NCBI GenBank assembly: GCA_030145245.1
Contig: JAQYWC010000049.1
Coordinates: 1 to 64,000, forward strand
Origin: Desulfobacterium sp.
Lineage (GTDB): Bacteria; Desulfobacterota; Desulfobacteria; Desulfobacterales; Desulfobacteraceae
DNA length: 64,000 nt
Direction: 5' to 3'
Shown: piece after piece, positions 1-64,000 of the stretch
How the letters are laid out: each line of letters starts with the position of its first letter
How positions within the stretch are numbered: the stretch's first letter is position 1
Notes under the pieces: model-generated
Told to the model about the DNA's origin: nothing
Database searches by the model: none
The model's input: only the letters and a program-made list of their open reading frames with translations
Translations under genes and position numbers: made by a program

Positions 1-3
1 CGA

Positions 4-25
4 CAATAAGGTAAGCCTGACCCCA
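4..25 (-). repeat. Short dispersed repeat, copy 1
   Basis: On the minus strand this reads TGGGGTCAGGCTTA, then CC, then TTATTG. The same motif with two differences lies at 25954-25975. It abuts the 3' end of the aminotransferase gene at the window edge, so its full extent cannot be seen. Motifs of this type often accompany REP-like or IS200-type elements; that link is inference. Confidence 0.45.
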
Positions 26-29
26 CTTG

Positions 30-1853
30 TTATTTGGAAAAGGAGAGAACGGCGGCGACCTCGTCCAGGGCAAGGGCCTTGATCAGCATGCACACCTCTT
101 CCAGGGAGAGGTCCAGGAGCCCCGGCTTCTGGATGAAATCCTTAAGCTTCTCAAGGGAAAACACCTGGGCCGTGCCCAGGATGAACTGTTCCAGGCCCTG
201 GGCCGTTTCAATGGCTGCGGCAAGTTTTGATGCGGTCAGGGTCTCAAGCGTTTTGATCCTGTCAAGCTTGACGATCCCCCGGGTGAGCCTGCGGAAGAAT
301 TCGTCCAAATCTTCCGGTGCCATGGCAAGGGTGGATCTCAGGATCAGGTGATCCCGGGGCTCCAGGTTGGGGGCCTCAAGGCCAAACTGGGAGCCGGGCC
401 GGACAATGACGCCGGTATCTTTTTTAAACCGTGCAGACCCCATGAACCAGGCCATGAGATCGGTGCTGTCCCGGATACCCAAAGGCAGGTGCTTCCTGGG
501 AAAGCTTGAGAGGATGTACCACCCGGCATCGGGATCGTTGATGGTGAAGAACTCCTTGCCAAGGGAGCTGTTAATGGTCTCCACATGGTGTCTTGCCCGG
601 GCAAGCTGGCTTTTCACATATTCGGAGTTGGCATCGATCCAGGAGAGGGGGGTAAAGGCATAGGCCCCCAGGGCCCCTTTTTCGGCAGACACCTCCACCC
701 CGTCCGACCCCTCGTGGCCAAGGACATTGCCCATGCGGGCGATGATGTCGTCGAGGTCCCCGGGAATCCGGGCGTTGGATGCGGCAAACCCGATCCTGGC
801 CGAGGCATACCCAAGGGTCTTGGAGGGAGATACAATGGTAACGGTGTAGTCGAACATGGACATGGAATTCACGGTGTCATCATCCATGCCAAGTGATGCG
901 CCGGTGAGGGAGGCGATGGAGAAGATCTCCAGCCCCTTTTTCAGGAGGCTGCCGTTGTACACCTGGTCCGCCACCACAAACACGGGATCGTTCGGATGGA
1001 GGGCATTATACTGGAGGATCGCCCGGGCAATGCCCCGGATCTGATCCTCCGGCATCACGTCTCCTGAGGGGTTGGCCACCACGCTGAAATAAACCGCCTT
1101 GATATCCCCTCTGTTTTCAAGGGCCTCCATGATGTGGGCTTCATCCATGCCCTCGATCACCTGGAGGCGGCCGTTGTGGAAGGAGGGAGCCTTGACAAGG
1201 CTCTGGTAGTGGCCCCGTGGCACCAGGATGGTGCCGGGCTTTGGCCCTCGAACGTCCCTTCCCCGGGCGTCCACCCGGACCTCCCCTGTCATGAGAACGG
1301 TCACCAGGGCATTGAAGAGATTCTTGAACCCTGTGCCCATCACCACCCGGTCCGGGGTGGCCGGAATTTGCCGGCCCTTGAAATAGTGGGCCATGAGCAC
1401 CAGGCTCTCGATCTGGCCGTGGCAGTGGTCAAGGTAGCCCGTGGGGAAGATCTTCTCCTGCTTTTGGATCTCGAGGAAAACGGCAAAATCAAGTTCATGG
1501 TGGGGTGATCGCTGCCACAATTCTTCATAGGCAGCGGTCAGATCAATAAAATAGCCGTTTGCCGGGGAGAACTCCTTGAGAAGATCCACCAGGGCCACGC
1601 CCCTGTCTTCGGCAAGCCCGGCCAGATAGCCGAGCAGCCCGGTGTAATGCATCGCCTGGTGGCGCTGGGCTTCAAGGGCCATGGGGTGGGGGGTTAAGAA
1701 AAACTGCCCCCCCACATGGGCGTTAAAGGCGTTGGCGTTGCCGGTTATCTTTTGGGCGGCACAGGCCATGATCCTGCCGATCTCATCATAGTGCACCACG
1801 GTTCCGGGGAGGGAACGCCCATTGGGAATATTTGCTTTAGTCACTTGTGCCAC
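30..1853 (-). CDS. PLP-dependent aminotransferase (class I/II, fold type I)
   Basis: Cytoplasmic pyridoxal-phosphate enzyme, probably acting on an amino acid imported by the adjacent Aap transporter. The fold-type-I landmarks are visible: NPSG near residue 261, ADQVY near 296-300, and the Schiff-base lysine in SPSKTLGYASARIGF near residue 345, with the following arginine near 353. A distal arginine motif, LILRSTLA, supports carboxylate binding. At 607 aa it is much longer than ordinary aspartate aminotransferases (about 400 aa). The extra length is a roughly 150-residue N-terminal region and a helical C-terminal tail of about 90 residues. The start is GTG, 6 bp after the aapP stop; a second GTG three codons later is better spaced from AAAGG. 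The substrate is unknown. A bifunctional aspartate aminotransferase/decarboxylase is possible by size but the N-terminus does not look like it. Confidence 0.8.
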   Translation of the reverse strand: MAQVTKANIPNGRSLPGTVVHYDEIGRIMACAAQKITGNANAFNAHVGGQFFLTPHPMALEAQRHQAMHYTGLLGYLAGLAEDRGVALVDLLKEFSPANGYFIDLTAAYEELWQRSPHHELDFAVFLEIQKQEKIFPTGYLDHCHGQIESLVLMAHYFKGRQIPATPDRVVMGTGFKNLFNALVTVLMTGEVRVDARGRDVRGPKPGTILVPRGHYQSLVKAPSFHNGRLQVIEGMDEAHIMEALENRGDIKAVYFSVVANPSGDVMPEDQIRGIARAILQYNALHPNDPVFVVADQVYNGSLLKKGLEIFSIASLTGASLGMDDDTVNSMSMFDYTVTIVSPSKTLGYASARIGFAASNARIPGDLDDIIARMGNVLGHEGSDGVEVSAEKGALGAYAFTPLSWIDANSEYVKSQLARARHHVETINSSLGKEFFTINDPDAGWYILSSFPRKHLPLGIRDSTDLMAWFMGSARFKKDTGVIVRPGSQFGLEAPNLEPRDHLILRSTLAMAPEDLDEFFRRLTRGIVKLDRIKTLETLTASKLAAAIETAQGLEQFILGTAQVFSLEKLKDFIQKPGLLDLSLEEVCMLIKALALDEVAAVLSFSK

Positions 1854-1859
1854 CTTTGA

Positions 1860-2618
1860 TTAATTGTTCAAAATCTGGTTGAGGAACTGTCTTGTCCGCT
1901 CCTCTTTGGGGTTTGAAAAGAACTCTTTGGGGGTGGATTTTTCAACGATTTTGCCCGCATCCATGAACACCATGGTGTCGGCCACCTCCCGTGCAAACAC
2001 CATCTCATGGGTCACCACCATCATGGTCATGCCACCGATGGCAAGCTCCCGCATCACGTCCAGGACCTCCTTGATCATCTCGGGATCCAGGGCCGAGGTG
2101 GGCTCGTCAAACAGCATGATCTTGGGCTTCATGGCAAGGGCCCTGGCAATGGCCACCCGCTGCTGCTGGCCGCCTGAAAGCTGGCCCGGGTACTTGTTGG
2201 CCTGCTCCAGGATGCCCACCCGCTCCAACAACTCAAGGGCAGTCTGTTCCGCCTCTTTCTTCGGGATGTTCCGCTCCCACACGGGACTTAAGGTAATGTT
2301 GTTCAGCACGGTGAGGTGGGGAAAGAGGTTGAACTGCTGGAACACCATGCCCACCTCCTTCCGGATCTCGTGTATCTTCTTCACGTCCGGGGTCATCTCC
2401 ACCCCTTCCACGATGATCTGGCCGTACTGGTGCTCCTCCAGGCGGTTGATGGTGCGGATGAGGGTGGACTTGCCTGAACCTGACGGACCGCAGATCACCA
2501 TGCGTTCGCCCTTTCTCACCTTGAGGTTGATGTTGTCCAGGGCGTGGTAGTCGTCATACCACTTGTTGACCTGGTTCATCTCTATCATGACGGGTTTATT
2601 ATCGATATTATGTTCCAT
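1860..2618 (-). CDS. aapP: General L-amino-acid ABC transporter, ATP-binding subunit
   Basis: Cytoplasmic ATPase that powers the importer formed with the two upstream permeases and the periplasmic binding protein. Walker [10 protein letters not shown] lies at residues 44-52. The signature [15 protein letters not shown], Walker B with [12 protein letters not shown], and the switch histidine in VVTHEM are all present. Length (252 aa) is typical of the GlnQ/AapP family. AGGAAAG lies about 6 bp before the ATG. The gap to aapM is about 118 bp and contains a copy of the 85-bp dispersed repeat. The aminotransferase follows after 6 bp, so transporter and enzyme look co-transcribed. GlnQ-type ATPases are hard to tell apart by sequence; the Aap assignment rests on the neighbouring large permeases. 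Confidence 0.92.
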
Positions 2619-2660
2619 GCAATCTTTCCTGTTGTGTATGCGGTTAACGCTTTATCGCTT

Positions 2661-2742
2661 TATCGCTCCCCGCATATGAATAAAGCCCATTTCTTATTAT
2701 CATAGCTAAAGCAACTGTCAATCCCAATGCAGACATCTATAG
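2661..2742 (-). repeat. 85-bp dispersed repeat, copy A
   Basis: Lies between aapM and aapP and ends on the aapM stop codon. It aligns with copies at 5252-5339, 6620-6702 and 22224-22308. Landmarks on the plus strand are TAT.GCTCC, CATATGAATA, CCCATTTCTTATTAT and GCAGACATCTATAG. Read on the minus strand, the middle encodes IIRNGLYSYAGSD, close to the peptides in copies B and E. Confidence 0.7.
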
Positions 2743-3825
2743 CTGGTAACGCTCTTCCAGAATCCGGCTGAACTTGGAGAGGCTGTAGCACATGATCCAG
2801 TAGAACAGTGCCACAAAGAGATAGGCCTCTTCGATCTTGCCCAGCCACTTGGGGTTGGAGGTGGCGGCAAAGGCCACCTGGAGCAGATCGATGAGCCCGA
2901 TGATGCCCACAAGGGAGGTGTCCTTGAGTATGCCGATGAAATTGTTGACCATGGGGGGCAGCACAATGCGCAGGGCCTGGGGCAGGATGATGAACCCCAT
3001 CTTTTTCCAGTACCCGAGGCCCAGGGCGTCTGCGGCCTCATACTGACCCCTGGCAAGGCCCTGGAGCCCGCCCCGGATATTTTCGGCAAGGTAGGCGGCA
3101 AAGAAAAGGGTGATGCCCACCATGGCCCGCATGATCTTGCTGAACTCCATCTCCGGGGGGAAGAACAGGGGGAGCACCACCGAGGCCATGAACAAAATGG
3201 AGATCAACGGCACGCCCCGGACAAGCTCGATATAGGCCACGCTCACCGACCGGATCACGGGCATGTCGCTCTGGCGGCCCAGGGCCAGGAGCACGCTTAA
3301 GGGGAAGGCAAAGATCATGCTGACCAACGAGAGAAACACGGTGAGCATGAGCCCGCCCCACTGGGTGGAGGGCACATACTGGAGATGAAAGGTCTCCCCA
3401 CCCCGGACCAGGATGAAGATCACCGCCGGGGAGAGGATCCACAGCAGATGGAGCAGCCGCTTTTTCCGAAGGGCCCGGAACAGGGTGGCGATGATGAGCA
3501 GCAGCACCATGCCTGCGGCCAGGGCCACCCGCCACCGCTGGTCACTGGGATAGGTGCCCACCATGAACACGGGCCACATGTCCTGGATAAAGGCCCAGCA
3601 GGCCCCGTGGCTGCCCTTGCACACATCGGGGGTGGTGCCGAAGCAGGCATCGGTCACAGCCCAGCGCCACAGGGGGGTTACGAGAATATAAACAAGGGCC
3701 GCGGTCACCACCGTGAGCACGGCATTGTACCAGGGCGAAAAAAGATTGTTCTTCATCCAGTTGAGGGCACCGCTCTTCAGAATGGGCGGGCGGTCCCCGT
3801 GGTAGGGCTCTACTATGGTTTTCAT
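2737..3825 (-). CDS. aapM: General L-amino-acid ABC transporter, inner-membrane permease
   Basis: Integral membrane subunit of the amino-acid importer. Hydrophobic segments occur near residues 35-55, 105-125 and 130-150, and several follow in the C-terminal transport core. The EAA loop that contacts the ATPase reads EAADALGLGYWKKMGFIILPQALRIVLPPM in two consecutive halves; it is recognisable from EAADALGL and ILPQALR. Length 362 aa is slightly short for AapM. The start codon overlaps the aapQ stop by ATGA, indicating translational coupling. The pair of unequal large permeases is characteristic of Aap rather than of single-permease GlnP systems. Confidence 0.9.
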   Translation of the reverse strand: MKTIVEPYHGDRPPILKSGALNWMKNNLFSPWYNAVLTVVTAALVYILVTPLWRWAVTDACFGTTPDVCKGSHGACWAFIQDMWPVFMVGTYPSDQRWRVALAAGMVLLLIIATLFRALRKKRLLHLLWILSPAVIFILVRGGETFHLQYVPSTQWGGLMLTVFLSLVSMIFAFPLSVLLALGRQSDMPVIRSVSVAYIELVRGVPLISILFMASVVLPLFFPPEMEFSKIMRAMVGITLFFAAYLAENIRGGLQGLARGQYEAADALGLGYWKKMGFIILPQALRIVLPPMVNNFIGILKDTSLVGIIGLIDLLQVAFAATSNPKWLGKIEEAYLFVALFYWIMCYSLSKFSRILEERYQL

Positions 3826-5204
3826 CGCTGTATTAACCTGATTTTGGCGTTATACCAGTTCATTCCAATGGAGATGAGAAGACTGATGATAAGGTAGACG
3901 GTCATCCAGATGCCGATGACCTCGATGGACTGGCCGGTCTGGTTGAGGATGGTACCCCCGATGCTCACCAGATCCGGATACCCGATGGCAACAGCCAGGG
4001 AGGAGTTCTTGGCGATGGCCAGGTATTCGCTGGTCATGGGAGGAATGATCACCCGCAGGGCCTGGGGCAGGATCACCTTGCGCATGATCCGGCCTTCGGA
4101 CATGGAGAGCGCCCGGCCCGCCTCGGTCTGGCCCTTGGATACGGACTGGATGCCGCTTCGGATGATCTCCGCGTTAAAGGCGGACACATACACGGTGAGG
4201 CCTGTGACAAGAGCCATGAACTCCGGGGTGAGGGTCATGCCGCCCTTGAAGTTGAACCCCTTCAGCACAGGGTAGTCAAAGTGAAAGGGCGTGCCGGTAA
4301 AGAGGCAGACCAGGGCGGGAAGAGCGATCAATACCCCAAGGCAAGGGATCAGAACCGGCGGCTGTTTGCCGGTCTCTCCCTGGCGTTTCCGGCCATGGAG
4401 CCACAAAAAGAAAACGATCACAAGGGAAAGAAAGATCGCCACGAAAAACAGGGCAAAGTTCTCCTGGAACACCGGCCGTGGCAGGTACACTCCCCGGTTG
4501 TTGAAAAACACGGTGTCAAACAACGAGGCGCTGTGCCTCACCCCGGGAAGCCGCTGGAACACGATAAAGTACCAGAAAAAGAGATGCATGAGCACCGGAA
4601 TGTTACGGTTGATCTCAATGTATGCGTGGGCAAGCTTCTTCAGCAGCCAGTTGGGCGACAGCCCGGCCAGGGCAATGAATAGCCCCAGGATGGTGGACAG
4701 CACGCACCCAAGTACTGACACCTTAAGGGTGTTGATCAATCCGGTGACAAGGGCCGTCACATAGGTGCTGGCATGGGTGTAGGTGTAGGTCTCCACCATG
4801 GAGATGGAGGTGTAGAAGCACCCAAGGGAAGCTGTGAAAAGAACCACACCGGCCCCCAGCATGAACCTGTTCTTCCCGTTGCCTTCAGCCTGGATAAGAT
4901 AGCGGAAGAGCAGAAAAAGGCCCAGGGCAACCCCCATGGCGGATGCAACAAACGAGAAGAACCCGGGATTGATCATTGGGATGGCCGATATCTCCCCAAT
5001 GCCGAACCCGGCTTCGTTGGATAAAAAGCCGAAACCCGTGTTGATTCCCCGTAGAGTAAGGTTGGCCAGGGTGTTTCGGTAGATGACCAGGGCAAGTAAA
5101 ACAAGACCAACGAGCATAACGGCCTGGAACCCGCAGGCCCGGATGGTTGGATTTCGCCAGAACGGAATTTTTTCCGGTGCCGGCATGGAAGCGGTGTCTG
5201 TCAT
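3822..5204 (-). CDS. aapQ: General L-amino-acid ABC transporter, inner-membrane permease
   Basis: Second permease of the Aap importer, 460 aa from the chosen ATG at 5204. It has about eight hydrophobic segments and an EAA-type loop, EAGRALSMSEGRIMRKVILP, near the C-terminus. An ORF extending to 5330 exists, but its extra 42 codons lie mostly in a copy of the 85-bp dispersed repeat (5252-5339), so the internal start MTDTASM is preferred, although its ribosome site is weak. The protein is longer than typical AapQ (about 400 aa) because of extended periplasmic or loop regions between the first helices and the transport core. It follows aapJ and overlaps aapM by 4 bp. Confidence 0.88.
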   Translation of the reverse strand: MTDTASMPAPEKIPFWRNPTIRACGFQAVMLVGLVLLALVIYRNTLANLTLRGINTGFGFLSNEAGFGIGEISAIPMINPGFFSFVASAMGVALGLFLLFRYLIQAEGNGKNRFMLGAGVVLFTASLGCFYTSISMVETYTYTHASTYVTALVTGLINTLKVSVLGCVLSTILGLFIALAGLSPNWLLKKLAHAYIEINRNIPVLMHLFFWYFIVFQRLPGVRHSASLFDTVFFNNRGVYLPRPVFQENFALFFVAIFLSLVIVFFLWLHGRKRQGETGKQPPVLIPCLGVLIALPALVCLFTGTPFHFDYPVLKGFNFKGGMTLTPEFMALVTGLTVYVSAFNAEIIRSGIQSVSKGQTEAGRALSMSEGRIMRKVILPQALRVIIPPMTSEYLAIAKNSSLAVAIGYPDLVSIGGTILNQTGQSIEVIGIWMTVYLIISLLISIGMNWYNAKIRLIQR

Positions 5205-5251
5205 AAAGGATCTCGACTCGATGATCGGTCGCGGCCTGGCGGCCGCAACCG

Positions 5252-5339
5252 GATAATAGCTTCTCGCACGTGAACAGCGCCCGTTCCGTATGACAACAGG
5301 AAAACCCGGCATCCGTTCCAGTACGACCATCTATAAGGG
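5252..5339 (-). repeat. 85-bp dispersed repeat, copy E
   Basis: Lies between aapJ and aapQ. On the plus strand it shares AATAGCT.CTC.CA, TGAACAG and CATCTATAAGGG with copy B. On the minus strand it is open and encodes VIRNGRCSRARSY, which differs from copy B partly by synonymous codons (AGA/CGG for Arg, AAT/AAC for Asn, AGG/AGA for Arg). Confidence 0.7.
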
Positions 5340-5386
5340 TTGGGCTGGCGGCGGTGGCAAAAGATTGACCGCCAACCCTCTGTCTG

Positions 5387-6403
5387 TTACCGGAAGGGGG
5401 GAGTATAAAGAACGCCGCCCTTGCTCCAGAGCTGGTTCAGGCCCCGCTCCATGCGAAGGGGGGTGTTCCTGCCCAGGCTCCGTTCAAAGATCTCGCCGTA
5501 GTTGCCAACGGCCTTGATCACCCGGATGGCCGCATCCTTGTCCAGGCCCATGTCCTGCCACAGGGTGCCGGTGATGCCGAGCATCCGCTTGATCTCAGGG
5601 TTGGTGGTGGTCTTTGCCACGGTCTCCACATTGGCCTGGGTGATGTTGTTCTCCTCGGCGGCAATGGTGGTGTTGATCACCCATCTTGCAATGTCGTTCC
5701 ACTGGTCGTCTCCGTGGCGGGTGAGGGGGGCCAGGGGCTCCTTGGAGATCACCTCGGGAAGGATCAGGTGCTCATCCGGGTTGGTCATCAGGGTCCGCTG
5801 GGCCGCAAGGCCTGAGATGTCCGTGGTGTGACAATCGCACCGGCCGGCGTCATAGGCCTTGCGAACATCCTCCTGCTTTTCAAACACAACCGGCTTAAAG
5901 GTCATGTTGTTCTTCCGGAAATAGTCGGCCACGTTGAGCTCGGTGGTGGTTCCCGTGGCAAGGCAGACAGAGGCGCCGTCAAGCTCCTTGGCGCTCTTGA
6001 TCCCAAGATCTTTCCGTACCATGAAACCCTGGCCGTCATAGAGCACCGTGGCAGCGAAGTCGAGTCCCATGCGGGTATCCCGGCTCATGGTCCAGGTGGT
6101 GGTTCTGGAGAGGAAATCGATCTCACCGGACTGGAGGGCCGGCAGGCGCTCCTTGGATGTCAAGGGCACAAACTTAGGCTTAACATTGACGGCTGCGGCC
6201 AGAGCCGTGCAGAAATCAATATCAAACCCGATCCGCTCTCCCTTGCTGTCCAGGGCTGAGAATCCGGGGTTGTTGGGGTTGACGCCGCACTTGACATAGC
6301 CTGCGGTGCGAACATCGTCCAGGGTACCTGCCCAGGCCGGCAGGGCCGCCATGAGCGATGCGACCATCATGAGTTTCAGTGAACCTAAAAAGCGCTTTTT
6401 CAT
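5387..6403 (-). CDS. aapJ: Periplasmic amino-acid-binding protein of Aap transporter
   Basis: Solute-binding protein that captures amino acids in the periplasm and delivers them to AapQM. The start at 6403 (MKKRFLG) is chosen because AGGAGAAAGGT immediately precedes it and a signal peptide follows: basic MKKR, a hydrophobic core, and cleavage near LPAWA. The family 3 binding-protein pattern is clear from GYVKCGVN, GFDIDFCTALAAAV and the lobe-2 segment VCLATGTTTELN. Mature length (about 315 aa) fits AapJ, which is larger than GlnH/HisJ proteins. It is the first gene of the operon. The 309-bp upstream region is shared with a divergent gene. Confidence 0.92.
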   Translation of the reverse strand: MKKRFLGSLKLMMVASLMAALPAWAGTLDDVRTAGYVKCGVNPNNPGFSALDSKGERIGFDIDFCTALAAAVNVKPKFVPLTSKERLPALQSGEIDFLSRTTTWTMSRDTRMGLDFAATVLYDGQGFMVRKDLGIKSAKELDGASVCLATGTTTELNVADYFRKNNMTFKPVVFEKQEDVRKAYDAGRCDCHTTDISGLAAQRTLMTNPDEHLILPEVISKEPLAPLTRHGDDQWNDIARWVINTTIAAEENNITQANVETVAKTTTNPEIKRMLGITGTLWQDMGLDKDAAIRVIKAVGNYGEIFERSLGRNTPLRMERGLNQLWSKGGVLYTPPFR

Positions 6404-6712
6404 ACCTTTCTCCTGTTCCATTGATTGGGAAAACTCCAAAAAAAGATTGGATTCAGCCCCAAAGGCGTGAACCCAGCCCCTATTTCTATTGATACAGGAG
6501 TAGTCTCAGGAATTTATTTTGTCAATTTTACAATTGCTCACTGGAAGATTTTGAACATCAAAACACCCAAACAGATGGAACTTCTCCTGTTTTGTTTTGA
6601 TTTTTCCCAGAAAACAGGCTATAGCTCCTCCCAGATGAACAGAACCCATTTCTGATTATGCGGGGTAAACCAGGTCTCAATTCGAGGGCAAACGTCTATA
6701 AGGGTACTCTCC
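6404..6712. other. Divergent intergenic region aapJ / TIM-barrel gene
   Basis: 309 bp that must hold the aap promoter. On the minus strand TTGACA occurs near 6520 but no convincing -10 follows at the usual distance. The right part is occupied by repeat copy B (6620-6702). No other ORF or RNA signal is seen. Confidence 0.5.
6620..6702 (-). repeat. 85-bp dispersed repeat, copy B
   Basis: Ends about 10 bp before the ATG of the plus-strand gene at 6713. Plus-strand landmarks are TATAGCTCCTCCCA, GGTAAACCAGG, GGCAAACGTC and TATAAGGG. The same end-on position before an ATG is seen in copy C (22224-22308). The minus strand encodes IIRNGFCSSGRSY. Confidence 0.75.
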
Positions 6713-7774
6713 ATGGATACGATTCAGCGCTATTTCAACCACCTTGTGGCCGAAAAGGCCGATAACCGCATGGGCATACCCGTGCCGGCCTTTGACCGGG
6801 CCACGGCCGAAAAGCTGCTCCAGCGCATCGAGGCCGTCAACCTCCACGCCCACACCTACTCCTTTAACATGAACTTCAAGTACAGTGGCTACGAACTCCC
6901 GGATCTCATGAACTTTGCCTATGAAAACGGCCTGAACGGGGTGGGGATTCACATCGATTACGGCAAGGGCAAGGGACTTCGGAACAAATCCATCATGGAA
7001 CTGGAAGATATTGAAAGGCTATCCCGGCAACTGGGCCTGGAGATGGTGCTTGAGATCAGCAACACCTCCCCCCGGGAGATCAACCAGGCCGTACAGCTGG
7101 CAAGCCTTCTTGGCATCCAACGGATCCGCCTCTACATCGTCCACGGGGGACGGCTGAGCACCATCATGGAGCGGGGCATCCTGGATCTTGAGCAGGTGGC
7201 ACGGGTGGCCGAGGCCAACGATCTCACCTTTGTGCTGGAATCCCATGAAGCCCTCAAGGCAACAGAGCTTGTGAAGATCATCGAAACCGTGGCCAGCCCC
7301 AGGATCAAGCTTCTTTTTGACTTCGGCAACATGATCAACGCCAATGAGTACCCCCTTGAGGCCCTGGCCACCATGGCGCCCCACATCCGCCATGCCCATA
7401 TCAAAGGGGTTTGCCGGGTCATGGACAAAACCGGGTTTGGGCACCAGGGGGTTCTCCAGGGGAAGGACGACCTTCCCCAGGCAAAGCTGTTGTTCGATCT
7501 TCTCATGCTTGGCAGCACAACGCCCCAGGTTTCGGTGTTTGCCCTGGAGCAGGTGGTGGGCTACCGGTCCAGGGGAATTCGCCACGACAACGAGGGACCG
7601 GACCCCCTTCTTCCAAGAAGGGAGCCGAGCCAGACCGAGCCGGACGAGCACCTCTCCCTGGAGGAGAACCTCCGCCTGGAAAGACGGTATGCCTGCGAAC
7701 AGGTGGTCTATGTGAAAACCATGCTGGAACGGTTGAAAACCCTGGCCCTGATGCGGCTTGGGGCCGCCGGGTGA
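6713..7774 (+). CDS. Sugar-phosphate isomerase/epimerase-like TIM-barrel protein
   Basis: Predicted soluble AP-endonuclease-2/xylose-isomerase-like TIM barrel of 353 aa. Probable metal ligands sit in typical strand ends: NLHAHTYS near residue 43, VLESHE near 177, FDFGNM near 204 and HAHIKG near 231. These resemble the Glu/Asp/His set of the family. The substrate cannot be inferred. It is divergent from the aap operon and not obviously co-transcribed with the convergent AraC gene. The ATG lies about 10 bp downstream of repeat copy B; AAGGG within the repeat end could act as ribosome site. An endonuclease IV role is unlikely because the second-half ligand pattern is reduced. Confidence 0.7.
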   Translation: MDTIQRYFNHLVAEKADNRMGIPVPAFDRATAEKLLQRIEAVNLHAHTYSFNMNFKYSGYELPDLMNFAYENGLNGVGIHIDYGKGKGLRNKSIMELEDIERLSRQLGLEMVLEISNTSPREINQAVQLASLLGIQRIRLYIVHGGRLSTIMERGILDLEQVARVAEANDLTFVLESHEALKATELVKIIETVASPRIKLLFDFGNMINANEYPLEALATMAPHIRHAHIKGVCRVMDKTGFGHQGVLQGKDDLPQAKLLFDLLMLGSTTPQVSVFALEQVVGYRSRGIRHDNEGPDPLLPRREPSQTEPDEHLSLEENLRLERRYACEQVVYVKTMLERLKTLALMRLGAAG

Positions 7775-7835
7775 AAACTTGGGGCCGCCGGATAGCATGG
7801 AAATCGCCAAAGGCCCCGGGGGTTAAGCAAAAGGA

Positions 7836-8735
7836 TTAATACTGCTCCCGGTACTGGGAGGGGCTCATCCCCACACGCTTTTTAAAGATGGTTGCAAAAT
7901 ACTGGGCCGAATGAAATCCGCAGGCACGGGCGATCTCGGCCACGGAGGTGCTCCGGTGGGTTCGAAGCAGGGTTTCAGCCCGTCTGATCCGAAGGTCGGC
8001 CAGGTGCTCCATGGGAGTTCGGTTGGTCATCTTCCGGCAGTACTGGGTGAACTGGCTCTTTTTCAGCCCGCATTGCTCAGCCATGAGATCCAGGCCCCAG
8101 TCAACGGAAAGATGGTTACCCAGGTCGGCCAGAAAGAGATCCACAGCCTGCTGGGCCGTGGCCCTCGACGCCTGGGCCGAAGGTAGAGAGCGGTGCTGGA
8201 TATCGTAAAACCGCACAAACAGCTCGTTGATATGCAGCTTGAGATGGGTCTCCCGGGGGGCGATCCCCCGGATATGCAGATCCTTGTGCATCTTCTTGAA
8301 ACAGGTGTCGATCTCAAGGCCTGCCTGCCATACCGCCCGGGTGTCGGCGCACAGGAACCGGGTCATCTGGTCCAGGTCATGGCGGGAAAAGACCAGCCAG
8401 TCCGGCCACTGCCAGGCACCTGAAGCCGGGGTGGTAGATTTGACGTCCAGGGCAAACCAATAGAGCTGGCACGCATTGATGTGGGGAGACCCCACCTTCT
8501 GGGACTGCCAGGGCCTTGTGATCACAAGGTCCCCCGGCCTGAGCTGAAACCCGTTGCCGTCCAGCTGGAAATCGACCTTGCCCCGGGCCACGTAGGTGAG
8601 TTGAAGACAATGGCTCACATGGTCGTCAACCCCCCAGGGCTGATCCCGTGAGAAATCCCAGGTTCCAAGGGAGCAGACCCGGTCAAGGGCCTTGACACCA
8701 ATGGCGTTACCGGGAAAAAAACCTTGGCTCAGCAA
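7836..8735 (-). CDS. AraC-family transcriptional regulator
   Basis: DNA-binding regulator, 299 aa. The N-terminal half is a cupin-type sensing domain with QLTYVARGKVDF and LRPGDLVITRP. The C-terminal 100 residues hold two helix-turn-helix motifs, including the family signature VAEIARACGFHSAQYFATIFKKRVGMSP read in two parts (VAEIARACGFHS, FKKRVGMSPSQYR). The start is a TTG preceded by GGGGAG at 6 bp spacing and it overlaps the 3' end of the upstream methyltransferase gene, so the two are probably co-translated. Effector and targets are unknown; the neighbouring TIM-barrel gene is a candidate target because sugar regulators of this type often sit beside such genes. Confidence 0.88.
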   Translation of the reverse strand: MLSQGFFPGNAIGVKALDRVCSLGTWDFSRDQPWGVDDHVSHCLQLTYVARGKVDFQLDGNGFQLRPGDLVITRPWQSQKVGSPHINACQLYWFALDVKSTTPASGAWQWPDWLVFSRHDLDQMTRFLCADTRAVWQAGLEIDTCFKKMHKDLHIRGIAPRETHLKLHINELFVRFYDIQHRSLPSAQASRATAQQAVDLFLADLGNHLSVDWGLDLMAEQCGLKKSQFTQYCRKMTNRTPMEHLADLRIRRAETLLRTHRSTSVAEIARACGFHSAQYFATIFKKRVGMSPSQYREQY

Positions 8736-9352
8736 TCCGTTCTCCCCTGTGCCACCATAAAGATGTCCGTTGTAACAGAGCCGTCCGGCTCCTCATAGTC
8801 GCCCTCAAGGGTCTCCACCACCGTCAGGTGATGTTGCGCCAGGAGCGCCGCGATCCTGTCCCTGTCATAGTAGTTGAAAAAGATCTCATCCGCTGAGAAA
8901 CTGGAGGTTTCAAACCCCTGGCCCTGGCCCTCCATGAAGCTGAGATAAAGATAACCCGACGGTTTCAGGATCCTGGCAATCCTTTTGATCAGGGTGGCTG
9001 TCTCTTCCAGGGTGAGGTGGACGATGCAGAAGGATGCCACCACAATGTCGCAGGGTTCTTGAAAATCAAATTCTTTCAGGTCCTTCACACAAAAATCCCC
9101 TGCCGGTACATTGGCCTTTGCAAGTCGCACCATCTCCCGGGAGAGATCCATGCCAATGATCCGGATTCCCTCCACACCTGAAAGGATGGCGGCATTGTTG
9201 CCCGGACCGCACCCAAGATCCAGCAGGGTTGAGTTCTCCTTGACATACCGGTCCCTGAACCTGCGGATCTTTTCGGCATAGGGCGCAAACGCCATGAATT
9301 TATCCGCATATCTTTCGGCGTTGTTGTCATAGGCTGTGGTTGTTTTGTCCAT
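8729..9352 (-). CDS. SAM-dependent class I methyltransferase
   Basis: Soluble Rossmann-fold methyltransferase of 207 aa. Motif I is LLDLGCGPGNNAAIL near residues 43-57, followed by the acidic residue in IIGMDLS and a post-motif VASFCIVHL. There is no lead to the substrate; UbiE/Methyltransf_11-like enzymes of this size act on small molecules. The ATG is preceded by AAGGATGG. The gene overlaps the TTG start of the AraC regulator by 7 bp, so they form a two-gene unit. Confidence 0.85.
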   Translation of the reverse strand: MDKTTTAYDNNAERYADKFMAFAPYAEKIRRFRDRYVKENSTLLDLGCGPGNNAAILSGVEGIRIIGMDLSREMVRLAKANVPAGDFCVKDLKEFDFQEPCDIVVASFCIVHLTLEETATLIKRIARILKPSGYLYLSFMEGQGQGFETSSFSADEIFFNYYDRDRIAALLAQHHLTVVETLEGDYEEPDGSVTTDIFMVAQGRTDC

Positions 9353-9389
9353 GGTTCCATCCTTTTATTCAGGCGGTTAACGGTAGAAG

Positions 9390-10157
9390 TTAAAGTTGTC
9401 CCATCTGCTTTACGGCTGCAACGATCCTGCGCCAGGCCTTTTCATGGTGCGCTTTATCATAGAAATTCCCCAGGACCGGATCCGGTTCAAGGGAAGGGTT
9501 GCAAAAACCGTGGCCCACCCGGTCATAGAGAACAAGGTCACAACGGTCCCGGCACCGTCCGGCCAGGTCCTGGAACATCCTGAGGTCCGACCGTGCCACA
9601 ATTTTATCCCTGAGCCCGTGGATGATCAGCAGATCACATGCGAGGCGGTCCAGCCGGGTCAGGCCGTTGAGATAACCGTAGACCGACACTGCAAGCCGGA
9701 TGTCCGGGTGCCACCCTGCCACCCCAAGGGCAGCCCAGCCCCCCATGGAGAAACCCAGGACCGCAATGCCGGCCTGGGTCTGAAAATTAACGCAGGCCAT
9801 TGCCTGGTCAACCCCAAGCTGCGCCCGTTCCGCCATGACCCGGGGATGGGCCTTGAGATACCGGTAGTGGGGATACGCTTCCTGGTGATTCCGGGGCCGG
9901 ATATTCCGGCCGTAGAGGTCCGGCACAAAGACCGCAAAGCCCTGGCCAACAAGATCCATGGCCTTGTCCATGGTCTGCTGCTCCATGCCCAGGTACTCGT
10001 GGAAGAGCACCACCAGGGGAGGGCGGCTTTCTTTCGGGGTTCCGAAAAGCCCCTGGAACGCCTCTTCTCCGGCCGGGTAGGAGATTCGCTCCAACCGCCG
10101 GGATCCTGTTTTTTCCAAACGCGTCATTCCTGTGCCAGCTCCTTCGGACTCAACCAT
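9390..10157 (-). CDS. Dienelactone hydrolase-like alpha/beta hydrolase
   Basis: Predicted cytoplasmic alpha/beta hydrolase of 255 aa. The segment LVVLFHEYLGM supplies an oxyanion-hole-like region, the nucleophile elbow is GFSMGGWAAL near residue 138, and the acid and histidine positions are plausible in LIIHGLRDKIV and RVGHGF. True dienelactone hydrolases use Cys at the elbow; here it is Ser, so this is a DLH-family esterase of unknown substrate. Two starts are possible: the ATG used here, with GGGAGG upstream, and ATG 10127, with AAGGAG upstream. It stands upstream of the methyltransferase with a 37-bp gap and may lead that short operon. Confidence 0.8.
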   Translation of the reverse strand: MVESEGAGTGMTRLEKTGSRRLERISYPAGEEAFQGLFGTPKESRPPLVVLFHEYLGMEQQTMDKAMDLVGQGFAVFVPDLYGRNIRPRNHQEAYPHYRYLKAHPRVMAERAQLGVDQAMACVNFQTQAGIAVLGFSMGGWAALGVAGWHPDIRLAVSVYGYLNGLTRLDRLACDLLIIHGLRDKIVARSDLRMFQDLAGRCRDRCDLVLYDRVGHGFCNPSLEPDPVLGNFYDKAHHEKAWRRIVAAVKQMGQL

Positions 10158-10368
10158 TGGCAAACGTCCTCCCAGGGAAGATATCGTGCCCGATCTTCAT
10201 ATCATTTTTAGATCAAAGAGTCGCCCCAAAATTGGGAGCAGGGTCCCCAGGATCAATTCGCGTCCCGATCCTGCCACACCCCTTCCCCCTGGGACCTGCC
10301 ATGGTGGGGGGGGGTTGATTTACCCCACCATCTGCATTAGTGTTTACCAAACAATAAAAGGAGCTAAT

Positions 10369-10932
10369 ATGAAAATCATCACCTTGATGGGAAGCAGCAA
10401 AAAAAAGGGTAACACAGCAACGATTCTAGGATGGGTGGAGGAGCACCTCCGCACCCTGGGACACGAGGTTGAATCGATCTATCTCCACTCAAAAGAGATC
10501 AATCCCTGTCTTGGCTGCGCCAAGTGTAAAGAGGATGCCACCCAGGTTGCCTGTATCCGGCAGGACGACGGCCTCGCGATCCTGGAGAAAATGGCCCAGG
10601 CAGACCTGACCCTGTTTGCCTCCCCCCTATACTTCTGGGGATTGACCTCCCCGACAAAGGCGATCATCGACCGGAGCTACAGCCTTGTCACCAACTATCA
10701 CAAGCCCGACCACGCGTCCCTTGTGGAAGGACGGCGCCAGGCCCTCCTGGTCACGGGCGGAGGCGATTTTGCCAACAATGCGGAACCCGCATTCACAGCC
10801 TTTGAGCGCCTGGTGAACTTTTACAAGGGAACGAGTGCAGGGGAACTCTATGTAAAATGTACTGTTCCCGAAGCCCTGGATTCTGATGTGAAAAACCAGG
10901 CCGTGGCCTTTGCCGCCAAAATCGCAGGATAG
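10369..10932 (+). CDS. Flavodoxin-fold NAD(P)H-dependent FMN reductase / Fe-S flavoprotein-like
   Basis: Predicted soluble FMN protein of 187 aa. It begins MKIITLMGSSKKKGNT, the phosphate-binding loop of the flavodoxin-like reductase family, and has ASPLYFWGLTSPTKAIIDR as the second FMN contact. A cysteine cluster, CLGCAKC with a further Cys about ten residues on, near residue 45, resembles the compact Fe-S-binding motif of iron-sulfur flavoproteins. The ATG follows AAAGGAG at ideal spacing; longer in-frame starts (10132) are rejected because they run through non-coding-looking sequence. The gene is monocistronic and followed by a strong terminator. Confidence 0.85.
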   Translation: MKIITLMGSSKKKGNTATILGWVEEHLRTLGHEVESIYLHSKEINPCLGCAKCKEDATQVACIRQDDGLAILEKMAQADLTLFASPLYFWGLTSPTKAIIDRSYSLVTNYHKPDHASLVEGRRQALLVTGGGDFANNAEPAFTAFERLVNFYKGTSAGELYVKCTVPEALDSDVKNQAVAFAAKIAG

Positions 10933-10976
10933 TCATTGAACGCCTGCCCGCCGGCCGTTGCAACACTGCGACCTGT

Positions 10977-11017
10977 AACCGGCAGCAGCCCATGGGCTGT
11001 TGCCGGTTGATTTTTTT
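10977..11017 (+). terminator. Rho-independent terminator of the flavoprotein gene
   Basis: The 15-bp arms AACCGGCAGCAGCCC and GGGCTGTTGCCGGTT pair with one G-U wobble and are followed by GA and seven T. It sits 44 bp after the stop codon. Confidence 0.9.
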
Positions 11018-11221
11018 CAACCCCTCTGCACCCTGGCCTCCCCCCAAGAGTGATTCCTCTTTTTTGTTTGGCATCATTGTGCAGTAGGGATAATTTCGTA
11101 GGGACAGAGCACATTCCTTTATAATACATTCCAAATCAGTTCAGCCCCTGTAACCGTCAAAAAAAGGAAGCTCGCTTCACCATTGAACTGCCTTGCTACC
11201 AGGCAGAAGAGGAGGAGCACC

Positions 11222-11441
11222 ATGGAGCAAGGAAAGAAAAAAACAGCCAGGGGTTCGCGGCATTGACAAGGACAATGAAACCCTGAAAGGCGTTAATGGT
11301 AGGGGAATCGACATCAATGACGACAGACGGGACCTGGAGATGCTGGACGGCATCCAGGACGTTGAAAAGGAGTTCCGGGAGATCGCCCTCCACTATTCCG
11401 ACAATGAGGAGGAGCGCCGGACCCTCAGAGAATCCGGCTGA
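11222..11441 (+). CDS. Small acidic hypothetical protein, probably frameshifted
   Basis: A strong ribosome site, AGGAGGAGCACC, precedes ATG 11222, but that frame stops after 14 codons. A +1 shift at the A7 tract (11237-11243) joins it to a frame that runs to 11441 and would give about 72 aa rich in Asp, Glu and Arg (DINDDRRDLEML, VEKEFREIAL). The long frame alone has only a TTG start at 11193 without a good ribosome site. It may be a broken small gene, a homopolymer sequencing error, or a programmed shift. No family is recognised. Confidence 0.35.
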
Positions 11442-11453
11442 TTTTTTTCAATT

Positions 11454-11987
11454 TCAGCGTGCCGGTTTGATCGGCACCGGAATGCCGGCCACCATCCAGG
11501 TCACCCTGTCGGCCACGGACGCGATCTTCTGGTTCACAAACCCTGCCATGTCCCGGAACTGGCGGGCCAATGCGTTTTCCGGCACAATGCCCGCTCCCAC
11601 CTCGTTGGAAACAAGGATCACCGGACACCGGGCGCGTTCAAGGCTTGTGGCAAGAGTCTTAAGATGTTGTTCAATTCCAGGCTGATCCAGGCCTTCAAAC
11701 ATGAGATTGGAGGTCCAGAGGGTGAGGCAGTCCACCAGGATCACATCAGCCGTGGCCGAAGCCTCGTCAATGGTCCTTGGGATCTCAACCGGCACCTCTG
11801 CCGTGTCCCAGTCCTTGCCCCGCTCCTGCTGGTGGCGGGTTACCCTCGCCTCCATCTCCCTGTCCGTGGGCACGGAGGTAGCAATGAAGATTTTCTTCTT
11901 TCCTGAAAGGGCGTTTGCCAGGCCAAGGGCATGGCTGCTTTTTCCACTCCGGCATCCGCCGATCACCAATGTTGTTGTGTTGTTCAT
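11454..11987 (-). CDS. cobU: Adenosylcobinamide kinase / adenosylcobinamide-phosphate guanylyltransferase
   Basis: Bifunctional enzyme of the nucleotide-loop assembly step: it phosphorylates adenosylcobinamide and then transfers GMP to give AdoCbi-GDP. The P-loop GGCRSGKSSHAL is at the N-terminus. Later motifs include VDCLTLWTSNL and VSNEVGAGIVPENALAR, both characteristic of the CobU family. The start at 11987 follows GGAAGG; an upstream ATG (12005) adds six residues. Length of 177 aa matches CobU. It is the last gene of the riboswitch-controlled operon, 23 bp after cbiP. Confidence 0.95.
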   Translation of the reverse strand: MNNTTTLVIGGCRSGKSSHALGLANALSGKKKIFIATSVPTDREMEARVTRHQQERGKDWDTAEVPVEIPRTIDEASATADVILVDCLTLWTSNLMFEGLDQPGIEQHLKTLATSLERARCPVILVSNEVGAGIVPENALARQFRDMAGFVNQKIASVADRVTWMVAGIPVPIKPAR

Positions 11988-12010
11988 TTTATGCCTTCCA
12001 TTCATCACAC

Positions 12011-13519
12011 CTAAACAAGGCCGGTGGCGGCCAGGAGCTGATCCAGGTCAATGTGTTGTTCAAAATGCTCTTTCAACAGGATATAATCCCTCTCCTTAGA
12101 GGAGATTATCTCCTCTGAGGAGACCCCTGACAAACTTCCGGTCTTGATGCCGACCGTGGCAAGCCACTTCCCAAGTAGCGCCGGGGTGTCAAACAGCCCG
12201 TGCATATAGGTGCCGGACACAAGCCCGTTGTCGGAGACGCATCCGTCAACCGCGTTGCTGTCGTTGCAGTCCACACGGTTCCTGGAGGTCACCTTGAATA
12301 GGGGCGCGCCTGCCAACCGCTCTGTCTGACCCATATGGATCTCATACCCCTCCCCCGGGGTTCCATCCCACTCAAAAGTACTCAGGGTGGTGGTCTTGGG
12401 GGCGCTCAGCCGGGTGGTTACCGGCAGCAGGCCCAATCCCGGGGTGGTTCCCGGTGTTCCCTCAAGCCCTTCAGGATCTTCAATGGCCCTGCCAAGGATC
12501 TGGTACCCCCCGCAGATGCCAAACAGATGCCCCTGGTTGGCCACATGGTCCCGGATGCAGGAGTCCCAGCCCTGGTCCCTGAGCCACGCCATGTCTGCCC
12601 GGGTGTTCTTGGAGCCTGGGATGATCACGGCCGAGAACAGGGAGAGATCCCTGGGCGTGTCCACAAAGGCAAGCCCGATGCCGTCGATCCCGGTAAGGGC
12701 ATGGAAATCAGTGAAATTGGCAATATGGGGCAGCCGGATCACGCCGATGGCAGGCTTGCTTTGGTCCAGGGAGGCCACCGTTGGCCACTGTTCAAGCTCC
12801 ACGGAATCCTCGGCATCCACCCTGAAATGATTGTACCAGGGAAGCACCCCGAACACGGGCTTGCCGGTCTTCTTCTCGATCCAGTCAACCCCGTCCCTGA
12901 ACAGGGAGATATCCCCCCGGAACCGGTTGATGATAAAGCCCTTGACCATCTCCCGATACTCCTGGGGAAGACAGGCAAGGGTGCCGACAATCTGGCCGAA
13001 CACACCGCCCCGGTGGATGTCCGCCACAAGGATCACTCCTGCCCCGGCATAGGCTGCCATGGGGAAATTAACGATGTCCGAGTGCATGAGGTTCACCTCG
13101 GCGCAGGAGCCGGCCCCCTCCATCACCACAAGATCGCACCGCTGCCTGAGCCGGTCGTAGGCCCGGCAGGACTCCTCGAAGTAAAGCGCCTTTTTCGTGT
13201 GGTAGTCGGCCGCGGTCTCGTTGGCATGGGCCTTTCCGTTGAGCACCACCTGGGAACCCATGTCGCCGGTGGGTTTCAACAGTACCGGGTTCATATCCAC
13301 GTGGGGGGCGATCCTGGCGGCTTCGGCCTGGACAATCTGGGCCCGTCCCATCTCAAGCCCCTCGGGGGTGATCCCGGAGTTATTGGACATATTCTGGGAT
13401 TTGAACGGTGCCACATTCACGCCCCGGTCCACCAGGGACCGGCACAGGGCGGCATTGACGATGCTCTTTCCCACATCGGAGCCGGTGCCGAACACGGCAA
13501 TGGCGTCTGTTTTTTTCAT
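12011..13519 (-). CDS. cbiP: Cobyric acid synthase (glutamine-hydrolysing)
   Basis: Amidates the b, d, e and g side chains of adenosylcobyrinate a,c-diamide using glutamine and ATP. The N-terminal domain is the dethiobiotin-synthetase-like P-loop type, AVFGTGSDVGKSIVNAALCR. The C-terminal domain is a triad glutamine amidotransferase with nucleophile Cys in LFGICGGYQILG and a histidine in GTYMHGLFD. Length of 502 aa is normal for CbiP/CobQ. Its ATG overlaps the cobO stop (ATGA), so the two are translationally coupled. Confidence 0.96.
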   Translation of the reverse strand: MKKTDAIAVFGTGSDVGKSIVNAALCRSLVDRGVNVAPFKSQNMSNNSGITPEGLEMGRAQIVQAEAARIAPHVDMNPVLLKPTGDMGSQVVLNGKAHANETAADYHTKKALYFEESCRAYDRLRQRCDLVVMEGAGSCAEVNLMHSDIVNFPMAAYAGAGVILVADIHRGGVFGQIVGTLACLPQEYREMVKGFIINRFRGDISLFRDGVDWIEKKTGKPVFGVLPWYNHFRVDAEDSVELEQWPTVASLDQSKPAIGVIRLPHIANFTDFHALTGIDGIGLAFVDTPRDLSLFSAVIIPGSKNTRADMAWLRDQGWDSCIRDHVANQGHLFGICGGYQILGRAIEDPEGLEGTPGTTPGLGLLPVTTRLSAPKTTTLSTFEWDGTPGEGYEIHMGQTERLAGAPLFKVTSRNRVDCNDSNAVDGCVSDNGLVSGTYMHGLFDTPALLGKWLATVGIKTGSLSGVSSEEIISSKERDYILLKEHFEQHIDLDQLLAATGLV

Positions 13520-14031
13520 TTTTCTATGCCAACCCTTGCAGGCACACCCGCCTTATAATAGTGCTTGATCTCTTTCATCTCGGTCACAAGGTCCGCCCGT
13601 TCCATGACGGCAGGGGTGGCGCCCCGGCCTGTGATGACAAGTTCCACATGGTCGGGTTTCATCTCCATGAGGTCCAGGAGTTTCTCTTCAGGAAACAGGC
13701 CGCACATGACAGCCACATTGCCCTCCTCCACCACCACCAGATCGTGGTCCCCCTGTTTCAGGATGGCGGCAACCCGCGCATACCCCTTTTGGCCGGCCTC
13801 GATATCCTCCGGTGAGGGCTTGCCCTTGACAAAGCGCCCCAGACCGTACTGCTCAATGGTGATCTGATCGGAAAAGCGCTCCAGCGCCTTGATTTCGGAG
13901 TAGTCCCCCTGCTTCAGGAACTGAACGATGAACACCTTGAACCCGGCGCCCGCCGCCCGGACCGAAAGTCCCAGGGACGCCGTGGTTTTCCCCTTGCCGT
14001 TTCCCGTGTAGACCTGAACATACCCTTTCAT
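13516..14031 (-). CDS. cobO: Cob(I)yrinic acid a,c-diamide adenosyltransferase
   Basis: Transfers the 5'-deoxyadenosyl group from ATP to the cobalt of the corrinoid, the CobA/CobO/BtuR reaction. The N-terminus YTGNGKGKTTASLGL is the family's modified P-loop. FKVFIVQFLKQG and VELVITGRGA follow in the expected order. Length is 171 aa, as in short bacterial CobO proteins that lack the long N-terminal arm. It lies 42 bp after cbiH and overlaps cbiP. Confidence 0.95.
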   Translation of the reverse strand: MKGYVQVYTGNGKGKTTASLGLSVRAAGAGFKVFIVQFLKQGDYSEIKALERFSDQITIEQYGLGRFVKGKPSPEDIEAGQKGYARVAAILKQGDHDLVVVEEGNVAVMCGLFPEEKLLDLMEMKPDHVELVITGRGATPAVMERADLVTEMKEIKHYYKAGVPARVGIEK

Positions 14032-14073
14032 TACCTGCCTCCCATGATGATTAAAAGAAAAGGAACCATTACC

Positions 14074-14958
<885 letters not shown>

Positions 14959-15248
14959 ACGCTTTTTACTCCCAAATGTTTCTCCACCACCCTGGATGGA
15001 TTCTGAATCGTAGTTACCGAGTTGAGGCTCGGTTTATCATAAAATCGGATATCAAGGTTGAGGGCTGACCCCAGGGCCAGAAGTCCTGTTTCATCGGCCT
15101 TGACGTCGGTTGAGGCCAGCAGGGCAATGCTGTCGAGACTTAGGGCCTTATCCCGGAACAGGGAGATCAAAAAACCCTGGATCTCTTCCATGGCCGTGCC
15201 CCGGTTGCACCCGATGCCCACGGCCAAAGTCCCGGGCCTGAGCACAAT

Positions 15249-15264
15249 GGTTTCACGTGGAACA
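15249..15264 (-). promoter_or_regulatory. parS-like ParB-binding site inside cbiG
   Basis: The minus strand reads TGTTCCACGTGAAACC. The widely conserved chromosomal parS consensus is TGTTNCACGTGAAACA, so only the last base differs and the 14-bp core GTTCCACGTGAAAC is perfect. It is embedded in codons for VPRET of CbiG, as many chromosomal parS sites are embedded in genes. Confidence 0.6.
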
Positions 15265-15913
15265 GTGACCACCCGGTCCGTGCAGACCACCCCGGGCCGG
15301 GTGCCCGTGGCCCCCCCGGGTGTTGGAATGACCAATTGTTCCGGGAGGCTGGGGGAGACCAGGGAAAAGGGGTCCTGGACCTCCACGGCCTGGCCTTGCA
15401 AAAACGCCATGTTAACGGCCTTGATCATTTCAGGGTTCTCGATCTTCAGCTGGTTTTCCTTTGCCACAAGATCGATGGAGGGCAACCGGTTCACATCCGT
15501 GGCCGTGGTGATCACCGGCCGTGCCCCGACAATCTTTCCCACTTCCAGGGCAAGTTCATTGGCGCCCCCCAGATGACCTGAAAGCAGGGAGATTGCATGA
15601 AGCCCCCTGTCATCCACCACCACCACGGCCGGGTCGCTGAGCTTGGATCTCAATAACGGCGCGATCATCCGCACGGCAATGCCCGTGGAAAACAGAAAGA
15701 TGTGGGCCGGATAGGCGTGGAAGGCCTCTTCGAGGCCCTTGGACAGGGTGTTGAACTTTTTTGCCCCCGTGGCAACCGCCTTGGAAAGGAAAAGTTTTTC
15801 CGACAAAAAGAAATCCGCCCGGTCAAACCCTTTGGCCAGGCAAGTGCCCAGCTCCACCCCACCCGGGGTGATGGCCCAGATGGCAACCCGCTTTATACGG
15901 CCCTGCTCCCGGC

Positions 15914-16696
15914 TCATTTTTTGTCCCTGAACCCATGGGCAAAGCCCGCATCATAGAGTTTCGACTTGATGATATCCCCCTTGTCCCTGGCTGCGGCCAC
16001 GGCCTTGCCAACGATGATCAGGGCCTGGCGGTTGAGTTTCTCGGTCTCAACCGTGTAGCTCAGCTTCTCAACGGTGGTGAACACGATCCGCTCTTCCGGA
16101 TGCCCGACCTTGTAGGCAACGGCACAGGCGCTCTCTTTCCCATAGTGGACCCCAAGGATCTCTTCCACCCGTTTCACGTGGGCAATGGAAAGATAGATGG
16201 CCATGGAGCTCTGGTGGGCGGCCAGGCGTTCCAGCTCCTCCTGCTCCGGCACCGGGGTTCTGCCCGATATCCGGGTGAGGATCAGGGTCTGGGTCACCTC
16301 GGGCAGGGTATACTCCATGCCCATGGCGGCGGCCGCGGCAAAGGCCGCCGTGACGCCGGGTATCACCTGATAGGTGATATCAAACCGCTCAAGCTCCCGC
16401 ATCTGCTCAAATATGGCACCGTAGAGGGAGGGGTCGCCGGTGTGGAGTCTCACCACCCGCTTTCCCTGGCCATGGGCCTTGCGGATCATGTCAACGATCT
16501 CTTCAAGATCCATGGACGCGCTGTTGAACGCCTCGGCCTCCGCCCGCTTCCACTTGAGCAGGGCCTCGGGCACAAGGGAGCCTGCATAGATGATGAGATC
16601 AGCCGTGGCAAGGGCCTTCTGGCCCTTGACCGTAATAAGATCCGGATCCCCGGGTCCCGCACCTGCAAATATAACTGGATAGGTTTCCATAGACAT
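15914..16696 (-). CDS. cbiF: Cobalt-precorrin-4 C11-methyltransferase
   Basis: SAM-dependent tetrapyrrole methylase that adds the C11 methyl group. The N-terminal motif VIFAGAGPGDPDLITVKG, then VVRLHTGDPSLYGAIFEQM and the motif ITYQVIPGVTAAFAAAAAMG are in family order. ILTRISGRTPVPEQE is typical for CbiF/CobM. Length is 260 aa, as usual. AAGGAAAC precedes the ATG. It overlaps cbiG by 4 bp and follows cbiET by about 11 bp. Confidence 0.95.
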   Translation of the reverse strand: MSMETYPVIFAGAGPGDPDLITVKGQKALATADLIIYAGSLVPEALLKWKRAEAEAFNSASMDLEEIVDMIRKAHGQGKRVVRLHTGDPSLYGAIFEQMRELERFDITYQVIPGVTAAFAAAAAMGMEYTLPEVTQTLILTRISGRTPVPEQEELERLAAHQSSMAIYLSIAHVKRVEEILGVHYGKESACAVAYKVGHPEERIVFTTVEKLSYTVETEKLNRQALIIVGKAVAAARDKGDIIKSKLYDAGFAHGFRDKK

Positions 16697-16707
16697 ATAT
16701 TGTTTCC

Positions 16708-18075
16708 TTAAAATTTTTCACCTGAGATCACCCACACCGGGTTCAACGCCTCCAGGCGTTCGCCAACCGGCATGGACGTTGATTTGGATACCTGGACCTG
16801 GACCAGCTGAGATTGGAATCCCATCTCGTTCAAAAGGGCCAGCACCGGCTCCATGTTCTGGATGAGCACCGTATTGACCACCATCACCCCGCCGGTCTTA
16901 AGCCGTTTTCCGGCTCTCCGGATGATCGTCACAAGATCCTTGCCCCCGCCGCCGATGAAGATCCTGTCCGGGTCCGGCAAGTGGTCCATCACGTCAAGGC
17001 TGTTACCATGGACCACGGTAAGGTTGGTCACCCCAAACCTGGCCCCATTGGCCCGGATATCGGCAAGCCTGTTTTCATTCTTCTCCACGGCCACCACCCT
17101 GCCACGGGGCACAAAGGCGGAGACCTCAATGCCAACGGACCCGGAGCCTGCCCCAAGGTCCCAGACCGTAAAGCCAGGGGACACAAGCTTGAGCTTTGAC
17201 AGGGAGATGCTCCTCACCTCGGCCTTGGTGATCAGCCCCTTTTCATGGACAAAGAGCTCATCCGGCATTCCCGGCCATATGGGCGGCACAGCCGCCCCCT
17301 TGGTTGAAGATGTCGGTTTCAACGCTTCACCAGAGGAATCCATGGTTCCGTGCATCTGGTCGACCTGCCCCCCGGTATCCATCGCCTGTTTAAAGGTTTC
17401 ACCCGAAAAGTCCCTGTTTTCGGACATCGGGGAATCCTGCCCCTTGTCTGCGGAGGCCTGTTTCAGCACCACCACATTGGGCATGGCAAACGTCATCTCC
17501 GCCACCCTGGCCATCTCATCATGCCAGGAGATGGTCTGATTTGGAGTACCAAGGCGCTCCAGCACCCACATGCCAACCCCTGTAATCTGGTTCTCCAGAA
17601 GGATCTTTGCGATCCAACCGGGATTCCGGGTCTGGTCCGTGAGAATGCCGACCCTGGCATGGGTCTTCAGGACCGACACCAGGTCCGGCACCTCTCTTCC
17701 ATGGAGGCTCAAGAGCCGGGCGTCCTGCCAGGGTTCCCTGATGGCGCTGAAGGCAGCAGCAAGGGAAGAGACGTTGGGATGGATGGTCAGGTTTTCCTTG
17801 CCAAGCTCCCGGACCAGGGTGGACCCGATGCCGAAAAATAGCGGATCCCCGGAGGCCAGCACCACAATGCGCTCGGCTTCCATCCGCTTTCTTACGGTTT
17901 CAACCACACGGACAATATCCGTGGATATGGCAAGGGTCTCAATGCCGAGATCCCGGAACCCCTCAAGCAGGCGGTCTCCCCCCACCAGCAGATCGGCCCT
18001 GTGGATGATCTGTTGATGCCGGTGGGTAAGGTCATCCCCGCCCAGTCCCATGCCGATGATATCAACCCCCATCAT
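16708..18075 (-). CDS. cbiET: Precorrin-6Y/cobalt-precorrin-7 C5,C15-methyltransferase (decarboxylating), CbiE-CbiT fusion
   Basis: Bifunctional enzyme that methylates C5 and C15 and decarboxylates the C12 side chain. The first 210 residues are the CbiE tetrapyrrole methylase (IIGMGLGGDDLT, VVLASGDPLFFGIG). The last 190 residues are the CbiT class I methyltransferase (FTVWDLGAGSGSVGIEVS, DRIFIGGGG). Between them is a polar linker of roughly 60 residues (about 212-270) rich in Ser, Asp, Gly and Met that other fusions generally lack or have shorter. The fused form corresponds to CobL. A GGGGGGC precedes the ATG, which is a weak ribosome site. The gap to cbiL is 58 bp. Confidence 0.94.
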   Translation of the reverse strand: MMGVDIIGMGLGGDDLTHRHQQIIHRADLLVGGDRLLEGFRDLGIETLAISTDIVRVVETVRKRMEAERIVVLASGDPLFFGIGSTLVRELGKENLTIHPNVSSLAAAFSAIREPWQDARLLSLHGREVPDLVSVLKTHARVGILTDQTRNPGWIAKILLENQITGVGMWVLERLGTPNQTISWHDEMARVAEMTFAMPNVVVLKQASADKGQDSPMSENRDFSGETFKQAMDTGGQVDQMHGTMDSSGEALKPTSSTKGAAVPPIWPGMPDELFVHEKGLITKAEVRSISLSKLKLVSPGFTVWDLGAGSGSVGIEVSAFVPRGRVVAVEKNENRLADIRANGARFGVTNLTVVHGNSLDVMDHLPDPDRIFIGGGGKDLVTIIRRAGKRLKTGGVMVVNTVLIQNMEPVLALLNEMGFQSQLVQVQVSKSTSMPVGERLEALNPVWVISGEKF

Positions 18076-18133
18076 GCCCCCCAGTGATAGATGAAACCGA
18101 TATTGAGCCGGTGATTTTTCTGCCCGGGCCGCT

Positions 18134-18841
18134 TCATTTGCCGGCCAGGATCAGGGTCCAGTAGTTGGGATCCCTTGTCTCAAGATCCCCAAGATCGTCG
18201 ATGATCTCTTCCCCTTCCCTGCCGCACTTGGAGATGGCCACCCCGTTTTCATACAATCCTGCGCCCTTGAGGGCGGTGTTGATATCAACGGTGTTTTTAT
18301 AGGCCTTGAGCAGCACCACATTTTCCACCCCCTCCATGCTCTGTTTCAAGGCCTCCCCCCCATAGGCGCCGGAGGAGATCAGCAAAGACTCTTCCCCCTC
18401 CACCAGGGTCCGGTTAAGCCTTGAGGCGGCCGCATGGAAGGAGGTGATCCCGGGAACGGTTTCAATGGCTGCACCGGGCATCACCGCTTTCAGGCTCTTG
18501 AGTATATAGCCGTAGGTGGAGTAGGTCATGGGATCCCCCAGGGTGAGGAAGGCCGCGTTCTGTCCCTGCTCCAGCACCTCTGCAATGGTCCTGGCATTGT
18601 TGTCCCACGCCTCACGGGCCTTGGCCTTGTCCTTGCTCATGGTAAAGGAGAGGGACCGGATGGTGGCCTGCTCGGAAATATGGGGACGGGCGATCTCCAC
18701 GGCCAGGCTGTAGGAGTTCTTGGTGGATGCCGCAGTAAAGATCACATCGGCCTGGTTGATCATGCGCACGGCCTTGAGGGTTAAAAGTTCCGGATCCCCG
18801 GGGCCTACGCCTATGCCGAATAGTGTACCAACTGTTTTCAT
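18134..18841 (-). CDS. cbiL: Cobalt-precorrin-2 C20-methyltransferase
   Basis: SAM-dependent methylase that commits precorrin-2 to cobalamin. GTLFGIGVGPGDPELLTLKA at residues 4-23 is the family N-terminus. AAFLTLGDPMTYSTYGYIL and ETVPGITSFHAAASRL follow. The start at 18841 is preceded by AAGGAAAC and gives 235 aa, the usual CbiL size. An in-frame ATG at 18889 would overlap the btuF stop by ATGA and add 16 residues; both are possible. Confidence 0.95.
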   Translation of the reverse strand: MKTVGTLFGIGVGPGDPELLTLKAVRMINQADVIFTAASTKNSYSLAVEIARPHISEQATIRSLSFTMSKDKAKAREAWDNNARTIAEVLEQGQNAAFLTLGDPMTYSTYGYILKSLKAVMPGAAIETVPGITSFHAAASRLNRTLVEGEESLLISSGAYGGEALKQSMEGVENVVLLKAYKNTVDINTALKGAGLYENGVAISKCGREGEEIIDDLGDLETRDPNYWTLILAGK

Positions 18842-18885
18842 TGTATTTTGTTTCCTTGGTTTTGGGGTTGTCTCCAGATCCCGAC

Positions 18886-19839
18886 TCATTCGGCAAGTGC
18901 GCCGAAACGTTCGGGATAGAGGATCTCCCCTATGGTTCTAATTCCCTGTAACAGCCTGAATCCGGGCCGTGATACGATCATCTCGTCAACGAGATAAACC
19001 TGGTTGTTCCTGACCGCCTTAATAATGCCAAACCCGGGTTCGTTTTTAATCATCTCCCGGGTGACCGGGTTCATCACCCCCTGCTGGGCAAGGAACACAT
19101 CGATCTCTTTGCCGTGGGAGAGGATCCGCTCTTTGCCGTAATTACCGATGTTTGTCCCCCTGGAGGAGAGTGCATCCCCGGCAACGTTAATACCCCCCGC
19201 AGCCTCCAGGGCAAACAGGGCCATGGATCCCGGGGTAAAAGTCTTCATCCTGGAATGGATCGCCTCAAAATAGACCCGTTTTTTGGGCGTAACCCCCTGG
19301 GTGAGGCCGCGGTAAACAGCCACCTGGTGCTGAAAGTCGGCCACCATCCTGGCGGCTCTCTCTTCTTTTCCGGAAAGGATGCCCAGGGCGACCCAGTAGC
19401 CGTACATCTCCTCCACCGTGGCAGGCTGCAGGGACGCCACGGTAATGCCCGATCGCTCAAGCCGTTGGATCAGACCCGGGTACCCCCGTTCGATCATGGG
19501 CCGGACCAGCACAAGGTCGGGTCGTGCCCCAAGAAATTTTTCAGGATCGTCATGGTAGGAAAACCAGGGCTTTGAGGAAAACCGTTTGTCGTGGGAGTCG
19601 CTCCGGGACACACCGATGATCTCCCTGTCCAGCCCCAGGAAGCTTAAGTTCTCCGTATGGGCCCCGTAGAGGGAGATGATCCGGGCAAAGGGTTTGTCAA
19701 CGCTGATGGACCTGCCGCCCTGGTCAACCAGGGTCACGGCCCCAGCCTCCGTGGAGAGCAAACAGAGCACCCCAAATAAAAGCTGAAAAAAGCCTGTCAA
19801 TGGAAACGCCATAAAATCCCTCCGCCTTGTTTTATCCAT
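18886..19839 (-). CDS. btuF: Periplasmic corrinoid/metal-chelate-binding protein of ABC importer
   Basis: Class III solute-binding protein for the adjacent BtuCD-type importer. It has an N-terminal signal peptide (MDKTRRRDFM, hydrophobic core, cleavage near TEAGA). Characteristic segments are ARIISLYGAHTENLSFLG and ARPDLVLVRPMIERGYPG; the latter is the PDLV motif of the family. The start at 19839 overlaps the btuD 3' end; ATG 19812 has a better ribosome site (GGAGGGATTTT) but removes the basic residues of the signal peptide. Cobalamin specificity is inferred from the riboswitch and operon; related proteins bind siderophores or haem. Confidence 0.82.
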   Translation of the reverse strand: MDKTRRRDFMAFPLTGFFQLLFGVLCLLSTEAGAVTLVDQGGRSISVDKPFARIISLYGAHTENLSFLGLDREIIGVSRSDSHDKRFSSKPWFSYHDDPEKFLGARPDLVLVRPMIERGYPGLIQRLERSGITVASLQPATVEEMYGYWVALGILSGKEERAARMVADFQHQVAVYRGLTQGVTPKKRVYFEAIHSRMKTFTPGSMALFALEAAGGINVAGDALSSRGTNIGNYGKERILSHGKEIDVFLAQQGVMNPVTREMIKNEPGFGIIKAVRNNQVYLVDEMIVSRPGFRLLQGIRTIGEILYPERFGALAE

Positions 19840-20617
19840 GGGACCCTGCCTTGAAATAGGCCTGCCTGGCCCCTGCATATTCGTTAAACACCACCCTGGA
19901 TTCCACCTCAAACACCTCCTTGAGCATGGCCTCGGTCAGCACCTCCCGGGTGTCGCCGGCGGCTGCCACCCGGCCCGCCTTCATGAACACGAGGCTGTCA
20001 GACCAGGCAGAGGCAAGATTGATGTCATGGAACACCGACACAACGGTCTTGTTGGATCGTTCCACCGCCTCTTTCACAATGGACAGAAGCCGCAGGGTAT
20101 GGCTGATATCCATGCTGGAGAAGGCCTCGTCCAGAAAGAGCAGGGGCGTGTCCTGGCAGAGGGCCCTGGCAACCACACAGCGCTGGCGCTCCCCACCGCT
20201 GAGTTCAGTGATCCGCCGGTTCCTGAAACCGTTGATGCCCGTACGCTCCATCACCTGGTCCACGATCCTGATATCCCCGGCTCCCGGGGTGGAGAATCGT
20301 GGAATATAGGGATGCCGCCCCATCATCACCACCTCTTTTACGGTAAAGGGAAAATTGATGTTGTAATTCTGGGATACAAGGGAGATGGTTTGGGCGATCT
20401 CTTTTCTCGACAAGCTGCTTAAGGGTCGGTTGTCCAGGGTGATGGTGCCGGCAGCAGGCTTTCTGTGGCGGATGAGAAGATCGAGCAAAGTGGTCTTGCC
20501 GCAGCCGTTGGGACCCAGGATGGAATAGAAGCGTCCCCTTTCAAAATCAAGGTCAATACCCTGGAGCACGGATTCACTGTCATAGGAGAAGCTGAGGTTT
20601 CGGATGGACATTTCCAT
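19832..20617 (-). CDS. btuD: ABC transporter ATPase, FecE/BtuD family
   Basis: ATPase of the corrinoid importer. Walker A is GPNGCGKTTLLD near residue 34, Q-loop region SLVSQNYNINFPF, signature ELSGGERQRCVVARAL, Walker B LLFLDEAFSSMD, and switch histidine SVFHDINLA. Length of 261 aa is typical. It follows btuC by 8 bp and its 3' end overlaps the btuF start. Substrate assignment follows the B12 riboswitch rather than the ATPase itself. Confidence 0.88.
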   Translation of the reverse strand: MEMSIRNLSFSYDSESVLQGIDLDFERGRFYSILGPNGCGKTTLLDLLIRHRKPAAGTITLDNRPLSSLSRKEIAQTISLVSQNYNINFPFTVKEVVMMGRHPYIPRFSTPGAGDIRIVDQVMERTGINGFRNRRITELSGGERQRCVVARALCQDTPLLFLDEAFSSMDISHTLRLLSIVKEAVERSNKTVVSVFHDINLASAWSDSLVFMKAGRVAAAGDTREVLTEAMLKEVFEVESRVVFNEYAGARQAYFKAGSHG

Positions 20618-20625
20618 GGATACGC

Positions 20626-21675
20626 CTAGTTGCGCTGGCTCCTCTTGAAGATCCAGCAGAAGACAGGACCACCCATGAGGGCGGTGAGCACACCAATGGG
20701 AATCTCATGGGGAAGCACCGCCCGGGTGATGGTGTCTGCCCCCAAAAGCAGGATGGCGCCCATGAGCATGGACAGGGGAATGAGCTTGCGGTTGTCCGGC
20801 CCTGACACCAGCCTCACCATGTGGGGTACCAGGAGGCCTACAAACCCGATGATCCCGGACACAGACACCGAAACCGCAGCCAGGAGCGATCCAGTGACAA
20901 GCAGGATCAGGGTCACCCGCCCGGTGTCCACCCCCAGGCTTGAGGCAGACCGCTCCCCAAGGGAGACCAGGTTGAGATCCCTTGCATAAAACAGGGAGAT
21001 CCCAAGCCCGCCGACAAGAAAGCAGAGGGTCAGAACCACATCGCTCCAGGTCTTTGACGCAAAGCTGCCCATGAGCCAGAAGATGATGACAGAGACCTGC
21101 TCGTCGGCAACGTACTTCATGAAGCTGATGCCCGCCGACAGAATCGCGGCAACAATGATGCCCGAGAGGATGAGGCTGTTGGAAGAGAAGGCCGAGGTCC
21201 TGTTCTTCCCTGTATAGGAGAGAAACATGACAAACAACAGGGTCGAACAGGCTCCCGCAAAAGCGAACAACGGAACCGGGACAAGGGTTGAGCCGAGGCT
21301 CAACAAAATAGCGACACAGGCCCCGAACGCTGCGCCCGCAGACACCCCAAGCGTATATGGATCCGCAAGGGGATTGAGGAGTATTCCCTGGAAAAGGACG
21401 CCCGAAATCGAAAGCGCCCCTCCCACGGCTGCACAGGTGAGTATCCTTGGCAGGCGGACCTCCATCACGATGGTCCTCAAGGTGGCATCCAGCCTTTCCA
21501 CACAAACGCCACCGCCCCCCAACTCACCTGCAACCATGCCCACGATCTCCGTGAGCCCAATCTGCATATACCCCATGGATGCGGAAACAACGATCATCCC
21601 GACAAGGCAAAAAGAGAACAGGAGCACCAGAAACCCTGTTCCCTTTCTTGATATGGCGTTAACCGGTATACTCAC
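20626..21675 (-). CDS. btuC: ABC transporter permease, FecCD/BtuC family
   Basis: Inner-membrane permease of 349 aa with about ten hydrophobic helices, the FecCD pattern. Recognisable segments are RLPRILTCAAVGGALSISG, NPLADPYTLGVSAGAAFG and GFVGLLVPHMVRL, the last forming the ATPase contact region. It is the first gene of the cobalamin operon. The start is GTG; AAGGA lies about 13 bp upstream. The 5' leader carries a cobalamin riboswitch and a terminator hairpin, so corrinoid import and synthesis are shut off together when cobalamin is plentiful. Confidence 0.9.
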   Translation of the reverse strand: MSIPVNAISRKGTGFLVLLFSFCLVGMIVVSASMGYMQIGLTEIVGMVAGELGGGGVCVERLDATLRTIVMEVRLPRILTCAAVGGALSISGVLFQGILLNPLADPYTLGVSAGAAFGACVAILLSLGSTLVPVPLFAFAGACSTLLFVMFLSYTGKNRTSAFSSNSLILSGIIVAAILSAGISFMKYVADEQVSVIIFWLMGSFASKTWSDVVLTLCFLVGGLGISLFYARDLNLVSLGERSASSLGVDTGRVTLILLVTGSLLAAVSVSVSGIIGFVGLLVPHMVRLVSGPDNRKLIPLSMLMGAILLLGADTITRAVLPHEIPIGVLTALMGGPVFCWIFKRSQRN

Positions 21676-21785
21676 TTATGAGCCATATTCCTTAGGGCAC
21701 CGTGGGAATTCACATCCCTAACCCTTTGTTATTCAATCAGTATATCGATCCTGGCGTGCATCATGTTTTTCTGAAACCAGCCCAC

Positions 21786-21801
21786 TGTTTCATGTGAAAC
21801 A
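21786..21801 (+). promoter_or_regulatory. parS-like site in the B12 operon leader
   Basis: TGTTTCATGTGAAACA matches the parS consensus TGTTNCACGTGAAACA at 15 of 16 positions (C to T at position 8). It lies between the riboswitch terminator and btuC, 6.5 kb from the site in cbiG. Confidence 0.45.
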
Positions 21802-21886
21802 TTTAACAAGCCGAAATCCTTTTACTGAAACACACCTGCTGTTGGCCGTTATGGATCCTGGGATTCAAAACCACGGATTTTTGAGC

Positions 21887-21924
21887 AAAAAAAAACCCCA
21901 CATCGACAATCAATCGATATGGGG
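21887..21924 (-). terminator. Riboswitch-linked intrinsic terminator
   Basis: On the minus strand CCCCATATCGA pairs with TCGATGTGGGG (11 bp, one G-U) around a 7-nt loop and is followed by nine T. It lies about 70 nt downstream of the riboswitch aptamer and 210 nt before btuC, the expected place for a cobalamin-controlled terminator. Confidence 0.85.
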
Positions 21925-21989
21925 ATCCGTATTTATCCTCACAAAACAACATATTCAATCCAGCCCAACCGCGCAGGCACAAAGGATTA

Positions 21990-22150
21990 TTCTGTTCAGG
22001 CAGGTTTTCTGACTCCCGGATCAGTTTACTTGCTGCGTCTTCCCGTCCAATTGGACAGTGACTTGATGCAGCGTTCATCCCCGGTCACAGCGGCGGGTCC
22101 GTTCCTGATTTCCACAGGATTCCCTCTTTTTACTAAAAATAACACCTGAA
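21990..22150 (-). promoter_or_regulatory. Cobalamin (AdoCbl) riboswitch
   Basis: The minus strand contains the conserved B12-box elements in order: GAGGGAAT, GTGGAAATCAGGAACGG, CCCGCCGCTGTGACC, GTCACTG, CGGGAAGACG and GATCCGGGAGTCAG followed by ACCTGCCTG (near 21997-22004). The nearest downstream genes are btuC and the rest of the B12 operon. Binding of adenosylcobalamin is expected to favour the terminator at 21887-21924. Exact ends are approximate. Confidence 0.95.
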
Positions 22151-22223
22151 ATTTTGAAAAAACAATAAAACGCCTGTAGTTAAAAGTCAATGGATTTCTT
22201 TACTGTTTTCAACAAATTCGTGT

Positions 22224-22308
22224 TATAGGTTCTCCCATATGAATAGAGTTTATTTTTTATCACAAATCAGGTAACCCAGGCATCCATTCAGGTGCAAACA
22301 TCCACAGG
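22224..22308 (-). repeat. 85-bp dispersed repeat, copy C
   Basis: Plus-strand landmarks are TATAGG.TCTCCCATATGAA, GGTAACCCAGGCATC and GTGCAAACATCCACAGG. It ends 10 bp before the ATG of the glycosyltransferase gene, like copy B. The minus-strand reading frame is broken by two extra bases but still shows VIKNKLYSYGRTY. Confidence 0.65.
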
Positions 22309-22317
22309 TTATTACCC

Positions 22318-23553
22318 ATGAAAATACTACACATCATCAGCCAGATGCCGGACCTGACCGGAAGCGGCAAATACCTCCAGGCCCTGTTGCGGTACTGCAC
22401 CGAAACCGGCCATGACAGCTATCTTGTGGCGGCCCTCCAGGACGATTTCACCCTGGACACCACCCTCATCGATCCGGAAAAAACCCGATATGTCAGGTTC
22501 AAGGAACCAGGGCTTAACTTTCCCATCCCCGGCATGAGCGATGTGATGCCCTACCCGAGCAGCGTGTTCTCGACCCTGGCAACGGAACAGCTGGCCATGT
22601 ACGAAATCGCGTTTAAAGAAACGATCAAAGATTCGGTCACCCGGTTCCAACCCGATATCATCCACAGCCACCACCTCTGGCTGGTCTCAGGCTTTGTTGC
22701 CGACATCGCACCGGAAATCCCCCTGGTGGTCTCCTGCCACGGCACCTGCCTGCGGCAGCGCATCCTGTGTCCCCACCTGAAAGAACGCCCGGCCCTGCTC
22801 TCCAAAAGGGTGAGCCGGATCCTGGCCCTGAGCCAGGCCCAGAAACGGGAGATCGTCACCACCTACCCTGCGGCCCGGGGAAAGGTGGACGTGGTAGGGG
22901 CAGGATTTGATGATACCCTTTTCGCGCCTGGAGAAAAGAGCACGCCCCCGCCGGTGGAGCTGCTCTATGCCGGCAAACTGAGCCAATCCAAGGGGGTGCC
23001 CTGGCTACTCCGGTCCCTTGAATCCATCCGTTCCCTGCCCTGGCGGCTTCACCTTGCCGGCGGGGGCAGCGGCAGGGAGAAAGAGCTCTGCGTGGAGCTG
23101 GCCCAGGCCTTTGGCGATCAAGTGGTGCTCCACGGGCCCTTGAGCCACCCCGACCTTGCCGACCTCATGAAGCGCGCCCACCTCTTTGTGCTGCCGTCAT
23201 TTTTCGAAGGCCTTCCTCTTGTGCTCATGGAAGCCCTGGCCTCGGGGTGTTCCGTGGTCACCACGGCGCTACCCGGCACCAAGGAGGTGCTGGGCAACCA
23301 TCCCTGCAACCGGATTGTTCTTGTGGACCTGCCGGAACTTGCAACCGTGGACACCCCCCATGAAGCGGACATGCCCCTTTTAGAAAAAAAACTGGCAACC
23401 ATTCTGGCGGAAAGGATCGGGGCCGTTATCCACAAGGGGATGCAGGATTCAGGAGAGACGGCATCCCTGGCAGATGACTGCACATGGAAACGGGTGTTTG
23501 AAAGGATAGAGAGGGTGTACCAAAAGGCCCTTGGGCCCGGGGATCAACGCTGA
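22318..23553 (+). CDS. Glycosyltransferase, GT4 family
   Basis: Predicted retaining GT-B glycosyltransferase of 411 aa. The N-terminal Rossmann half starts MKILHIISQMPDLTGSGKY, with the acceptor-side histidines in DIIHSHHLWLVSG. The C-terminal half carries LLYAGKLSQSKGVPWLL and the nucleotide-sugar motif FEGLPLVLMEALASGCSVV, including the conserved E-x7-E spacing. Donor and acceptor are unknown; a surface polysaccharide or glycolipid role fits the deacetylase-like gene nearby. The ATG directly follows repeat copy C, and AGGTTATTACCC within its end may serve as ribosome site. Confidence 0.85.
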   Translation: MKILHIISQMPDLTGSGKYLQALLRYCTETGHDSYLVAALQDDFTLDTTLIDPEKTRYVRFKEPGLNFPIPGMSDVMPYPSSVFSTLATEQLAMYEIAFKETIKDSVTRFQPDIIHSHHLWLVSGFVADIAPEIPLVVSCHGTCLRQRILCPHLKERPALLSKRVSRILALSQAQKREIVTTYPAARGKVDVVGAGFDDTLFAPGEKSTPPPVELLYAGKLSQSKGVPWLLRSLESIRSLPWRLHLAGGGSGREKELCVELAQAFGDQVVLHGPLSHPDLADLMKRAHLFVLPSFFEGLPLVLMEALASGCSVVTTALPGTKEVLGNHPCNRIVLVDLPELATVDTPHEADMPLLEKKLATILAERIGAVIHKGMQDSGETASLADDCTWKRVFERIERVYQKALGPGDQR

Positions 23554-23622
23554 TACCCGGTGATCCGGGCCAATGGATTCCCCAGCTTTGCCGGGTTCAC
23601 AAAGGAACTTTCCGGAAAAACG

Positions 23623-24429
23623 TTAAAGGCGGATGGAGATGGCTGCAATATCGTCGTGGCACTTGAACCTGGGATATTGCCGACACTGGGGATCGTTATT
23701 TTCAACCCTCCGGATGCGGTCCCTGAGGCCGTGGAGGCCAAGGGTCAGATAGTGGTGGACCAGGTCGTCAAACCCCTTCCGGGGCTTAGGGGTCTTTGAC
23801 GGCAGCTGAAGACCGTCCGTGAAAAGAAGGATGTCCGTGACCTTGTCCAGGGATTCAACACCAGCGTGGATAAACCCTTCGGCCTGGCACTCCCCGTTGA
23901 GCACACCATAGGAGCGGTTCATCCCCTGCCGGGTCTTTTTGATCTGTTCGGCCAGGGCCTCCCCAATGGTGACCTGGCTGGTGGACGCCATCTGCTTCCA
24001 GATGGAGAGGGTCTCATAGTCATGGTCCGGCTGGTCCACGAGCACCTTGTGGGAACGATCCTGGTAGATGAGAACGATGGCGGAATCCCCCGACTGGACC
24101 CACTCAAGGTCCTGGCCCTCGATCCTGGCCACGGCGGCGCTGGTGCTCCAGAGGCGCTCCCTTGCCGACCCGTCCACACCGTGGCAGCGCATGGTCTTTC
24201 CAATCTCCCGGTTGGCAAGCCTGGCAAGGGTGGCCAGGGGATACCCGTTCTTTGCAAACACGGAACAGGCCGTCTCCGAGGCGATCATGCCCCCGGTCTT
24301 ACAACCGTCGAACAGGGTCCGGTCAAGGCTGGTTGCCCCGTCAAAGACCCCAAACATATTGTCCTCCATGACAAGGGCGTCCTCGTTGATCCTGCCCGAC
24401 CCCTTTTCCAGGATGTGTTCCGTTTCCAT
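23623..24429 (-). CDS. PP2C-like serine/threonine phosphatase
   Basis: Predicted metal-dependent protein phosphatase of 268 aa. The PPM motifs are recognisable: NEDALVMEDNMFGVFDGATS near residues 15-34, a Ser/Thr segment before VARIEGQDLEWVQSGDS, ILLFTDGLQLP near residue 206, and the terminal CHDDIAAISIRL with the last metal-binding Asp pair. There are no transmembrane or regulatory domains. No kinase partner is in the window. A 10-bp inverted repeat lies just upstream. The deacetylase-like gene is further upstream on the same strand, separated by 187 bp. Confidence 0.8.
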   Translation of the reverse strand: METEHILEKGSGRINEDALVMEDNMFGVFDGATSLDRTLFDGCKTGGMIASETACSVFAKNGYPLATLARLANREIGKTMRCHGVDGSARERLWSTSAAVARIEGQDLEWVQSGDSAIVLIYQDRSHKVLVDQPDHDYETLSIWKQMASTSQVTIGEALAEQIKKTRQGMNRSYGVLNGECQAEGFIHAGVESLDKVTDILLFTDGLQLPSKTPKPRKGFDDLVHHYLTLGLHGLRDRIRRVENNDPQCRQYPRFKCHDDIAAISIRL

Positions 24430-24445
24430 AGCTTGGTTCCGTGCC

Positions 24446-24485
24446 CCCTATAATTCGTCCATAAAAACCAATTCAAATTATAGGG
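24446..24485. promoter_or_regulatory. Inverted repeat upstream of the phosphatase gene
   Basis: CCCTATAATT (24446-24455) and AATTATAGGG (24476-24485) are perfect complements separated by 20 bp, about 17 bp upstream of the PP2C start. The spacing of two helical turns suits a dimeric regulator; the arms also contain TATAAT, so a promoter/operator is possible. No cognate regulator is known. Confidence 0.4.
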
Positions 24486-24532
24486 ATGGTGCCCCCGGAG
24501 TCAAAGAGATTATCCAAATCGGTTTTCACAAG

Positions 24533-24612
24533 GCCATAGAGATTCCCGATACCACTCCGAAAGAAAGCGTATAAACCCGACCATGGGAATGCAGTCAGCC
24601 GTTCGGGTATAA
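24533..24612 (-). repeat. Possible degenerate copy D of the 85-bp repeat
   Basis: Shares GGC.ATAG, TTCGGG and AACATCTATA in the same order and spacing as the clear copies, and like copy A it ends at the stop codon of a minus-strand gene. The middle is poorly conserved, so this copy is doubtful. Confidence 0.35.
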
Positions 24613-24615
24613 CAT

Positions 24616-25776
24616 CTATACACCCGGTTTCAGGTAGATATGATCGGCCTGGGGCACCAGGAAAAGAAGGGAGCCACCGGCGCCTTGTCCCTGGGATTGC
24701 CTGGGGAAAACCACCCTTGCCCCGGCCACCCGGATGGCCAGGGGGCCCGGCAGGTTCACCCGGACCGCAAACGGGCCTTTGAGGCAATTGGAAGGCAGGG
24801 TGTGCCGCCAGGAAAGATCAATGCAAACCCCTTCATGGGTCCTGGAAATTTTCGAGCACACCCGGTAAAGGTACTGGGTAAAGCAGGCGTCCGTGTCCAT
24901 GGAGAGAAGGACGCCGTGCTCTTGGGCACCCTTTTGGATGAAATCACCCCAGGCATCCACGATCAAATCATTCCGGTCCGGGTCCTTATGGAGGATGTTT
25001 GCCCAGTGGAGCACCAGCAGGGGTCTGTCAAAAGCGAACCCTGGGTTACAGGCCATGGCGTTCCAGGGAAGGTTTGCCACGCCCCGGTCCAGGAGCACCA
25101 CCCCGCTCTCCCAGGTGACCGTGGGATACCGGGGGGCAGCCAGCTGCCTTGTCTTTTCAAAGCAGGCGGTCACCTGCCGGATACCGGCCTCCCCCAACAA
25201 TTTCTGGAAGCCCTTGTCTCCATTGCCAAAGCTGTGCTTCATGGCCGGGGGAATAAAGGTGGTGGGCCTGGGAGAAAAACCATGCTGATCCATGATCCTG
25301 AAAAAATAATCGATATGGCGCCGGATCTCGTCCGGATCCCGCATCCTTGCGCACTGGTCGTGGAACTCGGCCCTGTGCATGCTATGGCCATGGCCCGTCC
25401 AGAACTCATGGCCGATGCCGTGGAGGGCAATCTCCATGTGGCGGCCGGCCTGTCGGATGATATCCCCGGCCCTTTCACGGTGCTCCGGGTTCACCCAGTC
25501 TACCGACCAGTTCCTTCCCATCCAGGTGGCAGAGGGAAGGTGTTTCAAGATGCCCTGCCGGTCCCATTCGCAGAGCACAAACCCTGCCAGGATCTTCATG
25601 CCGAGCTTCTTTCCAAGGCGAACCAGGGCTTCATAGTCCTGGGGAAGATGATCCCTGGCCATGCCCGTTCGAAAGGGCTGGTTGAATGATGATCCGTCCC
25701 GTCCCGACCACCATCCCACATCGTCCACAACCACCTGGAGGGGCATGGGGATGGTCACAACGCTTTTCGTTTCCAT
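24616..25776 (-). CDS. Polysaccharide deacetylase-like protein
   Basis: Predicted NodB-fold hydrolase of 386 aa. The motif VVVDDVGWW near residue 20 supplies the paired aspartates of the catalytic/metal site, and IALHGIGHEFWTGHGH near residue 122 gives the metal-binding HxxxH pattern of the family. RPTTFIPPAMKHSFGNGD and VLHWANILHKD are plausible later active-site motifs. There is no signal peptide, unlike most secreted deacetylases, so it may act on a cytoplasmic glycan precursor. The start at MET (25776) is chosen; an extra seven codons upstream are possible. The nearby GT4 gene suggests a glycan role, by inference only. Confidence 0.65.
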   Translation of the reverse strand: METKSVVTIPMPLQVVVDDVGWWSGRDGSSFNQPFRTGMARDHLPQDYEALVRLGKKLGMKILAGFVLCEWDRQGILKHLPSATWMGRNWSVDWVNPEHRERAGDIIRQAGRHMEIALHGIGHEFWTGHGHSMHRAEFHDQCARMRDPDEIRRHIDYFFRIMDQHGFSPRPTTFIPPAMKHSFGNGDKGFQKLLGEAGIRQVTACFEKTRQLAAPRYPTVTWESGVVLLDRGVANLPWNAMACNPGFAFDRPLLVLHWANILHKDPDRNDLIVDAWGDFIQKGAQEHGVLLSMDTDACFTQYLYRVCSKISRTHEGVCIDLSWRHTLPSNCLKGPFAVRVNLPGPLAIRVAGARVVFPRQSQGQGAGGSLLFLVPQADHIYLKPGV

Positions 25777-26126
25777 GGGCCCCCCGAATAAAAGCATATA
25801 ATGATGTTGCGTCCCACCATGGGCATGGTTTCCATGGACGATTTATGATATTAAAAGCTGTTATCACGATACACCATTCCGAAACCGGGGAGCAATGGAA
25901 ATACTCCTTGACACGGACCTTTTCAGCTGCCCAATATGGGGGCAGACCCAGTGTGGGGTCAGGCTTAGTTTATTGCCTTTACCTCCTTTATTGCCCGTCT
26001 GATCATGAACGTGAGGAAAAAGAACCGGGAGGAAGAGTGGATTTAAATGCGTTTAATGAAAACCGAACTGAACCTGAGACTTGCCAAGGCCATTGCTTTG
26101 GTGGATGACCTGGAATATAATTAACC
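25777..26126. other. Intergenic region with dispersed motif
   Basis: 350 bp between divergently read genes. It holds a short repeat at 25954-25975 and a tiny ORF (26047-26124, 25 codons: MRLMKTELNLRLAK...) that abuts arfB; it has no recognisable family and is probably not a gene or is a remnant. No terminator or RNA motif is evident. Confidence 0.4.
25954..25975 (+). repeat. Short dispersed repeat, copy 2
   Basis: TGGGGTCAGGCTTA, GT, TTATTG with one extra T; it matches 20 of 22 positions with the minus-strand sequence at 4-25. The two copies lie 26 kb apart in opposite orientation. Confidence 0.45.
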
Positions 26127-26549
26127 ATGCTGAAAATATCAAACACCGTTGCCATTCCAAAGACTGAGATAGAGATGACCGCCATCCGTGCCCAGGGGGC
26201 AGGGGGCCAGAACGTCAACAAGGTCTCGTCGGCCATCCATCTGCGGTTCGACATTAAGGCCTCCTCCCTGCCCGACCGTTATAAAGAACGGTTGCTCATG
26301 CTTTCGGACCACCGGATCACGGACCAGGGAGTGATCATCATCAAGTCCCGGGAGCACCGCAGCCAGGAGAAGAACCGGGAAGCCGCTCTTTCAAGGCTTA
26401 CGGCCCTGATCCAGCAGAGCGTTGTCATCCCGAAAAAACGGCGCAATACACGGCCCACAGCCGGGTCAAAACGACGCCGCCTGGACGGCAAAACCAAACG
26501 ATCCCGGCTGAAAAAGCTGAGGGGCAGGGTCGGCAACCACGATCTTTAA
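26127..26549 (+). CDS. arfB: Alternative ribosome-rescue factor / peptidyl-tRNA hydrolase
   Basis: Rescues ribosomes stalled on non-stop mRNA by hydrolysing peptidyl-tRNA. The release-factor catalytic motif GAGGQNVNK is near residue 23-31 within [20 protein letters not shown]. There is no codon-recognition domain. The C-terminal 35 residues are strongly basic ([20 protein letters not shown]), the tail that enters the empty mRNA channel. Length of 140 aa matches ArfB/YaeJ. The ribosome site before the ATG is weak. Confidence 0.93.
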
Positions 26550-26643
26550 CCCGCCAGGGCGTTGAACCGGGTGAAACCGATCTTCACCGCCAGCAACCTG
26601 GGAAATCCTAGTAACATACGATTACTGATTTATGATAAAAAGG

Positions 26644-26672
26644 TTGACACCATCTGATCAATTTCATATGAG
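26644..26672 (+). promoter_or_regulatory. Sigma-70 promoter candidate
   Basis: TTGACA, a 17-bp spacer and TATGAG. It lies downstream of arfB and upstream of two hairpins, so the first product would be a short RNA ending at 26792 unless transcription reads through into the TonB-system operon. Confidence 0.55.
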
Positions 26673-26734
26673 AGTTGATTATCGATCGCCAGAAGGCGGT
26701 CCCCAGAACTAGTAAAAAAGCAATTGAACAATCC

Positions 26735-26792
26735 AAAGCCACGAAGGCCTTTTTCTTTGAAAAGAAAAACCTTTGTGGCTTTTTTTGTTTTT
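26735..26792 (+). terminator. Strong rho-independent terminator
   Basis: A nearly continuous stem: AAAGCCACGAAGG pairs with CCTTTGTGGCTTT, extended inside by TTTTTCTT and AAGAAAAA around a TGAA loop, followed by a T-rich tract. The A-rich left side means it could also act on the minus strand. Confidence 0.85.
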
Positions 26793-26865
26793 AAGGCCCA
26801 TGGATCAGCGCCAGGGGAAGCTTTCCTGCAACACCCTGTCGCTATTATGAGGAAAGGTGGCAGAT

Positions 26866-28632
26866 ATGAAAAAGCTTTTTTTAATCGTGCTGATAATCGT
26901 TTCAACCGCCCTTGCCCAGGCCGGGGAACCCACAGCTGAACAGGAACGACGGGTTGAAAAAGACACCAATGATGACAACCTGGCCGACCAGGTCGCCGTG
27001 TTTGATGCAGACAACACCATCATCCGCATGGAGATCGACACCAACCATGACAATGCCATGGACCGGGTCCAGTACTATGAGCAAGGAAAGCTGACCCGGG
27101 TCGAGCGGGACACGGACCTTGACGGAACCATGGACTGCAAGGACTTTTTCGAAAATGAAAAGCGGACCCGCCAGACCCGGCACACCCCCAATGGCAGCCT
27201 GATTCAGCTCTCCCTGTTTGACGGCACCGGCACCATTATCGAGATGAGAAAGGACACCTCCGGCACCGGCGGATTCGACCTTGTCTACTATTTTGAACAG
27301 GGCCAGGTGACCCGCTCCACCAAGGACACCGACGACAACGGCAAGGTCAATGTCTGGCAGACCTTTGCCAACGGCAAGCCAGTTGAGCAGCGGGTGGATG
27401 ACGACGAGGACGGTCATCTGGACTCAGTGGTGCACTACGATGGAGAAGGACTTCCCAAATCCAGCAGCCACGACCTGGACAGGGACACGGTGATGGAGAC
27501 CTTCCGCACCTATATCAAGGGAGAGATCGCCTGCCAGGAGAAGGACGTCAACACCGATGGCACCATGGACTCGGTCACCACATTCGCAAACCTTGAACCC
27601 CTACACCAGAAAAAGGACGCCAACCTGGACACCCGGTTTGATATCTTCACGACCTTTAAAAACGGCGTGCCCGCCACCCAGGAAAGGGACACCAACCATG
27701 ACAACACCCTGGACCAGTTCACCTGTTTTGACGACAAGGGCCTTGTAAAAACCATCCGGGAGGACACCCGCTTTTCCGGCACCATCGACCGGCTCAGGTT
27801 CTTTGAAAAAGGGGTGCCGGTCCGGGTGGAGTATGACAGCGACGGAGACCGCCTGCTTGAGACCGTCTCCTTTTTTACGGCCGGAAGGCTCAGCCGCCAG
27901 ACCCGGGACGACAACAAAGACGGGACGCCGGATACCACCATTTTCTTTGACAAAAACGAGGAGAGAGAACGGGTGGAGAGCGATGCCGACCTCAACGGCC
28001 GGACGGACACCTGGCAATATTATGCCAACAGCCAGATCACCCGCATGGACAAGGATGAAACCTGTGACGGCCGGGTGGACCTCAAGATCCGATATAAAAA
28101 CGGCAAGCGGACGACCCTGGAAAAAGACAGCGACGCAGACGGCTGTTTTGACATTGTCCAGCGGTTTGACACCCCGGGATGGTCCTGGATCACCGAGCAG
28201 AACCGGTATTGCGATGATAGCGTTGATGCACGATACTTCTATAAGGACGGGGTGCTCAGAATCAAGGAGATCGATGAAGACCACGACGCCCAAATTGACC
28301 TCAAGGTTCACTATGACCCCAATGGCAAGATGGTAAAAAGCGAAGAAAAGGAGGAGGAAACCGGCCGGCTGACCCTGGTGTGGTTCTATGACCCTGAAGA
28401 GAATCCCGTACGGGCGGAAAAGGACACCAACGGCGATGATCAGCCGGACACCTGGTTCTTCTATGACCAGGGCCATGTGGTCATGGTGGAGGAGGATACC
28501 AATGGGGACAGCAAGCCCGATCTCTGGGAGCGCTATGACGCCTCCGAGGTGATGATCAAAAAGGAGCGGGATCTCGACTTTGACGGCAAGCCCGATATCA
28601 TCGACTTCCAGGAAGAGCAGATGGCAGGATGA
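26866..28632 (+). CDS. Secreted acidic tandem-repeat protein of the TonB-system operon
   Basis: A 588-aa protein with a signal peptide (MKKLFLIVLIIVSTALAQAG) followed almost entirely by about 23 tandem units of 24-25 residues. Each unit has an acidic loop such as DTNHDNAMD, DTDLDGTMD or DTNGDDQPD, then a short aromatic strand (QYYEQGKLTRVE). The loops look like DxDxDG calcium-binding loops of dockerin or thrombospondin type 3 repeats. Expected location is periplasm or outer surface. ATG 26866 has GGAAAGGTGG upstream. It precedes exbB-exbD-tonB by 143 bp, suggesting a periplasmic scaffold or substrate-capture role in TonB-dependent uptake. No named family can be assigned with confidence. Confidence 0.75.
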   Translation: MKKLFLIVLIIVSTALAQAGEPTAEQERRVEKDTNDDNLADQVAVFDADNTIIRMEIDTNHDNAMDRVQYYEQGKLTRVERDTDLDGTMDCKDFFENEKRTRQTRHTPNGSLIQLSLFDGTGTIIEMRKDTSGTGGFDLVYYFEQGQVTRSTKDTDDNGKVNVWQTFANGKPVEQRVDDDEDGHLDSVVHYDGEGLPKSSSHDLDRDTVMETFRTYIKGEIACQEKDVNTDGTMDSVTTFANLEPLHQKKDANLDTRFDIFTTFKNGVPATQERDTNHDNTLDQFTCFDDKGLVKTIREDTRFSGTIDRLRFFEKGVPVRVEYDSDGDRLLETVSFFTAGRLSRQTRDDNKDGTPDTTIFFDKNEERERVESDADLNGRTDTWQYYANSQITRMDKDETCDGRVDLKIRYKNGKRTTLEKDSDADGCFDIVQRFDTPGWSWITEQNRYCDDSVDARYFYKDGVLRIKEIDEDHDAQIDLKVHYDPNGKMVKSEEKEEETGRLTLVWFYDPEENPVRAEKDTNGDDQPDTWFFYDQGHVVMVEEDTNGDSKPDLWERYDASEVMIKKERDLDFDGKPDIIDFQEEQMAG

Positions 28633-28775
28633 CGTGCCCGGCCTTGCAACCGGTAATTTTTTACAAGGAAACCTAAGCTGGACAAACCAGAACCCAAAAA
28701 AGTTTCTGATTCCCTTGCCAAAATGACGCAAGAATCAGAGCCAAGAAGCTAAAATCACTTATAGAGGAGCGATCT

Positions 28776-29390
28776 ATGTTTGACATTTTATCAAAGGGAG
28801 GATTTCTTGTGGCGCCCATCCTCCTGTGTTCGGTTGTGGCCCTGGCAATTTTTTTCGAAAGGATCATCAGCTTTGCCAGGATGAGATCCAGGGGCGGCAA
28901 CCTTGCCGAAACCGTTTCCGACCTGATTGCCAGGGACAAAACCTGCGAGGCAAGGGATCTTTCCGCCAACAACGACTCCCCCATGGGCAGGATGCTGACC
29001 CAGGCCATTGAGGTGAAGGACAGGGAGCGGGCGACACTGGAGACCGTGATCGTCAACGCCATCGAAGGGGAGGTGAGAACCCTTTCCGCCTACCTGCAGA
29101 CCCTGGCCACCATCGGCAACATCGCCCCGCTCCTGGGACTTCTGGGCACGGTGGTGGGCATGATCAAGGCCTTTATGGTGATCCAGCAACTGGGGGGAAA
29201 TGTCAATGCGTCCGTGCTGGCCGGCGGCATCTGGGAGGCCATGCTCACCACGGCCCTGGGAATTGGCGTGGCCCTGCCCTGCATGGTGGCCCACTCCTAC
29301 CTTGTGGCCCGGATCGACACCTATGAGGCAAGACTCCAGAACGGGGCCGTCACCTTTCTCAAGGCCGTAACCCGAACCACGGGAGCGTAA
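28776..29390 (+). CDS. exbB: MotA/TolQ/ExbB proton-channel subunit
   Basis: Inner-membrane energiser that with ExbD uses the proton gradient to drive TonB. It has an N-terminal helix (VAPILLCSVVALAIFFERI), a cytoplasmic loop with the conserved polar region, and two C-terminal helices with the family signature IGNIAPLLGLLGTVVGMIKA and GGIWEAMLTTALGIGVALP. Length is 204 aa. GAGGAGCGATCT precedes the start. It overlaps nothing but is 1 bp from exbD. Confidence 0.93.
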   Translation: MFDILSKGGFLVAPILLCSVVALAIFFERIISFARMRSRGGNLAETVSDLIARDKTCEARDLSANNDSPMGRMLTQAIEVKDRERATLETVIVNAIEGEVRTLSAYLQTLATIGNIAPLLGLLGTVVGMIKAFMVIQQLGGNVNASVLAGGIWEAMLTTALGIGVALPCMVAHSYLVARIDTYEARLQNGAVTFLKAVTRTTGA

Positions 29391-29391
29391 G

Positions 29392-29799
29392 ATGCTCGTA
29401 CACAAGACAAAGCGCCCCCGGTATGAAATCCAGGCCCCGCTGACCTCCCTCATCGACATCGTGTTCATGCTGCTGATCTATTTTCTGCTCACCACCAACT
29501 TCATGGTGGACGAAGGGATAAAGATCAAGCTGCCCCAGGCCAAGGCCGCCGCCCCCCAGGTGGCAACCGAGATCACCGTGTATGTGGACAAGGAGGGACA
29601 AGCCTATATCAACGAAGCAAAGATCGGACAGGACCGGCTGTTCAAGCACTTAAAGGAGCTGATCGGCACGGAAAGGGATAAACTTGTGATCATCAAGGCC
29701 GACCGGGGGGTGGTGCTGAACAAGGCGGTCAAGGTGATGGACCTTGCCAAGGCGGCCGGCGCAGGACGGCTGTGCCTTGCAACGGAAAAAGGATTTTAA
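29392..29799 (+). CDS. exbD: ExbD/TolR biopolymer-transport subunit
   Basis: Single-helix partner of ExbB. The membrane segment IDIVFMLLIYFLLTTNFMV contains the conserved protonatable aspartate at its start. A periplasmic domain follows, with VTEITVYVDKEGQAYIN-like strands and VIIKADRGV. Length of 135 aa is normal. The gene is tightly packed between exbB and tonB. Confidence 0.93.
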   Translation: MLVHKTKRPRYEIQAPLTSLIDIVFMLLIYFLLTTNFMVDEGIKIKLPQAKAAAPQVATEITVYVDKEGQAYINEAKIGQDRLFKHLKELIGTERDKLVIIKADRGVVLNKAVKVMDLAKAAGAGRLCLATEKGF

Positions 29800-29803
29800 C
29801 CCC

Positions 29804-30487
29804 ATGGCCGATTCAATCCGCAAGAAACCCCGCTTCACCCTTTTCCACGGCGTGTTGCTGGTCTCATTGGCGATCCACCTGGCCCTCCTCCTCCATGTGT
29901 CGGGGCTGGTCAGTTTTGGTGCCCTGACCTATATTGAGGTGGGTATGAAGGAGAATTCAAGGCCGGTTGGGCGGGAGATACCACGGCCAAGGGTAAGGCA
30001 CACAGCGCCAACGGTTGCCACGGCCCAGGAGACACGGGTTCAAAAGATGGTGCTCCCCCCGGTCAAGATCGATCCGGTGGATGCCAGCCGGCCGGACACC
30101 CTCATGGAGGGGATCGGGGCTCCGCAACTCCCGGGCGTGCCCTCCCCCACCCGGTTTTCATCTGCGGACTGGGGCCTCTCAAAACCGTCTGATTTCTTTA
30201 CCAAGCGGGATTATTTCGACATGCTGCGGCTGAAGATCGAGACCTGCAAGCGCTATCCTGACGCGGCCCGGGCCCGGCATATGGAGGGAAAGGTGAAGAT
30301 CTCCTTTGTGATCACGGCCCAGGGCCAGGTCCTGTCCGCAGCCATTGTCAAACCGTCCCGGCACAAGAGCCTTGACCGGGCCGCCCTGCGGGCCCTGGAA
30401 CAGGCCGCCCCGTTTGCCCCGCCCCCGGCAAGCCTGTTTGCGCCGCCCCTTGCCATGGAGATCACCATTGTGTTCGAACTGACCTAG
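29804..30487 (+). CDS. tonB: TonB-family energy-transducing protein
   Basis: Anchored periplasmic protein, 227 aa from ATG 29804, that transmits ExbBD energy to outer-membrane receptors. One N-terminal helix (VLLVSLAIHLALLLHVSGLV) is followed by a basic/proline-containing linker and the TonB C-terminal domain with GKVKISFVITAQGQVLSAAI and SLDRAALRALEQAAPFAPPP. Starts further upstream lie inside exbD and are rejected. Its stop codon overlaps the stop of the convergent DUF4015-like gene (CTAG at 30484-30487). No TonB-dependent receptor gene is present in the window. Confidence 0.9.
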   Translation: MADSIRKKPRFTLFHGVLLVSLAIHLALLLHVSGLVSFGALTYIEVGMKENSRPVGREIPRPRVRHTAPTVATAQETRVQKMVLPPVKIDPVDASRPDTLMEGIGAPQLPGVPSPTRFSSADWGLSKPSDFFTKRDYFDMLRLKIETCKRYPDAARARHMEGKVKISFVITAQGQVLSAAIVKPSRHKSLDRAALRALEQAAPFAPPPASLFAPPLAMEITIVFELT

Positions 30488-31989
30488 GGATTGGCTGCAG
30501 CACGAAAAAGTTTCAGCAATGCCGGGGGAACGCTAGGGGTAAACACACAGCCCTGGTCCCAGTTGACATGGACCGGGGCTTCCCCCATCTTTCTGGGATC
30601 GATCCCGGTGTCCTGGGAGATGAGCGTAGCCACACGGATCACCTTGCTTATCTTTGTGGCAAGCCGTGGATAGGCGATGTTTCGTTTGGACAAAATCCGG
30701 TCAAGGATCGCCTCGTCCATGGTGGCCACCACTGCGGAAGGGGTGGCAAACCGGGGAGGGGCACCCGGCTCCGGCCGTTCCAGGGAGAGGACCGAATCCC
30801 CGCCCGTGTAATCGGTTAAGTTGACGATGGTCCTGTCGCCGTGGACAATGCCCACCCCTTTTTTCCGCAGCGACTCCAGGGAGGGGTAGAGCACGGGCGC
30901 AGGAAAGGTGGTGTCCATGGAAGTTGCCAGGGCCTGGTAGAGGATCGAATAGTTGCCGGAGGGGTTCCACACGGCCCAGCTGGACCCTCCCTGGGAGGCG
31001 GCCCCATCGATCTGGGCATGTATCTGGCCGGAAGCGTACCAGAACCCCTGGATCCACGGCCGGATCCGCCGGGAACTCCTTTTTTTAAGCGCTGCCATGC
31101 TCAGGGCCATGATCTTGTAGGGATGGTCGCCGGGGGCTTCCCAGCCCAGGAACCCGGTGGGAAAATGGGATGGGTAGAACATGGGACAGATCACGTCAAC
31201 ATAGGGGTCGATCTCCTCAAGGACCTGGCCCACGCCAAAATCGTCCCGCTTCCAGGCGGTGAGGCCAAAGAGATCAACGGAAAGGACCACCCCCAAGGGC
31301 TTGAGCCTGTCACGGGCGTGGCTGACAAAATCCCCGATGCACCTTGCTTTTGACACCCCCTCCTGGACAAGGGGATAGCGGATCCGGGAGAGCCTGCCGT
31401 CCGAGGGAAACCTCACATAGTCGAACTGGAGTTCATCAAACCCCATGGCTGCAAGCTCCCGGCAAAGATCCAGGACGTAGTCCCACACCCGTGTGTCAAA
31501 GGGGTTGGTCCAGCCAAGACCGTTCTTGTCCTGCCACAGCCCCCCATGGGTGTTATCCTCAATCCCCACGCCGGGATGGTTGCGGGCCAGCAGATCATCA
31601 CTGAAGACATCAATTTTGGCAATACTCCAAAGATGGTTCTCCTTGAGCCGTTTAAGGGCACGTTCCACCGCACCGCCCCCCTTGACAGCGCCAATGGAAA
31701 GGGCGATGGGGTTGCGGGAGTTCCACGCCACATGGCCCCGGGGATCCTTGACATGGACCACCACAGCATTCAGGTTGGCAAGGTTTGCGTAATGGATCGC
31801 CTCAGTGAGCCGCCGGGAGTTGAGCCGGTTTGCCGGCAGATAGATAGCCCGGACCGTTTCAGGCAGACCTGCCCCGATAGCCCCGGAAACACCGGGAGTC
31901 CCGGACGCCCCGGCACCCCCGTGAACGATCAGGAACAGCAGGAGCAAGAGAAACACCATCACCCGGGATATCACCCTCAGATCATTCAT
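30484..31989 (-). CDS. Putative secreted glycoside hydrolase (DUF4015-like)
   Basis: A 501-aa protein with a signal peptide (LLLLLFLIVHGGAGA). The core resembles the GH13-like TIM barrel of DUF4015: VRAIYLPANRL, NAVVVHVKDPRGHVAW, GFDELQFDYVRFPSDG, LSVDLFGLTA and DVICPMFYPSHFPTG. The acidic residues in FDYVRFP and SVDLFG are at plausible catalytic strand ends. The C-terminal 150 residues include a probable SH3/LysM-like or unclassified region. Substrate unknown; peptidoglycan or exopolysaccharide is likely for a periplasmic enzyme. AGGTGATCC precedes the ATG. It converges with tonB, overlapping by 4 bp. Confidence 0.8.
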   Translation of the reverse strand: MNDLRVISRVMVFLLLLLFLIVHGGAGASGTPGVSGAIGAGLPETVRAIYLPANRLNSRRLTEAIHYANLANLNAVVVHVKDPRGHVAWNSRNPIALSIGAVKGGGAVERALKRLKENHLWSIAKIDVFSDDLLARNHPGVGIEDNTHGGLWQDKNGLGWTNPFDTRVWDYVLDLCRELAAMGFDELQFDYVRFPSDGRLSRIRYPLVQEGVSKARCIGDFVSHARDRLKPLGVVLSVDLFGLTAWKRDDFGVGQVLEEIDPYVDVICPMFYPSHFPTGFLGWEAPGDHPYKIMALSMAALKKRSSRRIRPWIQGFWYASGQIHAQIDGAASQGGSSWAVWNPSGNYSILYQALATSMDTTFPAPVLYPSLESLRKKGVGIVHGDRTIVNLTDYTGGDSVLSLERPEPGAPPRFATPSAVVATMDEAILDRILSKRNIAYPRLATKISKVIRVATLISQDTGIDPRKMGEAPVHVNWDQGCVFTPSVPPALLKLFRAAANP

Positions 31990-32341
31990 GGATCACCTGT
32001 GGTGTGAAAGTCGTTGCAATCATTGGTTTCAGGGATAACGACGAAACATAATTTCGTAACAGGTTCTTATCTCTGGTTTTCATGTTGTTTTGGCAAGGGT
32101 ATCAGAAAAACGCTTTGGTTCCGGCTTGTCCAGATCGGGGCCTGATAAGAATTAGTAAGAAATCGCGCAGCGCTTGTCAACAGGAATTTCCCGCCATGTC
32201 AGAGGGGATAGGGCACACAAGGTCAGTGGCAGCCATGTTGTCCATGGGGATCGCCGCGATCCCGGAGCTTCCGGGATCGCGGCGAAGTTTGATGGGATGA
32301 TCGGTAAAAAGCTTAGGGGAACCCCCAGGCAGACCAAAGAT
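31990..32341. other. Intergenic region with perfect long hairpin
   Basis: 352 bp between the radical-SAM stop and the DUF4015-like start, both on the minus strand. Besides the hairpin at 32251-32285 there is a small inverted repeat ACGAAA-CATAA-TTTCGT near 32041-32057. No ORF with coding character is seen. Confidence 0.5.
32251..32285 (-). terminator. Perfect 16-bp GC-rich hairpin downstream of the radical SAM gene
   Basis: TCGCCGCGATCCCGGA and its exact complement are separated by GCT. It lies 57 bp after the radical-SAM stop on the minus strand. There is no T-tract, so it may be a 3' stabilising hairpin or factor-dependent terminator rather than a classical terminator. Confidence 0.5.
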
Positions 32342-33343
32342 CTAACCCGGAAGGATCTCCTCCTTGAGCATGCAGCAGGCGATCCTGTGTTCAGGCGTGC
32401 CGTCTGCCCTGTAGGTGATATTGCCGGGCTGGACCAGCTTGTTCATGACGCACCCTTCGGGAATATCCAGGTTGAAGAGGGCGGTTTCGTTCAGGTTTGT
32501 TGTCGGCACCAGGCGGTCTTCCACAATGGTAAAACCGTGGACCCCATGGTCTTCGCAGATGGGACAGCGGTAGACCCTGCCGTTGGGAAAGACAAAGTAG
32601 TTGTCCGCCACAAGCCCTGCGCACTGGAACGCCTCTCCCTCATCCAGGAACACCTTTGGATAGGTCACGGTGATGCCGGCCCTGGCCACCTGTTCCGCCA
32701 CCTTGGGCACGGTCTCAAGCCATTTGGCTTTTGTGACCTGAAGTCCGTCGTTCTCGTCCGCCGACTCGCCCCTGATCCCCACCACCTGGATGAAGAACCG
32801 GTCGATGCCAAGCTCCTTCACCATGGCGGGCATCTGGTCGAGCTCATGGATGTTATCCCCACTCACCGTATAGATCATGGAGGTGGAAAACCCCTTGGCC
32901 ACCGCCCGCTTCACCCCGGAGACACAGGCGTCATAACACCCCGTGCCCCGGATGGCGTCGTTGGTGGCAGGCGTGGCACCGTCCAGGGAGAAGCTGATGA
33001 AATCCACCTCATCCGGGGTGATCCTGTCCAGTATGTCGTGGAAAAGATACCCGTTGGTGTCGATGGTGATGGATTTAAAGCCAAGCCTTCTAGCCTCTTT
33101 CACGGCAAGGCTCAGGTCCGGATGAAGGGTGGGCTCCCCCCCAAGCAGGATCAGGTTGGTCTCCCGGCACCTGTCGGCAAAGATGGAAAGCCATTGCCGG
33201 ATGGTGTCCATGGACAGGGTGGTCTCCCCGTGCTCCTCCCGGTTGATGTAACAGTGGCGGCACTTCAAGTTACACTTGGTGAGGATATGGAAAAACAGGT
33301 TGGAAGAATCCTTTGAAAAAGCGACTGTTCGTTTCTGCATCAT
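32342..33343 (-). CDS. Radical SAM protein with C-terminal cysteine cluster
   Basis: A 333-aa radical SAM enzyme. The cluster motif CNLKCRHC (CxxxCxxC) is near residue 25. GGEPTLHPDL is the SAM-contact motif. The C-terminal part carries further cysteines (CPICEDHG, IACCML), compatible with an auxiliary Fe-S cluster of the SPASM/Twitch type. Substrate unknown; such enzymes modify peptides or proteins or act in cofactor synthesis. The start ATG overlaps the purF stop (TAATG), so it is co-translated with purF. No small precursor peptide gene is evident nearby. Confidence 0.85.
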   Translation of the reverse strand: MMQKRTVAFSKDSSNLFFHILTKCNLKCRHCYINREEHGETTLSMDTIRQWLSIFADRCRETNLILLGGEPTLHPDLSLAVKEARRLGFKSITIDTNGYLFHDILDRITPDEVDFISFSLDGATPATNDAIRGTGCYDACVSGVKRAVAKGFSTSMIYTVSGDNIHELDQMPAMVKELGIDRFFIQVVGIRGESADENDGLQVTKAKWLETVPKVAEQVARAGITVTYPKVFLDEGEAFQCAGLVADNYFVFPNGRVYRCPICEDHGVHGFTIVEDRLVPTTNLNETALFNLDIPEGCVMNKLVQPGNITYRADGTPEHRIACCMLKEEILPG

Positions 33344-34755
33344 TACCCCATGCACGCTTTTGTGAATTCCGGATCAAAGGGCACTGGATAGGACCCGTCA
33401 AAACAGGCCTTGCAAAAGTGATCTTCCGGGTTTTCCACGCCGCTTGCCTCGAGCATTCCCTCGATGGAGAGGTAGTGCAGGGTGTCCAGGCCGAGGAATG
33501 TGGTCAACTCCTCCTCGGTTTTGCTCGACGCCACAAGCTCTCCCTTGGAGGAGAAATCGATGCCGTAGTAGCAGGGGAACCGATGGGGGGGACAGGAGAT
33601 GCGCATGTGCACCTTTTTCGCCCCAAGATCCCGCAACGCCTGGACCCTTGTCATGGCCGTGGTGCCACGGATGATGGAATCCTCGATGATGATAATCTCC
33701 TTGTTCCGGATCAGCTCCCGCACGGGATTGAGCTTCACCCTCACGGCAAAGTCCCGCATGCTCTGGGTGGGCTGGATAAAGCTTCTGCCCACGTAATGGT
33801 TCCGGATCATGCCCATCTCAAAGGGGATGCCCGACTCCTCGGCATACCCGATGGCCGCATAGTTGCCGGAATCGGGAAAGGGCATCACAAAGTCGGCATC
33901 CACCGGCGCCTCCTGGGCAAGCCTTTTTCCGTGGGCCTTCCGCATCTGATAAACGTTTTTACCAAAGATGGTGGAATCGGGCCTTGAAAAATAGATGTAC
34001 TCAAAGATGCACAACGAGTGTTTCTTCGGCGCAGGATCCGGCTTGATGCTGGTGACCCCGTCCTCGTTGATGATGACGATCTCACCGGGATCCAGCTCCC
34101 GGACAAATTCAGCCTGGACAAGATCAAAGGCGCAGGTCTCGGACGAAAGCACATAGCTGCCGTTGAGCTTACCCAGTGCCAGGGGCCTGAAGCTGTTGGG
34201 ATCCTTGACGCCGATCACCTCACCCTTGCAGGTAAGGATCACAAGGGAGTAAGCCCCCTCGATCTTTGCCACGGCCTTCTTGATGGCCGTGACCACGTCC
34301 CCGCCCTTGAGGTTCTTGACAAAGAGGTGGAGAAACACCTCCGAGTCCATGGTGGTCTGGAAGATCGACCCGTTCTCCTCAAGTTCCCGTTTCAGCTTGT
34401 GGGCGTTCACCAGGTTCCCGTTGTGTGCCACGGCATAGGAGCGTCCCCGGTGGTGGACCACAAAGGGCTGGGCATTGGTGATCACCGAATCCCCGGTGGT
34501 GGAATACCTGACATGGCCGATGGCGCTGCCGCCCTCAATGCGCTCCAGATCCTCCATTTTAAAGACATCATGGACAAGTCCCATGCCCTTATGGGAATCG
34601 ATCATATTGTTTCCCCTGGAAACGCTGATGCCGGCGCTCTCCTGGCCCCTGTGCTGGAGGGCATAGAGTCCGAAATAGGTCAGCTTTGCCGCTTCAGGAT
34701 GCCGGTAGAGGCCAAAGACCCCGCATTCATCCCTGGGTCTGTCGTTTTCACACAT
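33343..34755 (-). CDS. purF: Amidophosphoribosyltransferase
   Basis: First committed step of purine synthesis: PRPP plus glutamine gives 5-phosphoribosylamine. From ATG 34755 the protein starts MCENDRPRDE followed by CGVFGLYRHPEAA, i.e. a 10-residue propeptide before the nucleophilic Cys as in the Bacillus-type enzyme. The PRPP site is IIIEDSIIRGTTAMTRVQ. Cysteines at CPPHRFPC and CKAC near the C-terminus match the [4Fe-4S]-bearing class, fitting an anaerobe. It follows carB with the stop and start almost touching, forming carA-carB-purF-radical SAM. Confidence 0.96.
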   Translation of the reverse strand: MCENDRPRDECGVFGLYRHPEAAKLTYFGLYALQHRGQESAGISVSRGNNMIDSHKGMGLVHDVFKMEDLERIEGGSAIGHVRYSTTGDSVITNAQPFVVHHRGRSYAVAHNGNLVNAHKLKRELEENGSIFQTTMDSEVFLHLFVKNLKGGDVVTAIKKAVAKIEGAYSLVILTCKGEVIGVKDPNSFRPLALGKLNGSYVLSSETCAFDLVQAEFVRELDPGEIVIINEDGVTSIKPDPAPKKHSLCIFEYIYFSRPDSTIFGKNVYQMRKAHGKRLAQEAPVDADFVMPFPDSGNYAAIGYAEESGIPFEMGMIRNHYVGRSFIQPTQSMRDFAVRVKLNPVRELIRNKEIIIIEDSIIRGTTAMTRVQALRDLGAKKVHMRISCPPHRFPCYYGIDFSSKGELVASSKTEEELTTFLGLDTLHYLSIEGMLEASGVENPEDHFCKACFDGSYPVPFDPEFTKACMG

Positions 34756-34756
34756 T

Positions 34757-37700
34757 TTATTCACCTTCCTGGGTGTGGTAATCCTGGATCGCCATGACGG
34801 TCAGGCTCTCCCGTTTCAAGGCCTGGATGGCCTTGCAGATGGCACTGGTGCCATCGGTTGTGGTTGCATAGGGCACCTTGTACCGGATGGCGGCCCTTCT
34901 GATGGCATAACCGTCCGCCTTGGTCTGGCTGCTGGCCCCGGTGTTGAGGATGAGCTGGATCTCGTTGTTCTTGACCGCATCCACCACATTGGGCCGTCCT
35001 GTGGAAACCTTCTCCACCACCTTGGCAGGGATGGCGTTCTCCTGGAGAAACGTGGCTGTTCCCCGGGTGGCCAGCAGGGTGAAGCCCATCTGGTAGAACT
35101 CTTTTGCCACTTCCAGGGCCGCATTTTTGTCACTGTCCTGGACGCTGATGAACACGGTGCCCTCAACGGGCAGGTTCTGGCCCGCCCCCAGCTGGGCTTT
35201 GGCAACGGCAGCTCCCAGATCCATGTCTATGCCCATCACTTCCCCCGTGGACTTCATCTCAGGCCCGAGGATGGGATCCACATTGGAGAACCTGTCAAAG
35301 GGCATCACCGCCTCTTTCACGGAATAGTGGGCCGGGATCACCTGTTCGGTGAGTCCAAGCTCTGACAGGGTCTTGCCCAGCATCACCTTGGTGGCAAGCT
35401 TTGCCAGGGGAACCCCGGTGGCCTTGCTCACAAAGGGAACGGTCCTGGATGCCCTGGGATTTACCTCGATCACATAGACCTTGTCGTCCATGATGCCGAA
35501 CTGGATGTTCATCAACCCCTTGACCTTGAGTTCTTTGGCAAGGGCCTTGGCCGCCCGTGTCATCTCGTCAATGTGTTTCTGATCGATGCTGTAGGGGGGC
35601 AGCACGCAGGCTGAATCACCCGAGTGAATGCCCGCCTCTTCAATGTGCTCCATCATGCCGCCGATCACTGTGTTCTCGCCGTCGGAGATGGCGTCCACAT
35701 CCAGCTCAAAGGCATCCTCCAAAAACTGGTCGATGAGCACGGGATGATCAGGAGACGCCTTGACCGCAAGGTTGAAGAACTCCTCAAGCTCGGATGCGTC
35801 ATAAACAATCTTCATGGCCCTGCCGCCGAGAACAAAGGACGGCCGCACCATCACGGGATAGCCGATCTGCCGGGCAACGGCATGGGCAGCGTCGATGTTG
35901 GTGGCAATGCCGTTGGCCGGCTGGGCAATGCCAAGCTTGTCCAGCATCTCCTGGAACCGGTCCCTGTCCTCGGCCCGGTCGATGCTGTCCGGGCTTGTGC
36001 CGATGATGGGCACCCCTGCCTTTTCAAGGTCCGTGGCAAGATTAAGGGGGGTCTGGCCGCCGAACTGGACGATCACCCCAAAGGGCTTCTCCTTTTCAAC
36101 AATGTGAAGCACATCCTCCCGGGTCAGCGGCTCAAAATAGAGCTTGTCCGAGGTGTCGTAGTCGGTGCTCACGGTCTCGGGATTGGAGTTGACCATGATG
36201 CTCTCCACACCCTCTTCCCTGAGGGCAAAGGATGCGTGGACGCAACAGTAGTCAAACTCGATGCCCTGGCCGATCCGGTTGGGCCCGCCGCCCAGGATGA
36301 TCACCTTTTTACGGTCGGACACCCTGGCCTCGCACTCCTTCTCATAGGTGGAGTAGTAGTAGGGGGTGGCTGCCCTGAACTCTGCGGCACAGGTGTCAAC
36401 CAGCTTGTATGCGGGCACGATGCCCATGCGCTTTCGAAGGGTTTCGATCTTCTCCTCGCCCATGCCGGTGAGATGGGCCAGCTGCTTGTCTGAATAGCCC
36501 CACCGCTTGGCCTTGACCAGCATATCCTTGGGCAGGTCTTTGCCTGCCAGGGCGATGGTCTTTTCAAACTCCACCAGCTGCTTCAGCTGAAAGAGGAACC
36601 AGGGGTCGATGCTGGTAAGCTCGTTGATCGCCTCCACGCTCATGCCATTGGTCAGGGCGTGCTTGATAAAGAAGATCCGCTGGGAGTTGGGGGTGGCCAG
36701 CCGGTACTCCAGCTCGTTCCGGGAAACCGTGCCGGGAAGGGGGTCCTTACCGTCGGCCCCGAACCCGAACCGCCCGATCTCAAGGGACCGCAATCCCTTT
36801 TGCAGGGACTCCTTAAAGGTCCGGCCGATGCTCATGGTCTCGCCCACACTCTTCATGGCCGTACTCAGAATATCCTCGGTTTCGGGGAACTTCTCAAAGG
36901 TCCAACGGGGAATCTTGGTCACGACATAGTCGATGGAGGGCTCGAAACTTGCCAGGGTCTCGCCGGTGATATCGTTGGTGATCTCGTCCAGGGTGTAGCC
37001 CACGGCAAGCTTGGCCGCGATCTTGGCAATGGGAAATCCCGTGGCCTTGGAGGCAAGGGCGGAACTCCTGGAAACCCTGGGGTTCATCTCAACGATGATC
37101 ATCTCCCCGTCTTCCGGGTTGATGGCAAACTGGACGTTGGAGCCGCCCGTATCCACGCCGATCTCCTGCATGATGGCGATGGATGCGTCCCTCAGGACCT
37201 GGTACTCCTTGTCCGACAGGGTCTGGGCCGGGGCCACCGTGATGCTGTCGCCGGTGTGAACCCCCATGGCGTCGAAGTTCTCAATGGAACAGATGATCAC
37301 CACGTTGCCCACATGGTCCCGCATCACCTCAAGCTCGTACTCTTTCCAGCCCAGCACCGACTCTTCGAGCATCACCTGGGTGATGAAGCTTGCATCGAGT
37401 CCGCTCTTGGCCAGCACAGCCAGCTCCTCGGGGTTATAGGCCACCCCGCCCCCGGTGCCGCCCAGGGTGAAGCTTGGCCGTACGATGATGGGGAACCCGA
37501 TCTCCTTGGAGATGGTCTCCACCTCGTGCATGTTGTTGGCAAAGCCGGAGTTGGGTATCCGCAACCCGATCTTGTTCATGGCGTCCCGGAACAGCTCCCG
37601 GTCTTCCGCTTTCTTGATCGCCTCGGTGGAGGCGCCGATCATCTCGACATTGTACTTGTCAAGCACCCCCATCTTGGCTGCTTCAATCGCCGTGTTCAGC

Positions 37701-37984
37701 CCGGTCTGACCGCCCAGGGTGGGCAGCAGGGCGCAGGGCCGCTCCTTTTCAATGATCTTGGCAAGGCTCTCCGGTGTCACCGGCTCAATATAGGTGCGAT
37801 CCGCGGTTTCAGGATCGGTCATGATGGTGGCGGGGTTGGAGTTGACCAGGACGACCTCGTATCCTTCTTCCTTAAGGGCCTTGCAGGCCTGGGTTCCGGA
37901 ATAGTCAAACTCGCAGGCCTGGCTGATGATGATGGGGCCCGCTCCGATAATCAATATCTTTTTTATGTCCGTGCGTTTAGGCAT
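34757..37984 (-). CDS. carB: Carbamoyl-phosphate synthase large subunit
   Basis: Synthesises carbamoyl phosphate for arginine and pyrimidine pathways from ammonia supplied by CarA. At 1075 aa it has the two homologous ATP-grasp halves ([20 protein letters not shown] at the start; [20 protein letters not shown] near residue 555) and a C-terminal allosteric MGS-like domain ([14 protein letters not shown]). [16 protein letters not shown] and [16 protein letters not shown] are the paired catalytic motifs. The start is 1-2 bp after carA. Confidence 0.98.
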
Positions 37985-37985
37985 A

Positions 37986-39119
37986 TTACTTGTCCATCAT
38001 TCCTGCAAACTGGTTAAAGAGATAGGCTGCGTCATGGGGCCCTGGGGAAGCTTCGGGGTGGTACTGGACGGCAAAGGCCTGGAGATCCTCATTCTTGATC
38101 CCCTCAAGGGAGCGCTCGTTGAGGTTGATGTGGGTCATGACCCCTCCCTTATCGCCCAGGGAGTCGAGATCCACGGCAAACCCATGGTTCTGGCTGGTGA
38201 TCTCCACCTTGCCCGTGGCAAGGTTCTTCACCGGCTGGTTCCCGCCCCTGTGACCGAACTTGATCTTAAGGGTATTGGCGCCCATGGCAAGGGCCATGAG
38301 CTGCATGCCAAGACAAATACCGAACATGGGCTTGAAGCCCAAGAGCGCCCGGATGGTGTCGATGGCGTAGGTCACGGGCCCGGGATCCCCGGGGCCGTTG
38401 GAGAGAAAGATGCCGTCGGGCTCAAGGGCCTTGACTGTGTCCGCAGACGTGGTGGCAGGCACCACCAGCACTTCGCAGCCGGCCGTCTCAAGACAGCGGA
38501 TAATGTTGTACTTGATGCCGAAATCAAGGGCCACCACCCGGTGTTTCTCCTTGCCATGGCGCCAGACAGCCGGGTCGAGCACAACGTTCTTGGCCACATG
38601 GACCGGCTGGTTGTCCCGCCAGAAATAGGGAAACTCGCAGGTCACTTCCCTGACAAAATCGCACCCTTCCATGGGGGCAACGGCCCTGGCCTTTTCCACA
38701 AGGCTTGCAGGATCAAGGTCCGAGGTGGAGATCACAGCCCCCATGGCCCCCTTGTTACGGATATGACGGGTCAAGGCCCGGGTATCAAGATCCTCAATGC
38801 CCAGCACCCCCTCTTTTTTAAGATAGTCGGCCAGGGTGCCTGTGGAGCGCCAGTTGCTGGGGAAATCCACATACTCCCGGACAATGAGTGCCCGTGCCTG
38901 GATCCTGTCTGACTCCACATCCTCGGGACAGACACCATAGTTGCCGATCATGGGACAGGTCAGGGTCACCATCTGCCCAAAATAGGATGGATCGGTAAGA
39001 ATCTCCTGGTAGCCGGTCATGCTGGTGTTGAACACCACCTCGCCAACCGCCTCCCCAGGACCCGTAAAACTGCGGCAGGGAAATGTCCTGCCGTCCGCAA
39101 GTGCTAGTAACGCTTTCAT
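37986..39119 (-). CDS. carA: Carbamoyl-phosphate synthase small subunit (glutaminase)
   Basis: Class I glutamine amidotransferase that channels ammonia to CarB. The N-terminal domain has [20 protein letters not shown]. The triad nucleophile is in [16 protein letters not shown] and the His/Glu in [13 protein letters not shown]. Length of 377 aa is standard. GAGAG precedes the ATG. It leads the carAB-purF unit; 46 bp separates it from the upstream glutamate-synthase genes. Confidence 0.97.
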
Positions 39120-39165
39120 ATTCTCTCTTTTCCGCCTAAATTCATATCAATTCCCCAATCGCGAC

Positions 39166-41499
39166 CTAGAGGGGCGTGTTGGGGACAAGGGCCCAGATAC
39201 CGCAGGGACAGGCCCCTGCGCAGAAACCGCATCCGATGCACAGGGCAGGATCCGCCCTGTACTCATATCCGCCGTTGCTCGTTTCAAACCGCTGAATGGC
39301 CGCTTCCGGACAAACCGTGACGCAAATATGGCAATCACGGCACCGTCCGCAGGAGGCGCACTCCCCACTGCATTGGTCCAGTGTATCATAACTTTTAATG
39401 GTTGGGTCAAAGTATTCCAGGGAGACCCGTGCCTTGTCGATCTGGGGACGCAGGTCATCCATTTCCGGGGCTTTGCCCTCGATGGCCGAGTCAATGGCCT
39501 GGGCCGCCCGCTTTCCGGCACCAACGGCATCGGTGATGAGACCCGGCGCCACGGAATCGCCAATGGCATAGACACAGTTGTCCGACGTTCGGTTGAACCC
39601 ATCCACCACAATGAACCCGTTCCGTGTGTCAACGGTGTCCGAAAGGAAGTCGACATCCGGCAGATCCCCGATGGAAACCACCACGGTATCGGCTGCCATG
39701 AGATCCTCATCCTGGAGCACCACCCCGTCCTCTGTGATCTCCCGGGTGAAGCAGGGCCAGGCAAAGGTGGCGCCCACAGCTTCGGCATCCTCCCGCTCCT
39801 TGCCAAAGGCGGCGGGCTTCTGGACATCGATCATGGAGATGTTTTCCGCCCCGAGCCGGCTTGCCTCGGTGGCAACGTCGCACCCCACATTACCGGCCCC
39901 GATGATCACCACCCTTTTCCCGCAGGTCGCGTCCTCGCTTTTAGCCGCTTCCAGGAACGCGTTGGCCGACACGGCCTTCTCAATGCCGGGTACGGGCAAG
40001 AGCCTGGGCTTGCTGGCGCCGGTGGCCACCACCAGATAATCAAACTCATTCTTGAGCCGCTTGAACTCCTTAGCCGTGATATCCTGGTTGAGCCGGATGT
40101 CGGGGATCAGTTCCTGGACCCGATCCAGTTCCGCGTGGAGGGTCTCCTGGGCGATCCGGGACTCCGGGATCAGGGATGCGATCTTGCCGCCGATCTTGTC
40201 CGAACCGTCAATGAGCACCACCCCATGACCCTTGAGGGCCAGGTGCCAGGCTGCGGAAATACCGCCGGGGCCTGCTCCGAGCACGGCCACCGTTTTTCCG
40301 CTGGCAGGAGCGGGTTCCGGAATAACGGCGTCCTGGCCGGCCCGGCCCAGCAACCGCACATTGACCGGGGTCATATACTGGTCATTCTTGGTGCAGGAGG
40401 CCATGCAGGGGCTGGGACAGAGGTTACCGCACACGGTGGCCGGAAACGGGGTGTACTTGAGCCCCAGTTCCAACGCCTCCTCCACAAGCCCGTTCCGGAT
40501 GAGATGCCACCGCTCCTGAACCGGGATGCCGGTGGGGCAGGCGGTCTGGCAGGGCGCCTTGTACTTTTCATGCTCCCAAACAGGGACGTAGCGTCTCAGC
40601 TCGCCCTTGGTGACCAGGGGAATGGAACCGGGTTCCACCTCCTGGAGATCACCGATGAGACCGCCTTTTCCGAGCTCACGGTCCCAGACATCCTGACGGA
40701 ACGCCGCCATGGAGAGCTGTTTGCTTTTTGACATCTTCTCCCGGGGGGTCTTTGCCCGGAGCATCTGCCACTCGCATCGCTTGGACAGGGTGTCGAACAG
40801 CTCGGGCCGCCCGATCCTGTCCAGGAAGGTCACAATGTTGCTGACCAGCCAGTCCCAATCCGTGTTCTCAAGGGGCGCCATGACGGCATCGGCCTGGGAG
40901 TAGCCATTGGCCTGGCCCCTGAAAAAGGCCTTGCCGCCGACCATGCCCACAAAGGGCCGGTAGCCGAGCACACTCGCCGAATTCTGGGGTTCATGGCCGC
41001 AGATAACGGCAATGCCCCCGGCCATGAACTCGCCAAAGTAATCCCCGGCAGAGCCCAGCACCCACAGTTCCGGGGGCGCAAATCTCGGGTTCTGCTTGGT
41101 CATGGTCATGCCCCGGGCGCCGATGTTGCCGCCGATGAACACCTTTCCCTGGGCCGCGCCGTTCATGGCGCCGTTGGAGGCGTTGCCATGGACCGTGATC
41201 TCGGCCCCGGCATTGAGCCATCCAATATCGTCGGAGGCCGGCCCCATGATCTCTATCTGGGTGTTGGGACATCCCAAAGAGCCGGTCCGCTGGCCGGAAT
41301 GACCCGTAATCCGTATCCTGACCTCTTCGCTGTCCGCCTTGAACAGGCGGCCGCCGATGCCGTGCTGGCCAAAGGCCTCCACCTCAAGGATCCTGTGTCC
41401 GTGGGCCACCTCCCGCTGAATGATCTCTTCGAGAATCCTGGAGGAGAGGCGCAGTTCCTCTTTTTTACCTGAAATTCTGTAGTACTCTGTTTCCTTCAT
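39166..41499 (-). CDS. Glutamate synthase GXGXG domain fused to NAD(P)H:ferredoxin-type oxidoreductase
   Basis: A 777-aa fusion. Residues 1-250 form the beta-helical GXGXG domain of glutamate synthase (GHSGQRTGSLGCPNTQIEIM, GGNIGARGMTM). Residues 300-390 hold the cysteine clusters of the GltD N-terminus (CQTACPTGIP, CGNLCPSPCMASC). Residues 400-690 bind FAD and NAD(P)H (AVLGAGPGGISAAWHLAL; VVIIGAGNVGCDVATEA). The C-terminus has two ferredoxin motifs (CRDCHICVTVCP, CIGCGFCAGACPCG). It would supply electrons from NAD(P)H or ferredoxin to the FMN synthase subunit encoded just upstream. GGAGAAGC precedes its ATG. Confidence 0.9.
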   Translation of the reverse strand: MKETEYYRISGKKEELRLSSRILEEIIQREVAHGHRILEVEAFGQHGIGGRLFKADSEEVRIRITGHSGQRTGSLGCPNTQIEIMGPASDDIGWLNAGAEITVHGNASNGAMNGAAQGKVFIGGNIGARGMTMTKQNPRFAPPELWVLGSAGDYFGEFMAGGIAVICGHEPQNSASVLGYRPFVGMVGGKAFFRGQANGYSQADAVMAPLENTDWDWLVSNIVTFLDRIGRPELFDTLSKRCEWQMLRAKTPREKMSKSKQLSMAAFRQDVWDRELGKGGLIGDLQEVEPGSIPLVTKGELRRYVPVWEHEKYKAPCQTACPTGIPVQERWHLIRNGLVEEALELGLKYTPFPATVCGNLCPSPCMASCTKNDQYMTPVNVRLLGRAGQDAVIPEPAPASGKTVAVLGAGPGGISAAWHLALKGHGVVLIDGSDKIGGKIASLIPESRIAQETLHAELDRVQELIPDIRLNQDITAKEFKRLKNEFDYLVVATGASKPRLLPVPGIEKAVSANAFLEAAKSEDATCGKRVVIIGAGNVGCDVATEASRLGAENISMIDVQKPAAFGKEREDAEAVGATFAWPCFTREITEDGVVLQDEDLMAADTVVVSIGDLPDVDFLSDTVDTRNGFIVVDGFNRTSDNCVYAIGDSVAPGLITDAVGAGKRAAQAIDSAIEGKAPEMDDLRPQIDKARVSLEYFDPTIKSYDTLDQCSGECASCGRCRDCHICVTVCPEAAIQRFETSNGGYEYRADPALCIGCGFCAGACPCGIWALVPNTPL

Positions 41500-41510
41500 A
41501 ACCGCTTCTC

Positions 41511-43145
41511 CTAAACCACGTACTTGATGTTGAGGCGCTCTGCCGCAGCATAATCGTTGATGCCAAGTGCGTCGGACATGCCGATGGGCAGGGATGTGGA
41601 GCGTCCCAGGGGAGCCACGATCTTTTTGAGTTCCGTATCAAAGCTGACAAAAAGATCCACCACCCGCTGGGCCACGGTCTCGGGATCCAGCCGCCTGTAC
41701 AGCCGGGGATCCTGGGAGGTGATGCCCTTGGGGCAAATGCCGAGATTGCAGACATTGCAGCGGTCTTTCTCCGTGCCGATACAGCCGGCCGCGGCCTGCA
41801 TCACATATTTTCCGATCTGGACGCCGCTTGCCCCGAGCATGATCAGGGCCGCAGCATTGGCGGCGATGTTGCCGTTCTTCCCGATGCCGCCCCCGGCAAA
41901 GATGGGAATCTCGTTCTGCTTTCCGATCTTCACAAGGTTCAGGTAGTTGTCCCGGATGCAGGAGGCGATGGGATGCCCCATGTGGTCCATGGACACGGAA
42001 TAGGCGGCTCCTGTTCCCCCGTCCTCTCCGTCAATGGCAAGGGCCGAGGCAAAATCGTTCCGGGTCAGGTTGTTGAGAACCGCAAGGGAAGTGGAGGAAG
42101 CGGAGATCTTCGGATATACCGGCACCCTGAATCCCCAAGCCATGGACATGGACTGGATCATCTTTGCCACGGACTCCTCAATGGAGTACTGGGTCTGGTG
42201 GGTGGGGGGACTGGGCAGGCTGATCCCCTGGGGAACACCCCTGATAGCCGCGATCAATTTATTGACTTTATGCCACATGAGCAGCCCGCCGTCACCGGGC
42301 TTGGCACCCTGGCCGTACTTGATCTCGATGGCGCAGGGATCCTCCTTCATGTGGGGGATGGCGTGGATGATCTCGTCCCACCCGAAATAACCTGAAGCGA
42401 TCTGGAGAATCACATATTTAAGGAAGCGCGAACGCAACAGCCGGGGAGGACAGCCGCCCTCGCCCGTGGAGATCCTGACCGGCATGCCAAGCTCTTCGTT
42501 GAGGTAGGCAACCCCCATCTGGAGTCCCTCCCACATGGTGGGGGAAAGCGCGCCAAAACTCATACCGCCGATGATCAAAGGATAGATCTCCCGGACCGGG
42601 GGAATCCACCCATTGGTCCTGAGGCGACGCATGTTCTCCTCCGGGGGCAAGACCCGGCCGAGCAGGCTTCGCATCTCAAACTCGTGGCGTCCGGCATCCA
42701 GGGCGGGATCGGTGAGCATGGAGATCCGGATGAACTTGATCTGGTCCAGCAACGATTCCGTGGAGTTGCGACGCCCTCCCCGTTTCCGGGGCTCTCCGTC
42801 CTGGTTCAGGTGAAACTTGAACCTTGGGGTGCCCGGGTTGGGCTTGGGCTCGATGGCGTCGTTGGGACAGGCCATGGCGCACATGGCGCATCCGATGCAG
42901 GCTTCGGGCAGGGTGGTCTTCTGCCGGATGCCGTAAAAGGTCTCAAAACTCGTCTGGTTATCCTCCACCCGGTGGATCGACGTAACAAGGTTTCTCTTTC
43001 GGAATACCCCAAGCTCGATGGCATGGACCGGGCAGACAGCCGTACACTGGCCGCAGAGGGTACATCGGTCCTTTTTCCAGTCGATCTGCCAGGGCAGATC
43101 CTTTAGGCTTAGAGAGGAAGGGCTAATGGTTCTGTTTGCCGACAT
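41511..43145 (-). CDS. gltB: Glutamate synthase FMN-binding central domain, archaeal type
   Basis: Catalytic subunit of the split glutamate synthase: converts 2-oxoglutarate and ammonia to glutamate on FMN. The N-terminus carries two [4Fe-4S] ferredoxin motifs (CTLCGQCTAVCP and CIGCAMCAMACP). The TIM barrel has IIGGMSFGALSPTMWEGLQM, STGEGGCPPRL, KYGQGAKPGDGGLL and DGEDGGTGAAYSVSMDHMG. The 3Fe-4S-type cysteines are CIGTEKDRCNVCNLGICP. Length 544 aa. An ideal AGGAGGTAAAAAT lies before the ATG, so the 37-bp overlap with the amidotransferase gene is real. Confidence 0.92.
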   Translation of the reverse strand: MSANRTISPSSLSLKDLPWQIDWKKDRCTLCGQCTAVCPVHAIELGVFRKRNLVTSIHRVEDNQTSFETFYGIRQKTTLPEACIGCAMCAMACPNDAIEPKPNPGTPRFKFHLNQDGEPRKRGGRRNSTESLLDQIKFIRISMLTDPALDAGRHEFEMRSLLGRVLPPEENMRRLRTNGWIPPVREIYPLIIGGMSFGALSPTMWEGLQMGVAYLNEELGMPVRISTGEGGCPPRLLRSRFLKYVILQIASGYFGWDEIIHAIPHMKEDPCAIEIKYGQGAKPGDGGLLMWHKVNKLIAAIRGVPQGISLPSPPTHQTQYSIEESVAKMIQSMSMAWGFRVPVYPKISASSTSLAVLNNLTRNDFASALAIDGEDGGTGAAYSVSMDHMGHPIASCIRDNYLNLVKIGKQNEIPIFAGGGIGKNGNIAANAAALIMLGASGVQIGKYVMQAAAGCIGTEKDRCNVCNLGICPKGITSQDPRLYRRLDPETVAQRVVDLFVSFDTELKKIVAPLGRSTSLPIGMSDALGINDYAAAERLNIKYVV

Positions 43146-44239
43146 ATTTTTACCTCCTGGCGGTCAGGGCTTACAATTGCAGTATCAAGGTGCATGGGCT
43201 GAATGTCACGGGATTTATCCCGGTCCGGAATCACGGCGTCCAGGCCGCAGATCTCTGACGAGAAGGCGAACATGCCGGGTCGTCCCCCAACCACCCCTGG
43301 CCGGAGTTTTTTCCGGTCCTGGGCCATGAACAAGGTGTTATCCGGCAGCGTGCCGATCACACAGTTGGGTCCGTCAATGATCAGCTGGCGGCAGGACTGT
43401 TTCAGATGCTTTAAAAAAGATGCATCCGGATGTTTCTCAAGATGCTTGTCCTGGAGGGGGGTCATCACGTGCTTGTAGGCATCCAGGCCAAGGCCCAGCC
43501 CCTCCATGGCATAGTGGAGAATGTGGGCAAACACCTCGGAATCGGACTGATACCCCGTATAACCGGGGTAATCCCGGGACGAGAGAAAATCCTTGATGGG
43601 AATAAAAGCGGTGTTCTCGCCGTTGGTCATGGTGGTGAACCCCTTGATGAAAAAGGGGTGACAGGCGTAAAGGTCAATGGCGTAGTTGGTGTTCTGCCGG
43701 CCCTGGGCCATGATCACCCTTGCCTTGAGGTCCTTTCGGTCAAGCCCCAGGTAGTGGCCCACGTCCATGGGATCACCCAGCTCCTTGAGCATGATGGTGT
43801 CCGGCCAGAACGAGAACACGATCATGTCGCGCTTCTCTTCGCCCATCTCCCGGATCTTGAGCCGTGTCATCATCAACCGGCGCTCAACCTCACCCTTGTC
43901 AAGGCCATCCCAGTGTTCCGGATACTCGTACGCCCTGATAAGATAGAGACCGCGCCGTGGAATTCCTGAAGTATTTGTCTTGGGAACCTTGATGCTCACC
44001 TTGTACTTGGTCATAAATCCCTGATCCATCATGAACAGATCAAGACGCCGGATCCCCTCCTCGGTGAAGATGCCACTAAGGATGGGTGCATCTTTCATCT
44101 CCTCGAAAGGACCACCAAGATCGCGGAGCATAATGCCCACCCCAGACCCGTCGTGGCCCTCTTTCATAACATCGAGGGCCTTGATGGCTTCCATGGGAGA
44201 GACCGGTTCCTTGCTTGTAAGTGCAAACAGACGGCACAT
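43109..44239 (-). CDS. Glutamate synthase glutaminase subunit (class II amidotransferase)
   Basis: Supplies ammonia from glutamine to the split glutamate synthase. The chosen ATG 44239 gives MCRLFALTSKEPVSP, which leaves Cys2 as the N-terminal nucleophile after Met removal; this is decisive against the longer ORF to 44461. AGGAG lies upstream. GHDGSGVGIML and VMTNGENTAFIPIKD-like segments (TMTNGENTAF) match class II enzymes. Length 376 aa. A consensus sigma-70 promoter sits 53-81 bp upstream. First gene of the three-gene synthase operon, divergent from glnE. Confidence 0.9.
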   Translation of the reverse strand: MCRLFALTSKEPVSPMEAIKALDVMKEGHDGSGVGIMLRDLGGPFEEMKDAPILSGIFTEEGIRRLDLFMMDQGFMTKYKVSIKVPKTNTSGIPRRGLYLIRAYEYPEHWDGLDKGEVERRLMMTRLKIREMGEEKRDMIVFSFWPDTIMLKELGDPMDVGHYLGLDRKDLKARVIMAQGRQNTNYAIDLYACHPFFIKGFTTMTNGENTAFIPIKDFLSSRDYPGYTGYQSDSEVFAHILHYAMEGLGLGLDAYKHVMTPLQDKHLEKHPDASFLKHLKQSCRQLIIDGPNCVIGTLPDNTLFMAQDRKKLRPGVVGGRPGMFAFSSEICGLDAVIPDRDKSRDIQPMHLDTAIVSPDRQEVKICRQTEPLALPL

Positions 44240-44291
44240 TCTCTTTTTCTCCTTGTTATTTTCAGTGGTTTGAGCAATATTCAAATCGAGC

Positions 44292-44320
44292 ATTATAGGC
44301 AAATTTATCATTTTTTTCAA
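44292..44320 (-). promoter_or_regulatory. Sigma-70 promoter of the split glutamate synthase operon
   Basis: Minus strand TTGAAA, 17-bp spacer, TATAAT; transcription should start near 44285, giving a short leader of about 45 nt before the ribosome site. It lies in the 152-bp divergent region with glnE. Confidence 0.75.
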
Positions 44321-44391
44321 TAGTTTTGTTGTTAGGATCATGTTAGGAAAGGACCAGACAACTTGGATTTTCACCCCACAAGGATAGTCAT

Positions 44392-47256
44392 ATGACGGTG
44401 ACAGAACTCCCTTCGGCCCTAGCCAAACAATTGAGGGACAGGCAGACAAACCTGGGTTCAAAACTCCTGGAAAAGGGCCTCGCGCTGCCAGGGGACGAAA
44501 TTTTCAAAACCAATCTTGACACGGCCCTGCTCTTCAGCGAATTCATTGCCTCAAGCATCATTCGCAGCCCGGAAACGTTCATGGACCTGGTTGAAACAGG
44601 GGATCTCAACCGCGCCTATGACCCGGGGGAATACGAACAACGGCTGGAAGCGGCCCTTGCCGACGTCACCACCGACCCTGCGCTTATCACCGTCCTCTCC
44701 ACCACGCGCCAGCGTGAAATGATGCGAATCGCCTGGCAGGACCTGACCGGAATCGCGGCCCTGGCACAGACCATGACCGATTTATCCGCCCTTGCCGAGG
44801 CATTTGTTGACAAAACGATCCTGCTTCTTTATGATAAACTTCGTTCAATTTTTGGAACGCCTTTAGACCGCCAGGGAGCACAACAGGGAATAGTTGTCCT
44901 TGGCATGGGCAAGCTCGGCGCCCGGGAGCTCAACTTTTCCTCGGACATAGACCTGATCTTTGCCTACCCCTCTATTGGCGATACCGATGGTGGTGGAAGA
45001 AGCTGTACCAACGAAGAATTTTTCACACGGCTGTGCAGGAATTTTTTAAAGGTGTTTGATTCAACCATGACTGATACAACGCTATTTCGGGTGGATACAC
45101 GGCTACGCCCCTTTGGGGCCAGCGGCCCCCTGGTAACCTGTTTTGCCACCATGGAGGACTATTACCAGACCCAGGGCCGGGAGTGGGAGCGGTATGCCCT
45201 GATCAAGGCCCGGCCCATTGCCGGGGATATTCCTGCGGGCAACCGGCTGCTCAACACCCTCAATCCCTTTATATACCGGCGCTACTTCGACTACGGCAGC
45301 TTTGAATCGTTCAGGGAGATGAAAAAGCGGATCTCCCTCCAGGTCAGGGACAAGAAACTCAAAAACAACATCAAGCTCGGTGCCGGCGGCATCCGGGAGA
45401 TCGAGTTCTTTGGCCAGTTGTTCCAGCTCATCCGGGGCGGGGTGGAGCCCGAGTTCCAGGAGCGGCGAATCCTCAAGATCCTGGAGCTTTTGCACCTGCG
45501 AGCGTGCATCGACCACCGCACAAGAGAAGAGCTGACCGGGGCCTATATTTTCCTGCGGCAAGTGGAGCACAGGCTCCAGGAGTATTGCGATCTCCAGACC
45601 CACGATCTTCCGGAACGCGCAAGCGAAAGGACACGGCTGGCCCTGTCCATGGGATTTGATTCCTGGCCGCTGTTTGCCCAGCGCCTGGATCACCACCGGG
45701 CAAGGGTTCACACCCATTTCAACCACCTGCTGGTGGAGGAGAAAGAACCTGAAAACGGGGAGAAAAGCCAGCTCAGCTACCTGTGGCAGAACCTCAACGA
45801 TCCCCAGTGCGGGGAATTGATCTCCGACAGTGTCAAGGGCTTTGACCATCCCGACAAGATCATCAGTCTGCTCAAGTCCCTGGAGGAGCATCCCAACACC
45901 AAGCGGCTCACCCCCAACGGACGGCGGCGCCTGAACCGGCTGGTTCCCAAGATCGTGCAAAAGGCAGGGGAGCAGACCGACAGCGAAACCGTGCTGTCCC
46001 GGCTGGTGGATCTGGTGATCACCATTGAGCGGCGCACCTGCTACATCTCCCTTCTCCTGGAAAAACCCCACACCATTGACCACATTGCGAAACTTGCGGC
46101 CAAGAGCCCCTGGATCCTGGAGTTTCTCTCAAAGCACCCGGCCCTGCTGGACGAACTCCTCGCCCCCAATGAACGCTACACCCCCCCGGACAAAAAGGAG
46201 CTTGAGGCGGGACTGGCCCGGCGGATGCACCTGATCCCGGTGTCGGACGCCGAATTCCAGCTGGAGGAGCTCTGCATCTTCCACCAGGTCAACACCCTCA
46301 GGATCGCCGTGGCAGACGTGAGCGGCAACTATCCCCTGATGAAGGTGAGCGACTGCCTCACCCATCTGGCTGAAACCGTGCTTGCCAAGGTGATTGAGAT
46401 CTCATGGCACCACACCGCGAAAAAGTACGGCACCCCTTCCGGGATGGAAAAAGACGGATCGGTCTCCCCGGGGTTTGCGGCGGTGGCCTATGGGAAACTG
46501 GGGGGCATTGAGCTTGGGTATAAGTCCGATCTCGACCTTGTTTTCATCCATGCAGGCGGGGAGGGCATGACCCGGGGGGGAACAAAAAGCATCGAGAACA
46601 CCCGGTTCTACACCCTGCTGGGCCAGCGGATCATCCACGCCCTCACCGTCCACACCCCGGCCGGCACCCTCTACGAGACCGACATGCGGCTGAGGCCCTC
46701 GGGCCAGTCCGGCATGATAGTAAGCCAGATCGACGCCTTTGAAGAGTACATCGCAACGGATGCATGGACCTGGGAACACCAGGCCATTGTCCGGGCGCGA
46801 CCCGTAAGCGGGGACGTTGCACTTCAAAAGCGCTTTATCCGCATCAGGGATGCAGTCCTCAGGGTCAAACGGGATCCTGCCTCCCTTAAACAGGAGGTCA
46901 ACCAGATGCGGGACCGCCTCCGGGACCGCCGTCTCAAAACCGGCCCCCTGGACCTGAAGCAGGGCAGGGGCGGCATCGTGGACATCGAGTTCCTGGTCCA
47001 GTACCTGGTGCTTCAACACAGCCATGCCCACCCGGCCCTCACCCGATGGACCGATAATGTTCGCCTCCTTGAGACATTGGCCAAGGAGAAACTATTAACC
47101 CCCACCCAAGCAGAGGAGATCAAACAGGCATACCTGCTCCAGAGAAAGTCGATTCACAGGCTCAACTTAAATGAACAAGAAGAGACAGCATTGTCAGATC
47201 ATTTGTTTGAAATCAAGGAAAGGGTCTTTGAGATCTACGAAAAGATCCTTTTATAA
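44392..47256 (+). CDS. glnE: Glutamine synthetase adenylyltransferase / adenylyl-removing enzyme
   Basis: Controls glutamine synthetase by reversible adenylylation. A 954-aa protein with two nucleotidyltransferase halves: the N-terminal de-adenylylating domain with GMGKLGARELNFSSDIDLIF near residues 165-184, and the C-terminal adenylylating domain with AYGKLGGIELGYKSDLDLVF near residues 700-720. Each is followed by a regulatory helical domain (GAGGIREIEFFGQ; GRGGIVDIEFLVQYLVL). Its position opposite the glutamate synthase operon links it to GS-GOGAT control. No glnA, glnB or glnD gene is present here. Confidence 0.96.
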   Translation: MTVTELPSALAKQLRDRQTNLGSKLLEKGLALPGDEIFKTNLDTALLFSEFIASSIIRSPETFMDLVETGDLNRAYDPGEYEQRLEAALADVTTDPALITVLSTTRQREMMRIAWQDLTGIAALAQTMTDLSALAEAFVDKTILLLYDKLRSIFGTPLDRQGAQQGIVVLGMGKLGARELNFSSDIDLIFAYPSIGDTDGGGRSCTNEEFFTRLCRNFLKVFDSTMTDTTLFRVDTRLRPFGASGPLVTCFATMEDYYQTQGREWERYALIKARPIAGDIPAGNRLLNTLNPFIYRRYFDYGSFESFREMKKRISLQVRDKKLKNNIKLGAGGIREIEFFGQLFQLIRGGVEPEFQERRILKILELLHLRACIDHRTREELTGAYIFLRQVEHRLQEYCDLQTHDLPERASERTRLALSMGFDSWPLFAQRLDHHRARVHTHFNHLLVEEKEPENGEKSQLSYLWQNLNDPQCGELISDSVKGFDHPDKIISLLKSLEEHPNTKRLTPNGRRRLNRLVPKIVQKAGEQTDSETVLSRLVDLVITIERRTCYISLLLEKPHTIDHIAKLAAKSPWILEFLSKHPALLDELLAPNERYTPPDKKELEAGLARRMHLIPVSDAEFQLEELCIFHQVNTLRIAVADVSGNYPLMKVSDCLTHLAETVLAKVIEISWHHTAKKYGTPSGMEKDGSVSPGFAAVAYGKLGGIELGYKSDLDLVFIHAGGEGMTRGGTKSIENTRFYTLLGQRIIHALTVHTPAGTLYETDMRLRPSGQSGMIVSQIDAFEEYIATDAWTWEHQAIVRARPVSGDVALQKRFIRIRDAVLRVKRDPASLKQEVNQMRDRLRDRRLKTGPLDLKQGRGGIVDIEFLVQYLVLQHSHAHPALTRWTDNVRLLETLAKEKLLTPTQAEEIKQAYLLQRKSIHRLNLNEQEETALSDHLFEIKERVFEIYEKILL

Positions 47257-47422
47257 CTTAAGTCTCCGGTAATAAACCGCTCCGCCGCGGCACGATTGCT
47301 CTGGTCAGACCAATTGATACCGATACCTATAAAGAAGGGTAAGGTCGGCATCATGTCATTTGACCGGCACGAAATGCTGGGGAGTCGATATTTCCAAGGA
47401 CCTAAAACAAAGGAGAAAAATG

Positions 47423-49156
47423 ATGAATGCACCAACCTGGGAGACCCCTTTCTGGCCCAAGGGCGTAGCAACGAATGTTCCTGATTACAACTTTCCTCTT
47501 TTCAAGCTTCTTGACGACTCAGCGAAACTTACTCCTGACAACGTATTCACCATCTTCAACGGCGCCACACGGACATTTGCCCAGGTAAAAGACACGGCGG
47601 ACCGGATCGCCAACTTCCTGGCCCGGAAAGGGATCAAGCGGGGAGACAAGGTGGCCATATTTCTGCCCAACATTCCCCAGTTTCCCGAAATCTTTTTCGG
47701 CATCCTCAAGGCCGGCGCCTGCTGCGTCAACTGCAATCCCGTCTATACGGCAAGCGAATTGAACCACCAGCTGAACGATTCCGAATCAAAAATGGTCTTC
47801 TGCATGGACCATCCCGAATTTTATCCCAACACGGTCCAGGCAATCAAGGGCACCGGGGTTGAAACCGTGGTGGTCTGTAACATCAAGTCCTACCTGCCCA
47901 AGGTCAAGGCGTTCCTGGGTTCTGTTCTGGGCAAAATCCCCAAGGCCGACCACCATGAACCCGGTCATCTCATGTATGACGACATGGTGGCCTCGTCCAG
48001 CCCGAACCCGCCCCAGATCGCGGTGGACCCTGCCAAGGACACAGCGGTAATGCTCTACACCGGCGGCACCACCGGGGTGCCCAAGGGGGCTGAGCTTGTC
48101 CACACCAACTTCACCTACGATGTCGCGGCCCTGGAGACCTACGGCCGGTTTGTCCACGAACCGGGCAAGCCTCCGGAATCGCCCAGGCGGGGCGGGTTTC
48201 ACACCTATCTCGGGGTGCTTCCCTGGTACCACAGCTTTGGCATCACCGTTGCCATGCTCGCGGCGGCAGGATCCAGCAGCAAACTTGTCTGCATCCCCGA
48301 CCCCCGGGCCGGTAATCCCCCGTTCAGCGAGGTGCTCAAGGCGGTCCAAAAGTACAAACCCACCCTGATGCCGGCGGTGCCCACCATCTTTGTGGCCTTT
48401 ACCAACCATAAAGATATCGACAAGTACGATCTCTCCTCCCTCATGGGCTGCTTTTCAGGCGGAGCCCCCATGCCTCCCGAGGTGTGCCGGCAGTTTGAGG
48501 AGAAAACCGGTTCCACCATATTTGAAGGGTACGGCCTCACCGAGACCTCACCGGTGGTGACAGCCAACCCCACCGACAGCGAACTGAGAAAGATCGGCTC
48601 CATCGGCTTTCCCATGCCGGGCACCCATGTCAAGATCCTGGATCTTGAGACCGGGCTCACCGAGCTTGCCAAGGGAGAGGACGGAGAACTGGCCGTGTGC
48701 GGTCCCCAGGTGATGAAGGGGTACTGGAAACGGCCCGATGCCAATGACGAGGTGTTCAGGGAGTTGGACGGCAACCGTTATTTCCTCACCGGCGACATCG
48801 CCCACATCGACGAAGACGGGTACATCCTCATCACGGACCGGAAAAAAGATATGATCATCGTGGGCGGGTTCAACGTCTATCCCCGGGATGTGGAGGACAT
48901 CCTCTACACCCATCCCAAAGTGGAGCTTGTGGCCGTGGTGGGAATTCCCGACGATCGCAGCGGAGAGAGCGTCAAGGCGTTCATCAAGTTGAAACCCGGC
49001 CAGACAGTGACAAAAGAGGAGATGAAACAGTTCTGCAAGGAGAACATGGCCGGCTACAAGCGGCCAAGACAAATTGAGTTCAGGGACGAAATACCCGTGT
49101 CCAACGTGGGCAAGGTGTTGAGGCGCGTCCTGAGGGATGAGGAGGTTACAGCCTGA
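47423..49156 (+). CDS. fadD: Long-chain acyl-CoA synthetase (AMP-forming), paralogue 1
   Basis: Activates fatty acids to acyl-CoA with ATP. The AMP-binding motif is YTGGTTGVPKGAELVHTN near residues 210-227, then FEGYGLTETSP, TGDIAHIDEDGYILITDRKK and the gate lysine in PVSNVGKVLRRVLRD. ATG 47423 is chosen because it has AGGAG at 7-bp spacing and starts MNAPTWETPFWP, matching the paralogue's N-terminus. Length 577 aa. In a sulfate reducer this would serve growth on fatty acids or alkane-derived acids; chain-length specificity is not readable. Confidence 0.92.
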   Translation: MNAPTWETPFWPKGVATNVPDYNFPLFKLLDDSAKLTPDNVFTIFNGATRTFAQVKDTADRIANFLARKGIKRGDKVAIFLPNIPQFPEIFFGILKAGACCVNCNPVYTASELNHQLNDSESKMVFCMDHPEFYPNTVQAIKGTGVETVVVCNIKSYLPKVKAFLGSVLGKIPKADHHEPGHLMYDDMVASSSPNPPQIAVDPAKDTAVMLYTGGTTGVPKGAELVHTNFTYDVAALETYGRFVHEPGKPPESPRRGGFHTYLGVLPWYHSFGITVAMLAAAGSSSKLVCIPDPRAGNPPFSEVLKAVQKYKPTLMPAVPTIFVAFTNHKDIDKYDLSSLMGCFSGGAPMPPEVCRQFEEKTGSTIFEGYGLTETSPVVTANPTDSELRKIGSIGFPMPGTHVKILDLETGLTELAKGEDGELAVCGPQVMKGYWKRPDANDEVFRELDGNRYFLTGDIAHIDEDGYILITDRKKDMIIVGGFNVYPRDVEDILYTHPKVELVAVVGIPDDRSGESVKAFIKLKPGQTVTKEEMKQFCKENMAGYKRPRQIEFRDEIPVSNVGKVLRRVLRDEEVTA

Positions 49157-49206
49157 TCCAAACGATCGGCTATTTAACATATCTGTTTAAAAAAGGAGTC
49201 CCGGGT

Positions 49207-49232
49207 CCCTGCCATGGCGTTCCATGGCAGGG
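49207..49232. repeat. Perfect hairpin between the acyl-CoA synthetase genes
   Basis: CCCTGCCATGG-CGTT-CCATGGCAGGG, 11-bp stem, no T-tract. It sits in the 110-bp spacer and may be an RNA-processing or transcript-stability element that sets the ratio of the two paralogues. Confidence 0.5.
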
Positions 49233-49266
49233 ATCAGGGCCCCACAACCTGCTTTAAGGAGAAAAG

Positions 49267-51000
49267 ATGAACACATCGCAATGGGAAACCCCGTTCTGGC
49301 CTGAAGGAGTCGCACACGACATCTCAAACTACCACTACCCCCTTCCCCAAGTTCTTGACAACTCCGCCAAAAAATACCCTGAAAATGTGTTCACCATTTT
49401 CAACGGAGCCACCAGAACCTATGCCCAGGTAAAGGACACAGCAGACAGGGTCGCCAACTTCCTTGCCAGCAAAGGCATCAAAAAAGGGGACAAGGTCGCC
49501 ATTTTCCTGCCCAACATCCCCCAGTTCCCGGAGATCTTCTTTGGCATCCTCAAGGCAGGCGCCGTATGCGTCAACTGCAATCCCGTATACACCCCCACTG
49601 AACTGAACCACCAGTTGTGCGATTCTGAAGCAAAGGCGGTGTTCTGCATGGACCACCCCGAGTTTTACAAAAACACGGTCCAGGCCATCAAGAACACGGA
49701 TGTGGAAACCGTGGTGATCTGCAACATCAAGTCCTATCTGCCAAAGGTACAGGCGTTCCTGGGATCCCTCCTGGGCAAACTGCCCAAGGCCGACAGCCAT
49801 GAACCCGGCCACCTCATGTTTGACGACATCGTAGCAGGGGCACGGCCCACGCCCCCCCAGATCGCCTTCGATCCTGGGAACGACACGGCCGTGATGCTCT
49901 ACACCGGCGGCACCACCGGCGTGCCCAAGGGCGCCGAGCTCACCCACACCAACTTCACCTACAACATTCAAGCCTGTGAGGAGTATTTCCGGCTGGTCCA
50001 CGACGGGGACGAAAAAGCGGAGAAAATTCGCCACGGCGGGTATCACACCTATCTTGGGATCCTGCCCTGGTACCACAGCTTCGGCATCACCAGCGCCCTG
50101 CTCTTTTCAGCCCTGTCGGCCAGCCGCCTGGTCTGCATCCCGGACCCGAGATCCGGCAAGCCGCCCTTCACCGATGTACTCAAGGCCGTTGAGAAATACA
50201 AACCCACCTTTATGACGGCGGTGCCCACCATCTTTGTGGCCTTTACCAACCACCCACTCTTGAACAAGTACGACATCTCCTCCCTCATGGGCTGCCTCTC
50301 AGGCGGGGCACCCCTGCCGCCGGAGGTGTGCCGGCAGTTTGAAGCAAAAACCGGCTCCATCATCTTCGAGGCTTACGGGCTCACGGAGACAGCTCCTGCG
50401 GTCTGCATCAACCCCTCCTTCACAGAGACCCGGCAGATCGGCTCCATCGGCTTTCCCATTCCCGGCACCGATGTCAAGATTCTGGACATCGAGACCAGCG
50501 ATACCGAGCTTGCCAGGGGAGAGGACGGGGAGGTGGCCGTGTGCGGCCCCCAGGTGATGAAAGGCTACTGGAAACGGCCCGATGCCAATGACGAGGTTTT
50601 CAAGGAGTTCAACGGAAAGCGCTATTTCCTCACCGGTGACATCGGCCACATCGACGAAAACGGCTATGTCCTGATCACGGACCGTAAAAAGGACATGATC
50701 ATCGTGGGCGGCTTCAACGTCTACCCCAGGGACGTGGAGGATATCATCTACACCCATCCCAAGGTGGAGCTTGTGGCCGTGGTGGGCATCCCGGACGAGC
50801 GCAGCGGCGAGAGCGTCAAGGCCTTTATCAAGCTCAAACCCGGAGAGACCCTCTCTGAAAAAGAGATGATGACCTTCTGCAAGGAGAACATGGCCCCCTA
50901 CAAGAAACCCAGAAGCATCGAATTCAGGGAGGAGATCCCGGTCTCCAACGTGGGCAAGGTGCTAAGAAGGGTACTCAGGGACCAGGAGATCAAAAACTAA
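49267..51000 (+). CDS. fadD: Long-chain acyl-CoA synthetase (AMP-forming), paralogue 2
   Basis: Tandem copy of the preceding gene, also exactly 577 aa. Motifs are YTGGTTGVPKGAELTHTN, FEAYGLTETAP, TGDIGHIDENGYVLITDRKK and PVSNVGKVLRRVLRD. The two proteins are nearly identical in catalytic blocks but differ in the substrate-pocket half (e.g. VAALETYGRFVHE versus IQACEEYFRLVHD; MLAAAGSSSKLVC versus LLFSALSASRLVC), suggesting different acid preference. AAGGAG lies just before the ATG. The 110-bp spacer contains a perfect hairpin. A bidirectional-looking terminator follows at 51009-51052. Confidence 0.92.
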   Translation: MNTSQWETPFWPEGVAHDISNYHYPLPQVLDNSAKKYPENVFTIFNGATRTYAQVKDTADRVANFLASKGIKKGDKVAIFLPNIPQFPEIFFGILKAGAVCVNCNPVYTPTELNHQLCDSEAKAVFCMDHPEFYKNTVQAIKNTDVETVVICNIKSYLPKVQAFLGSLLGKLPKADSHEPGHLMFDDIVAGARPTPPQIAFDPGNDTAVMLYTGGTTGVPKGAELTHTNFTYNIQACEEYFRLVHDGDEKAEKIRHGGYHTYLGILPWYHSFGITSALLFSALSASRLVCIPDPRSGKPPFTDVLKAVEKYKPTFMTAVPTIFVAFTNHPLLNKYDISSLMGCLSGGAPLPPEVCRQFEAKTGSIIFEAYGLTETAPAVCINPSFTETRQIGSIGFPIPGTDVKILDIETSDTELARGEDGEVAVCGPQVMKGYWKRPDANDEVFKEFNGKRYFLTGDIGHIDENGYVLITDRKKDMIIVGGFNVYPRDVEDIIYTHPKVELVAVVGIPDERSGESVKAFIKLKPGETLSEKEMMTFCKENMAPYKKPRSIEFREEIPVSNVGKVLRRVLRDQEIKN

Positions 51001-51008
51001 CCCATCCA

Positions 51009-51052
51009 TCCACACCCGGATGGCGGCCTTGGCCGTCACCCGGGTGGATTTT
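51009..51052 (+). terminator. Terminator between convergent genes
   Basis: An imperfect GC-rich stem (TCCACACCCGGATGGCGGCC with GGCCGTCACCCGGGTGGA) followed by TTTT. It separates the acyl-CoA synthetase genes from the convergent sigma-54 regulator. Confidence 0.7.
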
Positions 51053-51061
51053 CACCCCACT

Positions 51062-53008
51062 TCATCTGTGAACCAGCCTGAGACCATGGGTGTTTATTTT
51101 CCGCTGGAGGGTCCGGGTGGTGATCTTCAGCTCCAGGGCCGTATCGATCCGCCGCCATTGGTGCTTTTCCAGGGCCCTTAGAATGATCGCTTTTTCCACC
51201 TTTTCCATGCCATCCCGGAGCCCCCCCGCCTGGACGGGCAGATCCATCCGGGTTGAGATCTCCTCCCGGGGAATCTGGAGTTTTTCCTTGATAAAATTAA
51301 GGCTTCCCAGCAGGCAATACCGCTCCATGACGTTCTTAAGCTCCCTCACATTCCCGGGCCAGCCGTAGTCGACCAGGGCGGTCTTCTCCCGTTCCGACAG
51401 CCGGGCCGCGGGCCGTTGCCTCAATTGACAGAGGCTGGGAGGCCAGTTCTCATCCGCCATAAACGCCTTAAGCCTGGTGGAAAAGGGCGGCCGCTCCCGG
51501 TTATCCGGATCCCCGGTAGGTTCCCCTACCCCATTGCTCCCGGCAACCGTTGCCGGTCCCATGTTTGACCGGAACCCGGAGATGAAATGATCGATCAGTA
51601 GGGGAATATCCTCTTTCCGCTCCCTAAGGGGAGGCAGATGGATGGGAAGGATGTTGATCCTGTAATAGAAATCCTCACGCATCGTCCCTGTTTCCACAAG
51701 CGCCTGAAGGTTCCTGTGGGTTGCTGCGATGATGTGAAAATCAGAAAACCTGGGTACATTCCCACCAACGGGCAGGTGCCCGTATCCCTCGATGGCCCTC
51801 AAAAGCTTAACCTGCATGCCAATGGTGATCTCTCCGATCTCATCCAGAAACAGGGTGCCCATGTGGGCCGCATCGAGATATCCCTTTTTGTCGGCAGTGG
51901 CACCAGTAAACGCGCCCTTTTTGTACCCGAAGAATTCGCTCTCAAAAAGAGTTTCAGGAATGGCACCGCAGTTGACCGTGACAAACCGGCCCTCGCTTCT
52001 GTCACTCAGGTCATGGACAGCCCTGGCCACAAGTTCCTTGCCCGTGCCAGACTCTCCCAGCACAATCACGTTGGCCCTTGAATTAGCGGCATCCAAGATA
52101 TGACCGTACACCGTTTGCATGGCAGGACTCCTGCCGATGATGTCACAAAACCTGTAAAGCTCCCTGATGGAATGTTTGAGGCGCAAGTTTTCCTTTTGAA
52201 GCCTTAACTCATTCTTTTTCTGCTCGGAGATATCGGTCATGTAACCTTCCAGCATCAGGACGTTGAATTTCTCAGAATAGACCCCCTCCCCCTGTTCCAG
52301 CACCCACTTGTCCTGTCCCGAAGCGGTCCGGATACGATAGGTTATCTGGTACCCCTCCTTTTTCTTAAGGGCCTCGTTGATCTGTTCCCGAACCATTGTG
52401 AGATCATCCGGGTGAATGGTCAGCCCCTTGCTCCCCATAAGTTCCGAGGGAAGATAGCCCAAAAGCCGTTCACATCCCTTGCTGGCAAACCGGACGGTCC
52501 AGATATCATTGAGATCACAGCAAAAGGCCATGCCGGGCAGATTGTTCACCAGGGTCGAAAATTTCCGTTCGCTCTCCTTCAGGGACTGTTTCGCCATCTT
52601 CTGGGGCGTGATGTCGTGGAGCATCATCAGCATGGACGCAGAACCGTCCGCACAGTATATGGGAGTCTTCATGCGGAGGTACCATCGCCTGCGCACCGGG
52701 TCCGCGATCTCCTCCCTGAAGATCTTCTCTTTATGGAAAACCTTGTGCCCACACCAGGGACAGACCGAGTCCCTGCCGAAAATCACCCTGTGGCAAAACT
52801 CTCCTGTCACATTCCTGCCCATATACCCCATGAGCTGATCGTTCATGAATTCAATCCGATACTCCTGGGAACAGACATACAAGAGACAATCAAAGCTCTC
52901 GACTAGCTCCTCCGGCGTGGCATCCCCCATATTACCATAGGGGCAGAGGAGCTCCAGAAACGGCTTGTTCATGCACTGTTTATCGCTGGTGCACGGGATA
53001 AATTCCAT
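51062..53008 (-). CDS. PAS-domain sigma-54-dependent transcriptional activator
   Basis: A 648-aa enhancer-binding protein. Residues 30-130 form a PAS-like domain with an unusual Cys pair (CHRVIF...CPWCGHKVF). Residues 155-275 form a second PAS domain. The AAA+ domain has Walker A GESGTGKELVARA near residue 315, the sigma-54 contact loop GYKKGAFTGA, and Walker B GTLFLDEIGEI. An extra segment of about 50 residues (GPATVAGSNGVGEPTGD...) interrupts the region before the NVRELKNVMER motif. The C-terminus is a Fis-type helix-turn-helix. Position opposite the acyl-CoA synthetases suggests it may sense a fatty-acid or redox signal; this is inference. Confidence 0.9.
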   Translation of the reverse strand: MEFIPCTSDKQCMNKPFLELLCPYGNMGDATPEELVESFDCLLYVCSQEYRIEFMNDQLMGYMGRNVTGEFCHRVIFGRDSVCPWCGHKVFHKEKIFREEIADPVRRRWYLRMKTPIYCADGSASMLMMLHDITPQKMAKQSLKESERKFSTLVNNLPGMAFCCDLNDIWTVRFASKGCERLLGYLPSELMGSKGLTIHPDDLTMVREQINEALKKKEGYQITYRIRTASGQDKWVLEQGEGVYSEKFNVLMLEGYMTDISEQKKNELRLQKENLRLKHSIRELYRFCDIIGRSPAMQTVYGHILDAANSRANVIVLGESGTGKELVARAVHDLSDRSEGRFVTVNCGAIPETLFESEFFGYKKGAFTGATADKKGYLDAAHMGTLFLDEIGEITIGMQVKLLRAIEGYGHLPVGGNVPRFSDFHIIAATHRNLQALVETGTMREDFYYRINILPIHLPPLRERKEDIPLLIDHFISGFRSNMGPATVAGSNGVGEPTGDPDNRERPPFSTRLKAFMADENWPPSLCQLRQRPAARLSEREKTALVDYGWPGNVRELKNVMERYCLLGSLNFIKEKLQIPREEISTRMDLPVQAGGLRDGMEKVEKAIILRALEKHQWRRIDTALELKITTRTLQRKINTHGLRLVHR

Positions 53009-53305
53009 CTAAATATTCCTATCTCCAGTGTTATGCGCCATACCATACCACAGAACCCTCAAAAGGTATTACCAATTAAACATTCGGCCTGTTTTCAGAT
53101 TAAAACTAATCGACGCCAGACAAGACCCCACCTGGTTATAAGGCTCGTGGCTGCCGCACGGGATAAATCCCATCGGTTTTTCCCACCCCACAATGTCATT
53201 TCTTCCGTTATACCAGAACTTTCCCAATAAAGGTATGACCAATCTCGCGACCAATCTTTTTTCAGCCAGACCTATCGTCAAAAGAAAAAACCCGGCCCTT
53301 TAAAT
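53009..53305. repeat. Intergenic region with degenerate duplicate of the regulator's start
   Basis: 297 bp. Near 53225-53153 the minus strand repeats the upstream and first codons of the sigma-54 regulator: TTGGT.ATACCTTT, GTTCTG..GTAT and ATGG.ATTTATCCCGTGC occur in both. The duplicate would encode MGFIPCGSH against the real MEFIPCTSD. The rest of the reading frame to 53069 is unrelated, so it is probably a remnant. Confidence 0.5.
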
Positions 53306-55372
53306 CTAAATCCTGAACCTTCCGACCAGCAGGCCAAGCTCCCGGGCAAGTCCGGCCAGATTGCCGGCACCGGCGTTTACCTGGCCGCTGTTTTCCGACA
53401 TCTCCCTGGCAGACCTGTTTACCTCAGAGATGTCAGCGGTGATCCCCGAAGCAACGCCTGACACCTGGGCCATATTTTCGTTCACACTCTGAAGCCCTTC
53501 CGAAGCCTGGGAGACATTGCCGGCGATCTCACTTGTGGCTGCGGTCTGCTCCTCAATGGCCGTTGCAATGGTAAGGGTGATCTCGTTCACATCATTGATG
53601 ATCTTTAAAACATCATCAATCTCAGCCACGGTTTCCCCGGCCACATCCTGGATGCCTGTAATTTTTTTCCGGATCTCACTTGTGGCCTGGGCGGTCTGCA
53701 TTGAAAGTTCCTTGATTTCACCTGCCACAACGGCAAATCCCTTGCCGGCCTCGCCGGCCCTTGCCGCCTCGATGGTGGCGTTCAAAGCCAGAAGGTTGGT
53801 CTGTTCCGAGATGTCGGCAATGGCTTCTGTCACCTTTCCGATCTCATCGGCTGCGGCCCCAAGCCTGTTCATCTTTTCGGAAGCGCTTTCCGAGCTTGCT
53901 ACCGCCTCCTTGGAAATGGTCCTGGATTTTTCCGAATTGCCGGCGATCTCATTGATGGTGGAGGTCATCTCCTCGGTGGCGGCGGCAACCATGGCAATAT
54001 TGGCCGATGCCTGCTCCATTGCCGCAGCCACCGAAGTTATGCTTGTACCGGCCTCCTCCATGGCAGCTGCCACCGTGTCTGATCTCTCAGAGGTACCCCC
54101 GGCACCTGCCGCCAGCTTTTGAGAAATAGTCAAAAGCTCTTCAGAAGCACTACCCACGGCATCTGCATTGGATGAGGTTTCCGTGATAATGCCATGGATC
54201 TTCTCAATAAACGCGTTGAACCATTTGGCGAGTTCCCCGATCTCGTCCTTACTGTTGACCCCAAGACGCATGGTCAGGTCCCCCTCACCCCGGGCAATAT
54301 CCTTTAAACCGTCCACCACCCTGTTTATGGGTTTTACAATGAGGAATGTTGCAATGAAAAAGACAACACCAAAGAGAAAAATCACCGAGACAAGGCCGAT
54401 CATAATGCTCATATTCCTCAAGTCCCTTGCCTCTTCAAGCACCTTGTCCATGGGCACGGTTATGGCACAGCTCCAGGGCGTACCCGTATCTCCCAGGGTA
54501 AGGGGAGTATACGCAGTCAAAGCCATGCCAAGGGAGGGGGATTCCCTGAATCCGATATACTCTCTTCCATTTTTTACGGCCTGAATAATCTTCTCCTGAA
54601 TTTTAAACTCTCTTATATTTTTGCCAATACTCTTGTTCCCGCAGTTTGCCGCAATTGTTCCCTTGTTTGAAAGAAGCGTACAATACCCTGTTTCCAACGG
54701 CTTGATACTGTTGACAAGGTCTGCACACGCCTCCATTGAGAAATCAACCCCCACCACCCCCACAGGCTGATGATTTATGCGGATGGGAACAACAAGGCTT
54801 ATCATCATCATCTCCCTGCCGCTGATGCTATAAACCGAGGGTTCCATGATAAATTCCCGATTTTTTTCCATGGGAACATTATAATATACGGACGTTGCCC
54901 TGTCCGAGGAGTTGTAACTGTCGCATCTCTCCATTTCAACGCCACTGCCGGACCGGTACCAGTAGGGAACAAAGGCCCCTGTATCATTGTGGGAATCGGC
55001 CCGGGCCGCCGACTCCTTGTCCCTGCCGTCCATATCCTCCCACACACACCATATGCCCATGAACTTTTCATTATCTTCAAGAACCCTCTTCAGCATAATG
55101 TTCATGTCATCCCTGCCCACAAGCCTTTCTGCGGCTTTTAAACCGGAAAAGGTCTGGGCAAGGGTTCTTGCCGCATCAAGTGCGACCTCCACATTCCCTC
55201 CGATCTCCTCACCGTACCTGTGGGCCATCTGGGTGGTTATGATGAGCGCATCATTCCTCATACTTTCAAATGCCTTGACAGTGATATAAGTGATAACGGC
55301 CGAAAATGCGACAAGGACAATACCACAAATGGCGGTTATCATTTTGGTTTTCAGGCTGAAACGTTTAAACAT
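53306..55372 (-). CDS. Methyl-accepting chemotaxis protein with Cache sensor
   Basis: A 688-aa transmembrane chemoreceptor. An N-terminal helix ([20 protein letters not shown]) is followed by a periplasmic double-Cache domain (about 40-300; [28 protein letters not shown] is the typical Cache strand pair). A second helix is [21 protein letters not shown], then HAMP, then the long coiled-coil signalling domain with [20 protein letters not shown] at the hairpin tip. The start is the ATG at 55372, six bases after AAGGAG; a TTG two codons earlier is less likely. Cache receptors commonly sense amino acids or organic acids; ligand not readable. No che genes are nearby. Confidence 0.93.
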
Positions 55373-55736
55373 CCACAACTCCTTTTAGATTTACTTGATT
55401 TGAACACCCAATACACTGGCTCTTTTTCGGAAGGGATCCGGCCCGGGCCCCTGAAACTTCGCTCCATCGCTCCATCGTTAGCATAAAGCGTGCCATAACC
55501 GTAATCCCACCCAAAGGCAGCAAAGGGACCGATCAGCCCCAGGGACCACAAAAAAACCGGACAGGCCTGTCCGATATCGGGACAGGCCTGTCCGGTTTTA
55601 AAATTCCCCTTTATTTTTAAGGCATTACGCCGGACACCCCGTCCATGGGACAAGGATGTCCGATGGGAGAGCTGGCAGTCAGAAACCACGGCAGCCCCTC
55701 TCCCATTGAACCCTTGTGAAACCCTGACGTTATCTT
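55373..55736. other. Intergenic region between chemoreceptor and glutamate-synthase-like gene
   Basis: 364 bp. It holds the double palindrome/terminator at 55553-55599 and must contain the chemoreceptor promoter. No convincing ORF is present. Confidence 0.5.
55553..55599 (-). terminator. Bidirectional terminator made of two 14-bp palindromes
   Basis: Arms AAAACCGGACAGGCCTGTCC and its exact complement are separated by GATATCG. Each arm contains GGACAGGCCTGTCC, itself a perfect 14-bp palindrome. T-runs occur on both sides, six to seven on the minus strand. It lies 138 bp after the glutamate-synthase-like gene. Confidence 0.8.
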
Positions 55737-57389
55737 CTAGGCGTTGAGGATCCTTCTAGCGTTCTCGTCATTGACATCCGACACATGGGGGATGCCGGTC
55801 TCATGTGCCGTCTCCCGGTTGCCGGAAAAGATCTCGTTCCGGGAGATCTGGTCCAGGGAGAATTTCCTGGCACCGGCCATGAGCTGCTGGAGCCCGCAGC
55901 CGAGCTTGTCGGCCAGGGTCCAGAAGGCGATGGCACCATAGGGAATCTTCTTCATCTCGTCCCGGCCCAGCTTCTTTTCCAGATCGTGGTATCCGGCAAA
56001 GATCTCGTCGGCTGTTTTCCCCACCTCGAGCACGGTCTTGGGAAGCTCGTTCCAGTTGCCGTTCACCTCGGCCCTTCTTTCAGGATAGATGGAGCCTTCG
56101 ATGTTGGCACCCAGGAAGCCCGGGATCATGACAGCCCGGCCCATGCAGATGAGCTTGGTATAGGGGGCGCCCAGGGCCAGGGCCTTGAAGATGTGATCCT
56201 CCAGGGCAAACCCGCCGGCAAAGCTCATGTCCACCACGCTCTTGCCCTTGGCCGTCAGGATGGCCGCATACTCGTGGGCCTTGGCGTGGAGGTTGATGGA
56301 GGGCACGCCCCAGCTCTGCATCATATTCCAGGGGCTCATGCCCGTCCCCCCGCCCGAACCGTCGATGGTCAGAAGATCCAGCTTGGCGTCGGTGGCAAAC
56401 CGGATCGCCATGGCCAGCTCTTCCATGCCGTAGGAGCCAGTCTTGAGGGTGACCCGCTCAAATCCGATGGACCTTAAGTACTCCACGCTGTTCATGAAGT
56501 CCTCCTCCACCTTGGCCACGGAATCCAGATGGGTGCCCCCCAGCCGGCTGTGCCGGGCAAAGCTCTTGATGGCCCCCTGCTCAAACCCCTTCTGCACCTC
56601 GGGGATGGAGGGATCGGGATCCACCACATAACCGCGATCTTTCAGGAACATGGCGTAATCCAGGCTTCTAACCTGTATCTCCCCGCCGATGTTCTTGGCG
56701 CCCTGGCCCCATTTCAGCTCGATGATGCACTTGTCGCCATACTTGTCCACCACATATTCGGCCACCCCGTTCCGGGTGTCTTCCACATTGAGCTGGACGA
56801 TGATCGCCCCATACCCGTCATAATAGCGCAGATAGGTGTCTATCCTCCGGTCCAGCTCCGGGGCCGACCGGATCTTGCCCTGCTTGCTCTCCCCGGGTGC
56901 GATCTTTGAGCCCCGGTCCACCCCCACCACGTTTTCGCCGATCACCACGGGAATGCCCACCAGGGCCCCGCCAATGGCAAAGGCGTCCCAGTACTTTTCC
57001 GCAATAAAGGTGGAGCCCATGGCGCCTGTCATCAGGGGCATGCGAATCCGGGTCTTTTTTCGCTTACCGAATTCAGTGGCCAGGTTGACGTTGGGAAAGA
57101 TACAGTCGTCCGGGCTGTGGGTCATGGCGCCGGTGATGCCCTGGGAACCGTAGGCGTAGCCCTGGATCCGCAGGGAGTTGTAGGAGACCCCCACATGGGT
57201 GGTGTTGTTCCCCCCGGCCGTGACAAGGCCGAAGCTCCTGGGATAAAGCAGCTTTCGGCCCACCATGCTCGACAGCCAGGTTTCGCATTTCCCCTTGCAG
57301 TCGGCACGGCAAAGGGTACAAAGACCGGATTCGGCGGGATTTCCACGGTTGGTGGTTCCAAGGACATCGTTTGACTTTGCAAATCTCAT
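55737..57389 (-). CDS. FMN-binding glutamate-synthase-like protein
   Basis: A 550-aa relative of the GltB central domain without an amidotransferase or GXGXG domain. N-terminal cysteines CTLCRADCKGKC may bind an Fe-S cluster. Barrel motifs include RMPLMTGAMGSTFIAEKYWD, IELKWGQGAKNIGGEI and LLTIDGSGGGTGMSPWNMMQ. A set of TIM-barrel residues for FMN is retained. Function is not necessarily glutamate synthesis; proteins of this group are found next to glutamine synthetase or amino-acid transporters. It follows the permease by 144 bp including a hairpin. AGGAG precedes its ATG. Confidence 0.85.
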   Translation of the reverse strand: MRFAKSNDVLGTTNRGNPAESGLCTLCRADCKGKCETWLSSMVGRKLLYPRSFGLVTAGGNNTTHVGVSYNSLRIQGYAYGSQGITGAMTHSPDDCIFPNVNLATEFGKRKKTRIRMPLMTGAMGSTFIAEKYWDAFAIGGALVGIPVVIGENVVGVDRGSKIAPGESKQGKIRSAPELDRRIDTYLRYYDGYGAIIVQLNVEDTRNGVAEYVVDKYGDKCIIELKWGQGAKNIGGEIQVRSLDYAMFLKDRGYVVDPDPSIPEVQKGFEQGAIKSFARHSRLGGTHLDSVAKVEEDFMNSVEYLRSIGFERVTLKTGSYGMEELAMAIRFATDAKLDLLTIDGSGGGTGMSPWNMMQSWGVPSINLHAKAHEYAAILTAKGKSVVDMSFAGGFALEDHIFKALALGAPYTKLICMGRAVMIPGFLGANIEGSIYPERRAEVNGNWNELPKTVLEVGKTADEIFAGYHDLEKKLGRDEMKKIPYGAIAFWTLADKLGCGLQQLMAGARKFSLDQISRNEIFSGNRETAHETGIPHVSDVNDENARRILNA

Positions 57390-57433
57390 GGCAGTTTCTC
57401 CTGTTTAAAAAAATGTTAAACGGCAGAACGCAA

Positions 57434-57468
57434 AAAGGCGCCTGCCTTTCAAAGAAAGAGACGCCTTT
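57434..57468 (-). terminator. Hairpin between permease and glutamate-synthase-like gene
   Basis: On the minus strand AAAGGCG pairs with CGCCTTT, followed by TTG. It is a weak terminator or attenuator that would lower expression of the downstream gene relative to the permease. Confidence 0.5.
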
Positions 57469-57533
57469 GTCCATTTTAGATTCGATCGGGTCAGCACCCC
57501 ATTGTGCCGGAAGGTATCAGCGTTGATACCTAC

Positions 57534-58997
57534 TTAATTCAATACGTTGCCCCGGCCCTGGTTGTCAAGTCTTTTCGCGAATTCGCCCCCCCGGCCCCCC
57601 TGTTTTTTCGCCCTGGGCCTGAAATGCCAGAGGCCGATGCCATAGACCACCAGGACCACTGGAACGCTGGCAAAGAGCATGTAACGGTAATCCGGCTCAA
57701 GGTAGAGGCCGAGGATGACCGCAAGGTTGATCAACAGGGTGGCCACCGGCACAAAGGGAAACAGGGGGGTCCTGAAGACCAGATCCTTTACTTTTCCCCC
57801 CTTGGCGATAAACGCCCGCCTGAAGTTGATCTGGCAGACGGCGATCACCATCCAGATAAGGCAGCCGGTGAGCCCGGTGCTGGAGATGAGAAAGAGATAA
57901 ACCGTGTCTGCGGCAATGGCCTTGGTCAGCAATGAGGCACAAGCCACGGCCACGGTGACAAGGATGGCGTTGTAGGGCACCCCGTGGGCGTTGAGCTTGC
58001 CCAGGAACCGTGGGGCCTGTCCGTCCCTGGACATGGACCAGAGAAGCCGGGAGGAGGCATAGAGGCCGGAGTTCCCGGCGGAAAGAGCAGCCGTGAGCAC
58101 CACCAGTGTCATCACCGTCTTTGCATAGGGGATACCGGTGAGGGTGAACACATGGGCAAAGGGGCTCTCCATCACCCCCGACGCTGTAAAGGGGATGGTT
58201 GCGGCCAGCACAAACACGGCCAGCCAGAAAAAGATAACAATGCGCAGCACAACGGCCCTGATCACCCGGGGAACGTTCTCACTGGGGTTTTCGCACTCGC
58301 CTGCGGCAATGCCCACAAGCTCGGATCCCTGGAAGGAATAGACAACGGCCACCATGGTGATCACCACCGCCCCGAAACCGTTGGGAAAGAGGCCTTTGTC
58401 CGTCACAAAGTTTGTCAGCCCCCGGGGGTCCATGTCGCCCCAGCCAAAGATGAGGCCGAGCCCTGCCAGAATAAAGACCACAATGGCGATGATCTTGATG
58501 CTGGCGAACCAGAATTCGCTCTCCCCGTAAGCCTTGACTGACAACAGGTTCAGCAACGACAATAACACCGCAAACAGGGCGCACCAGAGGTAGATGGGCA
58601 CAGATGGAAAAAAGGTGTTCATGATGATGCCGGAGGCCGTGAAATCCGCGGCAATGCACAGGGCCCAGCTCAGCCAGTAGAGCCAGCCGGTGGCAAAGCC
58701 TGCCGCAGGAGAGATGAACCGGGTGGCATAGGTCTGGAACGAGCCTGCCACGGGCATGGCCGTTGCGAGCTCCCCGAGACAAAGCAGGACAAGGTACATG
58801 ATCAACCCGCCCACCATGTAGGCGAGCACCGTTCCCAGGGGCCCGGCCGTGTTGATGGTGTACCCCACCCCCATGAACAGCCCGGTACCGATGGTGCCGC
58901 CGATGGATATCATCAGCAGGTGGCGGCCCTTCATCTCCCGCTTCAGGCCCTTGTGTTCCGTTACGAAATTCCCAGCATCTGTGTTGCTCTTGTCCAT
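57534..58997 (-). CDS. APC-family amino-acid permease
   Basis: A 487-aa inner-membrane transporter with about twelve hydrophobic helices. It begins with LKREMKGRHLLMISIGGTIG, which is the conserved first-helix region of the amino-acid permease subfamily, and continues LFMGVGYTINTAGPLG. The consensus amphipathic segment is SRDGQAPRFLGKLNAHGVPYNA. The ligand is not evident; neighbouring genes point to glutamate/glutamine or a related amino acid. The start is preceded by GGGGAGG at about 10 bp. The upstream 205-bp leader separates it from the GAF-ANTAR gene and may contain its control hairpins. Confidence 0.9.
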   Translation of the reverse strand: MDKSNTDAGNFVTEHKGLKREMKGRHLLMISIGGTIGTGLFMGVGYTINTAGPLGTVLAYMVGGLIMYLVLLCLGELATAMPVAGSFQTYATRFISPAAGFATGWLYWLSWALCIAADFTASGIIMNTFFPSVPIYLWCALFAVLLSLLNLLSVKAYGESEFWFASIKIIAIVVFILAGLGLIFGWGDMDPRGLTNFVTDKGLFPNGFGAVVITMVAVVYSFQGSELVGIAAGECENPSENVPRVIRAVVLRIVIFFWLAVFVLAATIPFTASGVMESPFAHVFTLTGIPYAKTVMTLVVLTAALSAGNSGLYASSRLLWSMSRDGQAPRFLGKLNAHGVPYNAILVTVAVACASLLTKAIAADTVYLFLISSTGLTGCLIWMVIAVCQINFRRAFIAKGGKVKDLVFRTPLFPFVPVATLLINLAVILGLYLEPDYRYMLFASVPVVLVVYGIGLWHFRPRAKKQGGRGGEFAKRLDNQGRGNVLN

Positions 58998-59202
58998 CTC
59001 CGGTCAACCTCCCCATCATCTGCTCTCCGGATGTGTCACTTGCCTGCAGTCAGCTTGACAAACGTGGCACTCCTTTGTGAAAACGAATACGCCATTGCAC
59101 AACAGAGCAATAAACCATTTTCAAAAGAATAAAAAGCATTCATTTTATTTTTCAGAGTTCATGACGGGGGCCGGCAGACAGGGCCGGAGAACAGGGCGGG
59201 GG

Positions 59203-59952
59203 TCACCGGTTTGAGTTGAAGATCTCGTTGGAGAGGATCACGGCCTCGGCCACCTCCCGGATCGTTTTGCGGGAATCCATGCTCCGCTTCTGGAGCCACC
59301 GATAGGCGTCGTTGCCGGTCATGGCCCGCTGGTGCATGAGGATCTCCTTGGCCTGCTCGATCTTTTTACGGGCCTCTAGCTCTTCCCGGATCACCTTTGT
59401 CTTGACCATGAGCTCGGTGTTGAGGATGGCCACTGCGGACTGGTTGGCCACGGCAGTCAAAAGGTTCACCTCGGTATCGGAGAAATCATGGGGCTCGGCC
59501 GTGAAACAGTTGAGCACGCCGATCACGGTTTCATCCCGTGTCTGCAGGGGAATCCCGGCCATGGAGACCAGGCCCAGGCGCTTTGCCATCTCCTTCTCCT
59601 TAAACCTGCGGCTCTTCATGATCTCCTTGAGCAACAGGGGCTGCCGGTGGGTGACCACATGGCCGACCACCCCCTCGTTCAGGCTCAGGGAGCGGTCCTT
59701 GATATACTCGGGGGAGATGGACTGGGTGGCCTTCAGGCGAATCCTGGGGGGATCCTCCTCCGGGTTGATCAGCCAGAGGGAGCAGATCTCCACCCCGGTC
59801 ACCCGGGCTGTCACCATAACAATCAGCTTGAGGAGATCCTCGATGTACAGATCCGAGGTGATGGCCCGGCTGATGTCGGTCAGTGCCTTGATATATCCGT
59901 TGTAGATATCGGAATCCTGTGGTTGCATCTTCCAGTTATAGTCAGAAACCAC
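59203..59952 (-). CDS. GAF-ANTAR RNA-binding antiterminator
   Basis: A 249-aa regulator. Residues 20-175 are a GAF sensor (ITSDLYIEDLLKLIVMVTAR, VSMAGIPLQTRDETVIGVLN). Residues 185-245 form an ANTAR RNA-binding three-helix domain (ARKKIEQAKEILMHQRAM, AYRWLQKRSMDSRKTIREVA). Such proteins bind paired stem-loops in leader RNA and block termination of nitrogen-metabolism operons. It lies directly upstream of the permease and glutamate-synthase-like gene on the same strand, the classical arrangement for controlling them. The start is GTG; ATG 59928 is an alternative without better support. Confidence 0.88.
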   Translation of the reverse strand: MVSDYNWKMQPQDSDIYNGYIKALTDISRAITSDLYIEDLLKLIVMVTARVTGVEICSLWLINPEEDPPRIRLKATQSISPEYIKDRSLSLNEGVVGHVVTHRQPLLLKEIMKSRRFKEKEMAKRLGLVSMAGIPLQTRDETVIGVLNCFTAEPHDFSDTEVNLLTAVANQSAVAILNTELMVKTKVIREELEARKKIEQAKEILMHQRAMTGNDAYRWLQKRSMDSRKTIREVAEAVILSNEIFNSNR

Positions 59953-60005
59953 CCGTCAAGGTCAACAAAAAAATGGCGTGCCCATGGAAGCGCCCCCCCC
60001 CGTTT

Positions 60006-60776
60006 TCAGGAAGCGATCCTGTTGCGGTCCGAAAGGGCGGTGAGCAACGAATTGCGCATCACCTCGTCCTCATAGGCGAGGAAATCCGAGAGCTCCTGTA
60101 CCGGATAGTTGAGCAACCGCTTGATGCCCCGGATGGCGGCCGGGTTTTTCCGGGAAAACTCCTCTGCCACCCTGAACGCCCCGGTCTCGAGCTGATCAGC
60201 CGGCACCACCCTGTTCACAAGCCCCAGGGACAGGGCTTCCCCGGCGCAGATATCCCTTCCGGAATAGAGCAGCTCGGCCGTGGCCCCCCGGCCCATGAGC
60301 CGCTCAAAGAAAAAGATCCCGCCACCCTTTGGCAACAGCCCCATCTCCACACAGGGGTTCTGGAAAACCGTATCATCCCCGGCAATCCGCCAGTCACAGG
60401 CAAATCCCATGTTAAAAAAAACCGGGGCCACCACGCCCCTGCCCCCATGGATCACCATCTTCCTGAATTGAACCATCTTCAGGACAAACTGGTTCACCGC
60501 ATTGTTCAGCCGGTCAAGATCGCCAAGATTCGCCTGGCCCGTGGCAAACTGCCGGTAAAATCGCTGGCAGGCCTCCTGGTCCATGCGCCGGGGCGCGCCA
60601 AAGATCAGGACCACCCTCACCTTTGGGTCTGCCTCAACCTGGTCAAGAAAGCGGAACAATCGATCCTTGGCATCCAGGCGGGTCAGGTTCTTGAGAAGGC
60701 CTTCCTTGAATTTCACCACCGCCACCCGTCCTTGTCTCTTGCCGGAGAACAGGCTTGCGTCCTCACAATAGTCCAT
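60006..60776 (-). CDS. Enoyl-CoA hydratase/isomerase-family protein
   Basis: A 256-aa crotonase-fold protein from ATG 60776 (AAGGAGGAGCC upstream). VVLIFGAPRRMDQEAC and GRGVVAPVFFNMGFACDWRI give the two oxyanion-hole regions, although the consensus glycine-rich motif is modified. FFERLMGRGATAELLYSGRDICAGEALSLG is the typical C-terminal half. Catalytic glutamates of true hydratases are not clearly both present, so the exact reaction is uncertain. It is separated from the HD gene by 219 bp and probably has its own promoter. Confidence 0.8.
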   Translation of the reverse strand: MDYCEDASLFSGKRQGRVAVVKFKEGLLKNLTRLDAKDRLFRFLDQVEADPKVRVVLIFGAPRRMDQEACQRFYRQFATGQANLGDLDRLNNAVNQFVLKMVQFRKMVIHGGRGVVAPVFFNMGFACDWRIAGDDTVFQNPCVEMGLLPKGGGIFFFERLMGRGATAELLYSGRDICAGEALSLGLVNRVVPADQLETGAFRVAEEFSRKNPAAIRGIKRLLNYPVQELSDFLAYEDEVMRNSLLTALSDRNRIAS

Positions 60777-60995
60777 CATGGCTCCTCCTTGGGGTTCTGG
60801 GTTTTCGCAAACAACAGCGAACAACCGTACTCGCCAAGACAAGAAGAGCAAAGGACGTGCCACCACGGCAACACGCCAAGGCCCCCTTCAGGAGAGGGGC
60901 GCGCCACCCGGCTGGCACCACCCGGGTGTCAGCATTTTTGCCGGATTGTAAACGGATTTTCCACAATGGTAAGCAAAAATTCCCTGAAGGGGTCG

Positions 60996-61547
60996 TTACG
61001 GGGAGGGGATGAGCTGGTCCGCCCATTGGGAAAAGCGTTGGGCATGGGTGGCATCGATGCGGGCAAGCTCGGCTATGACGGTTTCCCTGCTCTTTTCCCC
61101 CGTCTCTTTTTCCGGGCTCTTGGAAAAGAATTTATCCGCCACGCAGATGATGGTCTCCTCCAGGGTCTGGGGCACCATGTCCCGGCAGGGAAGGGGAAGC
61201 CCCTGGTTGAGGATGTTCTCCCGGGTGATGCCGGCACCGGTGTGGCGCTCGGCCACAAGGCCGTGGCCGGGCAACCCGAGGGTGTCCAGGAGTTCTCTTC
61301 CAAGAAAGCCGTGGCAGAGGTAGGCATGTTTGCCAAAACACCCGATGCCAGGGGCATTGGTCATGAAGATCCCGATATCATGGAGCATGGCCGCCTCCCG
61401 GATGAACGTCAGATCCGGCGTTAAATGGGAGAGGCGGCTTGCGATCTCAAGACTCTTGTCCGCCACCTCTTCCCCATGCCGCATCATGATCTCGCAGGCC
61501 TTGGATCCCTTGGGATAGTATTCGAGAATGATCTCCCGGGGGGTCAT
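60996..61547 (-). CDS. HD-domain phosphohydrolase
   Basis: A 183-aa metal-dependent phosphohydrolase. The HD motif is REAAMLHDIGIFMT, with upstream HGEEVADKSLEI and downstream HAYLCHGFLGRELLD giving the remaining histidine ligands, and TIICVADKFFSK the last aspartate. Substrate unknown; nucleotide or nucleotide-derived compounds are usual. Its ATG overlaps the prfB stop by ATGA. Confidence 0.88.
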   Translation of the reverse strand: MTPREIILEYYPKGSKACEIMMRHGEEVADKSLEIASRLSHLTPDLTFIREAAMLHDIGIFMTNAPGIGCFGKHAYLCHGFLGRELLDTLGLPGHGLVAERHTGAGITRENILNQGLPLPCRDMVPQTLEETIICVADKFFSKSPEKETGEKSRETVIAELARIDATHAQRFSQWADQLIPSP

Positions 61548-62645
61548 TTTACCTTGCCCGAGATCAGGGTCTCTTCGATGAACCGGTCGATATTGCCGTC
61601 CAATACCTTGTCCACGTCCCCCATCTCAAAATCGGTGCGATGATCCTTGACCATCCGGTAGGGATGAAGCACATAGGACCGGATCTGGCTGCCCCAGGCA
61701 ATATCGTCCTTGCCGTCGTGGAGGTCCTGCATCTTCCGGTTCTGCTTCTCCTTTTCGATCTGGTAGAGTCGCGACTGAAGCACCTTCATGGCGATCTCCT
61801 TGTTCCTGTGCTGGGAGGGCTCCTGCTGGCACTGGACCACCACCCCGGAAGGCATATGGGTGATACGCACGGCACTACTGGTCTTGTTCACGTGCTGGCC
61901 GCCGGCACCGCTTGCCCGGAACACGTCGATCCTCAGATCCCCTTCATCGATCTCCACCCGGATCTCGTCCTTGAGCTCAGGATAGACAAATACCGAGGCA
62001 AACGAGGTCTGGCGCTTTCCATTGGCATTGAACGGAGAGATCCGCACCAAACGGTGCACCCCGGACTCCACCTTGAGCAGGCCGTAGCTGTATTCGCCGG
62101 ACACGCTGAAGGTGACACCCTTGACACCGGCTTCGTCCCCTGGCTGGAAATCGATCATCTGGAATTTAAACCCTTTTTTATCCACCCACCTGGAATACAT
62201 GCGAAAGAGCATCTCGGTCCAGTCCTGGGAATCGGTGCCACCGGCCCCGGCGTTGATGGAAACGATGGCGTTCTTGTCATCGTCTTCGCCGTCCAGCATG
62301 ATGGCCACTGAAAAGGTTTTAACCCGGGCCTCAAGCTCCCCAAGCTGGCGGGCCACCTCCTGCTCGGTTTCCTTGTCCCCCTCTTCATGGGCAAGTTCCA
62401 GCAGGGTTTCCGCATCCTCGATCTCTTCAAAGATGCCGTCCCAGGTGTCGATGAGGTCGGAAACCCGTGTCCTCTCCTTTAACAGGGTTGTGGCACGGTC
62501 CGGGTCGTTCCAGAAATCCTCCCGGGCGGTCATGCTCTCCAGTTCCCTTAAACGGTTTCTCTTGACAGGAAGGTCAAAGATACTCCTTGAGCTGTTCTGC
62601 TTTTTCGTAAAACCCTGCTATGCTCTGTTTAAGTTCTGCGGACAT
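61544..62645 (-). CDS. prfB: Peptide chain release factor 2, with programmed +1 frameshift
   Basis: Terminates translation at UGA and UAA. The gene starts at ATG 62645 (AGGAG upstream) with a 23-codon first frame ending ...LKEYL and TGA (62574-62576). The site AAGGAGTATCTTTGAC is the classical RF2 frameshift signal: an internal Shine-Dalgarno, then CTT slippage at 62577-62579 and the UGA. A +1 shift gives 366 aa continuing DLPVKRNRLRELESMTARED. The body has the SPF tripeptide (ISPFNANG) that reads UGA and the catalytic GAGGQHVNK motif. The protein therefore autoregulates its own level. The ORF beginning 62533 is only the downstream part. Confidence 0.97.
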
Positions 62646-62678
62646 GTTCTATCTCCTGATTTTTTTATCTGATATAAG

Positions 62679-64000
62679 TTATCGCCCCAACCTTCTTTTT
62701 ACCATAGAAACCAGTGTAATTGCAACTAAACAGATCACCGCAAACCAATCCCCGGCCATCGCGTACAGGCTTTTTATCTCAACCATGGGAAGGGACCGGG
62801 TCCGGACCGTCTCAGTATAGAGATCGGTGGTAACAAGAATCTCGCCCAGGGGATCGATAAAACCGCTGATCCCGGTGTTGGCAGCCCGGGCCACGGCCCT
62901 CCGGTTTTCCACCGCCCTGAACACGGCCATGGAAAAATGCTGGGCCGGGGCCGAGGTATAGCCGAACCAGGCATCGTTGGTGATGGTCACCAGGATCCTG
63001 GCTCCCCGGGTCACCATATTCCGGGCAAGGGAGGGAAAGATCACCTCAAAGCAGGTGAGCACCCCGGCCGAGCCCTTGCCGAACACAAGCGGCCCTGCCC
63101 CAGGGCTTCCCGAAGAGAAATCCCCGGCCTGGGCCGTGATCTTGCCCAGAAAGGGAAGATAGCGCCCAAGGGGAACATACTCCCCAAAGGGCACCAGATG
63201 CACCTTGTCGTACCAGCCGGTGACCACCGAGAACCGGTCGATCATATACGCCCGGTTGAAATAGGTATAGCCTGAACTTTCCTCACCAAGGGCCGGGCTC
63301 CCTATGAGGAACCAGGTTCTGGCATCCCGGATGCACCGGTCCACCCGGTCCGACAACTCCTTGTCCCAGCCGTAGTAGAAGGGAAGGGCGGTCTCCGGCC
63401 ACACAATAAGGTCCGGCTTTTCTGCCACAGCCTGTTGGGAGAGCCGGCAATAGGCGTCCACGGTGGACTCTTTATAGGCCTGGTCCCACTTCACGGCCTG
63501 GCTGATGTTGCCCTGGACCACGCTGACCCGTGTTTTATCGGCTGCAACCATGGCGCTGTGAACCGTTGCCTGGCGCACCCGGCCGTAACCGGCCACCAGG
63601 AGAACCAGCAAAATCACCGGAACCATGGAAAGGGCGATCCGTCCCATCCGGGTTCCCTGTCGAAAGGATCGCCACACCAGGACAAAACAGGCGTTGACCG
63701 CCACCACCACAAAGGAGACGCCGTACACCCCGGCCAGGTCCGCCACCTGGATAAGGGTGGGGTGGGTATAGAGGGAATAGCCCAGGACGCCCCAGGGGAA
63801 ACCGGTAAACAGGGAAGCGCGAAGATATTCAGTGGCCACCCACACGGCCCCGGCGCCAAAGGGCATCCACGGGGAACAGGGGGAAAACAACTTCAGTCCC
63901 CGGCAAAAAAGAGCCACATAGAGGGCAAGGTAAAAAGCGAGAAGGGCCAGCACCGGCAGGGCCAGCACCAGGGGCACCCCGCCGTAGACCCGGATGGTGG
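62679..64000 (-). CDS. lnt: Apolipoprotein N-acyltransferase (partial at window edge)
   Basis: Inner-membrane enzyme that adds the third acyl chain to lipoproteins. The frame is open to the window end, so the N-terminal helices are missing; visible helices include LALPVLALLAFYLALYVALF. The nitrilase-like periplasmic domain has the triad: Glu in WPETALPF, Lys in DKVHLVPFGEYVP and Cys in GVLTCFEVIFPSLARNM. A final helix closes the protein (WFAVICLVAITLVSMV). It is the upstream neighbour of prfB, 33 bp away. Confidence 0.94.
   Translation of the reverse strand, partial: TIRVYGGVPLVLALPVLALLAFYLALYVALFCRGLKLFSPCSPWMPFGAGAVWVATEYLRASLFTGFPWGVLGYSLYTHPTLIQVADLAGVYGVSFVVVAVNACFVLVWRSFRQGTRMGRIALSMVPVILLVLLVAGYGRVRQATVHSAMVAADKTRVSVVQGNISQAVKWDQAYKESTVDAYCRLSQQAVAEKPDLIVWPETALPFYYGWDKELSDRVDRCIRDARTWFLIGSPALGEESSGYTYFNRAYMIDRFSVVTGWYDKVHLVPFGEYVPLGRYLPFLGKITAQAGDFSSGSPGAGPLVFGKGSAGVLTCFEVIFPSLARNMVTRGARILVTITNDAWFGYTSAPAQHFSMAVFRAVENRRAVARAANTGISGFIDPLGEILVTTDLYTETVRTRSLPMVEIKSLYAMAGDWFAVICLVAITLVSMVKRRLGR

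Follow-up and report, generated by a model that had tools for sequence, protein, structure and literature searches.

The window, the whole stretch of 64,000 nucleotides analysed here, contains four copies of a short repeat (2661-2742, 5252-5339, 6620-6702 and 22224-22308) that can be aligned from end to end. The first two lie within an operon for an ABC transporter of the polar amino-acid type, an assignment for which most family scores fell below the curated cut-offs, and the other two stop 10 and 9 bp ahead of an ATG (6713 and 22318) when the ends given by an earlier sequence-only reading of this DNA are used. That reading had placed two copies between the genes of one operon, two copies about 10 bp before an ATG and one copy on a stop codon (compare Table 1). 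When the flanks of copy 1 were joined over one TA, the frame of the permease gene became two residues longer, as judged by eye. The window also harbours a cobalamin riboswitch (21982-22164, minus strand; Rfam RF00174, 107.8 bits) upstream of a BtuC-like permease gene (20626-21675, with permease scores below the curated cut-offs), and an ORF of 591 aa (26857-28632, plus strand) with repeated segments and direct DNA repeats between 26955 and 28158.

Table 1. Repeat copies in the window, read here as probable MITEs, and the stop codon that one of them contains (G000, the window's own genome; G001 and G002, genomes of the same genus)
Feature	Position	Strand	Setting	Remarks
Probable MITE copy 1	2661..2741	+	flanked by ATP-binding gene and permease gene, ABC transporter operon, polar amino-acid type	outer TA at 2661-2662 and 2740-2741; orthologous copy in G001
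TAG stop codon of permease gene 2737-3825	2737..2739	-	inside right end of copy 1	C-terminus ERYQL*
Probable MITE copy 2	5255..5335	+	between permease gene (likely start 5204) and substrate-binding protein gene	left outer TA = AA; orthologous copy in G001
Probable MITE copy 3	6620..6700	+	just ahead of ATG of ORF 6713-7774	orthologous copy in G001
Probable MITE copy 4	22224..22306	+	cobalamin riboswitch (other strand) on one side, glycosyltransferase-like gene from 22318 on the other	right outer TA = CA; filled in G000 and G001, empty in G002

A profile made from 13 copies outside the window scored the four window copies at 62.8, 50.7, 50.0 and 45.3 bits, compared with a top score of 11.7 bits over 40 dinucleotide-shuffled windows and no more than 7.0 bits in the rest of the real window. 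The 13 copies had originally been retrieved with copy 3 as the query, so this control is not fully independent of the window. The proposal of four alignable repeat copies was borne out by these scores. The doubtful fifth copy suggested at 24533-24612 had an alignment score of -23 against a shuffled mean of -21.2; it resembles shuffled DNA and is unsupported.

The genome to which the window belongs (G000, 6.42 Mb) was scanned with model R1, which was built from 17 copies from sequence only. We obtained 116 matches at E<=1 among the best 150 of 1186 candidates scored, and 101 matches at E<=0.01 among the best 119 of 1152, far above the line of about five copies below which the idea of a repeat family was to be given up. 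The matches lay on both strands, and the single orientation noted earlier therefore held for the four window copies, all of which are on the plus strand, but not genome-wide. Among the 102 G000 rows listed to E 0.01, 67 were full length and 35 truncated (16 without the left end, 18 without the right end and 1 without both); these rows were copied by hand, one of them belongs to a different place, read on the other strand, and the element C38:28782-28884 spans two.

The unit is about 82 bp long and has imperfect terminal inverted repeats, and its description as not hairpin-like has to be corrected in this respect. We derived a consensus, TTATAGCTCCTCGCATATGAATaGAgCCCATTTCTTATTAcAAtAGGTAAAgCaGGTATCAATTCGAGTGCAAACATCTATA, from 97 copies with both ends present (45 from G000 and 52 from G001). 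In the frame of the model, which takes in about three flanking bases, 91 of the 97 measured 81-87 bp. None of the window copies is long enough to hold a transposase gene. The terminal inverted repeats of the 97 copies had 16.4 matches in 28 positions versus 7.2 in shuffled elements, and the inverted-repeat score exceeded the shuffled 99th percentile in 87 of them; in one relative (L134) the repeats were near-perfect. The blocks TATAG, GCA and GAATNGA are common to both ends and give the end pattern TATAG-N7-GCA-N3-GAATNGA. A terminal TA was present at the left end of 73, at the right end of 76 and at both ends of 55 of the 97 copies, and beyond it no consistent direct repeat was found in their flanks. 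As to a target duplication longer than TA, individual flank-position pairs had z values of up to 3.2 among 272 tested, none of them forming a consistent repeat in the 97 copies, and this candidate was rejected.

Short palindromic units that are mostly outside ORFs and number about 100 could also be REP or REPIN elements, whose mover is a RAYT (Y1 tyrosine) transposase. A REP is a palindrome of 20-40 bp in the part of the source available (PMC3733652), and the unit of about 82 bp lies outside that size, so an identity with REP was rejected. The TA ends and the inverted termini also speak against REP/REPIN elements, as does a DDE-type element, described below, that has the same kind of ends, and we regard this explanation as extremely unlikely.

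Most copies sit between genes, on either strand. ORFs of 100 aa or more, called by a heuristic, completely enclosed 16 of 96 copies, compared with 355 of 384 control positions chosen at a distance of 300-400 bp. The ORFs on either side were co-directional for 51 of the 96 copies, divergent for 22, convergent for 14 and unclassified for 9, and the copies between co-directional ORFs lay on the strand of the genes in 18 cases and on the opposite strand in 33. The sequence-only reading had offered, besides a mobile small element, a leader copied into several loci, and a transcribed regulatory leader or structured RNA duplicated in this way would agree with the two window copies that stop 9-10 bp ahead of an ATG. 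It would also agree with folding energies below those of shuffled sequences (mean z -1.99 on one strand and -1.84 on the other, with z < -2 in 40 and 41 of the 97 copies); both strands, however, fold about equally well, as is expected of palindromic DNA. RNAalifold, applied to 17 copies, gave no consensus pair; at the curated cut-off Rfam matched none of the window copies, its sole match in the window being the cobalamin riboswitch, and the orientation of the copies to genes was not fixed. The elements were, moreover, less conserved between G000 and G001 than their surroundings (see below). The leader is therefore not upheld by these data, and we consider a transcribed regulatory element of this kind very unlikely.

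When 38 genomes, G000 among them, were searched with model R1 at E<=0.01, G001 gave at least 119 matches, all 119 scored candidates being positive, G002 gave 1 match and G013, of the same family, gave 5. A single weak match in G027 (E 0.0096) did not look like a copy by eye, and the remaining 33 genomes had no match to this model. Relatives over the whole length were found in G013 (4 copies), in G002 and in a Desulfamplus MAG, and the order has another three genomes in which elements with the same core form inverted pairs (L119, L130 and L134). Model R2 was run across the phylum, on 395 genomes with 11 candidates scored in each, and matched at least five genomes, the window's own one included. 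In G360 the match was a copy of 81 bp, in G719 two related elements about 107 bp long and in G427 a left end alone; the remaining genome was G082, which belongs to the same order.

The same spaced blocks at both ends of the consensus might instead mark binding sites of a host protein, a family kept by selection for chromosome organisation or partition. Against such a family, 35 of the 102 listed rows are truncated, the two other members of the genus that were searched have at least 119 matches and 1 match, and the presence of the element at orthologous sites differs between species. We hold this explanation to be extremely improbable.

Counterparts of all four window copies were found in G001, and these copies are therefore most likely older than the split of G000 and G001. 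Copy 4 is filled in both of these genomes and absent from G002, where the flanks are continuous. We further compared six G001 copies (A-F) with G000 and G002. Copy B (C142:36612) is missing from G000, whose empty site forms the loop of a terminator-like hairpin, and joining the G001 flanks with one TA gave, by eye, the same length as the G000 site; no G002 counterpart was found. Copy C (C142:44243) is absent in both G000 and G002. Copies A and F are common to G001 and G000, A being internally deleted in G000, and copy E is represented in G000 by an internally deleted remnant; at none of these three sites does G002 carry a full copy. For copy D no counterpart was found in the compared loci. The alignments at C, A, E and F were gappy outside the element. 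We thus observed three filled/empty sites between related genomes as evidence of movement. The empty sites fit TA, yet they are too diverged to prove a TA duplication for the MITE itself.

Within the fetched loci, 63 copies from G000 and 66 from G001 could be paired 17 times, one locus being repeated in two of the pairings. In seven orthologous G000/G001 pairs with both ends present, the identity of the element was 0.75 versus 0.85 in the 300-bp flanks, in a comparison that takes in genes within the flanks and, in one pair, a copy with an internal deletion. Random pairs of copies within G000 (n=150) had a mean identity of 0.70. From these values we take the copies to be old, and, judged without a neutral yardstick, they give no hint of being under strong selection.

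The match of model R2 in G082 proved to be the left end of a complete insertion sequence of 1,385 bp, counted with one TA (L239). Its ends, TATAGTGCGTCGCAAATGAATTGATACC and, inverted, TATAGTCCGGCGCAAATGAATTGATACT, are alike at 25 of 28 positions, and its left end has the same base as the left end of the MITE at 21 of 28 positions, compared with a mean of 7.1 and a maximum of 18 in 100,000 shuffles. The element carries an ORF of 415 aa that matched PF13358 (DDE_3) at E 1.8e-11 and contains YHPELQPIE, which we take to be a motif typical of IS630 transposases. Two copies of the element are present in G082, both encoding the query protein at 100%. At one site the flanks are compatible with a TA duplication, since a frame of 146 codons runs open through the junction when they are joined with one TA; the other site had no long frame and was, by eye, the loop of an inverted repeat. 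The element sits in another genus and its inner sequence is unlike the core of the MITE by eye, and the likeness of the ends would not imply direct descent.

Two insertions were thus seen in the loop of a terminator-like inverted repeat, the G001 copy that is absent in G000 (G001:C142:36612-36693, L155) and one copy of the G082 insertion sequence (G082:C4, L246). Insertion into hairpin loops as a rule was rejected: stems of at least 9 were found in 3 of 97 copies versus a swapped-flank mean of 0.92 (maximum 4), which is not significant. Nor was there a significant difference in the mean pairing energy of the flanks (-11.2 versus -10.8 with swapped flanks, SD 0.35).

The G082 transposase was used as a query in 13 genomes, four of which matched (G082, G097, G360 and G095). 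The transposase fragments in G097 (62-65% identity) and G360 (78%) adjoin the same kind of end; in G097 two such ends also stand about 400 bp from each other, and G360 has both the fragment and the 81-bp copy. In G095 the match covered 26 residues (E 3.6e-4), and there was no such end in its locus. The query gave no match in G000, G001, G002 or G013. PF13358 had no matches in G000 and none in G001, and one match each in G002 and G013, without matching ends. By eye, left-only and right-only G000 matches within 3 kb of each other did not delimit a full-size element. Searching for the end pattern, we obtained hits in 29 of 291 genomes of the order (at least 34 matches listed versus 15 in the reversed control) and, with up to 3 mismatches, in 21 of 86 genomes of the family (26 matches versus 6), these counts coming from the patterns alone. 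Twenty loci of the order search were scanned for an inverted partner; it was present within 400 bp in L119, L130 and L134, none of which was a full insertion sequence.

Taken as a whole, the repeats are best read, with a probability of about 0.9, as copies of a MITE of about 82 bp that belongs to the IS630 (Tc1/mariner-like) group, inserts at TA and was moved in trans, with no transposase detected in its own genome. The mobile small element proposed earlier is supported by the copy number, the terminal inverted repeats, the mostly non-ORF scatter, the filled/empty sites and the complete insertion sequence whose ends are of the same kind. From the ends, an IS630-type transposase probably moved this family. 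Such a transposase, supplied in trans, would recognise the shared pattern at both ends of the MITE, excise the element and paste it into a TA dinucleotide, and the TA would thereby become duplicated; for the copies in G000 and G001 we infer this duplication, as well as the cut-and-paste chemistry, the former from old flanks. Selection would then leave mainly intergenic copies. The family probably spread in the ancestor of G000 and G001 and to some extent also after their split, a later spread appearing more plausible than loss. Because no transposase of the type was detected in G000 or G001, the present copies are most likely immobile relics, which have drifted to about 70% mutual identity.

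The host could, in addition, have partly co-opted orphaned copies, using the TAG of their ends to stop translation and their palindromes to signal termination or RNA processing, with a transposase that favoured TA in the loops of terminator-like hairpins. This we think unlikely. Some copies may possibly act as stop codons or terminators; the data do not indicate a general function.

A MITE of this sort is ordinary in kind. We found no description of the family in the literature searched, which covered the field in part. By description, with no alignment, it is like RUP of Streptococcus pneumoniae, a short intergenic MITE with about 100 copies, inverted ends and a TA target; the available part of the source gives RUP as 107 bp long with 108 intergenic copies and proposes that an IS630 transposase acts on it in trans (PMC2229807). 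The ends of RUP are there reported to resemble the ends of IS630-Spn1, the proposed mover, which occurs in the same host (PMC2229807), whereas no transposase of the type was detected in G000 or G001. The Correia elements of Neisseria (NEMIS, CREE) also begin with TATAG, often insert at TA and exceed 120 copies in N. gonorrhoeae, according to the sections available (PMC2649163, PMC10969869). They differ in length, most commonly 104-108 or 153-157 bp in the text at hand (PMC2649163), and in the sequence after TATAG, our consensus having TATAGCTCCTCGCATATGAAT where the search pattern in the same text has TATAG[CT]GGATTAA... (by eye). An identity with Correia/NEMIS was rejected, since the Correia sequence after TATAG is not present in the consensus. 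Chunjie of Geobacter uraniireducens is, in the part of the source available, a MITE of 178-235 bp with one copy in an operon, others intergenic and many partial (PMC10969869). It resembles the present family, by description and not by sequence, in having operon, intergenic and partial copies, and differs in its length. With IS630/Tc1-mariner insertion sequences the family shares, through the G082 element, the kind of ends, the TA-compatible flanks and the DDE_3 transposase, but the window copies lack the length for such a gene.

Read in this way, a MITE would account for about 100 intergenic repeats of G000 and at least 119 matches in G001, and it would tie these repeats to an IS630-type insertion sequence with matching ends. 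The filled/empty sites could be used as markers in this bacterial family, and the copies should not be called promoters, leaders or small RNAs. For the biology of mobile DNA this would be a further case akin to Correia and RUP, but an unusual one in that the carrying genome yielded no partner transposase.

Another dispersed family, with a unit of about 83 bp (TTAGCTTCTTAGCTCTGATTTTCG...GGTTCTGGCTTGTCCAGGTTAAG), was observed in the window at 28672-28752 (minus strand) and 32061-32135 (plus strand) and also at L069, L095, L097, L105, L141, L159, L168 and other loci. It had 20 distinct matches at E<=1e-4, counted over the fetched loci and not genome-wide, and looks like another MITE. Three of the 20 matches abut or interrupt copies of the first family, and in the G001 counterpart of window copy 3 (L069) the right end is interrupted by an element of this second family.
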